This document shows, in pieces, positions 1 to 50,228 of a stretch of DNA of 50,228 bases (the stretch's first letter is position 1; every line of letters begins with the position of its first letter). Where the stretch lies: positions 1 through 50,228 of the forward strand of contig CAJOLB010000001.1 in NCBI GenBank assembly GCA_905235385.1, read 5' to 3'. This DNA comes from an uncultured Alphaproteobacteria bacterium. Its GTDB lineage: Bacteria > Pseudomonadota > Alphaproteobacteria > RF32 > CAG-239. The position numbers and the translations under genes are program-made. The notes beneath the pieces were generated by a model, which saw nothing but the letters and a program-made list of their open reading frames with translations, was not told the DNA's origin and did no database searches.

Positions 1-1582
1 AAGCCATGGGCATCAATATATTCATAACACGCTGCTGTGCGCTGAGAATCATCGAATTTGCCAACTTTTCTTCATCAAAATGTGTTAGCGCATAGCTAAA
101 TTCTTCATCACCTGCAAAACGAGCTTTATGCGCAATGCGCAACTCTTGTTCAATTTCAGGATACGTGGCGATTGTTTTTTCTAACGGTAAATGCTTCATA
201 CAGGTTTTACATAAATAAATTCTAGCACTTGTATTCGGACCTGATTCTGCTATAGCAACCACTTGTCCTGAAAGCTCCGGTTGTGCTTTAACGATTTCCC
301 TTAAGGCGTCATAAGCACGCCAAAGCGCTTCGTCATCATTTTTCTCTGATTGCAAACCGATTTGACAAGTTTTTAAAACCTGATCTGCTAATTCCGGCTG
401 AGCTTTAACGATTTCGCCGAGAGCCTCATAGGCTGAATATAGAGAATCCCCATCATTTTCTTCTGATTGTAAAGTTGTTTGAAAAGTTTGAAAAACCTGA
501 TCTGCCAATTCCGGCCGAGCTTGAACGATTTTACCGAGACCATTATAGGGAGAATGCGAATAATTATCTGATTGCAAAGTTGTTTGAAAAGTTTGAAAAA
601 CCTGATCTGCCAATTCCGGCTGAGCTTTAACGATTTCGCCGAGAGTATTATAGGCTGAATATAGAGAACGCGAATAATTATCTGATGGCAAAGTTGTTTG
701 AAAAGTTTGAAAAACCTGATCTGCCAATTCCGGCTGAGCTTTAACGATTTCGCCGAGAGCCGCATAGGCTGAATATAGAGAATCCCCATCATTTTCTTCT
801 GATTGTAAAGTTGTTTGATAAGTTTGAAAAACCTGATCTGCCAATTCCGGCTGAGCTTTAACGATATAGCTGAGAGCAAAATAAGCTGATTGTAGAGAAT
901 CTACATTATTTTTCTCTGATTGCAAAGTTGTTTGAAAAGTTTCAACGACCTGATCTGCCAATTCCGGCCGAGCTTGAACGATTTTACCGAGAGCTTTATA
1001 GGCTGAATCTAGAGCACGCGAATAATTATCTGATTGCAAACCGATTTGACAAGTTTTTAAAACCTTATCTGCCAAGTTTGGCTGAGCTTGAACGATTTCA
1101 CCGAGAGCATCATAGGCTAATTTTAGAGAATACCCATAATTTTCTTCTGATTGTAAAGCGGTTTGAAGGGTTTGAAAAACCTTATCTGCCAAATCCGGTC
1201 GAGCTTTAACGATTTCACCGAGAGCATCATAGGCGTATGTTAGAAAATACCAAGTATTTTTCTCTGATTGTAAAGCGGTTTGACAAGTTTGAAAAACCTG
1301 ATCTGCCAATTCCGACTGAGCTTGAACGATACTTTTGAGAGTACCATAGGCTGATCGTAGAGAATCCCGATTATTTTTCTCTGATTGTAAACCGATTTGA
1401 TAAGTTTTGAAAACCTCGTCTGCCAAATCCGGCCGAGCTTGAACGATTTCACCGAGAGCATTATAGGCGTATATTAGAACATAGCTATCACTTTTCTTTG
1501 ATTCAATTCTTTTTTTAATTTTTCTGATTGAATTTCTTTTTTTAAGCCCATCTAATTGTTGTAACGCTTTGTTTTTATCCAT
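1..1582 (-). CDS. Tandem-repeat (HEAT/ARM-like alpha-solenoid) protein, C-terminus beyond window edge (partial)
   Basis: Manual minus-strand translation from ATG at 1582 is open to position 1 (527 codons, no stop): MDKNKALQQLDGLKKRNSIRK...YNALGEIVQARPDLADEVFKTYQIGLQSEKNN...; about 11 units of ~38-39 aa, consensus ALGEIVKAQPELADQVFQTFQTTLQSEENDGDSLYSAY; then CKTCMKHLPLEKTIATYPEIEQELR... after the repeats. Not in the supplied ORF track because it has no stop inside the window. Confidence 0.9.
   Translation of the reverse strand, partial: MDKNKALQQLDGLKKRNSIRKIKKRIESKKSDSYVLIYAYNALGEIVQARPDLADEVFKTYQIGLQSEKNNRDSLRSAYGTLKSIVQAQSELADQVFQTCQTALQSEKNTWYFLTYAYDALGEIVKARPDLADKVFQTLQTALQSEENYGYSLKLAYDALGEIVQAQPNLADKVLKTCQIGLQSDNYSRALDSAYKALGKIVQARPELADQVVETFQTTLQSEKNNVDSLQSAYFALSYIVKAQPELADQVFQTYQTTLQSEENDGDSLYSAYAALGEIVKAQPELADQVFQTFQTTLPSDNYSRSLYSAYNTLGEIVKAQPELADQVFQTFQTTLQSDNYSHSPYNGLGKIVQARPELADQVFQTFQTTLQSEENDGDSLYSAYEALGEIVKAQPELADQVLKTCQIGLQSEKNDDEALWRAYDALREIVKAQPELSGQVVAIAESGPNTSARIYLCKTCMKHLPLEKTIATYPEIEQELRIAHKARFAGDEEFSYALTHFDEEKLANSMILSAQQRVMNILMPMA
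240..1465 (-). repeat. In-gene tandem repeat, ~117 bp unit, about 11 copies
   Basis: Near-identical blocks such as cctgatctgccaattccggctgagctttaacgatttcgccgagag recur at ~117-bp spacing; two linker variants (EEN/EKN...DS and DNYS.S) alternate. Confidence 0.9.
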
Positions 1583-1740
1583 TATCAAAATCTCCGTAAA
1601 AACTATAGTTTATTATAGCAAAAACAAGTACTGAAGTCAATCGTTTTCCTTACGTTTATAGATTATAGTTTGTGGATAGAAAAAATGTATTTCTTGAGAA
1701 TTTTAAGGGCTTTGATAAGTTATGCTTTAAGGAAATCAAA

Positions 1741-2757
1741 ATGTCGCCTGTTTGGAAACAAAGAAAAAATGCTTTTTTGAAAAATGCACGCGCCAAATAC
1801 GCGCTGATTGTTTTTAGCTTTATCTTTGTTTTGTCGCTCTTTTCTGAACTGATTGCAAATGACAAGCCTTTGATTTTAAAGTATAATCATCATTATTATT
1901 TTCCCGTCGTTCAAACTTTGACCGACAAGTTTTTAGGCGGCGATTTTGAAACACCGGCAGATTATAAAGACCCATTGATTAAATCAAATATCAACAAAAA
2001 CGGCTTTATGCTTATGCCGCTCATTCCTTTTTCATACAACACCGTTGATTATGATTTAACGACACCAACACCGTCCGCACCATCAAAAACACACTGGCTC
2101 GGCACAGATGATGAAGGAAGAGATATTGTGGCGCGTATTCTTTACGGCATTCGATTATCCGTTGTGTTCGCATTTGTTTTAACGCTTTTTTCTTCGGCTC
2201 TTGGTATTTTAATCGGCGCGGTGCAAGGCTATTTTGGCGGAAAAATTGATATTGTTTTTCAACGTTTTATTGAAATTTGGGATAGTCTGCCGCAGCTTTT
2301 TATCTTAATCATCATTGCAAGCCTTTTTATCCCGACATTTTGGACTCTTTTGATTATCTTAATGCTGTTTTCGTGGACATCGCTAACCTCTATGGTCAGG
2401 GCTGAGTTTTTGCGCACACGCAATTTTGAATATGTCAAAGCCGCTAAAGCCTTAGGTGTGAACAACTTTCGCATTATCTTAAAACATATTTTGCCCAATG
2501 CTTTGGTAACCTCTCTGACTTTTATTCCGTTTATTTTATCTGAATCGATTGTTGCGCTGACGTCGCTCGACTTTTTGGGGCTTGGGTTGTCCGAAGAATA
2601 TCCATCACTTGGCGATTTGGTGCGCCAAGGAAAAGACAATCTCCAAGCGCCATGGATCGGTGTAACAATTTTTATTGTTCTTGCCGGATTGTTGACTATG
2701 TTGATTTTTATCGGCGAAGGTGTGCGAGATTCGTTTGATACGAGGAAAAGCAAATGA
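1741..2757 (+). CDS. yejE: ABC transporter permease, YejE-like (microcin C/oligopeptide family)
   Basis: Resembles E. coli YejE along its length from memory: SELIANDKPL, WLGTDDEGRDIVARILYGIRLSV, VRAEFLRTRNFEYVKAAKALGV, DFLGLGL. ATG at 1741 preceded by aagga; ORF track uses an upstream GTG (1672). Confidence 0.9.
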   Translation: MSPVWKQRKNAFLKNARAKYALIVFSFIFVLSLFSELIANDKPLILKYNHHYYFPVVQTLTDKFLGGDFETPADYKDPLIKSNINKNGFMLMPLIPFSYNTVDYDLTTPTPSAPSKTHWLGTDDEGRDIVARILYGIRLSVVFAFVLTLFSSALGILIGAVQGYFGGKIDIVFQRFIEIWDSLPQLFILIIIASLFIPTFWTLLIILMLFSWTSLTSMVRAEFLRTRNFEYVKAAKALGVNNFRIILKHILPNALVTSLTFIPFILSESIVALTSLDFLGLGLSEEYPSLGDLVRQGKDNLQAPWIGVTIFIVLAGLLTMLIFIGEGVRDSFDTRKSK

Positions 2758-4307
2758 CGGCACTTTTAGAGGTTAAAAACTTAAAAATTTCGTTCAAAGG
2801 AACGCCTGCCGTCAAAGGCATCAGCTTTGAGCTCAATAAAAACGAGGTTTTGGGCATTGTCGGCGAAAGCGGTTCGGGCAAATCTGTGACGGCACTTTCT
2901 GTTTTAGGGCTTATCAATAATGCCCAGTACGGTAAAGAAAGCTCAATTAAGTTGGAAGGTCTTGAACTCATCGGTGCATCGAATCAAACGTTAAGACAGG
3001 TAAGGGGCTCAAAGGTCGGTTTTATCTTTCAAGAGCCGATGAGCTCATTAAATCCGCTCCACAAAATCGGCGCACAGGTTGCCGAAACAATTTTATTGCA
3101 TCAAAAAGTCACAAAAAACGAGGCAAAAACGCAAGCGCTTGAGCTCTTAAAAAAAGTCGGGCTCAAAAAGTATGAAGAGCGATATAAGGCTTATCCGCAT
3201 GAACTTTCAGGCGGCGAACGCCAAAGAGTGATGATTGCCATGGCGATATCTAATAAACCGGATATTTTAATTGCCGATGAGCCGACCACGGCGCTTGATG
3301 TGACTATCCAAAAACAGATTATTGACCTGATTTTAGAGTTAAAAAAAGAACTCGGTATGTCGGTTATTTTTATTTCACATGACTTAAAACTTGTTTCACA
3401 TATAGCCGACAAAATTGTTGTGATGTATCGGGGCAAAATTGTGGAGCAGGGCAAAACAAAAGATGTGTTTGAAAACCCGAAAAATAGTTATACTAAAAAA
3501 TTAATTTCATCAATTAATTTATTGAAAGAAAATAAAAAACAGAAAAATCATGTTTTGCTTTCGCTAAACGCTTTAACGGTTCAATATCCGCTTAAAAAGA
3601 ACATATTCGGCAAAGTGAGTGCTTATCTTAATGCCCTAAATAATGTTTCGCTTGATATTTTTGAGGGTGAAACGTTGGGCATTGTCGGCGAAAGCGGGTC
3701 AGGTAAAACGACGCTCGGACAATGCGTTGTTAATTTGATTAAATATCAAGGACTTATAAGGTTCAACCAAAATTTAAGCTCAAAAGATTTCAGAAAAACC
3801 GTGCAGATTATTTTCCAAGATCCGTATAACAGCTTAAACCCCAGAATGAACATTTTAGAGATTGTGGGCGAGGGGCTTAAAGTTCATCAAAAAGATATAA
3901 ATAACAAAGAGATAGAGGAAAAAGTCGCTTTAATAATTGAAAAAGTCGGCTTAACAAAAGAGAGCTTATATAAATATCCGCATGAGTTTTCAGGCGGCGA
4001 GCGCCAAAGAATTGCGATTGCAAGGGCTATGATTTTAGAACCGAAAATTGTTGTTTTAGATGAGCCGACCTCAGCGCTTGATGTAACCATTCAGCAGCAA
4101 ATTATCAAACTCTTAAAAGATTTGCAGCAAAAAATGAATATGACTTATATCTTTATTTCGCACGATATGCGCGCCGTTAAAGCCATCTCTGACCGAATTG
4201 CCGTCATGAAAGACGGAAGGATTGTGGAAACGGGAAAAACGGACGATATTTTAAGTCATCCGCAAAAAGATTATACAAAAGCTTTAATCAATGCTTCGAT
4301 TTTTTAA
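2754..4307 (+). CDS. yejF: ABC transporter, tandem ATP-binding domains, YejF-like
   Basis: Two Walker A (GESGSGKS, GESGSGKT) and two LSGGERQR/FSGGERQR signatures; overlaps yejE stop by 4 bp. Confidence 0.9.
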   Translation: MTALLEVKNLKISFKGTPAVKGISFELNKNEVLGIVGESGSGKSVTALSVLGLINNAQYGKESSIKLEGLELIGASNQTLRQVRGSKVGFIFQEPMSSLNPLHKIGAQVAETILLHQKVTKNEAKTQALELLKKVGLKKYEERYKAYPHELSGGERQRVMIAMAISNKPDILIADEPTTALDVTIQKQIIDLILELKKELGMSVIFISHDLKLVSHIADKIVVMYRGKIVEQGKTKDVFENPKNSYTKKLISSINLLKENKKQKNHVLLSLNALTVQYPLKKNIFGKVSAYLNALNNVSLDIFEGETLGIVGESGSGKTTLGQCVVNLIKYQGLIRFNQNLSSKDFRKTVQIIFQDPYNSLNPRMNILEIVGEGLKVHQKDINNKEIEEKVALIIEKVGLTKESLYKYPHEFSGGERQRIAIARAMILEPKIVVLDEPTSALDVTIQQQIIKLLKDLQQKMNMTYIFISHDMRAVKAISDRIAVMKDGRIVETGKTDDILSHPQKDYTKALINASIF

Positions 4308-4434
4308 CAGCTTCGCGTTTTGAAAGATAATCTTCAACAATCCATTTGATATATTTTTTCATCACTTCATGAAGCGTTAAAAGTGTTAAGATGATAATTG
4401 AAAACCAAAGAAGTATTACAAAAAAGAGAGCCAT
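4288..4434 (-). CDS. Small single-TM protein (48 aa)
   Basis: MALFFVILLWFSIIILTLLTLHEVMKKYIKWIVEDYLSKREAVKKSKH; upstream aaaagga SD at ~8 nt spacing; hydrophobic N-terminal helix. Track ORF starts further upstream (4572). Confidence 0.5.
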   Translation of the reverse strand: MALFFVILLWFSIIILTLLTLHEVMKKYIKWIVEDYLSKREAVKKSKH

Positions 4435-4663
4435 TTCAAAAATCCTTTTTATAAAATTGATATATTTATAAAATAGGACATAATTTTTTATAAATTGTAA
4501 AGATTTTTGATTTAATATCAAATTATCTAATATATTGATATTTTTAAAAAAATGATTTTTAAAACTATACATAATAAAGATTATGCGACAAATATTCTAG
4601 ATATGAAAAGAATGTCCCCGTTTTAATGACTAACTGAATTATCTTTTCAATAAGGCAATTGAT

Positions 4664-5266
4664 TTAATTCATCACGGCCTTGTCGCCGATGTCTTTAATC
4701 TTTGGCCTTGCAAAGTTTTCTATCAGGAAGGAAATTGCTTTTTGAACCATTTTATCCGTTTCTTTTAAGGTTTTAAGCAAAACATCATCGGCCTCACCTT
4801 TTTGTGCGCGCGAAGCAATAATTTCATAAACATCGGCAAGCTCTGAAAGCTGATCAACAATTTGAGCAATATAGGCGGGTATTTTTAAATTTTCCTGTCC
4901 GCCCCAAAAACCTTCCAAAAAGCCAAGTTCAATTTCATCGTAACGGTTGGCGGCTATATCAAAAGCCGAATGACTTTCGTTTTTCGGCAATTCAAGTTTG
5001 TTAAAACCGATATCTTGAAAAATCTTATCCCAAAGCCCCATAAAAAACTTAAAAAACAATTCCGCCTCTTTCTTAGTCTCAAGCCGCGGTTCTTCTCCTT
5101 CCCGCCAAAACGATGAAATGACATCTGTCGGGCGTAAATCATAGTTCGGAGAGCATATCGCGCCGGCAAATTTCATCTTTACGATATTCAAGGGTGTCGG
5201 GCACGCGTAATGGGTAAGAAATTTTTTGAAATTATCATCTCCAATATATTCATTTTGGCTTTGCAT
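4664..5266 (-). CDS. Conserved hypothetical protein, possibly YecA/UPF0149-like
   Basis: 200-aa ORF with protein-like composition; weak motif resemblance only. Confidence 0.65.
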   Translation of the reverse strand: MQSQNEYIGDDNFKKFLTHYACPTPLNIVKMKFAGAICSPNYDLRPTDVISSFWREGEEPRLETKKEAELFFKFFMGLWDKIFQDIGFNKLELPKNESHSAFDIAANRYDEIELGFLEGFWGGQENLKIPAYIAQIVDQLSELADVYEIIASRAQKGEADDVLLKTLKETDKMVQKAISFLIENFARPKIKDIGDKAVMN

Positions 5267-5328
5267 TTTAAATCTTCTTCGTATATGATGCAGTTAATTT
5301 ATGATTTAATATAAGGAAATAAATAAAA

Positions 5329-5646
5329 ATGTCCAGTATAAAAATAGCATCCGTCAGCGTTTTTATTCTTTTGCTGACCGCCTGTTCTATTTGGGAGCCT
5401 TTCGTTGACCGACGGCGCAATGCCGGTGTAACGGATATAAGAAATCTCTATGTCGGAAAATCAACCCCGAACAATCCGGCTATTTGTTCAAACCCGATAT
5501 GGACATCTCAACAAACCGTTCAGGCAATGGCAGACGCGGAATGTGAAAAACATCACCCCGGAACACATGCCGTTCAGACCGACATAAAGTATTTCTCCTG
5601 CAAACTTTTGTTACCAACACGTACATTTTTTAAATGTGAAAAATAG
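5329..5646 (+). CDS. Small putative lipoprotein
   Basis: N-terminal signal with lipobox LLTAC; aaggaaat upstream. Confidence 0.75.
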   Translation: MSSIKIASVSVFILLLTACSIWEPFVDRRRNAGVTDIRNLYVGKSTPNNPAICSNPIWTSQQTVQAMADAECEKHHPGTHAVQTDIKYFSCKLLLPTRTFFKCEK

Positions 5647-5655
5647 GAAAAAAAT

Positions 5656-7392
5656 ATGTTATCTCTCGAAAAACAATTAAATGAAAAAATAAAAAATATT
5701 TTTAAAACTTCGGGTTTCGATGAAAAATTTGCTTTTGTTAAACCGTCAGACAGACCTGATTTAAGCGATTTTCAATGCAACGGCGCATTAGCTTTAGCCA
5801 AAAGCTTAAAACAAAATCCGCGTGAAATCGGTCAAAAAATTGCTGATGAACTGGCAGATGATAATGACATTGAAACCGTTTCGGTTGATGGTCCGGGGTT
5901 TATCAACATCAAACTCAAAAACGAGTTTGTTGCACAAAATATGAATGAGATGGCTGTCGATTCGCGCCTTGGTTGTGCTAAAACAAAAAATCCGAAAACC
6001 GTCGTGATGGATTTTGGTGGTCCGAATGTGGCTAAAGCTCTTCATGTCGGGCATTTGCGCTCGGCTGTGATCGGTGAAAGCATCAGAAGAATTATTGATT
6101 TTTTGGGCAATAAGGTGATTTCAGATGTTCATTTCGGCGATTGGGGAACACCGATGGGAATGATTTTATCGCAAATCATCTTTGAAGACGGTGATTTATC
6201 AAAGGTTGAAACTTATGATATTGAAGCCATTTCCGCATTTTACAAAAAAGCAAATGTGCGCTGTAAAGAAGATGAAAAAGCAGCCGAAACAGCACGTCTA
6301 ATTACAGCAGAATTACAAAACGGCAACAAAGAATATGTTAAAGCGTGGAAGCATTTAAGGGCTGTCTCTGTTAATGCCGTTAAAGAAAATTATGATGAAC
6401 TTGATGCGCATTTTGACTTATGGCTCGGTGAAAGCGATGCGCATGAAATGTGTGAAAAAATTGTTCAAATAGCAAAAGACAAAAACATCTCTGAAGTTGA
6501 TGAAGGGGCAACGATTATCAGATTGCCTGAAACAAACAAGCCGATGCCTCCGGTTATTTTGGTCAAATCTGACGGCGGATTTGGTTATCAGCTGACCGAT
6601 ATTGCAACCATTAAAATGCGTGTTGATGACCTGAAAGCCGATGAAATTATTTATGTCGTTGACAAGCGTCAGTCGCTCCATTTTGAACAGGTCTTTCAAG
6701 TTGCCAAAATGCTTTCAATTGCCCCTGATGTAAACTTGAAACATGTCGGTTTCGGCACGGTCAACGGTGCGGACGGAAAGCCTTTCAAAACGCGTGACGG
6801 CGGCGTGATGAACCTTAAAGATTTGATTGAGATGAGTAAAAATAAAGTCCGTTCATCTATGCCAAAGCCTGACGAAGTTGAGGGCTATGGTAAAGCCGAG
6901 ATTGAAAAACTTGTTTCAGAAGTTGCCATGGCTGCCATCAAGTTTCAGGATTTGAAAAATACGGCAGCTTCCGGTTATATTTTCGATTTAGAAGATTTTG
7001 CAAAGTTCGATGGCAAAACGGGCCCTTATATTCAATATGCGATTGCGCGTATCAATTCAATTTTAAGAAAAGCCGATGAAAGCGGTGCAATCCAAGGAAA
7101 AATCATCATATTTGAAAATGATGAGCGCACACTCGCACTAAAATTAGCCGGTTTCGAAAATGCTGTTTTGCGTGCAGGAATAGATAAAGAACCAAGTATT
7201 ATCGCTGATTACGCTTATTCTTTAGCGCAAATATTCAGCTCATTTTATAATACCTGCCCGATTATGAGTGCTGAAAACGAACAAGTAAAGGCTTCGCGTT
7301 TGAAACTTGCGGCACTTGTGCGTGATGTATTGAAGCAAGCACTTTATCTTTTGGGCATAAAAGCTCCCGAAAAAATGTTAAAAGCAAACTAG
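5656..7392 (+). CDS. argS: Arginyl-tRNA synthetase
   Basis: FGGPNVAKALHVGHLRSAVIGES HIGH-type motif and conserved class I ArgS body, DALR-like C-terminus. Confidence 0.96.
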   Translation: MLSLEKQLNEKIKNIFKTSGFDEKFAFVKPSDRPDLSDFQCNGALALAKSLKQNPREIGQKIADELADDNDIETVSVDGPGFINIKLKNEFVAQNMNEMAVDSRLGCAKTKNPKTVVMDFGGPNVAKALHVGHLRSAVIGESIRRIIDFLGNKVISDVHFGDWGTPMGMILSQIIFEDGDLSKVETYDIEAISAFYKKANVRCKEDEKAAETARLITAELQNGNKEYVKAWKHLRAVSVNAVKENYDELDAHFDLWLGESDAHEMCEKIVQIAKDKNISEVDEGATIIRLPETNKPMPPVILVKSDGGFGYQLTDIATIKMRVDDLKADEIIYVVDKRQSLHFEQVFQVAKMLSIAPDVNLKHVGFGTVNGADGKPFKTRDGGVMNLKDLIEMSKNKVRSSMPKPDEVEGYGKAEIEKLVSEVAMAAIKFQDLKNTAASGYIFDLEDFAKFDGKTGPYIQYAIARINSILRKADESGAIQGKIIIFENDERTLALKLAGFENAVLRAGIDKEPSIIADYAYSLAQIFSSFYNTCPIMSAENEQVKASRLKLAALVRDVLKQALYLLGIKAPEKMLKAN

Positions 7393-7405
7393 AAAGGAAA
7401 AAAAG

Positions 7406-8752
7406 ATGCATCAGTTGGAAGAAATTTTATCTCATTACGGCGTTGAAGGAACGGTTGAGGGTGAAGGTAAAGGCCCGCTTATTAAACAAATCAGGTTTAA
7501 ACCGAAACCCGGTACAAAAATTAAAAATATTACCTCATCGGTGGAAGATATTGCGCGTGAAATGGGGGTTAAAACCTTGCGTATCAGTAATGTTTGTGAG
7601 GGTGGATGCATCGGCTTTGAAATTGCAAACGACACGTTTCAAACCGTGCCGCTTCAAGATGTTTTAGAATCTGAACAAGCTAAAACGGCCAAAGGTGCCC
7701 TCCCCATCAGCTTAGGTGTTAAAATTGACGGAACACCAGTTTTTGCAGACCTTGCAAAAATGCCTCATCTTTTGGTTGCCGGCGCAACCGGTTCCGGTAA
7801 ATCCGTCGGTTTGAATGCTTTTATCATTTCGCTGATTAAACGCAAAAAGCCAAATGAATTAAAATTTGTGATGATTGATCCGAAACGTATTGAATTTTCG
7901 GTTTATAATGATCAAAAATATATGCTGATGCCCGTTATCACAGACAATTCTGACGCTTCGGAGGCTTTGCAGTTTCTTGTTGATGAAATGAACAAACGTT
8001 ATGAAAAACTTGAAAAGAGCCTGACAAAGAACATCGAAGAATATAACGAAAAAGAAGGCGGTATGCCCTATATTGTCGCAATTGTTGATGAGTTTTCAGA
8101 CTTAGTTTTATCAGACAAAACAGTAGAAAAGAAAATCCAGATCTTAGCACAAAAAGCAAGGGCCGCAGGTATTCATCTTGTGCTTGCGACACAGCGCCCA
8201 TCTGTTGATGTCGTTACCGGCTCCATTAAAGCAAACTTCCCTTCCCGTATGGCGTTTAAAACAGCATCGGGGGTTGATTCAAAAACCATTTTAGACACGA
8301 CCGGCGCTGAAGATTTGGTCGGTCGCGGCGATGCTCTCTTTTTAGCCGGAAACGGCGAGCTGTCGCGCATTCATGGTGCGTATATTTCAACGGAAGGCAT
8401 TGAAGAAATTTTAAAACCGTATCGTGCAAAAGTCGCACCCGTTTTAACAAAGAAAGCGCTTGAAACGGAAGAGAAAAATGCTGTTGCAACAAACGGCAAA
8501 AAAGCCGAAAAGAAAAAAGAGTTTTTCTTGCTTTCTTGGATTAAAGGCGTTTGGGGTTGGCTTTCAAAAACAGAAAAGAAGAAATTCTTAAAAATGATTT
8601 GGCTCTTGCTCATCGGTGCTTTCGTCGGGTCAAAAACACAAAATAAAAGCGGACAGATTTTTGATTCGATCGCCGACAACTTAACAAAAACAAAACGCCG
8701 CACCTATACGACAACCACGCGAAGAAAAACAACTTCAAGAAGAAGATATTAA
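7406..8752 (+). CDS. FtsK/SpoIIIE-type DNA translocase motor protein, atypical architecture
   Basis: FtsK alpha domain plus motor: Walker A GATGSGKS, IDPKRIEFSVY, Walker B IVAIVDEFSDLV, ATQRPSVDVVTGSIKANFPSR. No N-terminal TM bundle, no recognisable gamma winged helix; C-terminal hydrophobic MIWLLLIGAFVGS and TKRRTYTTTTRRKTTSRRRY tail. Confidence 0.9.
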   Translation: MHQLEEILSHYGVEGTVEGEGKGPLIKQIRFKPKPGTKIKNITSSVEDIAREMGVKTLRISNVCEGGCIGFEIANDTFQTVPLQDVLESEQAKTAKGALPISLGVKIDGTPVFADLAKMPHLLVAGATGSGKSVGLNAFIISLIKRKKPNELKFVMIDPKRIEFSVYNDQKYMLMPVITDNSDASEALQFLVDEMNKRYEKLEKSLTKNIEEYNEKEGGMPYIVAIVDEFSDLVLSDKTVEKKIQILAQKARAAGIHLVLATQRPSVDVVTGSIKANFPSRMAFKTASGVDSKTILDTTGAEDLVGRGDALFLAGNGELSRIHGAYISTEGIEEILKPYRAKVAPVLTKKALETEEKNAVATNGKKAEKKKEFFLLSWIKGVWGWLSKTEKKKFLKMIWLLLIGAFVGSKTQNKSGQIFDSIADNLTKTKRRTYTTTTRRKTTSRRRY

Positions 8753-8753
8753 A

Positions 8754-8785
8754 TATAAAGCGCACTTTTAAAAGTGCGCTTTATA
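8754..8785. terminator. 32-bp perfect palindrome between convergent genes, probable bidirectional terminator
   Basis: TATAAAGCGCACTTTTAAAAGTGCGCTTTATA. Confidence 0.7.
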
Positions 8786-8788
8786 CAC

Positions 8789-9235
8789 CTACTTATACCG
8801 TATCCTAAAAGTATTTCCATTGGATCGAGAAAGAGCTTCTGCTTCTTGAACGGTATATATACATTTACCTTTCAATCCGATAAGATTACCGTTTGCATCA
8901 TAGATTGTAGTTGTTTTGTCATTTGCATTATAAACAACTGTTGAGCCATCGGCATTTTTCTTGATGTATGATTCTTGTGCAAAGGTAAAAGGAAACCAAT
9001 CTTCTCCCATCAAATCTTTGTATACCTGTGGAATCGTTATAGCAGCCTTGCAAGCCTCAATTTCCCCTTTACAGTTAATAAGGAAATTCTCCGTTTTGTT
9101 AAAAAGATTTTGTTTGGCCTGTTCAAGTTCTTCTTGATAATAAGCAAGACCATAATCGTACATATCTTTCATCCACTCGTACGAACCATCTGCTTTTGCC
9201 TGTTCAATCATTTCTTCTGTGCGTTGTATCCACAT
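8789..9235 (-). CDS. Hypothetical protein, possibly 5'-truncated
   Basis: 148-aa ORF, protein-like (…CIYTVQEAEALSRSNGNTFRIRYK). Coding-looking sequence (VKKKGTYLLDTGAYSSAL) continues upstream in frame without a start codon. Confidence 0.6.
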   Translation of the reverse strand: MWIQRTEEMIEQAKADGSYEWMKDMYDYGLAYYQEELEQAKQNLFNKTENFLINCKGEIEACKAAITIPQVYKDLMGEDWFPFTFAQESYIKKNADGSTVVYNANDKTTTIYDANGNLIGLKGKCIYTVQEAEALSRSNGNTFRIRYK

Positions 9236-9268
9236 GAGTGCACTAGAATATGCTCCGGTATCTAATAA

Positions 9269-9297
9269 ATAGGTTCCTTTTTTCTTTACGATTCACT
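9269..9297 (+). repeat. Dispersed intergenic repeat, copy A
   Basis: ATAGGTTCCTTTTTTCTTTACGATTCACT shares the AGGTTCCTTTTTTCTTTAC core with three other intergenic sites. Confidence 0.5.
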
Positions 9298-9433
9298 AAA
9301 TTATATTCATCTATTTCAAACACTTGATATAATGCACATAAAACTTATGCAAACTTTCAATATGCAATCTTGCTTATTGAAAAGAAATTTGTTATATATA
9401 AAGCATATCAATTATTTTTTAGGAGTTCTTATC

Positions 9434-10324
9434 ATGTTTCAAAAACCGGAAGTTTGTATTTTACCGGTCGCAGGTTTATCTACCCGCAATCTACCGGCAA
9501 CGAAAGTTCTTCATAAAGGCTTCTTAACCTTAAACAATTTACCGATTATTCAATATGCCGTTGACTGTTGCAGAGAGATCGACATCAAAGAAATTGTTTT
9601 TATTTACAGCGATCAATCTTGCAAACATTTATTTGAACAATATTACGCTCCCTATCCTTTTTTAGAAAACCACTTAAGAGAAAAGAATAAACTGGATTTA
9701 CTTAAAATTTTAGAAGATATTATCCCTGAAGGCATGAAATTTTCATTTGCGCTTCAAGACAAACCTCTTGGAAACGGACATGCCATTTTAATGGCAAAAG
9801 AAATTGTAGGCAAACGCAATTTTATTGTGATGTGGCCTGATGACGTTTATATCAACTTAAACGGCTCGTGTGTCTTAAAAGAACTTTGCGATGTTTATGA
9901 AAAAGAAGGCGGTGTAGTGGAAAATATTATGGAATTTCCACGCGAAGAAATGGTGCGTTACGGTGCTTTGATCGGAGCTATGAAAGATGGCAATGTCGTG
10001 CGCGCCAAAGGTTTGGTTGAAAAGCCGGCATTGGCTGACGTACCTTCAAATTTTGCAAGTATGGGGCCATACATATTGCCCAATGTTGTGATGGATTTGT
10101 TACCGGAAGTCCGAAAAGGAACAAACGGCGAAATCAATTTAACGGATGCCATCAATTTAGCCGTGCAAAGAGGTGAAAAATTAACCGGAGTTTTAAGCCA
10201 TTCAGTCCGTTTTGATTGCGGCACAAATAAAGATTTAGCCAAAGCAAACATCAAACTCAGTTTAATGAAAAACGAAGAATTGCGTCAATATGCACGTGAA
10301 GTTCTTTCAGAGCTTGAAAATTGA
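9434..10324 (+). CDS. galU: UTP--glucose-1-phosphate uridylyltransferase-like nucleotidyltransferase
   Basis: LPVAGLSTRNLPATKV nucleotide-binding signature, VEKP, GPYILP; SD aggag at 9421; ATG at 9434 preferred over ORF-track start 9332. Confidence 0.85.
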   Translation: MFQKPEVCILPVAGLSTRNLPATKVLHKGFLTLNNLPIIQYAVDCCREIDIKEIVFIYSDQSCKHLFEQYYAPYPFLENHLREKNKLDLLKILEDIIPEGMKFSFALQDKPLGNGHAILMAKEIVGKRNFIVMWPDDVYINLNGSCVLKELCDVYEKEGGVVENIMEFPREEMVRYGALIGAMKDGNVVRAKGLVEKPALADVPSNFASMGPYILPNVVMDLLPEVRKGTNGEINLTDAINLAVQRGEKLTGVLSHSVRFDCGTNKDLAKANIKLSLMKNEELRQYAREVLSELEN

Positions 10325-10335
10325 AATTTTTCATC

Positions 10336-10372
10336 TTAAAAGCAAAGCCCTGAAAAAATCGGGGTTTTATTT
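10336..10372 (+). terminator. Rho-independent terminator after galU-like gene
   Basis: AAAGCCCTGAAAAAATCGGGGTTTTATTTTT, stem with G-U pairs then T-rich tract. Confidence 0.55.
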
Positions 10373-12508
10373 TTATTCTGCAGCACGTGATACGGAATGA
10401 ACAACTTTTGAAGACTTTAAAGATGAAACAATATGGGTTAAATGTTCCACATCTTTGACTTCCAAGTCAATCAATAATTCGAAATAGGCCGGCATTCTGT
10501 TGGCGATATTTAAGTTTGAAATATTTGCCCCTTCTTTAGCGATTAAATTTGAAAGATCACCGAGTGCGCCGGCTTCGTTGCTTAACATCACCTTAATACG
10601 TGCAGTATGTGATTCGTTAATGGCTTCATCACCCCAGTCAATATCAAGCCAACGTTCCGGCTGATTATTAAACTTCTCAAGAGCTTTGCAATCTGTTTTA
10701 TGAACAGTAACACCTTTACCTGTTGTTACGATACCGACAATTCTATCGCCCGGCAACGGATGGCAACATTTCCCGAAATTAACCGCCATATTATCAATAA
10801 GTCCTTTAATTTTAAGGGGCTCTGTCTTCTTTTTCTTTTTAAACAGAGGTGCCTTTAAACTTTCGACAACTTTTTCGATTTTTGATTGTTTATAAGCAGG
10901 ATAAGCGGCTCTTAAAACATCCCATCCGGTAACAAGCCCCTCACCGACTTTGCTGAATATATCATCAATCGTTTCCGCATTAAAGTTTTGTAAAACATTA
11001 ACCAAAACTCTATCAGAAAACTCAAGGCTTTCCCCCTTAAAGAGGCGTTCCAAAATCTCTTTTCCCAAAGACACGAATTGTTCGCGTTTTGTTGCTCTGA
11101 CATATCGTCTTATAGCTGCTTTTGCCTTACCGGTAACGACAAAGCGATCCCATTCCGTCGACGGATGCTGAGCCTTAGACGTTAAAATATCAACTTGATC
11201 TCCGTTTTGTAAAACGGTTCTTAAAGGAGCAATCTCGCCGTTAACTTTAGCCCCGACACAGGTATCTCCGACACGAGAGTGAACCGCATATGCAAAATCT
11301 ACCGGCGTAGAACCACGAGGAAGTCCGATTAAATCTCCTTTAGGTGTAAAACAGAAAACTTGATCATTATACATTTCAAGTTTTGTATTTTCCAAAAATT
11401 CCTCAGGATTATCTGCTTGTTCCAAAATTTCCAAAAGTTCTCTGATCCACCTGAAATGCATACCTTCGGCTTTTTGTCCTTGTTTATATGCCCAATGTGC
11501 CGCCACACCTTTTTCGGCAATTTCATGCATTTGATAAGTTCGTATTTGAACTTCAATACGTGTATCTTCCGGACCGATAACACCGGTGTGAATCGACTGA
11601 TAACCATTTGGTTTTGGGGTTGAGATATAATCCTTAAACCGTCTCGGAACCATGTGATATTTACTGTGAATCACACCTAAAGCCTGATAGCAAGCCGCCA
11701 CATCATCAACGCAAATACGAAACGCCATAATATCTGAAAGTTGTTCAAAAGAAGCATTTTTCTGCTGCATCTTTTTCCAGATGGAATAAGGCGCTTTTTC
11801 TCGCCCCGTAACCGTGGCTTCAATACCATTTTCTGACATATCGTGTTCCAAAGTTTCAATAATCTTCGGAATAATGTCACTGCCCTGCTCACGTAAAAAG
11901 CTCAAACGGGCAATAATGGAATCATGAGCTTCTTTATACAATTCAGAAAACGCAATTTCTTCAAGTTCATCTTTGACTTCCTGCATACCGATTCGTTCAG
12001 CTAAGGGTGCATATATATCAAGCGTTTCTTTCGCGATTCTCGCCCTCTTGTCTTCAGGACAATAATGAAGAGTTCTCATATTATGTAATCTATCTGCTAA
12101 TTTAATCAGCAAAACCCTGATATCATCAGACATCGCAAGTAAGAGTTTTCGAAAATTTTCAGCCTGTTTGCTGCTACCGGATTTTTGCTCAATAGTTGCA
12201 AGTTTTGTTAAGCCGTCAACCAAAGAAGCAACTTGATCGCCGAATAAACGACGCACTTCATCAATTGTTGTATCTGTATCCTCAACAGTATCATGAAGCA
12301 ATCCGGCAATAATAGAGGCGCTGTCTAATCTGAATTTTGTTAAGATGCCCGCAACTTCAATAGGATGAGAATAATAAGGATCGCCCGAAGTGCGAAACTG
12401 CCCGCTATGCTTTTTCATAGCAAAGACATAAGCCCTGTTGAGTGCATCCTCATCAGCTTCAGGATCATACGACTTTACCAAATCAACCAATTCATACTGT
12501 CTTAACAT
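10373..12508 (-). CDS. rsh: Bifunctional (p)ppGpp synthetase/hydrolase, RelA/SpoT family
   Basis: HD domain (HSGQFRTSGDPYYSHPIEVA, HDTVEDTD), synthetase (KPNGYQSIHT), TGS (VFCFTPKGDLIGLPRGSTPVDFAYAVH), ACT domain. Confidence 0.96.
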   Translation of the reverse strand: MLRQYELVDLVKSYDPEADEDALNRAYVFAMKKHSGQFRTSGDPYYSHPIEVAGILTKFRLDSASIIAGLLHDTVEDTDTTIDEVRRLFGDQVASLVDGLTKLATIEQKSGSSKQAENFRKLLLAMSDDIRVLLIKLADRLHNMRTLHYCPEDKRARIAKETLDIYAPLAERIGMQEVKDELEEIAFSELYKEAHDSIIARLSFLREQGSDIIPKIIETLEHDMSENGIEATVTGREKAPYSIWKKMQQKNASFEQLSDIMAFRICVDDVAACYQALGVIHSKYHMVPRRFKDYISTPKPNGYQSIHTGVIGPEDTRIEVQIRTYQMHEIAEKGVAAHWAYKQGQKAEGMHFRWIRELLEILEQADNPEEFLENTKLEMYNDQVFCFTPKGDLIGLPRGSTPVDFAYAVHSRVGDTCVGAKVNGEIAPLRTVLQNGDQVDILTSKAQHPSTEWDRFVVTGKAKAAIRRYVRATKREQFVSLGKEILERLFKGESLEFSDRVLVNVLQNFNAETIDDIFSKVGEGLVTGWDVLRAAYPAYKQSKIEKVVESLKAPLFKKKKKTEPLKIKGLIDNMAVNFGKCCHPLPGDRIVGIVTTGKGVTVHKTDCKALEKFNNQPERWLDIDWGDEAINESHTARIKVMLSNEAGALGDLSNLIAKEGANISNLNIANRMPAYFELLIDLEVKDVEHLTHIVSSLKSSKVVHSVSRAAE

Positions 12509-12522
12509 GATATTTCCACAAC

Positions 12523-12555
12523 AAAAAAAATGGCAGAATCAAAATTTCTGCCATT
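12523..12555 (-). terminator. Rho-independent terminator downstream of rpoZ
   Basis: Minus strand AATGGCAGAAATTTTGATTCTGCCATTTTTTTT: 10-bp stem plus T8. Confidence 0.75.
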
Positions 12556-12584
12556 CAGTATAAAGTCAAAAGATTGAAAGAATA

Positions 12585-13043
12585 TTAAAATTCTTCCCCT
12601 TCATCAGCAAAATCTTCGCTTGAATCATCAAAAGATTCATCAGACAGCTCTGAATCGTTAATGTCATCTAAAGCATCATCCATGCCATCTTTAATTTGCA
12701 TTGTATCATCCAAGTCTTCATCTAAAAGCATTGAAGTATCAAATTGAGCGTCCAAATCAGCCAATTCTTTTTCTGCGGCAACGATTTCAATTTCTTCTTC
12801 TTCAGGTTCTTCAACTTCAACATATTTTTGCAAATTCAAGACCAAAGATTTTTGTAAATCTTCAATGCTGACTTTATCTTCAGCAATTTCACGCAAAGCC
12901 ACAACAGAGTTTTTATCATTATCACGCTCAACACGCAAAGGCGAACCTTGTTCAATATCTTTTGCTCTTTGAGCAGCGACCATTAAAAGTTCATAACGAT
13001 TCGGAACTTTTTCAATACAATCTTCAACAGTTACACGAGCCAT
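12585..13043 (-). CDS. rpoZ: RNA polymerase omega subunit with long acidic C-terminal tail
   Basis: MARVTVEDCIEKVPNRYELLMVAAQRAKDIEQG is the omega signature; C-terminal ~75 aa rich in Asp/Glu. Confidence 0.95.
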   Translation of the reverse strand: MARVTVEDCIEKVPNRYELLMVAAQRAKDIEQGSPLRVERDNDKNSVVALREIAEDKVSIEDLQKSLVLNLQKYVEVEEPEEEEIEIVAAEKELADLDAQFDTSMLLDEDLDDTMQIKDGMDDALDDINDSELSDESFDDSSEDFADEGEEF

Positions 13044-13150
13044 GTTTTCCACCCTATATAAGAAATTAAATTCAACTTTTGTAACCTTATAACGACTCTT
13101 ATTTCAAAATGCAAGATTTTTTTTCTTATTTTATATAAAATATATTTATT

Positions 13151-14383
13151 TCAGTCACTTAAAGGAGAAGTTAACATCATTGAGCCGAAAGGTTTCAGCT
13201 TTTCTTTGATAATCGATTCGTTTTTTAAGGCTTGTCTGACATCATTTTCAGTTGTTTTATACATTTCTAAAAAGCTTTGCAAAGTCGCATATTGCCTGTT
13301 TCGCCATTTAGGCGACAAACTTTTCAAATGTGCATTATAGAGTCCTTTTTTATACTCTTGCAACATCGTTAATTTAGCATCTGAAATAAGAATGGTTCGA
13401 TAAGCCTTGATTGTCTTATCACAAGTTAACGCCCACTCTTTGAGGTTAAAACCTTCTTTTGAAACAATTTTCAAAAACTCGGTTTCAAGCCCCGCCCACC
13501 TGATTTTCAAAGCAAGCCGCTGACAAGGATTAACAATGTCTTTTAAGGTATTCATCTCAAGCGCTGTATCATTTTTTTCCTCATAATAATCAAGCAATCT
13601 CTCTGCTTGAATAAGTTTATACTTATTATCAAGAGTTGAAAAAGCCAAAACACCGTCCAAAGTATTTGTAAAAGCTTTAACATCAGCAGTTGTTAATGGC
13701 GAGGATTTTGTAATTTTGAGGGTTCGTAAATTATCCGATAATGTAATTTGAGAAGGTTCGTTAGAGCCGCCGTAACCGCCCTCTTTAATTTTTTTTGATA
13801 AATTTTTATAAAAATCGGGAGTATAAGGAATCTTTGGAATTTTAGCACGTCTTATCTTAGGTGTTTCAATATCCTTGTTATTTTCGGGCCACATTTCAGG
13901 CATCAGTAAGATATATAAATAAGGAGAAAGAAATTCTAAATTCTCCACATCAGCCAATTGCGGAGCTATGCGCTCCGGAAATTTGTGCTTTGTTTCTTTA
14001 ATACCCGGCAAATTAAGAATCTTTTCTGGTATTCCGGGAGCTGAATGCAAAAACGGACCGATATAAGGATAAAATTCTTTAGGAAGCGTGAGAATCATTT
14101 CAACCAAATCATCTTCACCTGCTGCCCGAATACGTTTTTCACTTGTTCCATATGTTCGAATAACATATCGCCATATATTGTCAAAAGTTGTTCCCATATC
14201 CCAAGAAAGAACATAACGCGGTTCATAAATAGCTGAGATTTTATTAAGTTCTTTGCTTAGTTGTTGTAAATCAGGAACGGGAGAATCAAGATCAACCTCA
14301 AAATATTTACTGTAATCAAGAGATTCAGCCAAACTTGAACAGCTAAAAAGAAGACACGATAAAAATACTAAAAGCTTTGTCAT
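13151..14383 (-). CDS. Hypothetical secreted/periplasmic protein
   Basis: 410 aa with N-terminal signal peptide (MTKLLVFLSCLLFSCSSLAES); no recognised domain. Confidence 0.75.
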   Translation of the reverse strand: MTKLLVFLSCLLFSCSSLAESLDYSKYFEVDLDSPVPDLQQLSKELNKISAIYEPRYVLSWDMGTTFDNIWRYVIRTYGTSEKRIRAAGEDDLVEMILTLPKEFYPYIGPFLHSAPGIPEKILNLPGIKETKHKFPERIAPQLADVENLEFLSPYLYILLMPEMWPENNKDIETPKIRRAKIPKIPYTPDFYKNLSKKIKEGGYGGSNEPSQITLSDNLRTLKITKSSPLTTADVKAFTNTLDGVLAFSTLDNKYKLIQAERLLDYYEEKNDTALEMNTLKDIVNPCQRLALKIRWAGLETEFLKIVSKEGFNLKEWALTCDKTIKAYRTILISDAKLTMLQEYKKGLYNAHLKSLSPKWRNRQYATLQSFLEMYKTTENDVRQALKNESIIKEKLKPFGSMMLTSPLSD

Positions 14384-14520
14384 ATTAAATCCTCACCAAA
14401 AGCAAAATAACATATAAAAATAAGAAAAAAAAGTGATATTTTGAAAAATTAACTCTAGACTTATTTTAATTCTTACATTAAAGTAAAGCCAGAAGTTTAA
14501 TTCATTAAATGGAGGGAAAA

Positions 14521-14958
14521 ATGGCTTGGACCAATGAAATGATTGATAAATTAAAACAGATGTGGAAAAAAGGATCAACAACGAACGAAATCGCAAAAGA
14601 GTTGGGTGTATCCAAAAATTCCATCATCGGAAAAGTACATCGCTTGAATTTAACCGCTCGTCCTTCTCCGATAAAGAAAAAAGAAAAACCCGTTCCACAA
14701 ACACCTGCTGCTGTTTCTCCTGCAAGCACAAAAGAAACAAAATCTACGAAAATTACCGTTAATCCGATCGAAGTAACTGCCCATAACAACACCTGTCTTA
14801 AATTAAGCGAATTGGACAGCCACACATGCCGTTGGCCGATCGGCGACCCGAAAGATGACAATTTCTGTTTTTGCGGCAAAAAAGTTCGCGCCGGACAAAC
14901 CTATTGCGATGAACACGCTGCCATAGCATATGTCAAACCGGGAAAGAAAGAAAAATAA
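14521..14958 (+). CDS. gcrA: GcrA cell-cycle regulator
   Basis: MAWTNEMIDKLKQMWKKGSTTNEIAKELGVSKNSIIGKVHRLNL plus C-terminal CRWPIGDP...FCG; ggagg SD upstream. Confidence 0.96.
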   Translation: MAWTNEMIDKLKQMWKKGSTTNEIAKELGVSKNSIIGKVHRLNLTARPSPIKKKEKPVPQTPAAVSPASTKETKSTKITVNPIEVTAHNNTCLKLSELDSHTCRWPIGDPKDDNFCFCGKKVRAGQTYCDEHAAIAYVKPGKKEK

Positions 14959-15356
14959 TGGTTCAAAAACAAATTGCTGCCGGCATTATCACACATGCCG
15001 GCAAAATTTTAATCGGGCAACGTAAAAAAGGGAAAGACCTTGAATTTTTATGGGAACTTCCCGGTGGAAAGTTGGAAGAAGGCGAAACTCTTAAAGATTG
15101 CCTAAAGCGTGAACTCATGGAAGAAATGGGGCTCAAAGTTCAAGTCGGCTCTCTTTTTATGCAAAAAGCTTATGACTATGATTTCGGAAGCTTTGTCATT
15201 AATGCCTTTTTCGCCGAGACGGAAAATTTTGATATTCCGAAAATTTGCGAGCATGAAAAAGTGCTCTGGGTAAAACCGGAAGACATACTGAAATATGAAT
15301 TTTCACCTGCGGATATTCCGATTATCAAGGCCTATCTTAATTCTCTGAAACTTTAG
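14958..15356 (+). CDS. mutT: NUDIX hydrolase, MutT-like (8-oxo-dGTP diphosphatase)
   Basis: Nudix box GGKLEEGETLKDCLKRELMEEMGL. Confidence 0.9.
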   Translation: MVQKQIAAGIITHAGKILIGQRKKGKDLEFLWELPGGKLEEGETLKDCLKRELMEEMGLKVQVGSLFMQKAYDYDFGSFVINAFFAETENFDIPKICEHEKVLWVKPEDILKYEFSPADIPIIKAYLNSLKL

Positions 15357-16347
15357 TCGGTAATTTACCGTTATGTCCCCCGTATCCCATACCTACTTTA
15401 CGGCCGATACTTTGAATCTTAATTCCGATACAGGTGCGGCATTGAAGCGGTTGTTCGTTCACGCAAATCTTTCCGGGATAAAGTTCATAATATTTTCGAT
15501 ATTCACCCTCCGTAACATTCGGCATCACAACATTAGCACCGGCTTGAAGTGCAAGTATTCTCCCTTTCGGATGAAGACTTTCCATAGCCGTGGTCGCCGG
15601 AATATTAATATCCGGCATTAATATGCGCATAACAGCCATTGTTCTGAGAGCTAAGCTCAAAGTGCCGTTCTTTTCATCTTTAAGCGGTGTATCTTGATGC
15701 GCAATAAACGGACCGATTCCGGCCATATCGACACCGATTTTTTTAAGATAAAGCAAATCTCCCGCAATACTTTCAATACTTTGTTCCGGCAACCCGACCA
15801 TAATTCCCGACCCGAGTTCATAGCCGAGTTCTTTAATCATTAACAGACATTCGTGCCTCTTATCCCAACTCATATTCGGATTGAGCTTATGGTATAAATC
15901 TTTGTCTGTCGTTTCAATGCGCATTAGATAACGATCGGCGCCGGCATTCTTGAATGCTTTATATTCATCATAAGTTCTCTCCCCGATACTTAAAGTAATT
16001 GCCACATCAAACTTTTTAATAGATTCGATAATATGACACATACGCAATGTATTATAATACATATCTTCACCGGATTGCATAACAATCGTCTTAAACCCCA
16101 TATCGGCAGCTTTATGAGCAGTATCAATAAGTTCATCCTCACTCATACGATAACGATGTGCATTTTTATTATCTTTTCTGATGCCGCAATACAAACAGTT
16201 GTTTCTGCATATATTCGAAAACTCAATAAGCCCGCGCAGATGCACTTCATCACCGACATATTGCTTGCGCAAATCATCGGCTTTTTTAAAAAGGCATTGC
16301 TCATCATCTGTTTTCAGAAGATTAAAAATTTCTGTTGTATTCATCAT
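15337..16347 (-). CDS. hydE: [FeFe]-hydrogenase H-cluster maturase HydE, radical SAM
   Basis: CRNNCLYCGIR radical-SAM CxxxCxxC, LRGLIEFSNICRNNC, MRIETTDKDLYHKLNPNMSW, C-terminal CVNEQPLQCRTC. Confidence 0.88.
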   Translation of the reverse strand: MMNTTEIFNLLKTDDEQCLFKKADDLRKQYVGDEVHLRGLIEFSNICRNNCLYCGIRKDNKNAHRYRMSEDELIDTAHKAADMGFKTIVMQSGEDMYYNTLRMCHIIESIKKFDVAITLSIGERTYDEYKAFKNAGADRYLMRIETTDKDLYHKLNPNMSWDKRHECLLMIKELGYELGSGIMVGLPEQSIESIAGDLLYLKKIGVDMAGIGPFIAHQDTPLKDEKNGTLSLALRTMAVMRILMPDINIPATTAMESLHPKGRILALQAGANVVMPNVTEGEYRKYYELYPGKICVNEQPLQCRTCIGIKIQSIGRKVGMGYGGHNGKLPTKVSEN

Positions 16348-16442
16348 AAATGCAAGTATATAAAAGCAAAATTTAAATGCAATTATTTTTTTAAATGCTT
16401 TTTAACTTTCTAAATTTATATATAAAACAAAAGGGGAAAGCC

Positions 16443-17225
16443 ATGGAATTAACTTTATCTACATTTTTAATCGTATGCCCGTTTGCTTTTTTAGCCGGTT
16501 TCGTTGATTCTATCGGTGGTGGCGGCGGACTTATTTCTTTGCCTGCTTATGTTATCGCCGGCCTTCCGGCAAACACGGCCGTATTTACGAACAAACTGTC
16601 AGCCTGTTTGGGAACAATCGTTGCAACAGCACGCTATTGTAAAAATAATTTCATTGATAAAAGTTTAGCTTTGGTCGGCATTTTAACGGCGGCATGCGGC
16701 GGATTGATAGGCGCAAGATGCGCTCTGATGGTTGATGAAGTCATATTTAAGATTTTGCTTCTCGTGTTATTGCCTCTTATTGCAATGTATGTCTTATTAA
16801 AAAAAGATTTAGAGCCGAAAGATACACAAACCTTATCCAGAAACAAGCAATACATCATTGTTTCAATTGCTACTTTCTTTTTAGGAACATATGTCGGTTT
16901 TTATGGTCCCGGCTCAGGAACATTTTTGATTTTGGCTTATGCCGGACTTGCAAAAATGAACATTCTAAAAGCAGAAGGCAATGCTAAATTGGCAAATATG
17001 ACGGCTGATATGTGTTCTCTTTTCATTTTTCTTGCCAACGGAGTCGTGATTATTCCTTTAGGTCTGACCGCGGCTGCTTTCAGCATTGCGGGAAATTATA
17101 TCGGCGCAGGTGTGGCAATGAAAAATGGTAGTAGAGTTATCAGAATCGTTGTCCTATCTGTTTTAGCTATATTATTTATAAAAGTTATATGGGATTCCGG
17201 AAAATATTTTATTAACTGGTTTTAA
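16443..17225 (+). CDS. TauE/SafE (TSUP) family membrane transporter
   Basis: Polytopic; FVDSIGGGGGLISLPAY and GFYGPGSGTFL repeat-half motifs. Confidence 0.9.
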   Translation: MELTLSTFLIVCPFAFLAGFVDSIGGGGGLISLPAYVIAGLPANTAVFTNKLSACLGTIVATARYCKNNFIDKSLALVGILTAACGGLIGARCALMVDEVIFKILLLVLLPLIAMYVLLKKDLEPKDTQTLSRNKQYIIVSIATFFLGTYVGFYGPGSGTFLILAYAGLAKMNILKAEGNAKLANMTADMCSLFIFLANGVVIIPLGLTAAAFSIAGNYIGAGVAMKNGSRVIRIVVLSVLAILFIKVIWDSGKYFINWF

Positions 17226-17255
17226 TAAAAAAAAAGCCCGAAAACTCGGGACTTA
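17226..17255 (-). terminator. Rho-independent terminator (minus strand)
   Basis: Minus strand GTCCCGAGTTTTCGGGCTTTTTTTTT. Confidence 0.7.
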
Positions 17256-17257
17256 AT

Positions 17258-18022
17258 TTATTTTGTCTTATTTAAGGCTTGCCATTCAAACCATTTGGCG
17301 ATTTTTAAAAACCTGAAATAAGCATAAGATGTTGCCATCCAAAAACCGCATGTGCCATATAAAAAATAGCGACGACAGAAATAATAAAACAAAAACTGAC
17401 GCGGCATTTCCGTATATAAACGAAGTTTTGAATATTTCTTGTTTTTCTTTAAAGCCGTTTGAACAAGTTCATCCGTATACATATTAAGCTTAAACCAAAG
17501 TTGCGTAAGTGACACGTAAGAATAATGCCAAACTTTTGACTTTAACTGTTCAACTTGGCAATTCTCGCCCAAAACAACGCGGTCGTGCGTCAAGTCATCC
17601 GGCATATTTGCTTTTTCACGGTTATATAAACGAACTTGATTGTATGTTTTTGCAAAACGACGCGGTTTTTTATCACCGGGAAGCATATCGCATATTTTCA
17701 TTTTATAAGCATCTGCCGACGGTGCTTTTTTAATTTCTTTAATTTCTTTAATCAAGTCATCAGATAAGACCTCATCGGCATCAAGCGACAAAACCCAATC
17801 ATTTTTGCATTTGTTTTGCGCGAAATGCTTTTGAGAAGAAATATTTTTCCATTGATGGAAAATAAAGTTTGCTTTGTTTTTCAAAGCGATTTCTTTTGTT
17901 TTATCCGAGCTGCCACTGTCAACAACAATTATTTCATCAGCCACTTTGGCAGCCGCCTTTAATGTTTTATCAAGGCGTTTTTCCTCATTTAAGGTGACCA
18001 AATAAACAGAAAGTTTAATCAT
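17258..18022 (-). CDS. Glycosyltransferase family 2, WaaE/KdtX-like
   Basis: VTLNEEKRLDKTLKAAAKVADEIIVVDSGSSDKT, SLDADE; start codon abuts fabI stop. Confidence 0.88.
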   Translation of the reverse strand: MIKLSVYLVTLNEEKRLDKTLKAAAKVADEIIVVDSGSSDKTKEIALKNKANFIFHQWKNISSQKHFAQNKCKNDWVLSLDADEVLSDDLIKEIKEIKKAPSADAYKMKICDMLPGDKKPRRFAKTYNQVRLYNREKANMPDDLTHDRVVLGENCQVEQLKSKVWHYSYVSLTQLWFKLNMYTDELVQTALKKNKKYSKLRLYTEMPRQFLFYYFCRRYFLYGTCGFWMATSYAYFRFLKIAKWFEWQALNKTK

Positions 18023-18838
18023 CTAAAATTGCTCCAAAACCTCAGCCAATTCTTTGGCTTTGTCAATGTTAAACATGGCTGTTTGATGGAAACCTGCGTC
18101 CACATGAACAACTTCTCCGGTGATAGCCGAACCTAAATCAGAAAGCAAAGCAAGCGCCGTATTACCAACCTCATCTTGCGTTACATTGCGGCGAAGCGGC
18201 GTATTCAGTTCATTGTATTTCAAAATTTTCTTAAAATCGCCGATGCCTGATGCCGCCAAAGTTTTAATCGGACCGGCTGAAATGGCATTAACACGGACGC
18301 CTTGCTTGCCTAAATCTGCAGCAGCATATCTGACCGATGCTTCCAAAGCGGCTTTTGCCACACCCATAATATTATAATTCGGAAGCGACCTTTCAGCGCC
18401 GATATACGTTAAAGTAAGTACAGCTCCACCCTCATTTAAAATAGGCGAAGCGTTGCGGCAGGCCTCTAAAAAAGAATAACACGAAATGTGCATTGTGTTT
18501 AAGAAGTTATCAAGCGTTGTATCAATGGTCCGACCTTTCAGCTGATCTTTATCCGAAAAGGCAATAGCGTGCACAACAAAATCAATTTTACCCCATTTTT
18601 CAAAAAGTTCTTTAAAACAATTTTCAACGGAAGCCCCGTCTGTGACATCGCATTTAATAAGCATTGTTTCGTTGGCAAGTTGCTCAGATAGAGGTTTTAC
18701 TCTTTTTTCTAAAGCCTCATTTTGGTATGAAATAGCTATTTTAGCCCCTTCTCTATCCAAAGCCTTAGCTATTCCCCAAGCGATTGAGTGATCATTGGCC
18801 AGCCCCATAATGAGCCCCTTTTTACCTTCCATCAACAT
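18023..18838 (-). CDS. fabI: Enoyl-[acyl-carrier-protein] reductase (NADH) FabI
   Basis: GLANDHSIAWGIAKAL, YNIMGVAKAALEASVRYAAADLG, SAGPIKTLAASGI. Confidence 0.95.
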   Translation of the reverse strand: MLMEGKKGLIMGLANDHSIAWGIAKALDREGAKIAISYQNEALEKRVKPLSEQLANETMLIKCDVTDGASVENCFKELFEKWGKIDFVVHAIAFSDKDQLKGRTIDTTLDNFLNTMHISCYSFLEACRNASPILNEGGAVLTLTYIGAERSLPNYNIMGVAKAALEASVRYAAADLGKQGVRVNAISAGPIKTLAASGIGDFKKILKYNELNTPLRRNVTQDEVGNTALALLSDLGSAITGEVVHVDAGFHQTAMFNIDKAKELAEVLEQF

Positions 18839-18918
18839 ATAAACAAATCCTTTTAATATTAACAGATAGCTTTTTATTAGCCGATTTTATAAAAAAAGTA
18901 AACTGTTTTTATATCTTT

Positions 18919-19509
18919 TTAAGACCATATAAAAAAGAAATGACAAGTTGAAGCGTCATCACAAACGCTGCAAAGCTCTTGCATACGATTAATTGTTAAA
19001 GTTTTAAGAGCATTCCTTGTAACATAATTCGTATGTTGACCGCTGACATTTTCGTTGTATTTAACAAACAGCGTTTCTAATAAGAAATCAGCCCTTGGAA
19101 CAGCCTGTTTATAAAGGTTAACACAAATATCATAGGCATCTTTTTTAATCTGAACTCTCAAACCAAAATAGTACGCACAAGTTTCACAGGAACGGTTTCG
19201 ATAGAGTAAAACTTGATTTTGAAAAGAATCATAAACAAAGGCGCTATTGTCTTTAACCATTTCTTTTGGAATAACCCCAAGAGAATTGAAAAAATTTTTT
19301 GCATAGTATGGAACAGCGCTTAAATCAATGCCCTGAGAATGCAAAACAGCAGAATTATCCAAGATATACCCGATTTGTTCGGCTTGTTTGTTTAAACGAT
19401 GTTGATACATGGCTTTTGAGTATCCGGCTAAACCACCGGCGGATAAAACCCCGATAATCGCTAGAACGCCCAGCATTTCAACCATACTTCTACCCTTTTG
19501 ATGCATCAT
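18919..19509 (-). CDS. Type IV prepilin-like protein with class III signal sequence
   Basis: MMHQKGRSMVEMLGVLAIIGVLSAGGLAGYSKAM prepilin-peptidase site plus hydrophobic helix; SD aggggag. Confidence 0.85.
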   Translation of the reverse strand: MMHQKGRSMVEMLGVLAIIGVLSAGGLAGYSKAMYQHRLNKQAEQIGYILDNSAVLHSQGIDLSAVPYYAKNFFNSLGVIPKEMVKDNSAFVYDSFQNQVLLYRNRSCETCAYYFGLRVQIKKDAYDICVNLYKQAVPRADFLLETLFVKYNENVSGQHTNYVTRNALKTLTINRMQELCSVCDDASTCHFFFIWS

Positions 19510-19518
19510 AACTCCCCT

Positions 19519-19562
19519 TTAAAAGTGTAAAGAAAAAATGAACCTATTTTTTTTACACTTTT
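19519..19562. repeat. Dispersed intergenic repeat copy D / hairpin directly upstream of the prepilin-like gene
   Basis: AAAAGTGTAAAGAAAAAATGAACCTATTTTTTTTACACTTTTT, inverted arms AAAAGTGTAAA/TTTACACTTTT. Confidence 0.65.
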
Positions 19563-19613
19563 TAAAATTTCATTTTAATTGATTCTTAAGGGAAATTTTA
19601 GTACAATAATCTT

Positions 19614-19659
19614 AAAGGAATCGTAAAAATTTAAGGTTCCTTTTTTCTTTACACTTTGA
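19614..19659 (+). repeat. Dispersed intergenic repeat, copy B
   Basis: AAAGGAATCGTAAAAATTTAAGGTTCCTTTTTTCTTTACACTTTGA, near-identical over ~41 nt to copy C. Confidence 0.75.
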
Positions 19660-19709
19660 GCAATATTTATTCATTTTTAAATAATATTTCACATCAATCA
19701 TTTTTTATC

Positions 19710-19757
19710 TTGACCATTTGTTACTTTTAAGATACAAAACTCACATAAAGTAACAAA
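19710..19757 (+). promoter_or_regulatory. Sigma70-like promoter with an 11-bp inverted-repeat operator candidate
   Basis: TTGACC (19710-19715), 17 nt, TACAAA (19733-19738); TTTGTTACTTT (19717-19727) and exact reverse complement AAAGTAACAAA (19747-19757). Confidence 0.6.
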
Positions 19758-19768
19758 GGAGAAATATT

Positions 19769-21943
19769 TTGAAAAATTTTGTGAGATTTTGCCTTCGGAC
19801 ATTTTTTTATGTTTTTAAGGTCAGATGTCAGTTTCAGTTCGATTTAAAAAAACTCCCTAAAAAAGGTGTATATGTTTCGAACCACGTATCATATTTGGAC
19901 CCTGTTTTGTTATTTGCCTTTCTGCCAGGAAATCCGATCTTTGCCTTAAACGGACACCTATATCGTCGCCGTTTTATTCGTTTTTTGATGAAAACGGCAG
20001 ATATCATGGAATATAATCCCATTGAACCGGCAGATTTAAAAGAATTAATTAATAAAGTTAACGACAATCGTTTAGTTGTTATTTTTGCTGAAGGGCGTAT
20101 TACTGAAACAGGCGGTTTAATGAAAATTTATGAAGCCCCCGGACTTTTGGCGGATAAAACTCAAGCGCCAATTATTCCGATTTGGATCGAGGGTCCTCAA
20201 TACAGCTATTTTTCAAAAACAAAAGACAAATTACCGCATCGCCCGATGCCTAAAATGTTGATTACGGTCGGCGCACCCAAACCTTTGAAACTAAAAGATG
20301 AGTTGCGCCGTCAGCGTGACCACTTAAGCAATGAAATTTATCATATTTTAACGGATATGCAGTTCAAAATTACATATAATCCGGACATTTCAATTTTTGC
20401 ACAGCTTGTCAAAACTTCTAAAGTTTATTCTAAGAAAGGCTTTTTCTTTAAGCGCCCGATGGTTATTGAAGATATCAACCGCAAGCCTTTGAGCTATAAA
20501 GACTTATTATTAAGGGTTTATTTGCTTGGCAAGTTTTTTAAGAAAAAAGCTGCCCATTTTGAACATGTCGGTTTGTTGCTTCCGAACACGATCGCAGCAG
20601 TTGCAACATTTTTAGGATTATCCGCTTATGAGCGTGTGCCGGTGATGCTGAACTTTTCGGTTGGTGCAAAAAATATGCTCTCCATGTGCAGAACGGCTCA
20701 GGTTAAATTTGTGATTACCTCATTAACCTTTATCCGCACAGCTAAAATGGAACCTGTTGTCGAGCTTTTAAAGTCAAGTGGTATTGAAGTGTTTTATCTC
20801 GAAAGTCTAGCTAAAAAACTTGGAATCATCAGCAAACTCGGCGCTCTTTTACGATATAAAACAAAGCGCGTACCGCACAGACACGGTGGAAACAGAAAGG
20901 CAGCTATTTTGTTTACTTCCGGTTCTGAAGGTGCTCCAAAAGCTGTTGTTTTAAGCCATGCTAACATTATTTCAAACATCAAACAGGTTACAACTGTTGA
21001 AACAATAAACATGAAAGATTTGGTGTTTAATGCTATGCCTATGTTTCATAGTTTTGGCTTAACCATAGGTACTCTGTTTCCGCTCTTGGAAGGTGGGCGT
21101 GTATTCCTTTACCCCTCACCTTTGCACTATCGTGTGATTGCTGAGTTAATTTATGAACTTGGTGCAACGATTCTTTTTGGAACAGATACCTTTTTCAGAG
21201 GTTACGGTCGTATTGCGCACCCTTATGATTTCTATAACGTTCGTTTTATGTATGCCGGTGCTGAAGCTGTTAAATTAGATACAAGAAACTTATTTATGGA
21301 ACATATGGGCGTTCGCATTATGGAAGCCTACGGTGTAACAGAATGTGCCCCGTTTGTTGCGGCAAATAATCACGTGTATAACCGCTTTGGCTCGATCGGT
21401 AAAATCGTGCCGGGTATTGAATATAAAGTTGAACCTGTTCCGGGTATAGAAAAAGGCGGTGAACTCGTCGTTAAAGGACCGAACATTATGCTCGGATACA
21501 TTATGCCTGACAATCCCGGAGTACTTGTGCCCTTAGAGGGCGGATGGTATCATACGGGTGATGTGGTTGAAATTGATGAAATCGGATATGTCTATATTAA
21601 AGACCGTATCAAACGCTTTGCTAAAATCGGCGGCGAAATGGTTTCTTTAAATGCCGTTCAGGATATGGTTATCAGCGCTTATGAATGGATGGGACCTGAT
21701 TTCAGCTACGGCATTGTTGCCGTCCCACACGAAAGCAAGGGTGAACAAATTGTTTTGGTTACCAACAACATGCAGGTCAAGCAAGAAGTTTTGCACGATT
21801 ATATCAAAAACAACGGTATGTCCGAACTCTTCTTGCCGCGAACGATTTTGTATCATGAGAAAATCCCCGCTTTCCTAACAGGTAAAACCGATAATGTTAC
21901 CTTGAAAAAAGAAGTGATGGAAGAACTCGGATTAAATAAATAA
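19769..21943 (+). CDS. aas: Bifunctional 2-acylglycerophosphoethanolamine acyltransferase/acyl-ACP synthetase-like (PlsC + AMP-binding)
   Basis: SNHVSYLDPVLL and FAEGRITETG acyltransferase motifs; AMP-binding FTSGSEGAPKAVVLSH, YGVTECAPF, YHTGD. Confidence 0.85.
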   Translation: MKNFVRFCLRTFFYVFKVRCQFQFDLKKLPKKGVYVSNHVSYLDPVLLFAFLPGNPIFALNGHLYRRRFIRFLMKTADIMEYNPIEPADLKELINKVNDNRLVVIFAEGRITETGGLMKIYEAPGLLADKTQAPIIPIWIEGPQYSYFSKTKDKLPHRPMPKMLITVGAPKPLKLKDELRRQRDHLSNEIYHILTDMQFKITYNPDISIFAQLVKTSKVYSKKGFFFKRPMVIEDINRKPLSYKDLLLRVYLLGKFFKKKAAHFEHVGLLLPNTIAAVATFLGLSAYERVPVMLNFSVGAKNMLSMCRTAQVKFVITSLTFIRTAKMEPVVELLKSSGIEVFYLESLAKKLGIISKLGALLRYKTKRVPHRHGGNRKAAILFTSGSEGAPKAVVLSHANIISNIKQVTTVETINMKDLVFNAMPMFHSFGLTIGTLFPLLEGGRVFLYPSPLHYRVIAELIYELGATILFGTDTFFRGYGRIAHPYDFYNVRFMYAGAEAVKLDTRNLFMEHMGVRIMEAYGVTECAPFVAANNHVYNRFGSIGKIVPGIEYKVEPVPGIEKGGELVVKGPNIMLGYIMPDNPGVLVPLEGGWYHTGDVVEIDEIGYVYIKDRIKRFAKIGGEMVSLNAVQDMVISAYEWMGPDFSYGIVAVPHESKGEQIVLVTNNMQVKQEVLHDYIKNNGMSELFLPRTILYHEKIPAFLTGKTDNVTLKKEVMEELGLNK

Positions 21944-21946
21944 CAA

Positions 21947-21976
21947 AAAGCCTCTCAAACGAGAGGCTCTTTTTTT
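21947..21976. terminator. Bidirectional Rho-independent terminator
   Basis: AAAAAGCCTCTCAAACGAGAGGCTCTTTTTTTT. Confidence 0.85.
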
Positions 21977-21977
21977 T

Positions 21978-24002
21978 CTATAAGCTGCCTGTTTTCAAAA
22001 GTTTGTAATATTTATAAACAGATCCGTCCTGAACGCTCCAACTGAAATCCTTTTTCATGGCATTGATTTTCATAGCCTTGATAACATCCGGCGTTCTGTA
22101 AAAACAGTACAAAGCTTTTTGTAAAGTATCGGCATAAGCATTAACATTATTTTTTAGTTTTTGAGCTTCGGTATTTGAACCATACACTTTTTGACCGTCA
22201 GCAAAAAAGACATCTGTCCTGAAGCCGTTAACCCCGCTTTCTATTGTATCAACCAAACCGCCGGTCGAAGTAGCGATAGGAAGCGCCCCTTTAGCCATAG
22301 CCTCCATTTGTGTCAGACCGCAAGGTTCAAACAAAGAAGGCATAAGATAAAAGTCAGAAGCAAGTTGCAAAGCGTATGCGAACTCATCTCTGTATCCTCT
22401 GAAAACAAAAATTCTTTCTGCTGCTTGTGAACTTATTTTAGAAACTTTATCGCGAAATTCTGTCAGCATTTTATAAAGCCTGACATCTCCGGCACCGCCC
22501 ATAGCAACAATCGGAAACTCATATTTCATCTCTTTTATTTTAACAAGCGTCTTTAAAAGAGATTCACAGGCAATATCATATCCTTTTTGTTCGACAAGAC
22601 GACTCGTTGCACACATAAAAGGAATTTTTGATGCACTTTTTGCAAGAGCGGATAAATCCGAAAACTTATAAATATCTATAAGAGGAATCACTTTGTTTTT
22701 GAATGTGTTATCCGAAGCAATTCGAGACAATAGTTTAATGCATTCTTCTTTGTTCTTGGTTTTATTGGCAAGAGTGTTTTCATCATAAATTTTAAAATCA
22801 AACCCCGTAAAATAAGAATTTAAGCGCTGAATTTTTGCCTGATTCGGAGAGATTAATTTTTTCTCATATCCATTCACGATACCAAAAAATGTATGATAAT
22901 TTTTACGTATTTTCAAAATATCTCTGAAATCAAGACCCAACCCTAAATCTTTCGAAACCTCTTCCATATAGTTCTTTGAAACGGTAACAATACGATCTGC
23001 CAAATGAAAATTAGAAGAAGCCTGATTGTAACAATCATAAACGAGTAAAGTATTGGTTGTCCGCGGATTGCTGTTTTTAACCGTTTTGGCATTTTTAAAA
23101 ACATTCACGGTGTATTCTTCATAAAGACCATTAAGCAACCGAGCCGTATTGGGAAAATCCCATCCTTGATATCCTAAATGGTGCGCAATATGAATAATCG
23201 GCAAATTCCGAATGAGTGTTGATGATTCTTGAGTTATTTTACCGTCGCCGGCCTGAAGAGGAGATAAATATTTGCATAATCCGCTCAAAGCGCCGCTGTG
23301 CCAATCATTGGCCACAATAATATTCGGCGCTTTCAGATTCCGTATATGAGCTTCCGAAGATTCCACTAAGATTGTATAAACAGCCTTAGAGAAAAAGGCA
23401 AATCTCTCAACTTCATCAATATTGCTTTGATTTAAAACATAACACCCGTCTTGCGTAGAAGGATTTTTCGGCGAAGGATTGATACCAAAAAAATGCTGAT
23501 TTCGCAAAAAGATATAGCGAACATCATTAAAAACACCGGAATATAACTCAACGTCATATTCTTTAAGATTTGACTCACCGTCAACAAATACGACCGAAAC
23601 AGCCCCCAAAAGAGAAACGGCCACTTTTTGATTTTCAGCGCCGTAATATATATTGTTTTCCAGTTTTGCTGATTTTTTGCCGGTATTCCCCTCATACATC
23701 GGGGTAATAATCGACATTCTGTGAGACAAATGTTCAAATGTTTTATTAAAATTTTCCGGCAACTCGGAAGCAACCATACCAAGACCGCCCCACTTCATGA
23801 AAGTAGCTGTCTCGGAAGACAAAATCCAAGCATCAATCAAATCAATTTGAGGCCATTCTTTTTCTCCCAGACAAGAAATTTGGGCAATTGTTTGAATAAA
23901 TGAAAAATCTGTCTGATCCGTCTTAGAAGTAAATGGTAATGATTTGTTCTTATTGAAACCCTCTTCAAGGAATCCTGATGATAAATTTGAATTTTCAGAC
24001 AT
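21978..24002 (-). CDS. GT5 glycogen/starch synthase-like glycosyltransferase with N-terminal extension
   Basis: KWGGLGMVASELP, NDWHSGAL, ATSRLVEQKGYD, PSLFEPCGLTQMEAMAKGALPIATSTGGLVDTI. Confidence 0.85.
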   Translation of the reverse strand: MSENSNLSSGFLEEGFNKNKSLPFTSKTDQTDFSFIQTIAQISCLGEKEWPQIDLIDAWILSSETATFMKWGGLGMVASELPENFNKTFEHLSHRMSIITPMYEGNTGKKSAKLENNIYYGAENQKVAVSLLGAVSVVFVDGESNLKEYDVELYSGVFNDVRYIFLRNQHFFGINPSPKNPSTQDGCYVLNQSNIDEVERFAFFSKAVYTILVESSEAHIRNLKAPNIIVANDWHSGALSGLCKYLSPLQAGDGKITQESSTLIRNLPIIHIAHHLGYQGWDFPNTARLLNGLYEEYTVNVFKNAKTVKNSNPRTTNTLLVYDCYNQASSNFHLADRIVTVSKNYMEEVSKDLGLGLDFRDILKIRKNYHTFFGIVNGYEKKLISPNQAKIQRLNSYFTGFDFKIYDENTLANKTKNKEECIKLLSRIASDNTFKNKVIPLIDIYKFSDLSALAKSASKIPFMCATSRLVEQKGYDIACESLLKTLVKIKEMKYEFPIVAMGGAGDVRLYKMLTEFRDKVSKISSQAAERIFVFRGYRDEFAYALQLASDFYLMPSLFEPCGLTQMEAMAKGALPIATSTGGLVDTIESGVNGFRTDVFFADGQKVYGSNTEAQKLKNNVNAYADTLQKALYCFYRTPDVIKAMKINAMKKDFSWSVQDGSVYKYYKLLKTGSL

Positions 24003-24152
24003 ATTTTCTCTCTTAGGTTTGTGGTATATTATTTGTTATAGCATTTATTTTGAATAAAACAACTAAAAAAACTTAAATCTCTTGACTTGTGAATGTTTAA
24101 TCACTAAGTTGATAATATATCAATAGGATTTATAAATTAAAGAGGTTTAGCT

Positions 24153-24707
24153 ATGAAAAAACATCATCATTTTGAAGATGAAAAAGAAATTGAAAGCCAA
24201 TCAACAGAAGAATGTCCCGATAAAAATCAAGAAACAGATACAAAAACAGATGAAGATTTGACTGCGGCGCTTGAAGAAAATCAAAAATTAAAAGACGAGC
24301 TCTTACGTGCTTTGGCCGAATCGGAAAACATCAAAAAAAGATGTGCCGCTGAAATCGAAAAAACAAACAAATATGCCGTTTCATCATTTGCCAAAGATTT
24401 GCTGGGCGTTGCCGACAATTTGGATCGAGCTCTGAACGCTGTCCAAAATGAAACGAGCGATGATGCCAAGGCACTGCTTGAAGGTGTTGAACTCACGAAA
24501 AAAGAACTCACGCACGTCTTTGAAAAATTTGGTATTACAAAAATGGAAAGCATGGGAAAACCCTTTGACCCGAATTTCCATCAGGTTATTCAACAAGTTT
24601 CAGACCCGTCAAAACCTGCCGGAACAATTATTTCCGAGCTGCAAACGGGATATATGATTAACGGGCGTATCTTACGCGAAGCGATGGTTGTCGTCGCCAA
24701 AGACTAA
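24153..24707 (+). CDS. grpE: Nucleotide exchange factor GrpE
   Basis: Coiled-coil N-terminus, LLGVADNLDRAL, FDPNFHQVIQQV, GYMINGRILREAMVVVAK. Confidence 0.95.
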   Translation: MKKHHHFEDEKEIESQSTEECPDKNQETDTKTDEDLTAALEENQKLKDELLRALAESENIKKRCAAEIEKTNKYAVSSFAKDLLGVADNLDRALNAVQNETSDDAKALLEGVELTKKELTHVFEKFGITKMESMGKPFDPNFHQVIQQVSDPSKPAGTIISELQTGYMINGRILREAMVVVAKD

Positions 24708-24724
24708 ATTTTTTAAGGTCTGCC

Positions 24725-26446
24725 ATGTCTTTTGACTTAATGTTTCAAAAAGCAAATGAACTATATCTCAACGGAGCTTACAGACAAGCTGAAAGGATTT
24801 ATCGGCAGATTTTGGCTTTTGCGCCTGAAAATGCAGATGTTTTGAATATGCTCGGGCTCGTTGCGGCCGCTCAAAACGAACATGAAGAGGCTGTCAGTTG
24901 CTTTTACGCAGCCTTAAAAAGTGCCACGAACCCCTTACCTGTTTATTTTAATCTTGCTGTGTCTCTGACATATATATCAAAATTTAACGAGGCAATAGAA
25001 GCTTATGAGCATATTTTAAAAATCGCTCCGAACACCAAAGAAGCCTATAACAATTTAGGCGGTATTTATGAAAAGACAGGCGATATCCAAAAGGCTAAAA
25101 TAAGTTATCAAAAAGCCATTGAATTAGATCAAAATTATATTGATCCTTTAGTCAATATTGCCTTTTTAGAAAAAGATGAATCAACCCTTGAAGCAACAGC
25201 TTTGAAGTTTAGCGCTTCTCCAGTGCCTTTTTATTATCTTGCCTTAATGAATTATGAAACAGGTGATTACAAAAAAGCATTATCCTTCATTTTAAAAGCC
25301 GATCAATTAGAAGAATCATACGATATTAAAAACCTCACAGCTCAAATTTATCTAAAGCTTTCAGAAAACGAAAATGCCATAAAATATTTTCATCAAGCAC
25401 TTATTTTGGCCCCGAAAAGTCTGGACGCTCTTATCGATTTAGGCACATTGGAACAAAATGAATCATATTTAAAAAAAGCAATATCCATCAACTTTCAAAA
25501 CCCTCAGGCACACCTTGCCTATGCTGACTTTTTATCCCACGAAAACCGAAAAGCTGAAGCTTTGGAAGAATATCGCCAAGCACTTCTGTTAGGAGCTAAA
25601 AATGCAGCTTTATGCAACAATATCGCTTTGATTTTAAAAGATATGGCAGATTATAAAGGTGCACTTGATTTGTTCTTAAATGCCTTTTTGGAAGATCCTG
25701 AAAATCAAAATATTGCAATCAATATGGCTGAAACTCTTGTTCTTCTTTACAATTCAGAACCTGATGCTGCCATAAAAATAGCAAAACTTTGGGAAAAGAA
25801 CGCACCCGAAAATGTGTTTGCCAAGAAAACGCTTGCCTCTTTTGAAAACAACACCGAAAAACAAGTTGAGGGTTATACCGAGCAATTATTTGATAATTTT
25901 GCTCATATTTATGATGAGCGCATGAAAGAAATCAAGTATAATGTTTTTAATAAAATCAAAGAGTTAGAATTACATCTTGAGGGCAATATTTTAGATTTGG
26001 GGTGTGCAACGGGATTGGCTCCCGAAAATCTAAAAACCCAAAACAGCCGTTGGACCGGCGTCGATATCTCGGAAAATATGCTCAAATCAGCCAAAGATAA
26101 AAAGCTGTATGAGACTTTGCACCAAAGCGATATAGAACAATTTTTAAAAGATAATTCAAAGACTTATGACAATATTTTATGCTTAGATGTTCTCGAATAT
26201 ATTCAACATTATGAAAATATCTTCAAACTCTGTTGCCCTTCCCGCCTCATTTTAACAATCGAAACAGCGCCGAAAAACATCAAAACCGTAACCTTATCGC
26301 CTCAAGGTCGCTATCAGCACAATCCGAAACATATTGAAGAACAACTTCAAAAAGCCGGATATAAAACGATTAACACACATAAACTCGTTTTAAGAAAAGA
26401 AAACGGCAAAGATGTGGAAGGTGTCTTGTTTATTGCAAATGCATAA
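24725..26446 (+). CDS. TPR protein with C-terminal SAM-dependent methyltransferase domain
   Basis: Multiple TPRs (EAIEAYEHILKIAPNTKEAYNNLG...) then NILDLGCATGLAPENL motif I and LCLDVLEYI. Confidence 0.85.
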   Translation: MSFDLMFQKANELYLNGAYRQAERIYRQILAFAPENADVLNMLGLVAAAQNEHEEAVSCFYAALKSATNPLPVYFNLAVSLTYISKFNEAIEAYEHILKIAPNTKEAYNNLGGIYEKTGDIQKAKISYQKAIELDQNYIDPLVNIAFLEKDESTLEATALKFSASPVPFYYLALMNYETGDYKKALSFILKADQLEESYDIKNLTAQIYLKLSENENAIKYFHQALILAPKSLDALIDLGTLEQNESYLKKAISINFQNPQAHLAYADFLSHENRKAEALEEYRQALLLGAKNAALCNNIALILKDMADYKGALDLFLNAFLEDPENQNIAINMAETLVLLYNSEPDAAIKIAKLWEKNAPENVFAKKTLASFENNTEKQVEGYTEQLFDNFAHIYDERMKEIKYNVFNKIKELELHLEGNILDLGCATGLAPENLKTQNSRWTGVDISENMLKSAKDKKLYETLHQSDIEQFLKDNSKTYDNILCLDVLEYIQHYENIFKLCCPSRLILTIETAPKNIKTVTLSPQGRYQHNPKHIEEQLQKAGYKTINTHKLVLRKENGKDVEGVLFIANA

Positions 26447-26530
26447 TTAAAAACATATCCGCGCCTGCTGCTCATCATCATTTTACGATGTTGGGTTTTA
26501 CGCATGAACTTCTTTCGTGGTCGTTTTCGT

Positions 26531-26761
26531 TTAGCTCTTCACAACGATTTTTGACATTTCTCCAGACACAAAAAAAGACAGAACTTGATTACTATCCTTT
26601 CCTGCTGGTATAGCGACGTAAGAAAAAATGAGATATCTATCAATTTGATGTGTTTGTAATTTTGTTCTTGCTTTATTTTTATCATAAGATATGATGTTTT
26701 TGTACCATTTAGGTGCAAGGCTGTCAGAAGCCTCATACACGAAACGGTGTTTTACATTAAG
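26531..26761 (-). pseudogene. Possible 3' gene remnant
   Basis: Minus-frame peptide LNVKHRFVYEASDSLAPKWYKNIISYDKNKARTKLQTHQIDRYLIFSYVAIPAGKDSNQVLSFFVSGEMSKIVVKS looks protein-like, but only a GTG start is available and a TGA lies just upstream. Confidence 0.3.
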
Positions 26762-26799
26762 GATATAGCATCGTCATTTATGCTCTTTATATTAAAGAA

Positions 26800-26970
26800 C
26801 ATAATAAATATATCCCCGATTTTAATATCTCTTATGGTCGGGGGGCTTTTAGCGAATGTTCAAGGATATATCCCAAAGGCTAAAAGAGTCATTTTTTCGT
26901 GTATGATTTCTGAACTCCCTGACCACCTGACTGGTGGTTGTTTTTTTTATTTTCAGGGAGATTTTTAAAA
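26800..26970 (+). promoter_or_regulatory. Structured 5' leader / candidate cis-regulatory RNA upstream of GT8-Stealth gene
   Basis: Complementary pairs 26808-26815/26864-26871, 26814-26819/26838-26843, 26846-26853/26879-26886, CTCCCTGA 26915-26922/TCAGGGAG 26953-26960 (contains the SD), ACCACC 26922-26927/GGTGGT 26933-26938 followed by T8. Confidence 0.5.
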
Positions 26971-28734
26971 ATGGACATCTTTTTTGCTGTCAACAACGAA
27001 TATGTTTCGAAGCTTTGTGTGACGATTTTTTCGATTTTGGAAAACAATCGACAGGTGCCTGTCTGTTTTTTTCATATTTTAAATACAGATATAACAAATG
27101 AAAGCAAAAAAAAGATTGAAGAGTTGCTCTGTCTATTTTCAAACGGTTATATTGAATATATCAATATTGATACCTCACTTTTTGATAAATTTAAGATGAA
27201 TATTGAATACATTACAAAAGAAACATATTTCAGATATATGATCGCCGAAGTCGCGCCTTATTTAAGCAAATGCCTCTATTTAGATGCAGATATTGCCGTT
27301 AATGGAGATTTATCTTCTCTTTATAATCAGGACATACACGATTTTTACGCTGCCGGCGTAGAAGATTCTTATATTCAAAGCATCAATTACAAAGATAAAT
27401 TGGGATTTAACCCCGAAGATTTATACATAAACGCCGGTGTTCTGCTTCTTAATTTAGAAAACATCAGAAAAGACGGCATCATAAAAAAACTTTTTGAAAA
27501 TACAGCCAAATGGCAAAATAAAATTATGTTTCAAGACCAAGATGTAATTAATATTACTTTCAAAAACAAAATTAAGCCTCTTGACAGTATCTATAATTTC
27601 ATGACAGAAAATGCAAAGACAGAGAAGAACAAACGCAAAAACGCTATTGTTATCCACTATACAGGCAAACGCAAACCTTGGGATTCAGGTTGTCACAACA
27701 AAATGCGTAAAATTTGGTTACGGTATGAAAAAAAATATCAAAAAAGGTCTTGTGGCTTTATTTCTAAAATCAAAAATCTATTTCATCGACAACCAGATTT
27801 TGATATTGATCTTGTCTATTTATGGTGTGACGGAAATGATCCTGCATTCATTAAACGTAAAAATGAAGCCCTTTTAAAAGAAGGAAAGCTTGATATTCAA
27901 GCAACGGCCAACGGACGTTTCAGACAAGTTGATGAGTTAAAATTTTCATTGCGTTCAGTTGAAAAATATATGCCGTGGATTCACCATATTTTTATTGTAA
28001 CCGATAGGCAAGTTCCGAAATGGCTTAATTTAGAGAACAAGAAAATCAGCATTATTGATCATAGCAAAATTTTACCTCAAGAAGTTATTCCGACTTTTAA
28101 TTCATCTGCCATTGAAGGTGCATTGCACAAAATCCCCAACCTTTCGGAACATTTTTTATTTGCTAATGACGACACATTTATCGGAAGAAAAGTTAAACCC
28201 TTATTCTTCTTTACAAAAGATGGAAAAATTATTTTTAGATATAAAAAAGATAAACTCCACCTTGAGAGTTTATATAATAGACAATTGCTTTATACACAAA
28301 ATAAGATGACAGAAAAATTTAATATTTTATACGACTTTTTGCCACACCATAATATCGATTCTTATTTGAAATCAGATTTTGAAATATGTACTGAAATTTT
28401 TAAAACTGAATTTAATGAAACCATCCACCATACATTTCGAAAAGAAACAAGCATTTTAAGGCAAGTTGTTGATTTTTATTCTCTTACGGAAAATCATGCA
28501 AAACCTAAAAATGTCTCTATTAAAAAATGGCAAAAATATTTGATTAGGTATACACCATTTTGTCGTGTTGATTCTTTTTATCAAGGCAACAATCAAAAGT
28601 TACGAAGAATTAAACAATATAATCCTGCACTTTTTTGCATTAATGATACAGAATATTCTTCTGACAAGGATAGGCAGGTTGCTTTTGAATTTTTAAACAA
28701 ACGGTTTCCCTCAAAATCAAGTTTTGAAAAATAA
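26971..28734 (+). CDS. GT8 glycosyltransferase fused to Stealth-type sugar-phosphate transferase
   Basis: GT8: DIFFAVNNEYVSKLCVTIFSIL, LYLDADIAVNGDL, INAGVLLLNL. Stealth: DIDLVYLWCDGNDPAF, RFRQVDELKFSLRSVEKYMPWIHHIFIVTDRQVPKWL, FLFANDDTFI. ATG at 26971 with gggag SD. Confidence 0.88.
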   Translation: MDIFFAVNNEYVSKLCVTIFSILENNRQVPVCFFHILNTDITNESKKKIEELLCLFSNGYIEYINIDTSLFDKFKMNIEYITKETYFRYMIAEVAPYLSKCLYLDADIAVNGDLSSLYNQDIHDFYAAGVEDSYIQSINYKDKLGFNPEDLYINAGVLLLNLENIRKDGIIKKLFENTAKWQNKIMFQDQDVINITFKNKIKPLDSIYNFMTENAKTEKNKRKNAIVIHYTGKRKPWDSGCHNKMRKIWLRYEKKYQKRSCGFISKIKNLFHRQPDFDIDLVYLWCDGNDPAFIKRKNEALLKEGKLDIQATANGRFRQVDELKFSLRSVEKYMPWIHHIFIVTDRQVPKWLNLENKKISIIDHSKILPQEVIPTFNSSAIEGALHKIPNLSEHFLFANDDTFIGRKVKPLFFFTKDGKIIFRYKKDKLHLESLYNRQLLYTQNKMTEKFNILYDFLPHHNIDSYLKSDFEICTEIFKTEFNETIHHTFRKETSILRQVVDFYSLTENHAKPKNVSIKKWQKYLIRYTPFCRVDSFYQGNNQKLRRIKQYNPALFCINDTEYSSDKDRQVAFEFLNKRFPSKSSFEK

Positions 28735-28799
28735 AGCAAGTGTTATCCTTGATTATGACACCATATATCTTTACTCAAAAAATGTTTTTAATCACCTCA

Positions 28800-28835
28800 A
28801 ACAAAGAACCGCTTTTTTAAAAGCGGCTCTTTGTT
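28800..28835. terminator. Hairpin between convergent genes, probable terminator
   Basis: AACAAAGAACCGCTTTTTTAAAAGCGGCTCTTTGTT, ~15-bp stem with one mismatch. Confidence 0.6.
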
Positions 28836-28871
28836 AAACGATAATGTCAGTTTATCGCATCCTAATAAAAA

Positions 28872-29594
28872 TCAGTAAAAATTCTGATCATTTTTGATTT
28901 TAACATTTGAACGATAATCAACCAATTTTCCGTTTTTAAGCAAAACTTCGCGGTCCATCTTTGCCGCCAAATCCATATTATGTGTGGCAATCAAAGCAGA
29001 CAACCCTGTTTCTTTCACAATATTTAAAAGTTCTAAGAAAACATTATCAGATGTATTCGGATCCAAATTACCTGTAGGCTCATCAGCCAAAAGTATTTTA
29101 GGCGTATTAGCCAAGGCCCGCGCAATAGCCACTCTTTGCTGTTCACCGCCGGAAAGCTCCGCAGGACGATGTTTCAAACGTTCTTTCAAGCCTAAGCGTT
29201 CCAAAAGCCATGAGGCCTTTTCTGTCGCTTGTTTTTTTGATTTTCCGGCAATGAGTTGAGGAATCATCACATTTTCAAGGGCATCGAAATCAGGTAACAA
29301 GTTATGATATTGATACACAAAACCTAAATAATCACGCCTGAGCGATGTACGCAAAGCATCATTTGCCACGGAACAATCTGTTCCGTCTAAAAAAACTTGT
29401 CCTGATGTCGGCCTTTCCAAAAGTCCTGAAATTTGCAGCAATGTAGACTTTCCTGATCCCGAAGGTCCGACCAATGCAATAATTTCTTGAGGCTTGATCG
29501 ACAAATCAAGACTTTTTAAAACCTCAAGCTTTTGTGTCCCTTGATAAAAGTGTTTAGAAATCGATTTTAATTCTAAGGTCGGTGTTTTATTCAT
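28872..29594 (-). CDS. lolD: Lipoprotein-releasing ABC transporter ATP-binding protein
   Basis: GPSGSGKSTLLQISGLLE, LSGGEQQRVAIARAL, overlaps lolC/E-type permease. Confidence 0.93.
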   Translation of the reverse strand: MNKTPTLELKSISKHFYQGTQKLEVLKSLDLSIKPQEIIALVGPSGSGKSTLLQISGLLERPTSGQVFLDGTDCSVANDALRTSLRRDYLGFVYQYHNLLPDFDALENVMIPQLIAGKSKKQATEKASWLLERLGLKERLKHRPAELSGGEQQRVAIARALANTPKILLADEPTGNLDPNTSDNVFLELLNIVKETGLSALIATHNMDLAAKMDREVLLKNGKLVDYRSNVKIKNDQNFY

Positions 29595-30840
29595 ATCTTA
29601 ATGCCTCCACAGGATCATATTTCGCGGCTCTGTAAGCAGGATAAATTGTTGCCAGAAAACAAAGCACAAGAGCCACAACGGCAACAATAGAAACTTCTGT
29701 CCAGTTAATTTCAGCAGGCAATTGCGATAAAAAGTATATTTCTGCCGAGAACAAATCACGCCCCGATAAAAACTCAAGGAAATGACGAACGTGTTCGATA
29801 TTCAAACAAAACACAATTCCCAAAACAACGCCGATAAGCGTTCCGACAATTCCGATATACGCACCGTCCGCCATAAAAATACGCATAATCATGCCTTTTG
29901 TCGCACCCATCGTCCTGAGCACGGCAACATCTCTTGCCTTGTCTTTGACAAGCATAATCAATCCTGTGATGATATTAAACGCTGCCACAAGTATAATCAG
30001 TGTTAAAATCAGAAACATCACGTTCCGCTCAACATCAACAGCATTAAAAAACGCGGAATTACTTTGTTTCCAATCATAAACATAAGCGTCTAACCCCACA
30101 CTCTCTTCAATCATATGACGCATTTGTTTTAAATCATCTCCGTTTGAAAGGGTAACATCAATCTGAGTTGCCGCCCCGTAAAGACCGAAAAACTTCTGAG
30201 CAGCCTCAATCGGCATAAAAACAAAATTTGAATCATATTCATACATACCGACATTAAATGTTCCTAAAACGACATACGATTTCATTCTCGGAACCGTTCC
30301 AAACGCCGTCACCTTTCCGTTAGGCGAAATAAGCGTGATTTCATCTCCGACCATAACCCCAAGCTTATCTGCCAATCGCTCGCCCAAAATCACATAATCA
30401 TCATCAAAAGCCTCTATATTAACATTTTTCAAACCATCTCGTAACACGTCTTTTTTGATAATATCCGCTTTTGAAATCCCTCTGACAATTGCACCTTCAG
30501 CAACTGTTCCGGTTGAAATCAATAATTGCTTTTCAATCATCGGGATTGCAATTTCAACACCTTCTAACTCTTCCAAATCTTTAGTCGCCGACAAATAATC
30601 CGTGAAAGGATAGCCTGGCGTTGAAACAACCATAATATGTCCGTTTAAACCCAAAATACGGGATAAAAGCTCACTTTTAAATCCGTTCATAACGCTCATA
30701 ACAATAATAAGCGTTGCAACACCGAGTGCAATCCCCGTAAACGCAAACCCCGTAATAACGGATATGAAACCTTCTTTTCTTTTAGCCCTTAAATAGCGCC
30801 ACGCCAACATTCGTTCAAATTTTGAAAATATCATCGGCAT
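29587..30840 (-). CDS. lolC: Lipoprotein-releasing ABC transporter permease, LolC/LolE family
   Basis: ERMLAWRYLRAKRKEGFISVITGFAFTGIALGVATLIIVMSVMNGF; C-terminal TM block. Confidence 0.93.
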   Translation of the reverse strand: MPMIFSKFERMLAWRYLRAKRKEGFISVITGFAFTGIALGVATLIIVMSVMNGFKSELLSRILGLNGHIMVVSTPGYPFTDYLSATKDLEELEGVEIAIPMIEKQLLISTGTVAEGAIVRGISKADIIKKDVLRDGLKNVNIEAFDDDYVILGERLADKLGVMVGDEITLISPNGKVTAFGTVPRMKSYVVLGTFNVGMYEYDSNFVFMPIEAAQKFFGLYGAATQIDVTLSNGDDLKQMRHMIEESVGLDAYVYDWKQSNSAFFNAVDVERNVMFLILTLIILVAAFNIITGLIMLVKDKARDVAVLRTMGATKGMIMRIFMADGAYIGIVGTLIGVVLGIVFCLNIEHVRHFLEFLSGRDLFSAEIYFLSQLPAEINWTEVSIVAVVALVLCFLATIYPAYRAAKYDPVEALRYE

Positions 30841-30846
30841 ATATCC

Positions 30847-31986
<1,140 letters not shown>

Positions 31987-31991
31987 TTAAC

Positions 31992-32888
31992 CTATTTATT
32001 TGTATTTGTTAATTTAGGACTAACCCACATTTGACCTTGCCTTAAAAATTCCGGCAATTCTTTTAATGCCGAAGCACCCGCAGCCTTTGCATGCCCTCCG
32101 CCTCCGAACTTCATGGCAATTTTAGAAACATCAACATCATCTTTTGCCGTATAGAAAGACAAATTCCAGCAATTTTTCTTATTCATAAAAAAATTAATCA
32201 TAACATCATAGTCTTGAATATCGTCCAAACTGTCATAAAACTCGGAATAACCCTGAGCAATATTCGCGCAGATACAACGATAACCCTCATATTCAGTCAC
32301 AAAAGCTTGAGCACGAGCCAACCTGTAATTTCGATTATGAATATATGATAAAATCGCTCTTCCTTTTTCAACCATCGGATTAATTTCAACTTCATCACGA
32401 ATAAGTTGCCCCCAAATTTTCTCATTCGGTTTGTTAACACCCATAGCTTGCATCGCATATTCGAAAGGACGAACGCGCTTATCCGATAAATCAAAAACAT
32501 CATTTAATCCCAAAAGCTTAATACCAAGCGGAATTTTCTTTAAAGGATAAAAATATTGCCAAGTTAAAATAATCGCAGCAGTTCCAACCTGACGTATACC
32601 TTTGATCTCTTTTTCACCTTCTTTGACCTTTTCTTCATAAGCTTCAATAATAGACACATGATGATCTATCCATGTTAAATCTTTCCTTTGATTAAGGTCG
32701 AACATATAATCAAGCGGCAGAGCAATGTCACAAATAACAATTTTATCATGCTTTTCAATTTCATCATATGGCAATTCGCTGTCATGATTAAAGGGCAAAA
32801 ACTCAACATCGGGATAAACGCTTTTAACAATCGCCGCCGATCCTTTTCCGTCATGATCTGCCATATGGTATATACATAACATATTCAT
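31992..32888 (-). CDS. DHH/DHHA1-family phosphoesterase
   Basis: YHMADHDGKGSAAIV, DIALP, WIDHH, C-terminal FGGGGHAKAAGA. Confidence 0.88.
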   Translation of the reverse strand: MNMLCIYHMADHDGKGSAAIVKSVYPDVEFLPFNHDSELPYDEIEKHDKIVICDIALPLDYMFDLNQRKDLTWIDHHVSIIEAYEEKVKEGEKEIKGIRQVGTAAIILTWQYFYPLKKIPLGIKLLGLNDVFDLSDKRVRPFEYAMQAMGVNKPNEKIWGQLIRDEVEINPMVEKGRAILSYIHNRNYRLARAQAFVTEYEGYRCICANIAQGYSEFYDSLDDIQDYDVMINFFMNKKNCWNLSFYTAKDDVDVSKIAMKFGGGGHAKAAGASALKELPEFLRQGQMWVSPKLTNTNK

Positions 32889-32896
32889 TCCCTTTC

Positions 32897-33691
32897 CTAA
32901 AATTCAACAACCATACCGTCATACGCTACAAGCACATTCTCCGGTGTTAAAGCATTAACATTATCATAATCACACTCTGCAGCCATATGATTGATAATCG
33001 CTCGCTCGGGTTTAATCAGATTAACATATTCTAAAAGTTTATCAAGTTCCATATGATATTTTTTAGGATATTGTGATTTAATAACCGTCAGCGGAAGAAC
33101 TAAAATCTTAGGTTTGACCTTAATCAAATCCAATCCCTCTTCTGAAATTTGACTGCAATCGGCTACATAAACAACTTCCCCGTCATTAAACACATATCCG
33201 TTTGAAGCAACCGTATGCCCCTCAAGACCTAAAAGATTAACTTTCAAATCATCAAGATATAAAGGCTCTTTGTCTTTAATAACATGAGCATTTAGGCTCG
33301 CTTTAAATATGCCTTTGCAAGGAAAAAAACTATCCCCGATCAAATAAGAAAAGCGAGTCTCAATTTCTTTTATCGTACCCGCCGAGCCGTAAATATCAAG
33401 AGGCTTTCCGCTGATACGATTAATCTCTCTTAAATCATCAATTCCGTGTAGATGATCAGCATGCGCATGGGTGTAAAAAACCGCATCTAAATATCGGATA
33501 TCAGCATCTAACAATTGCGAGCGTAAATCCGGCGAAGTGTCTATCAAAAAACATTTTCCGCCAAGTTCTATATATGTGCCTATACGTCTGCGCCTGTTTT
33601 TAGGATTATTCGGATTGCAATCCCCCCATCCCCTTGAAAGTGATGGAACACCGGGCGCCGCACCCGTTCCTGTCATAATTATTTTATTCAT
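32897..33691 (-). CDS. Metallo-beta-lactamase-fold hydrolase (PhnP-like)
   Basis: GTGAAPGVPS, FYTHAHADHLHGIDDLR metal-binding motif. Confidence 0.88.
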   Translation of the reverse strand: MNKIIMTGTGAAPGVPSLSRGWGDCNPNNPKNRRRRIGTYIELGGKCFLIDTSPDLRSQLLDADIRYLDAVFYTHAHADHLHGIDDLREINRISGKPLDIYGSAGTIKEIETRFSYLIGDSFFPCKGIFKASLNAHVIKDKEPLYLDDLKVNLLGLEGHTVASNGYVFNDGEVVYVADCSQISEEGLDLIKVKPKILVLPLTVIKSQYPKKYHMELDKLLEYVNLIKPERAIINHMAAECDYDNVNALTPENVLVAYDGMVVEF

Positions 33692-34467
33692 AGCTTTTTT
33701 GCCTTTTGAAACAATTTAAAAAAATTATCCGTTGTCACGTCTGATATATAAGAAAAATCTACTTGTTTAATATTTGCTAAAACTTGAGCAGTATGCACAA
33801 CAAAAGAAGGCTCGTTTATATGTCCGCGCATCGGCACGGGAGCTAAATAAGGCGTATCTGTTTCAACAAGAAGCCGATCAAGCTCAATTTGCTCAAAATG
33901 TTTGCGTAATTCCTCCGCATTTTTAAAAGTAATCATACCTGAAGCCGAAATGTAAAAACCGATTTCCAAAGCTTCTTTAGCAAGCTCTAAGCCGGAACTG
34001 TAACTATGAATCACACCGCTAAACGGTTTTTCCTTATAAGCATCTGAAAGCAAAGTCATTGTATCAACATCTGCTTCTCTTGTATGCACGATGAGAGGAA
34101 GCCCGCTTTCTTGTGAAGCTCTTATCATCTCTTTGAAAACTTTAATCTGCGTATCTCTCGGCGAAAAGTCATAAAAATAATCAAGCCCGCATTCACCGAT
34201 CGCCACGACAAAAGGATTGAGCGTATTCTTTAACACATCTTCTGCCTTGATTTCACAAAAATCTTTGGCATCATGAGGATGAACTCCGGTTGAGGTAAAG
34301 ACACAAGAAAAACGCTCACAAATATCTTTTTGCATATCAAATTCATCAAATCTGGAACCGGCATTTAAAAAATAACAAACACCGGCATTCTTTGCTCGTT
34401 TGATAACAGAATCTATTTGATGATAAATGTCTGTATTTGAAAGATGGCAATGACTATCAACCAACAT
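33688..34467 (-). CDS. tatD: TatD-family deoxyribonuclease
   Basis: MLVDSHCHLS, GVHPHDA, GECGLDYFYDFSPRDTQIKVF, LVETDTPYLAPVPMRG. Confidence 0.94.
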   Translation of the reverse strand: MLVDSHCHLSNTDIYHQIDSVIKRAKNAGVCYFLNAGSRFDEFDMQKDICERFSCVFTSTGVHPHDAKDFCEIKAEDVLKNTLNPFVVAIGECGLDYFYDFSPRDTQIKVFKEMIRASQESGLPLIVHTREADVDTMTLLSDAYKEKPFSGVIHSYSSGLELAKEALEIGFYISASGMITFKNAEELRKHFEQIELDRLLVETDTPYLAPVPMRGHINEPSFVVHTAQVLANIKQVDFSYISDVTTDNFFKLFQKAKKL

Positions 34468-35512
34468 TTGACACCGCCTTTGTAACCGAATGGCAAATAT
34501 GAATAATCGCTTGTCTCTTGTCCATATTTAACGATATAACATCTTGATTTTGTTTCAAAATATCAGCATATAGTGAAAACAGTTCGTCAACATGTTCACC
34601 TGATTTGATCATTTCCGAAATAAATTGTAACATCAAATTGATAATGAGTTCCCAAATATTCTCATCACTTGAGGCCATACTGGCAAGTTCCAATCCTTGT
34701 GACAAATCAAAGCGTTCCCCCGAACAAAAAACAGATTTTACGGTCTGATAGATCTCCAAAGCGTCATAATGTGCATAGTCAAGCGCACGACCGATACTTC
34801 CTTGGCTTATTTTTGCCAAATCAACAACTTTCTTTTCTGATAATTCAGGAAGATACCTCCTCAATAAAGTCGCCACATATTCCTCAGAGAGAACATCCAA
34901 ATGTAATCTCGAACAGCGCGAACGGATAGTCGGTAAAAGTTTCGACGGATTGTGTGAAATAAGTAACAACACACTTTTTTCCGGAGGCTCTTCTAAAATT
35001 TTTAAAATAGCATTGGCACTTGCCGTATTTAAATCATCAACGCTGTCTATCAGAACAACGCGCCACAATCCGTCAAAAGATTTTTTGCTCAAAAATTGAT
35101 TGATTTCTCTGATTTCATCAACTTTTATAACGGCCGATCTTTTTAAAGATTGTAAATCATCTTCATCCATCGGCTCTCCGTCACGAATAGCCTTAATAAC
35201 TTTCTTTTTATCCGTTTCGGTATAACCTCTTTCAATCAACTTAAAATTAGGATGAGAGCCGCCTGAAATTTGAGAAAAGACAGGGTTCGTTTCCAAAACA
35301 TTAAGAGAAACACATTTTGAATATTCACTTTCATCTGTCGCAAGCAAAAAACGAGCGATTTTATAAGCAAACGTTGCCTTTCCGATACCTTTCATACCAT
35401 CAATCAAAAAAGCATGATGAAGTGTCTTACGCTTGACACAATCCAAAAACAACTTTTCGGCTTTTTCATGACCGATTAAATATGAATTATCTTTCGGAGA
35501 AACATATGCCAT
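34457..35512 (-). CDS. holB: DNA polymerase III subunit delta'
   Basis: HAFLIDGMKGIGKATFAYKIARFLL, NAILKILEEPPEKSVLLLISHNPSKLLPTIRSRC. Confidence 0.93.
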   Translation of the reverse strand: MAYVSPKDNSYLIGHEKAEKLFLDCVKRKTLHHAFLIDGMKGIGKATFAYKIARFLLATDESEYSKCVSLNVLETNPVFSQISGGSHPNFKLIERGYTETDKKKVIKAIRDGEPMDEDDLQSLKRSAVIKVDEIREINQFLSKKSFDGLWRVVLIDSVDDLNTASANAILKILEEPPEKSVLLLISHNPSKLLPTIRSRCSRLHLDVLSEEYVATLLRRYLPELSEKKVVDLAKISQGSIGRALDYAHYDALEIYQTVKSVFCSGERFDLSQGLELASMASSDENIWELIINLMLQFISEMIKSGEHVDELFSLYADILKQNQDVISLNMDKRQAIIHICHSVTKAVSNVG

Positions 35513-35515
35513 ATT

Positions 35516-36160
35516 CTACAAGCCAAACCTTTCTTGAATAAGCTTAACGATATCAGAGTGAAGGCTTTCAACGGATTGGTCTGCGTTCAGCACAGAGCAT
35601 CTGTCCGGCTCATTTCGGGCAATTTCCAAATATCCTAAACGCAAATTTTTATGCCATTGTAAAACGCGTTTTTCATTTCTTGTTTCTTGAACATCCATTG
35701 TTGACGCCTTCTTAAAAGAGCGTGCCAAACCGATTTCGGGATCAATATCTAAAATAATGGTCAAATCGGGCTTAAAATCGCCGACAGAAAAACGATAAAG
35801 CATTTCAATGTTCTCTTTAGACAAACGCTTGTCATAAGCATAATACTGATATGCTGTTGTTGAATCGGCAAAACGATCACTGATAACCCATTTTCCCTCT
35901 TTAAGCGCCGGCCATACTTTTTGAGTCATATGAATACGCCTGTCAGCAAAAAACAACAAGGCTTCGGCATTTGCATCCATCTTATCGGCAGATCCTTGAA
36001 CAAGAAGTTTTCTGAGTTCCAATCCAATAGGCGTGCCGCCGGGTTCTTTAGTAACAACGACATCAATGCCTTTTGAAAGCAAAAATTGATTCAGAAGGGC
36101 AATCTGTGTTGATTTTCCGCTGCCTTCCCCGCCCTCAAAAGTAATGAACGGTGCCTTCAT
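35516..36160 (-). CDS. tmk: Thymidylate kinase
   Basis: FITFEGGEGSGKSTQI, TKEPGGTPIG, DRFADSTTAYQ. Confidence 0.96.
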   Translation of the reverse strand: MKAPFITFEGGEGSGKSTQIALLNQFLLSKGIDVVVTKEPGGTPIGLELRKLLVQGSADKMDANAEALLFFADRRIHMTQKVWPALKEGKWVISDRFADSTTAYQYYAYDKRLSKENIEMLYRFSVGDFKPDLTIILDIDPEIGLARSFKKASTMDVQETRNEKRVLQWHKNLRLGYLEIARNEPDRCSVLNADQSVESLHSDIVKLIQERFGL

Positions 36161-37296
36161 TATTTGCTACCTCTGATATAATATTTGGCATTTTCAATAA
36201 TCTTTTTAAGCAAACCTATACGAGCAACATCTTTAGCCGCAACCAATTGAACGGTTTTGACATCGCCTGAAGGCGCAATCAATTCAACCACACCGACGGT
36301 GCTGCCTTTCTTAATCGGGGCAATCAAGGGTTCATTATAAATCACCTTAAAGCGGTAATCCTTAATTTGATTTTTTTGCAAAGTCAAAAGAACATCATCT
36401 GAAACGACCATATCAACTGTTTGGTCCGTCCCATACCAAACTTTTGCTTTTTCAATAACAGTACCTTTTGATAAAACTTTATAATTAGCAAACTCTCTAA
36501 AACCGTAACTCATTAAGCGTTCTGATTCTTCCGAACGTTCTTTGTTGCTGCTCAATCCGCCCACAACTTCTATTAAGCGTCTTCCTCCGCGAAGAGCAGA
36601 ACCCGTCAAACAAAAGCCGGCTTCTTCCGTGTGTCCTGTCTTCAACCCGTCCGCACCTGTCATCGAATACAACAGCGGATTGCGGTTGCCTTGTTTAATA
36701 CCGTTATGAATAAACTCTTTTTCTTGAAAAATATGATAATATTCCGGATATTCTTTAATAATGGTCCTTGCTAAAATAGCCAAATCTTCAGCCGACATAC
36801 GCTGATTTTCATCAGGCAAACCTGTCGAATTAGCAAAGATAGAATTTTTCAAACCGATTTTGCGAGCCGTTTCGTTCATCAAAGATGCAAAGTCCTCCTC
36901 CGAACCTGCAATATTTTCTGCTGCAACGATACAAGCATCATTTCCCGATTGAACAACAATTCCACGAAGTAAATCGTCTATTTTAACATTTTCACCAATT
37001 TTCAAAAACATTGTAGAGCCGCCGCTCGCCGCACCGCCTTTACGCCAAGCATTTTCACTAACCGTAAACTCATCATCAAGTGAGAGCAAACCTTTTTTAA
37101 GTCTGTCGAAAATAATATAAACCGTCATCAATTTGCTCATAGAAGCAGGCGCCATAGGTTCTTGATGATTTTTGGTATAGATATATGTCCCTGTATCAAA
37201 ATCCATCAAAATTGCATTTTTGGCAGCCGTTTCAAAAGCATAACCATTTGAAACAAACAAAAGACTAAATACAGCCGATAAAAGTATTTTTTTCAA
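36160..37296 (-). CDS. D-alanyl-D-alanine carboxypeptidase (PBP5/6 family)
   Basis: Signal peptide, PASMSKLMT SxxK, SGNDACIVAAENIAGSE, DGLKTGHTEEAG (KTG). Confidence 0.94.
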   Translation of the reverse strand: MKKILLSAVFSLLFVSNGYAFETAAKNAILMDFDTGTYIYTKNHQEPMAPASMSKLMTVYIIFDRLKKGLLSLDDEFTVSENAWRKGGAASGGSTMFLKIGENVKIDDLLRGIVVQSGNDACIVAAENIAGSEEDFASLMNETARKIGLKNSIFANSTGLPDENQRMSAEDLAILARTIIKEYPEYYHIFQEKEFIHNGIKQGNRNPLLYSMTGADGLKTGHTEEAGFCLTGSALRGGRRLIEVVGGLSSNKERSEESERLMSYGFREFANYKVLSKGTVIEKAKVWYGTDQTVDMVVSDDVLLTLQKNQIKDYRFKVIYNEPLIAPIKKGSTVGVVELIAPSGDVKTVQLVAAKDVARIGLLKKIIENAKYYIRGSK

Positions 37297-37308
37297 TTTT
37301 TTTCTCCT

Positions 37309-38139
37309 TTATTTTTGAACGATTCTTGCATCTCTGAAACCAGCAGATTGTAAACTTAATAATTTGTTATGAGCCGAATCTTCATTAAGAGGTCCTAAGC
37401 GAACTCGATAATAAAGCGCACCGTTGACATATGCCTCTTCAATATCTGTAGAACCGAATTCCTTAAGTTTATTTTCAAACTGCAAGGCTAAATCTTTTTC
37501 TCGAAATGAGCCTGCTTGTATGAACTTTCCGCCCGAAGCCGTTGTCGCTCCTGAAACAATAATTTGAGAAGAGTTTGATGCGACTGTAGAAGATTGTGAA
37601 AGAACCGGCGTCTCAACGTTTTGACCTAAAAGCGCATTTTTTAGGGCCTTGCTCTCCTGAGCCATGATTTCGACCTTAACTTTTGCCGTCCCTTTGGTCT
37701 GATAGCCTAAAAGCTGAGCCCCTCGTTTTGAAATATCAATAATACGTTCTTTAGCATACGGACCTCGGTCATTAACTCTTAAGACCAAAGATCTTCCGTT
37801 TTCCAAATTCGTTACTTTAACAATTGATGGCAAAGGCAATGTTCGATGTGCCGCCGTTAAGGTATTCATATCATAACTTTCGCCGTTTGCGGTCCTTTTT
37901 GCATGGAAATCATCTCCATACCAACTGGCGATACCGACCTCCGAATAATTATAGTCTTCTTTCGGATAATACCATCTGCCCATAATTTGATAAGGATTGC
38001 CGACTTTATAAACGCCGCCGTATTGCTTAATGACCATAGCTTGAGCCTTAGGTGACAAACCGGCAAGTTCGGGCGTTCCATGAGTTGAACATCCGGTAAC
38101 AAAACAAATCAATAAAAAGATTTTGAAGTATTTAAGCAT
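37309..38139 (-). CDS. rlpA: Septal ring lytic transglycosylase RlpA family lipoprotein with SPOR domain
   Basis: Lipobox CFVTGC, GIASWYGDDFHAKRTANGE, VRVNDRGPY, C-terminal SPOR. Confidence 0.93.
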   Translation of the reverse strand: MLKYFKIFLLICFVTGCSTHGTPELAGLSPKAQAMVIKQYGGVYKVGNPYQIMGRWYYPKEDYNYSEVGIASWYGDDFHAKRTANGESYDMNTLTAAHRTLPLPSIVKVTNLENGRSLVLRVNDRGPYAKERIIDISKRGAQLLGYQTKGTAKVKVEIMAQESKALKNALLGQNVETPVLSQSSTVASNSSQIIVSGATTASGGKFIQAGSFREKDLALQFENKLKEFGSTDIEEAYVNGALYYRVRLGPLNEDSAHNKLLSLQSAGFRDARIVQK

Positions 38140-38314
38140 ATTTATCTTATCTTTCGTTCATAACAGATAAGATAAACTAGCGTTTTTTTTAGCTTTCATC
38201 AAGCATGATTACAAGGTTATACAATAAAAATCTTCTCTGATTGATAACTTTGACATCACTTTCTTAACAAAGTTAAAACTTAAGAGAATATTCTGAAACC
38301 AGTGAATGAAAATC

Positions 38315-39592
38315 CTATTTTCTCTTCTTCTTGGGCTGAACGGGAATATTAAATCCGAGTTTTGCGTTATAATTATCAATTTTTTTCAACAATTGATAAT
38401 CCGGATAGCCGTCTTCATGCATTTTTGCCTTAGCTTGAAGCTTTTTAACCGCTTCTTTGGTCTTTGGACCAAGCTTTCCGTCAACTTTAAGATGAGTATG
38501 TAAAATTTTATTTGAAAATGTTTGAACTTTTTCAATATCTTCGTTGGTTAAAGCATACTGTCCGTACGACGAAATCTGTGCATATTTTTGCGAACCTGAA
38601 ATATAGTCCGCAAGCAAGCTCACCGCCAATGCATAATTTTCGGAGCGGTTCCAAATCATAATTCGTCTGAAATTTCCTAAAACAAGATATGCCCGTCCCT
38701 TTCTTCCGTCCGGAATTATAATTGAACCCTTCAACTCCGGATTAATCTTCAATTTTTTGCCGCTTTTATCTAAAACGCCTAATTTTGACCATTCTTCAAC
38801 AGTTTGTCTTGTTTTATAACCCGTCAAGGTATAATCAAAATTCCATGGTAATTGAACACGTTGCCCCCACGGCTCATCAATTTTCCAACCTAAATCACTC
38901 AAATAATTTGCAGCCGAGGCAATTGCATCATCAAAGCTGTCCCAAATATCAATCACGCCGTCATTATCATAATCTATTGCATAAGCGTTATACGTTGAAG
39001 GCATAAACTGAAAATGCCCCATAGCACCGGCCCAAGAACCGAGCATCTTATCATTTGAAAGATCAAATTTATCCATAATCTTCAAAACTTGATACAGCTC
39101 ATTTTTGAAAAATTTAGCGCGCCTGTTTTTGTAGCTCAGATTTGTTAAACCATCGATTAAATGATATTTTCCTTTGTTTTGACCGAAGTTTGTTTCAACG
39201 GCCCAAAACGCCGTCAAAAATGAAATTGGAACACCGTATTCCTTTTCAATTTTGCCATATTTTTTTTGAAGGTTTTTATAATGCTCACGAGCGCGTATCA
39301 CTCGGCTTTCGCTAACCAAGCGATTAAGATATTCCCTTGAAGTTAAAACAAATTCAGCCTGCTTTTTGTCTTGCTTAATAACTTCGGGTTGGGGATGATA
39401 ATATGTTTCTTTTCCATAGGCCTGTCTGATTGTCTTTTCAGAAATTCCTTTGGAAATCATCTCTTGTTTTAAATTTTCTATAAACGTAAGCCACTCTTTT
39501 GGAGGTTCTTTTACATCAGAGGCAGCAAAGCAAGGATTTATCAGCAGAAAAATCCCGAAAAACAAACAAAATTTTACATTTTTTAAAAACAT
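38315..39592 (-). CDS. Lytic murein transglycosylase (MltB-like) with peptidoglycan-binding domain
   Basis: AFWAVETNFGQNKGKY, GSWAGAMGHFQFMPSTY, C-terminal DGKLGPKTKEAVKKLQ. Confidence 0.93.
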   Translation of the reverse strand: MFLKNVKFCLFFGIFLLINPCFAASDVKEPPKEWLTFIENLKQEMISKGISEKTIRQAYGKETYYHPQPEVIKQDKKQAEFVLTSREYLNRLVSESRVIRAREHYKNLQKKYGKIEKEYGVPISFLTAFWAVETNFGQNKGKYHLIDGLTNLSYKNRRAKFFKNELYQVLKIMDKFDLSNDKMLGSWAGAMGHFQFMPSTYNAYAIDYDNDGVIDIWDSFDDAIASAANYLSDLGWKIDEPWGQRVQLPWNFDYTLTGYKTRQTVEEWSKLGVLDKSGKKLKINPELKGSIIIPDGRKGRAYLVLGNFRRIMIWNRSENYALAVSLLADYISGSQKYAQISSYGQYALTNEDIEKVQTFSNKILHTHLKVDGKLGPKTKEAVKKLQAKAKMHEDGYPDYQLLKKIDNYNAKLGFNIPVQPKKKRK

Positions 39593-39672
39593 ACGAACCT
39601 CTTAAAAGCTGCAAATAATGTAAACTGTTTTTTTAAAACAAACAAGCAATTGTTTCGGTTATAAAGATATTT

Positions 39673-40761
39673 TTAAGAGCATAGTTCTTCAATAATTTTA
39701 TCTAAAACTAAAAACCCCTTATCTGTGGCAAAAACCTGATCTTTTTCATTTTTAATCAATTTTAATTCACACAATTCATCAATTTTCTGCTGAGATACGA
39801 ATGTATCGAAATTTAATCCGCATATCTCATTAAAATATTGTTTATTTATCCCTTTTTCAAGCCTTAAGCCCATAAGAATTAACTCTTGAGCCCGCTCATA
39901 AGAGCTTAGCTTTTCTTTGAGGTTCGGATACTCCAACGCATAGTGTTGTCTTTCTATTTTCAGCCTGCCGTGAGCTCCTTTACCTATCCCGATATAATCA
40001 TCTCCCGTCCAATAACATTTGTTATGGACCGACTCATATTCTTTTAAAGAAAAATTTGAAACCTCATATCTCGGATAGCCGTTATTTCTTAAAAAATCAA
40101 CTGTTTGCTGATACATTTCGGCAGCATTCTCATCATCTAAAGCCTTAACTCCTTTTTTTTCAAAAACCGTTCCTTCCTCAATCGTCAGCTGATAAACAGA
40201 TAAATGCTTAAACCCGAAAGACACTGCTTGTTCTAATTCGCTTGTCCAAGAAGACATCATCTGGTCAGGCCTTGCATAAATCAAATCCATCGAATGATTG
40301 TCAAAAACGCGCAGAACATCGTCTATACTCTTTAAGGCATCTTTTAGGGTATGGGTACGCCCCAAAAATTTTAAGTCTTGTTCATTTAAAGCCTGAACAC
40401 CAAGTGAAAGACGGTTAATGCCGGCCGCATGAAGATTAGAAAACATCTGCGGACGGTTTGTGTTCGGATTTGCCTCCAAAGAAATTTCCATATTTTGCCG
40501 AACAGGCCAAAGCTTATAAATATGATTAATAAGACGCTCTATATATTGCGGCTCAATAAGCGACGGCGTTCCTCCTCCGAAAAACACCGAACGTATCACA
40601 CGATTTGGAAGCATATGATGATAATCATCCAAATCTTTGATATATTTATCTATAATTTCGGTCTGATTGAGATTGCGATCAATAATTTTATAAAAATCAC
40701 AATACGGACATTTACTTTTACAATACGGCCAATGAAAATATATCGAAACTTCCTTTTTCAT
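39673..40761 (-). CDS. hemW: Radical SAM family heme chaperone HemW
   Basis: IYFHWPYCKSKCPYCDFY, FFGGGTPSLIEPQYIERL, NRLSLGVQ. Confidence 0.92.
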   Translation of the reverse strand: MKKEVSIYFHWPYCKSKCPYCDFYKIIDRNLNQTEIIDKYIKDLDDYHHMLPNRVIRSVFFGGGTPSLIEPQYIERLINHIYKLWPVRQNMEISLEANPNTNRPQMFSNLHAAGINRLSLGVQALNEQDLKFLGRTHTLKDALKSIDDVLRVFDNHSMDLIYARPDQMMSSWTSELEQAVSFGFKHLSVYQLTIEEGTVFEKKGVKALDDENAAEMYQQTVDFLRNNGYPRYEVSNFSLKEYESVHNKCYWTGDDYIGIGKGAHGRLKIERQHYALEYPNLKEKLSSYERAQELILMGLRLEKGINKQYFNEICGLNFDTFVSQQKIDELCELKLIKNEKDQVFATDKGFLVLDKIIEELCS

Positions 40762-40833
40762 ATGTTCAGACTAAGCATTTAACACCACAAAAACAAGTTT
40801 TATCTCTCGTTTATACAATTTCTTAAAAAAAAC

Positions 40834-40862
40834 TTGACAAATTAAACAAAATAATGTATAGA
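40834..40862 (+). promoter_or_regulatory. Strong sigma70-like promoter
   Basis: TTGACA (40834-40839), 17-nt spacer, TATAGA (40857-40862), upstream of the 40909 ORF. Confidence 0.7.
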
Positions 40863-40908
40863 TTGAGCAGTTTTTATATAATTATGTCAAACCTTATTCT
40901 CATATATT

Positions 40909-41493
40909 ATGATCAAATACTACAAAAAAATGAGGCAAGAGAGAACGAACACTCTCAGCCCTGCCGTTATGGCAAAACCTATCACCGAGTTTCTCCGCGA
41001 TGCCTATGGCATGATCACCAAAGACATGCAGGAAGAAGGCGTAGACTCTGTCAAACGCCTCAAATCTGCCAAGAACTTCCTCTCATTCTGTAAGGAGAAC
41101 AAAGAAATGGTGGAAGCTTTCGGTCTGTTCATCGGCGACCATCGCGGCTATTACGACAAATTGCCGCGCTTCTACAACTGGCAGACGCTCGATCCTTTCG
41201 TAGAGGCCATCTTCCGGTTCAAGGTCGAGATGCCTAACAAATCAAGGCTCCTCGAAATCTCCGGCAAGTATGAGCTAGCTCGGTTCGCCATGTATGATGA
41301 TGATGTCGCCCGTTTCGTACTCGCCAATTTCGACAAGTACGCCGAAATCAAAGACAAGTTCGAAGACAAACATGGACGCGCCATCTGCGTCCTCGAAACT
41401 CTTTATCTCGAACTCTGCAAGAGCCGCGGAACGGTCGCTTCGCCTCAGTGGGCCTTAGAGGTTCTCATCAAGAAGATGTGCTACAACCTCTAG
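40909..41493 (+). CDS. Hypothetical protein, compositionally atypical (start codon uncertain)
   Basis: 194-aa ORF, visibly more GC-rich than neighbours; candidate starts at 40909, 40930 or 40969. Confidence 0.7.
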   Translation: MIKYYKKMRQERTNTLSPAVMAKPITEFLRDAYGMITKDMQEEGVDSVKRLKSAKNFLSFCKENKEMVEAFGLFIGDHRGYYDKLPRFYNWQTLDPFVEAIFRFKVEMPNKSRLLEISGKYELARFAMYDDDVARFVLANFDKYAEIKDKFEDKHGRAICVLETLYLELCKSRGTVASPQWALEVLIKKMCYNL

Positions 41494-41509
41494 AACAACC
41501 CTCAACAGT

Positions 41510-41538
41510 AAAACCCCGTGCATTACGCACGGGGTTTT
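41510..41538. terminator. Bidirectional Rho-independent terminator, perfect 12-bp stem
   Basis: AAAACCCCGTGC-ATTAC-GCACGGGGTTTT. Confidence 0.9.
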
Positions 41539-41555
41539 GTGTTTGAGAAACGCGG

Positions 41556-41948
41556 TCAGTCCTTGATAAACTCGCTGATGTCAGGAATCTTCTCGATTCT
41601 CATCGTTGCATAGTTTCCGCCCCTCATGTCCGAAAGCAAGCCGCGAAGAGCATTTTCATTTTCTCGAGCAAGCTCCGGATATTTCTTGAGGAGCTCGAAG
41701 AACCCTTCAAAGGAAAACTGATCGGAATGAAAAGCATCAAGCCTTGTTTTCGGAAAGTGTTCCTTAAACCATCGACGAAGCTCCTCAAGAGCAATGTCAA
41801 TGCCGCTGACACACTCTCGACGCCTCTTTTGAAACTCTGACACACCATATTCACTGATAGAGCGAATGGAAATAGAATTAACTGCCCTCTTAGAGTTCAG
41901 CAGTGCGCCATAAGCCTTTTCAAAATTCACAAAATTTTTCATACGCAA
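41556..41948 (-). CDS. Hypothetical protein, compositionally atypical
   Basis: 130-aa ORF convergent with 40909..41493 and sharing its terminator. Confidence 0.65.
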   Translation of the reverse strand: MRMKNFVNFEKAYGALLNSKRAVNSISIRSISEYGVSEFQKRRRECVSGIDIALEELRRWFKEHFPKTRLDAFHSDQFSFEGFFELLKKYPELARENENALRGLLSDMRGGNYATMRIEKIPDISEFIKD

Positions 41949-42005
41949 TAATATTAAGATGACATAAGCTTAAAATTTCTGAGATTAACTATAAAAAACG
42001 AGCCA

Positions 42006-43097
42006 TCATTTGTCAATGGATTTTTTTTGAGCAAAATCAGATATTTTTTCAGCCAAATCAATATTATTTATCGCCTTAAAGCCGGAATTTTTCATAGCTT
42101 CTATATATTTATCTCTGTTTTCATAAACATTATCGATTGTGCCAAGGAATAAATAATCATCCGCGAGCTTTTCATCAGGAATGATTTCAGCATAACCCTT
42201 GGCTTGAAAAGATTTAGCATTCAGCATTTGCTCGCCTCGGCTCGACCCTGTCGGCAACGGAACAAGAATCATAGGCTTTGAAAGGCTTAAAAGTTCAAAA
42301 ATAGCATTTGAACCCGCTCGTGAAATAACAACATCGGAAATTGCCATCAAATCTTTCAATTCTTTATCGATATATTCAAATTGTTTGTACCCCGATGCCG
42401 TATATGAGGGATCTTCCTGACCTTTACCGCACAAATGAATAATCTGATATTTTTTAAGCAACGTCGGAATATGTCTGCGAACAACATGATTTAAGCTCTT
42501 AGCACCAAGGCTGCCCCCCATGAACAGCAAAACAGGTTTTTCCGGCGTAAAGCGGCAAAATTCAAACCCGCGTGTCTTATCCGCTCCCTCAAACCTGTTG
42601 GACATCACAGGTCCGATACATTCAACTTTTTCCTTATCGCGAACATATTTTTCCGTGTCTTCAAAGGTTGTAAAAAATTTGCTCACAAAACGCAGAGACA
42701 TTTTATTGGCAAGTCCGGGGGTTACATCAGATTCATGCATTAAAACAGGAACTTTGCGAACAAAACCGGCAACAACAACCGGAAATGAAACAAAGCCGCC
42801 TTTTGAAAAAATAATGTCCGGTTTTTCTTTTATGACAATACGAACTGCCTGTAAAATACCAACCGGAATTTTCAAAGCATCCAAAAAATTCTGCCAAGAA
42901 AAATAGCGCCGAAGTTTTCCTGTTTGGATCGGATAATATTTAACTTTCGGAAATTTTTCAAGCAATTCGCGCTCAATACCGGTATAAGAGCCGATATAAC
43001 AGACGTCCCAACCTTTATCCAAAAAAATCGGAATAAGAGCCAAGTTAAGAGTAACATGCCCGGCACTTCCTCCGCCCGTAAAAATAATCCTACTCAT
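42006..43097 (-). CDS. murG: MurG-family UDP-GlcNAc:undecaprenyl-PP-MurNAc-pentapeptide GlcNAc transferase, Clostridia-type variant
   Basis: TGGGSAGHVTLNLALIP, GKLRRYFSWQNFLDALK, FSKGGFVSFPVVVA, HESDVTPGLANKMS, MGGSLGAKSLN, ISRAGSNAIFELL; ATG 43097 overlaps rmuC stop. Confidence 0.9.
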   Translation of the reverse strand: MSRIIFTGGGSAGHVTLNLALIPIFLDKGWDVCYIGSYTGIERELLEKFPKVKYYPIQTGKLRRYFSWQNFLDALKIPVGILQAVRIVIKEKPDIIFSKGGFVSFPVVVAGFVRKVPVLMHESDVTPGLANKMSLRFVSKFFTTFEDTEKYVRDKEKVECIGPVMSNRFEGADKTRGFEFCRFTPEKPVLLFMGGSLGAKSLNHVVRRHIPTLLKKYQIIHLCGKGQEDPSYTASGYKQFEYIDKELKDLMAISDVVISRAGSNAIFELLSLSKPMILVPLPTGSSRGEQMLNAKSFQAKGYAEIIPDEKLADDYLFLGTIDNVYENRDKYIEAMKNSGFKAINNIDLAEKISDFAQKKSIDK

Positions 43098-44472
43098 CGT
43101 TTGAAACCCTTTCATCAAATTCAATTAAATTATTATCTTTATTTTCTAACGCTATGTTTTTGTTAGTTTTTGCGCCTTTTTCTTTAAGTTGCATCGCAAA
43201 CGAAATTGCTCCGCCCTTTCCGGCCAGTTTTGTCATTGCATCACGATAATGGGTATGTGTTGCATTCAAGGATTTATCAATCTGTTTCATATCCTCAACA
43301 AAACCGGCAAGTTTATCGTAAATTTTGCCGCCGATTTCAGCCAATTGAGCCGCACTTTTATTTCTTTTATCAAGTTGCCATAAATTTTCAACCGTCCGTA
43401 ATAATGGCAACAAAGACGATGGCGTTGTAATTGCAATATTTTTACTCAAAGCATAATCATATAGAGTTAAATCAGCCTGAGCTGCCTCAACATAAGCACC
43501 TTCAATCGGAATAAAAATCATCACATAATCAAGGGCTTTGTCTCTTAAAAGTTTTTGATATTCTTTGCTTGAGAGTTCATCAATATGCTTTTTGATACAA
43601 GATATATGCTTTTTCAAAGCCTCCGCACGCTCGACCTCATTATCCGCATTAACAAATGCCACATAATCATTTAAAGAAACTTTGCTGTCGATAATAACCT
43701 GACGATCATCCGGAAGCTGAACAATCACGTCCGGACGAAGCATTTTGTTATTTTCATCTCGGAAAGTCTCTTGGGTAAAGTAATTAATTCCTTTTTCCAA
43801 ACCCGAAATTTCAAGCACACGTTCAAGCTGAAACTCGCCCCAATTTCCTTGTATTTTTTTATTTCCTTTCAATGCGTTGGTTAAATTTTCAGCTTCATTA
43901 CTTAAAGTTTGATTAAGCGAAAAAAGCATTTTTATCTGTTCATCAAATTTCAGATTATCTTCGTGTGTCGCCTCCATTTTTTTCTTAAAATCAATGAGCT
44001 GATCTTGAAACGGTTTAAGCATAAGACTCAACAAATTTTTCTGATTTTCACCGAATGAGGAATTTTGAGCCCGTATAACTTCTGCAGAAATATCCTTAAA
44101 TTTCAAGCTCATTTCTGCTTTACTTTTTTCTAAAAAATCAGCTTGTTCCGAAATATACTTGTCTTTAAAAACACTATCTGATTTCAAACGTTCGTTTTCT
44201 TGTATAAGAGAAAGCTTTTCCATCATCAAATCTGAAATTGTCTCTTTCTGAGCAGATGTTTCATCTTCTTTCAAATATCGCCATGTATTAAATTCAGCTT
44301 CTTTAAGCTTAAGGACGGATATTTCTTTTTTCTTTTTAACATTTAAAACAAAAAACATAATAAAAAGGATAAAGAAAACAAAACAACATATTGAAACAAA
44401 TAAAAAAATATAGTCTTTATTTTGTAAAAACGTTTGCAACATTATTTTCTCCATGAACCATATTCTACACAC
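43090..44472 (-). CDS. rmuC: DNA recombination protein RmuC
   Basis: N-terminal TM, coiled coil, GNWGEFQLERVLEISGLEKGINYFTQ, RPDVIVQLPDDRQVIIDSKVSLNDY, FIPIEGAYVEA. Confidence 0.94.
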   Translation of the reverse strand: MCRIWFMEKIMLQTFLQNKDYIFLFVSICCFVFFILFIMFFVLNVKKKKEISVLKLKEAEFNTWRYLKEDETSAQKETISDLMMEKLSLIQENERLKSDSVFKDKYISEQADFLEKSKAEMSLKFKDISAEVIRAQNSSFGENQKNLLSLMLKPFQDQLIDFKKKMEATHEDNLKFDEQIKMLFSLNQTLSNEAENLTNALKGNKKIQGNWGEFQLERVLEISGLEKGINYFTQETFRDENNKMLRPDVIVQLPDDRQVIIDSKVSLNDYVAFVNADNEVERAEALKKHISCIKKHIDELSSKEYQKLLRDKALDYVMIFIPIEGAYVEAAQADLTLYDYALSKNIAITTPSSLLPLLRTVENLWQLDKRNKSAAQLAEIGGKIYDKLAGFVEDMKQIDKSLNATHTHYRDAMTKLAGKGGAISFAMQLKEKGAKTNKNIALENKDNNLIEFDERVSNDE

Positions 44473-44560
44473 CCATTTTTGCTTTTCAATATAATAAAAA
44501 AAATGAACACAACAAAAATCAAATCTTGATTTTTAAATTTTTCAAAACATAATATGAACC

Positions 44561-45217
44561 ATGATTGAAATTGCTTTTGATAAAAACCTGAATAACACAT
44601 TTAAGGACAAAGAATACCCGCTTTTAACCCCGCCTTTACTTAAAGGAAAAGATTTTGAGCAATATATTCATTATGCTTCATCTGTGTTTCAAACATTACA
44701 AAAAGACAAATATATCATTGTATTTGAACAAAAAAAACTTTTTGAGATAAACAAATTAGCCTTTGCTTTTTTTGTTGTATCTTGTTTTAACTCAGATAGC
44801 AATTTAGAATGCCTTGTGATTAAAACCAAAGATGAAAAAGAGGCTTTTAACAACTACAAACCATATGTTGCTTTAAGTATTGCCGTTAAATATGCTATCC
44901 GCATATGTCAAGAAAACACTCAAACAATCTATAAAGAATTAGAAACATTAACTTATCTTAATTTTTCAGTTCATAAAAATTTTTCAAATAAGACTTTAAT
45001 TTACAAGACAAAAACAGATCAACCCTTGAAAAAGATTGAAACAAATTCATTATTAGAATCCATTGCCCGTGTCAGCTGGCTAAAATTTTTATCCTTAAAT
45101 GAAATAGAAGAAAATATTGAATTAATTGTCAATATCTCTGATAAAGAAGAAAAAATTGCCCAAAAAGAAATAACTAAAAAAATTCTTGAATTTTCAAGGC
45201 CTTATATCTTAATATAA
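44561..45217 (+). CDS. Hypothetical protein
   Basis: 218-aa ORF with protein-like composition, no recognised domain. Confidence 0.65.
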   Translation: MIEIAFDKNLNNTFKDKEYPLLTPPLLKGKDFEQYIHYASSVFQTLQKDKYIIVFEQKKLFEINKLAFAFFVVSCFNSDSNLECLVIKTKDEKEAFNNYKPYVALSIAVKYAIRICQENTQTIYKELETLTYLNFSVHKNFSNKTLIYKTKTDQPLKKIETNSLLESIARVSWLKFLSLNEIEENIELIVNISDKEEKIAQKEITKKILEFSRPYILI

Positions 45218-45256
45218 AAAAAAGCCCCCACGATTTGTATCGCAGGAGCAAAAAAC
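45216..45256 (-). terminator. Rho-independent terminator (minus strand)
   Basis: Minus strand GCTCCTGCGATACAAATCGTGGGGGCTTTTTTTT, imperfect stem plus T-tract. Confidence 0.6.
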
Positions 45257-45263
45257 AGCTAAG

Positions 45264-45752
45264 TTATTCGGTTGCAAAGAAGTGAGCTAACTCTGCATAA
45301 CTATACGAATCAGGAAGATGAAAAAGATAACCACACCTCGACAGCTGCTTTCCGGTAGCCGCTTCAAGAAGTTCTGTCAAATCTTCCAAAAAAGGTCGGT
45401 TGATAAAATTATCGCCGATTGTTCCGTTTTTGAAGTAATCTAAAGGCAAACCTGATGCCTGCGTAAAAACGCAATATACGTCATCTACCGAAAAACGCCC
45501 GATCAAATCGGAAACCCATTGCCCTATCGTCGGTTTGTAAAAAACACATTTGTGCGGCACCAAATTAAACCGCTTCCTAAGCAGTGTTTCAATCTCGCAT
45601 TTCAAAACAGAATCGATATTTGCATCAACATCAAGGTTTTCTAGAAAACGGATGTATTCTCCTTCATCTAAAGCACCTTTTGCTTCGGCCACAATCGGCT
45701 CCAACTTAGCCATTTTCAGACCAACGTACTTAATAATTAGTTTTTTCTTCAT
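45264..45752 (-). CDS. Hypothetical protein (start possibly MAKLEP at 45713)
   Basis: 162-aa ORF followed by terminator; no recognised domain. Confidence 0.65.
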   Translation of the reverse strand: MKKKLIIKYVGLKMAKLEPIVAEAKGALDEGEYIRFLENLDVDANIDSVLKCEIETLLRKRFNLVPHKCVFYKPTIGQWVSDLIGRFSVDDVYCVFTQASGLPLDYFKNGTIGDNFINRPFLEDLTELLEAATGKQLSRCGYLFHLPDSYSYAELAHFFATE

Positions 45753-45830
45753 AATAGTATAAAATTAGGAATAATGATAATTCAAGTGAGAGTGAATTTA
45801 CCATCTTTAAAACAAAAATCAAGGACATTT

Positions 45831-45883
45831 TGAAAGTGTAAAGAAAAAAGAAACCTTAAATTTTTACGATTCCTTCGCTTTCA
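45831..45883 (-). repeat. Dispersed intergenic repeat, copy C
   Basis: Minus strand TGAAAGCGAAGGAATCGTAAAAATTTAAGGTTTCTTTTTTCTTTACACTTTCA; TGAAAG/CTTTCA at the ends; near-identical core to copy B. Confidence 0.75.
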
Positions 45884-45966
45884 AAAAGCTGTATTACAAA
45901 CCTGACTTTAAGCCAAATTGATGAAATCTGCTCAACAGAAAACGGGCGCTCTCTTGTCCTGAAATT

Positions 45967-47769
45967 TTAATCGTCACCGATTCTTAAGGCTTCAATAAAG
46001 GCAGATTGCGGCACCTCAACCTTTCCGAACTGACGCATACGTTGCTTACCTTTCTTTTGCTTATCAAGAAGTTTGCGTTTACGCGTTACATCACCGCCAT
46101 AGCATTTAGCGGTAACATCTTTGCGCAAGGCAGAAATTGTCTCACGCGCAACAATTCTGCCACCGATGGCAGCTTGTATCGGAATTTTAAACAGGTGTCT
46201 CGGAATCAAATCTTTTAAGCGTTCACAAATCTGACGTCCCCTCGCCTCTGCTTCGCTGCGGTGCGTCAAAAATGCCAACGCGTCAACAGGTTCTTCATTT
46301 ATTAAAATCTGAACTTTAACCAAATCCGACTCCTGATAGCCCGTCAGCTCATAATCAAAACTTGCGTAACCGCTTGTAATGGACTTTAAGCGGTCGTAAA
46401 AATCAAAAACAATTTCATTTAACGGAATGTTATAAACCACCATCGCACGTGAGCCGACATACGTTAATTCGACTTGCTCGCCTCGGCGCTCGGTGCAAAG
46501 TTTCAAAACCGCACCCAAATAATTATCCGGCACTAGAATCGTTGCCCGAACCATCGGTTCTTCAATTGAGCGAACCGTCGACAAATCCGGCATATCGGCA
46601 GGCTTATGAAGCATCATATCACCTCCGTCCGAAAGATGAATCTTATAAGCAACCGAAGGAGCCGTCGTGATGATATCCAAATCAAATTCCCGCCCGATTC
46701 GTTCTTCTATGATTTCCATATGAAGAAGCCCTAAAAATCCGCAACGAAAACCAAGACCTAAAGCTTCCGAATTTTCGTTTGTATAGTCAATACTCGCATC
46801 ATTTAATTTAAGCTTCGCAAGCGCATCTTTGAGTGCTTCATATTGACTTGAATCTGTCGGAAACATTGAGCAAAAAACAACCGGAACGGAAGGCTTAAAA
46901 CCTTCAAGCGGCGCATCACACGGCGTTTTGTTATCTGTAATGGTATCTCCGACGCGTGTATCGCTGACAGATTTGATGCTTGCCGTAATAAACCCGACCT
47001 CTCCCGGATAAAGCGCGTCAATATCTTGCATTTTAGGCGTAAAAATACCGACTTTTTCAACCTGATAGACCGTCCCGTTTGACATCATCCTGATGTTTGT
47101 TTTCTTTCTTAAAACACCGTCATGAATACGAACCAAAATAACAACCCCGAGATATGAATCATACCAGCTGTCAATCAAAAGGGCTTTTAACGGCGCATTT
47201 TCATCACCTTTTGGCGCCGGCAGACGTTCAACAATCGCTTCTAAAAGCTCAGGAACACCCAAACCGGTTTTTCCTGATGTTTCAATCGCATTTGAAGCAT
47301 CCAAACCAATAACATCTTCTATCTGCTGTTTAACTTTCTCAGCATCAGCCGAAGGTAAATCAACTTTGTTTAAAACCGGCAAAATTTCATGATTATTTTC
47401 AATTGCCAAATAAACATTGGCAAGTGTTTGAGCCTCAACGCCTTGCGTTGCATCAACCACCAAAACACTTCCCTCGCATGAAGCAAGAGAGCGCGAAACC
47501 TCATATGAAAAGTCAACGTGCCCGGGGGTATCCATCAAATTAAGCTGATAGGTTTTGCCGTCTTTGGCCTTATAATTCAAGCGAACGGTTTGCGCTTTAA
47601 TGGTAATTCCGCGCTCTTTTTCAATATCCATACTATCTAAAACTTGCTGCGTCATCTCACGTGCGGACAGCCCGCCGCAATATTCAATCATACGGTCGGC
47701 AAGGGTTGATTTGCCGTGGTCAATGTGGGCGATAATCGCAAAATTTCGTATCAAACTCAAATCTGTCAT
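45967..47769 (-). CDS. lepA: Elongation factor 4 (LepA)
   Basis: [52 protein letters not shown]-terminal [36 protein letters not shown]. Confidence 0.97.
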
Positions 47770-47893
47770 TTGTTTTTATTTCCTGTAATATGGGCTATTG
47801 ATAAATTATTTTTTTACTTTATGCAATATAATATTGAAAAAAATTAGAAAATATGTTTTAATAAAGGCAAAACAGAAAACGGAGTAAAAAATT

Positions 47894-48331
47894 ATGAAAA
47901 AAATGATAGATGTTGATTTTGGCTCAACGCGCTATGATGAGTTGGTCGAGCTAAGATATAAAGTCCTCTTGGAACCGCTCGGATTAAAATTTTTGGATTC
48001 ATTCAGAAATAAAGAAATTTCATATCTTCATATCGGCTGTATTGAAAGTCTGGATGACAAACTTATCGGCGGTTTAATTCTTGCCCCCGTAAATGACAAA
48101 GAAATCCGCCTGATGCAAGTCGCTGTTGACCCCGTCCATCAAGGTGAAGGCGTTGGCCGAGCTTTAGTTGAATATGCCATCAAACGGGCAAAAGAAGCGG
48201 GTTTTACAAAAATTGTCATGCACGCCATGTTATCTGTTGTCGCTTTTTATGAAAAACTCGGTTTCAAGCAAGAAGGTGCTTTTTTTGAAGAACAAGGCAT
48301 CACTTTTGCTAAAATGGTAAAAAAAATTTAG
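47894..48331 (+). CDS. GNAT family N-acetyltransferase
   Basis: IRLMQVAVDPVHQGEGVGRALVEYAIKRAKEAGF acetyl-CoA motif. Confidence 0.9.
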   Translation: MKKMIDVDFGSTRYDELVELRYKVLLEPLGLKFLDSFRNKEISYLHIGCIESLDDKLIGGLILAPVNDKEIRLMQVAVDPVHQGEGVGRALVEYAIKRAKEAGFTKIVMHAMLSVVAFYEKLGFKQEGAFFEEQGITFAKMVKKI

Positions 48332-48349
48332 CATAAAAGGAGAAATCCA

Positions 48350-49411
48350 ATGCAAGATGAAGATAAGATTTTCAGAACCTATGTCTTAAAACGTTTGCAA
48401 GAAGATGTTTCTTTTGAACACAGAGAAAATATAGATCCTTCGGATTTTCATCTTCAGTACTCTGAATCATTGGATTATCTGGCTAAAGAAACCGGCATTT
48501 CTCTTTCAGAAGTATCACCGAGATGGATAACTGAAGAATCAGATGATGAAGAATTTAATCACTACAGAGATGAAAAAGAACGTATATATTGCATTCCTGT
48601 AAGTGATATTTTAGACGCACGAGCTAAAGATATCAGAGCCATTGTCAAAAAATTGCCGAATATTGCATCTAAAATTCAAACTTTCGAACAACAAACAAAA
48701 TATCTTTATGCCCCCGCTTTTTCTTCCAAAGAAAAAAGAGCCGATGAGCTTCTTAAGGTCATACCTCTCTTTAATTCTGAAAATCAAACAGACTTAAAAA
48801 TTAAAATTTTAATCAACAAACACTTGCGCGCTTTAGGTGTTGATTTGGAACCTAAAGCTCAAAAACAGACCATAGAAGTCACAAAAGAAGATAAAAAGCA
48901 AACACAATTCTACGATTTAATCTCTCAGATTTATAAAGCTCCGAACAAACAGACTTTAACACTTATATTCACTCAGTTGTACTATCTTGCAGATGGACAA
49001 AATCCTCAAGACGTGCTTGACTTTATGAAAGGAAATTCTTATCACCTCACCCCTTCATTAAAAGGTCGAATCAAGAAAGAACTAAAAAGGGATATTGCAG
49101 AACAAATGGTTCGACTCTCTCATGCCCTCTTAAAACAAAGCAACGCACAATGGTGGCAACAAGAATTAGATGCTTATAATAAAGCCCTTTCAAGAAGTAA
49201 CCTCAAAGGGCGTATTCTTGGTCCTCAAGGAGCTTTTGCAATGGGCGGCTTATATGGTCCTGACAGCAAATTTGCCCCAAACATTAAACCATCTCCTACA
49301 ACGCAACAAACACAAGCGGTTCAGCCTTCTTCACAACAAAAACCCAACAAACCTAAAACACCTAAGATAATTGAACCCTTGTTATTTTCTGACAAAGATT
49401 TTGAATATTAA
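48350..49411 (+). CDS. Hypothetical protein
   Basis: 353-aa ORF with aaggaga SD, Pro/Gln-rich C-terminus; no recognised domain. Confidence 0.75.
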   Translation: MQDEDKIFRTYVLKRLQEDVSFEHRENIDPSDFHLQYSESLDYLAKETGISLSEVSPRWITEESDDEEFNHYRDEKERIYCIPVSDILDARAKDIRAIVKKLPNIASKIQTFEQQTKYLYAPAFSSKEKRADELLKVIPLFNSENQTDLKIKILINKHLRALGVDLEPKAQKQTIEVTKEDKKQTQFYDLISQIYKAPNKQTLTLIFTQLYYLADGQNPQDVLDFMKGNSYHLTPSLKGRIKKELKRDIAEQMVRLSHALLKQSNAQWWQQELDAYNKALSRSNLKGRILGPQGAFAMGGLYGPDSKFAPNIKPSPTTQQTQAVQPSSQQKPNKPKTPKIIEPLLFSDKDFEY

Positions 49412-49438
49412 AAAAGACGGGCAAGCCCGTCTTTTTTT
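49411..49438. terminator. Bidirectional Rho-independent terminator
   Basis: AAAAGACGGGCAAGCCCGTCTTTTTTTT. Confidence 0.85.
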
Positions 49439-49452
49439 TCACAACACCCTGA

Positions 49453-50228
49453 TTAATGGCAGCGCGTTTCTTCAAGCGTTTGTTCTGCCGTAAATGTTAA
49501 TGTTTTGTCTTCATCTCCATTTAAAGCAATACGCCATTCATATTCTGCGCTGTTTTTTTCAGAAATTTGACCGGCAATATTTTCCTGAATAATCTTCGTA
49601 TTCGGATTAAGCGGTTGTTTAAAGACAACTTCGGCCTCTTTGGACCCGCCGTTGTGAAAATCAATCACGACATCATAAGCCCGAACCATTTTATAACGCG
49701 GACAGCTGGATAATGTAATCTCCTTCAAAACTTCTTCGGAAACTTTTCGAACATTATCGACTTTACCGTTCACAAACACATCAAACATTTTACCGATAGC
49801 CAATTCAATTTTCTCGCCTTTAGCAACGTGTCCGATTGAATTTTCACCGATAAATTGCATATTTCCTTTAGAATCATCTTCATAGAAACGAAAAACACCT
49901 TGTGGCAATGGAACACCTAAATTTGAATTTTCATCGTTTTTGATAATATAATAAACCTCAGGATGAGCTTTTTCAAATTTCGGTTTATTCTCGCCACTCA
50001 AATAAAGACGAGAATAAACCCTGCCTTCTTTATGATATTTTACCTTATTTTGTTCAATCAATGCCAACTGTTTTGTTTGTTTATCTTGAATGGTTGTTCT
50101 ATTCGGAAGAGTATATAATTGGTACGAGCTGAAGCTTTCTTGCTCCGGCATGACCTCCTCCGCACTGTTAAAAGAATCTGTCGCAAAAGTCATAGATTGT
50201 TTCATCATTATGACACCTCGCGCCATAC
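49453..50228 (-). CDS. DUF4139-domain protein, C-terminal part (5' end probably beyond window)
   Basis: YQLYTLPNRTTIQDKQTKQLALIEQ...SRLYLSGENKP...GVPLPQGVFRFYEDD is typical of DUF4139; these proteins normally have a longer N-terminal part and the frame is open to the window edge. Confidence 0.7.
   Translation of the reverse strand, partial: MARGVIMMKQSMTFATDSFNSAEEVMPEQESFSSYQLYTLPNRTTIQDKQTKQLALIEQNKVKYHKEGRVYSRLYLSGENKPKFEKAHPEVYYIIKNDENSNLGVPLPQGVFRFYEDDSKGNMQFIGENSIGHVAKGEKIELAIGKMFDVFVNGKVDNVRKVSEEVLKEITLSSCPRYKMVRAYDVVIDFHNGGSKEAEVVFKQPLNPNTKIIQENIAGQISEKNSAEYEWRIALNGDEDKTLTFTAEQTLEETRCH

Follow-up and report, generated by a model that had tools for sequence, protein, structure and literature searches.

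The c-di-GMP-I and c-di-GMP-II riboswitches occur several times per genome, ahead of pili, adhesin, surface-polysaccharide and GGDEF genes, and JUMPstart is included in Rfam. In the repZ leader of IncB and IncI-alpha, a hairpin loop pairs with a distant strand to control expression, and these loops diverge fast between relatives. Among Alphaproteobacteria, SAM-II, serC, suhB, ybhL and speF are terminator or anti-Shine-Dalgarno (anti-SD) riboswitches and RNA elements (PMC1273637). The locus described here resembles the latter, being a structured alphaproteobacterial 5' leader that contains pseudoknots and has an expression platform downstream.

A sequence-only reading of the window, i.e., the whole 50,228-nt stretch analysed, had proposed an attenuator or riboswitch-style leader of no recognised class at 26800-26970. 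Covariation among homologous leaders, the check named by that reading itself, was very strong, and no Rfam match was obtained. Both the structure of the leader and its role as a cis-leader are well supported. Furthermore, we consider it probable, from sequence comparison, that the leader represents a previously uncatalogued class of cis-acting pseudoknotted RNA, absent from Rfam and orphan riboswitch-like in kind, acting as a switch in which a core closed by B:C competes with A:B pairing and strand C feeds a terminator or masks the SD.

Parts of the leader and its double pseudoknot

The full leader comprises ~240 nt (26702-26960). The hairpins delimited by the sequence-only reading stood as its 3' half, and the conserved structure that precedes them over some 100 nt (26702-26800) had been missed. 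The parts are as follows.

26702-26716, + strand: hairpin H0 (GTACC/GGTGC), 5' edge of the conserved element; position and pairing kept in relatives (full-length alignment of the family: 96% paired, 49 double-change cells)
26717-26732, + strand: hairpin H1 (AAGGCT..AGCC) with loop L1 (TCAGAAG, 26724-26730), from relatives, the full-length alignment and the L1:J test; the Rhizobiales counterpart is GGGG-UGUCGUAA-CCCC
26733-26744, + strand: U, copy-specific strand TCATACACGAAA, complement of X; 12 perfect pairs with 26895-26906, permutation test on 225 copies
26745-26773, + strand: hairpin H2 (CGGTGTT..AGCATCG); 98% paired, 58 double-change cells
26778-26804, + strand: hairpin H3 (TTATG..CATAA), sequence-variable, from folding; present in relatives in different sequence
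26811-26819, + strand: A, strand TATCCCCGA, putative competitor for B; A:B reaches 7 bp or more in 90% of family copies, shuffled sequences doing so in 23%
26836-26845, + strand: B, strand GGTCGGGGGG, predicted partner of A or of C (P1), from core alignment, folding and the A:B comparison
26846-26886, + strand: P2 (26846-26853/26879-26886) topped by P3, the conserved internal loop GAAUGUUCA/AAAG lying between the two; compensatory, both-side changes at 8/8 P2 pairs, 98.3% paired; loop columns nearly invariant
26887-26908, + strand: hairpin P4 (AGTCA/TGATT), whose loop bears X, TTTCGTGTA, at 26895-26903, from P4 covariation and loop geometry; in the window copy the complementarity of X to U extends past 26903 to 26906
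26907-26913, + strand: J, linker TTTCTGA, partner of L1, from the L1:J permutation test
26915-26924, + strand: C, strand CTCCCTGACC, predicted to pair with B (P1) or the SD, its final ACC being the terminator 5' arm; from folding, core alignment and family survey
26922-26948, + strand: intrinsic-terminator hairpin ACCACC..GGTGGT and U-run, from folding, terminator scan and family survey
26953-26960, + strand: Shine-Dalgarno (SD) sequence TCAGGGAG, complementary to C
26971-28734, + strand: controlled gene, encoding a protein with GT8 and Stealth CR1/CR2/CR4 domains (domain scan)

A string check in the window placed the strings and hairpins of the sequence-only reading where it had reported them: the anti-SD CTCCCTGA at 26915-26922 and the SD; ACCACC-TGACT-GGTGGT at 26922-26938, with the T-run at 26941-26948; and CTTTTAGC (26846-26853) with GCTAAAAG (26879-26886), as well as CCCCGA/TCGGGG. 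Among relatives, CTTTTAGC/GCTAAAAG, which is P2, was conserved with covariation, and CCCCGA/TCGGGG, which is A:B, was likewise maintained. A third pairing, ATATATCC/GGATATAT, had 8 contiguous pairs in only 1/127 relatives, namely the window copy itself, and is thus a chance match. The proposed exclusion between it and CCCCGA/TCGGGG falls accordingly, the true competition being A:B against B:C, and a local pseudoknot of the ATATATCC/GGATATAT strands with P2 was dropped on the same count.

The covariation test covered 146 aligned cores with helices P1-P4 (26 pairs). Cells of P1-P4 were paired in 96.8% of cases, against 86.4% in shuffles and 34-54% with registers slid by 1-3, and double-change cells numbered 463 against 143 expected in shuffles (0/500). 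P4 switches from UCA/UGA to CCG/CGG among copies. Moreover, G-U cells (419) far exceeded A-C cells (31), an asymmetry which argues that plus-strand RNA is under selection, rather than DNA or the antisense. The P2/P3 internal loop, GNAUGUYCA/AAAG (9x4), was nearly invariant, which is the usual sign of a binding site and makes it a putative one here.

Two further pairings, U:X and L1:J, were absent from the sequence-only reading and were found by comparing relatives. Over 225 copies, U:X scored 20.5 with its own partner against 14.9 +/- 0.13 when permuted; for L1:J, the gut family gave 14.97 against 9.66 +/- 0.19, and other lineages 13.85 against 11.65 +/- 0.28. RNAalifold, applied to an anchored full-length alignment, recovered U:X (461 double-change cells) and L1:J (137). 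Since U and X had been set in register by script in this alignment, the permutation tests constitute the independent evidence for U:X. These pairing statistics demonstrate a clasp between two hairpin-plus-tail modules (H1-U and P4-J), with L1 predicted on J and X on U. In most gut-family copies, the P4 loop holds a 3-nt spacer and a 9-bp helix, an arrangement counted in 77 copies, and in many others 0-1 nt and 5-7 bp; as judged by known pseudoknot geometry, P4 and U:X can therefore coexist as an H-type pseudoknot, and mutual exclusion of the two was discarded.

U and X change faster than any other part. Among 186 X sequences, 175 were distinct, and orthologous leaders near-identical over about 470 nt differed chiefly in U and X, both versions being complementary. 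For instance, the leaders at L181:3008-3257 and L262:517-765 are 98% identical and accompany lipoproteins 93% identical, with U and X rewritten yet complementary. The leaders of L142 and L162 (98% identical; encoded proteins, 97%) differ in U and X, each complementary, and the related leaders L041/L046 and L036/L037 behave likewise. For pairs at least 90% identical from U to X, X identity averaged no more than 0.5-0.6, random pairs giving 0.40. Within the switch reading, U:X is probably a structural helix without sequence demands, unusually fast-changing; gene conversion among near-identical leaders, together with selection against mismatched U and X, is a possible and mundane route to this diversity. 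It is rather unlikely, although worth stating, that the helix is diversified deliberately or mechanistically, each leader carrying its own 8-9-bp U/X 'tag' with both strands rewritten far faster than the rest. If that were true, a trans-acting RNA may find each surface-protein gene by a separate address, or both arms may undergo templated repair, and families of surface antigens and pilins would be controlled by a locus that is hypervariable at the RNA level.

A related, unlikely reading holds that the same folded leader is read by a protein or by a trans-acting small or antisense RNA instead of a small ligand, with U and X as specificity tags like the kissing loops of plasmid copy-number control. 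One leader common to many unrelated target genes would suit such a reader, and U and X are the fastest-changing strands yet complementary, as specificity determinants should be. However, X is no more different within than between genomes, near-identical X being slightly over-represented within genomes (15 pairs against 6.3 expected), and no common partner gene was seen adjoining the element. Diversification through orthogonality between copies of one genome, also considered, was not supported for that reason, within-genome X being if anything more alike.

Expression platform and proposed switching

In nearly all copies, the start codon lies on the same strand at an almost fixed spacing from C, usually some 37-75 nt downstream of it. 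B:C (P1) was paired in 97.5% of cells; B is nearly invariant, with double changes in only 3/10 B:C pairs, so that the case for B:C and for A:B is mostly one of complementarity. Beyond the family, A:B of at least 7 bp was kept in 74% of copies against 28% of shuffles.

In the window, the anti-SD/terminator hairpin, a claim of the sequence-only reading that was borne out, folds at -20.2 kcal/mol (z = -4.3), with 0/200 shuffles equally good; a terminator-like site was predicted at 26920-26940, the interval 26790-26980 as a whole folds with z = -2.3, and no tRNA or tmRNA was detected within the window. In the gut family, the terminator overlaps C (its last ~4 nt) in 125/128 copies, with a U-run in 119/128. 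In other lineages, a terminator over C is rare, and C is more complementary to its own SD (14.5) than to the SDs of other genes (11.75), although copy-specific C:SD covariation is weak and the anti-SD likeness of C could be general. In Rhizobiales (e.g., L090, L106, L173), C is followed by a conserved hairpin GCGG-GGGCGYA-CCGC with a near-fixed loop instead of a terminator.

In this context, the leader shows two of the traits that mark the riboswitch kind: a conserved, covarying aptamer-like domain within a 5' leader and, at sequence level, exclusive pairings that reach the terminator or the SD. In the switching model favoured here, the clasped core would be closed by P1 (B:C), with C held in P1; B:C would take three bases of the terminator arm (half its stem) and keep C off the SD, leaving the gene ON. 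When the core is unstable, B would refold on A and C would be released, turning the gene OFF, the freed C building the terminator (gut family) and/or masking the SD (other lineages). The likeliest trigger would be a ligand or factor at the conserved internal loop. We infer the exchange of pairings in the cell, the state that is ON and the drive by a ligand or factor from this architecture. Nested folding of the window leader gave probabilities of 0.89 for A:B, 0.90 for U:X and 0.995 for C paired downstream; it favours A:B, with B:C near 0, by a method which cannot score pseudoknots. Thus, the OFF arrangement is the predicted default of the nested fold with pseudoknots ignored.

That the leader is static, i.e., a stable pseudoknotted 5' end (insulating or protecting the mRNA) with a somewhat leaky terminator behind it and no regulated switching, appears improbable. 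The core helices are all compatible with P1 and there is no known ligand, as such a leader would have it; nevertheless, the A strand is kept from Rhizobiales to gut Alphaproteobacteria despite competing with P1, and the near-universal family terminator over C also speaks against it.

Copies, hosts and target genes

A BLASTN search of 26790-26980 against relatives returned many matches per genome, at 70-86% identity. Copies were counted with R1, a covariance model built on the 91 positions of the core, which found 9 full-length copies in this 1.3-Mb genome and the core in 83/101 family genomes, four of them with at least 42 copies; phylum-wide, 24/399 genomes had it, mostly in 1-3 copies each. 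The core, written as a degenerate DNA pattern, matched Rhizobium, Shinella, Mesorhizobium, Agrobacterium, Paracoccus and Roseovarius, and also Sphingomonadaceae, Rickettsiales, Acidobacteria and six viral contigs. Among these contigs (L071-L076), the match in L071 is probably due to chance, and the others resemble true copies. Furthermore, 207 plasmid records bear the core, mostly conjugative and largely rhizobial, and a Rickettsiales MAG (L274-L289) with 19 copies constitutes a second, distant many-copy lineage. Tandem pairs of elements, 119 to ~320 nt apart, were seen in L202:1382-1585, L014 and L054. To explain the element as a dispersed repeat, or as a miniature mobile element landing by chance ahead of genes, is far-fetched, because, although there are many copies per genome and others on conjugative plasmids and viral contigs, start-codon distance and orientation are fixed, gene-independent (MITE-like) placement was not found, the strand-specific G-U pairs and compensatory changes denote selection as an RNA leader, and genomes with a single copy are frequent beyond the gut family.

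In the gut family, the 113 genes scanned downstream included those for BspA-type LRR (28), GT2 (6), SNase (6), HTH_3 (4) and YspA (4) proteins, as well as outer-membrane barrels, opacity proteins and surface antigens (up to 9 per family) and pilin-like Bundlin/PilS (3). Among 54 genes of other lineages we found XRE-type HTH (13), the RovC-type DNA-binding domain (6), TraM (3), ECF sigma (3), GGDEF, BRO-N and AntA, the last two being antirepressor domains. Pilin-like genes containing GFSLVELSIVLVILGLLTGG follow several of the copies in the Rickettsiales MAG. Surface variation, together with regulators of mobile elements, is the theme that runs through these targets. Since relatives stand ahead of numerous gene families, we rejected a single-gene attenuator, as in the device for the GT8-Stealth gene alone that had been proposed at first; the leader instead belongs to a multi-copy class. 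On conjugative rhizobial plasmids, the element lies ahead of traM, adjoining traR (L188, L266), a placement that suggests RNA-level control in quorum-sensing-regulated conjugation.

Regarding the signal, a DAC domain was found in 0/7 element-rich genomes, which makes c-di-AMP (ydaO-type function) unlikely, and this candidate ligand was rejected for want of a DAC gene. A GGDEF protein was present in 6/7 genomes tested and absent from G013, listed as 100% complete and bearing 13 copies, which tends to disfavour c-di-GMP. RelA/SpoT was detected in 7/7 genomes tested.

Comparison with described systems

At gathering threshold, the 4227 families of Rfam 15 gave 0 matches in the window, and at relaxed E-value only chance-level ones, the best being sRNA-Xcc1 (18.7 bits against a cutoff of 53); 16 representative relatives likewise had no Rfam match at the element. 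The text of the literature covered, that of the 26-genome, 50-genome and human-microbiome surveys included, yielded no fitting motif, although an unnamed entry may stand in figures or supplementary motif tables. Within that coverage, the leader is set off by two features for which no counterpart was found, namely the hypervariable, self-complementary helix and the double pseudoknot with its reciprocal pairings. Should the proposed class hold, it would add to the regulatory RNAs a large orphan class, strongly supported and missing from Rfam, with hosts that span cultured Rhizobium, Agrobacterium and Paracoccus and uncultured gut Alphaproteobacteria. In the latter, the leader precedes a large share of the repertoire of variable surface genes (those for BspA-type LRR proteins, outer-membrane barrels, pilins and glycosyltransferases), and U and X pose a directly testable question, namely by what means and for what reason the two strands change in concert.

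Unlike SAM-II, serC, suhB, ybhL and speF, this leader has no Rfam match, serves surface proteins and regulators rather than a single pathway, and combines many copies per genome with hypervariable pseudoknot strands. With the c-di-GMP-I and c-di-GMP-II riboswitches it shares its multi-copy nature and its surface-gene and GGDEF targets; however, it differs from them in lacking an Rfam match and in occurring 13 times in a complete genome without a GGDEF protein. As in JUMPstart/ops, a leader element is common to polysaccharide and surface genes, although the structure is different and, again, without an Rfam match. Finally, the repZ leaders of IncB and IncI-alpha may be similar in their long-range loop pairing and fast-diverging loop sequences, whereas the leader described here is not that of a replication gene, precedes dozens of different genes, came with no sign of an antisense RNA, and has two reciprocal loop-tail pairings.
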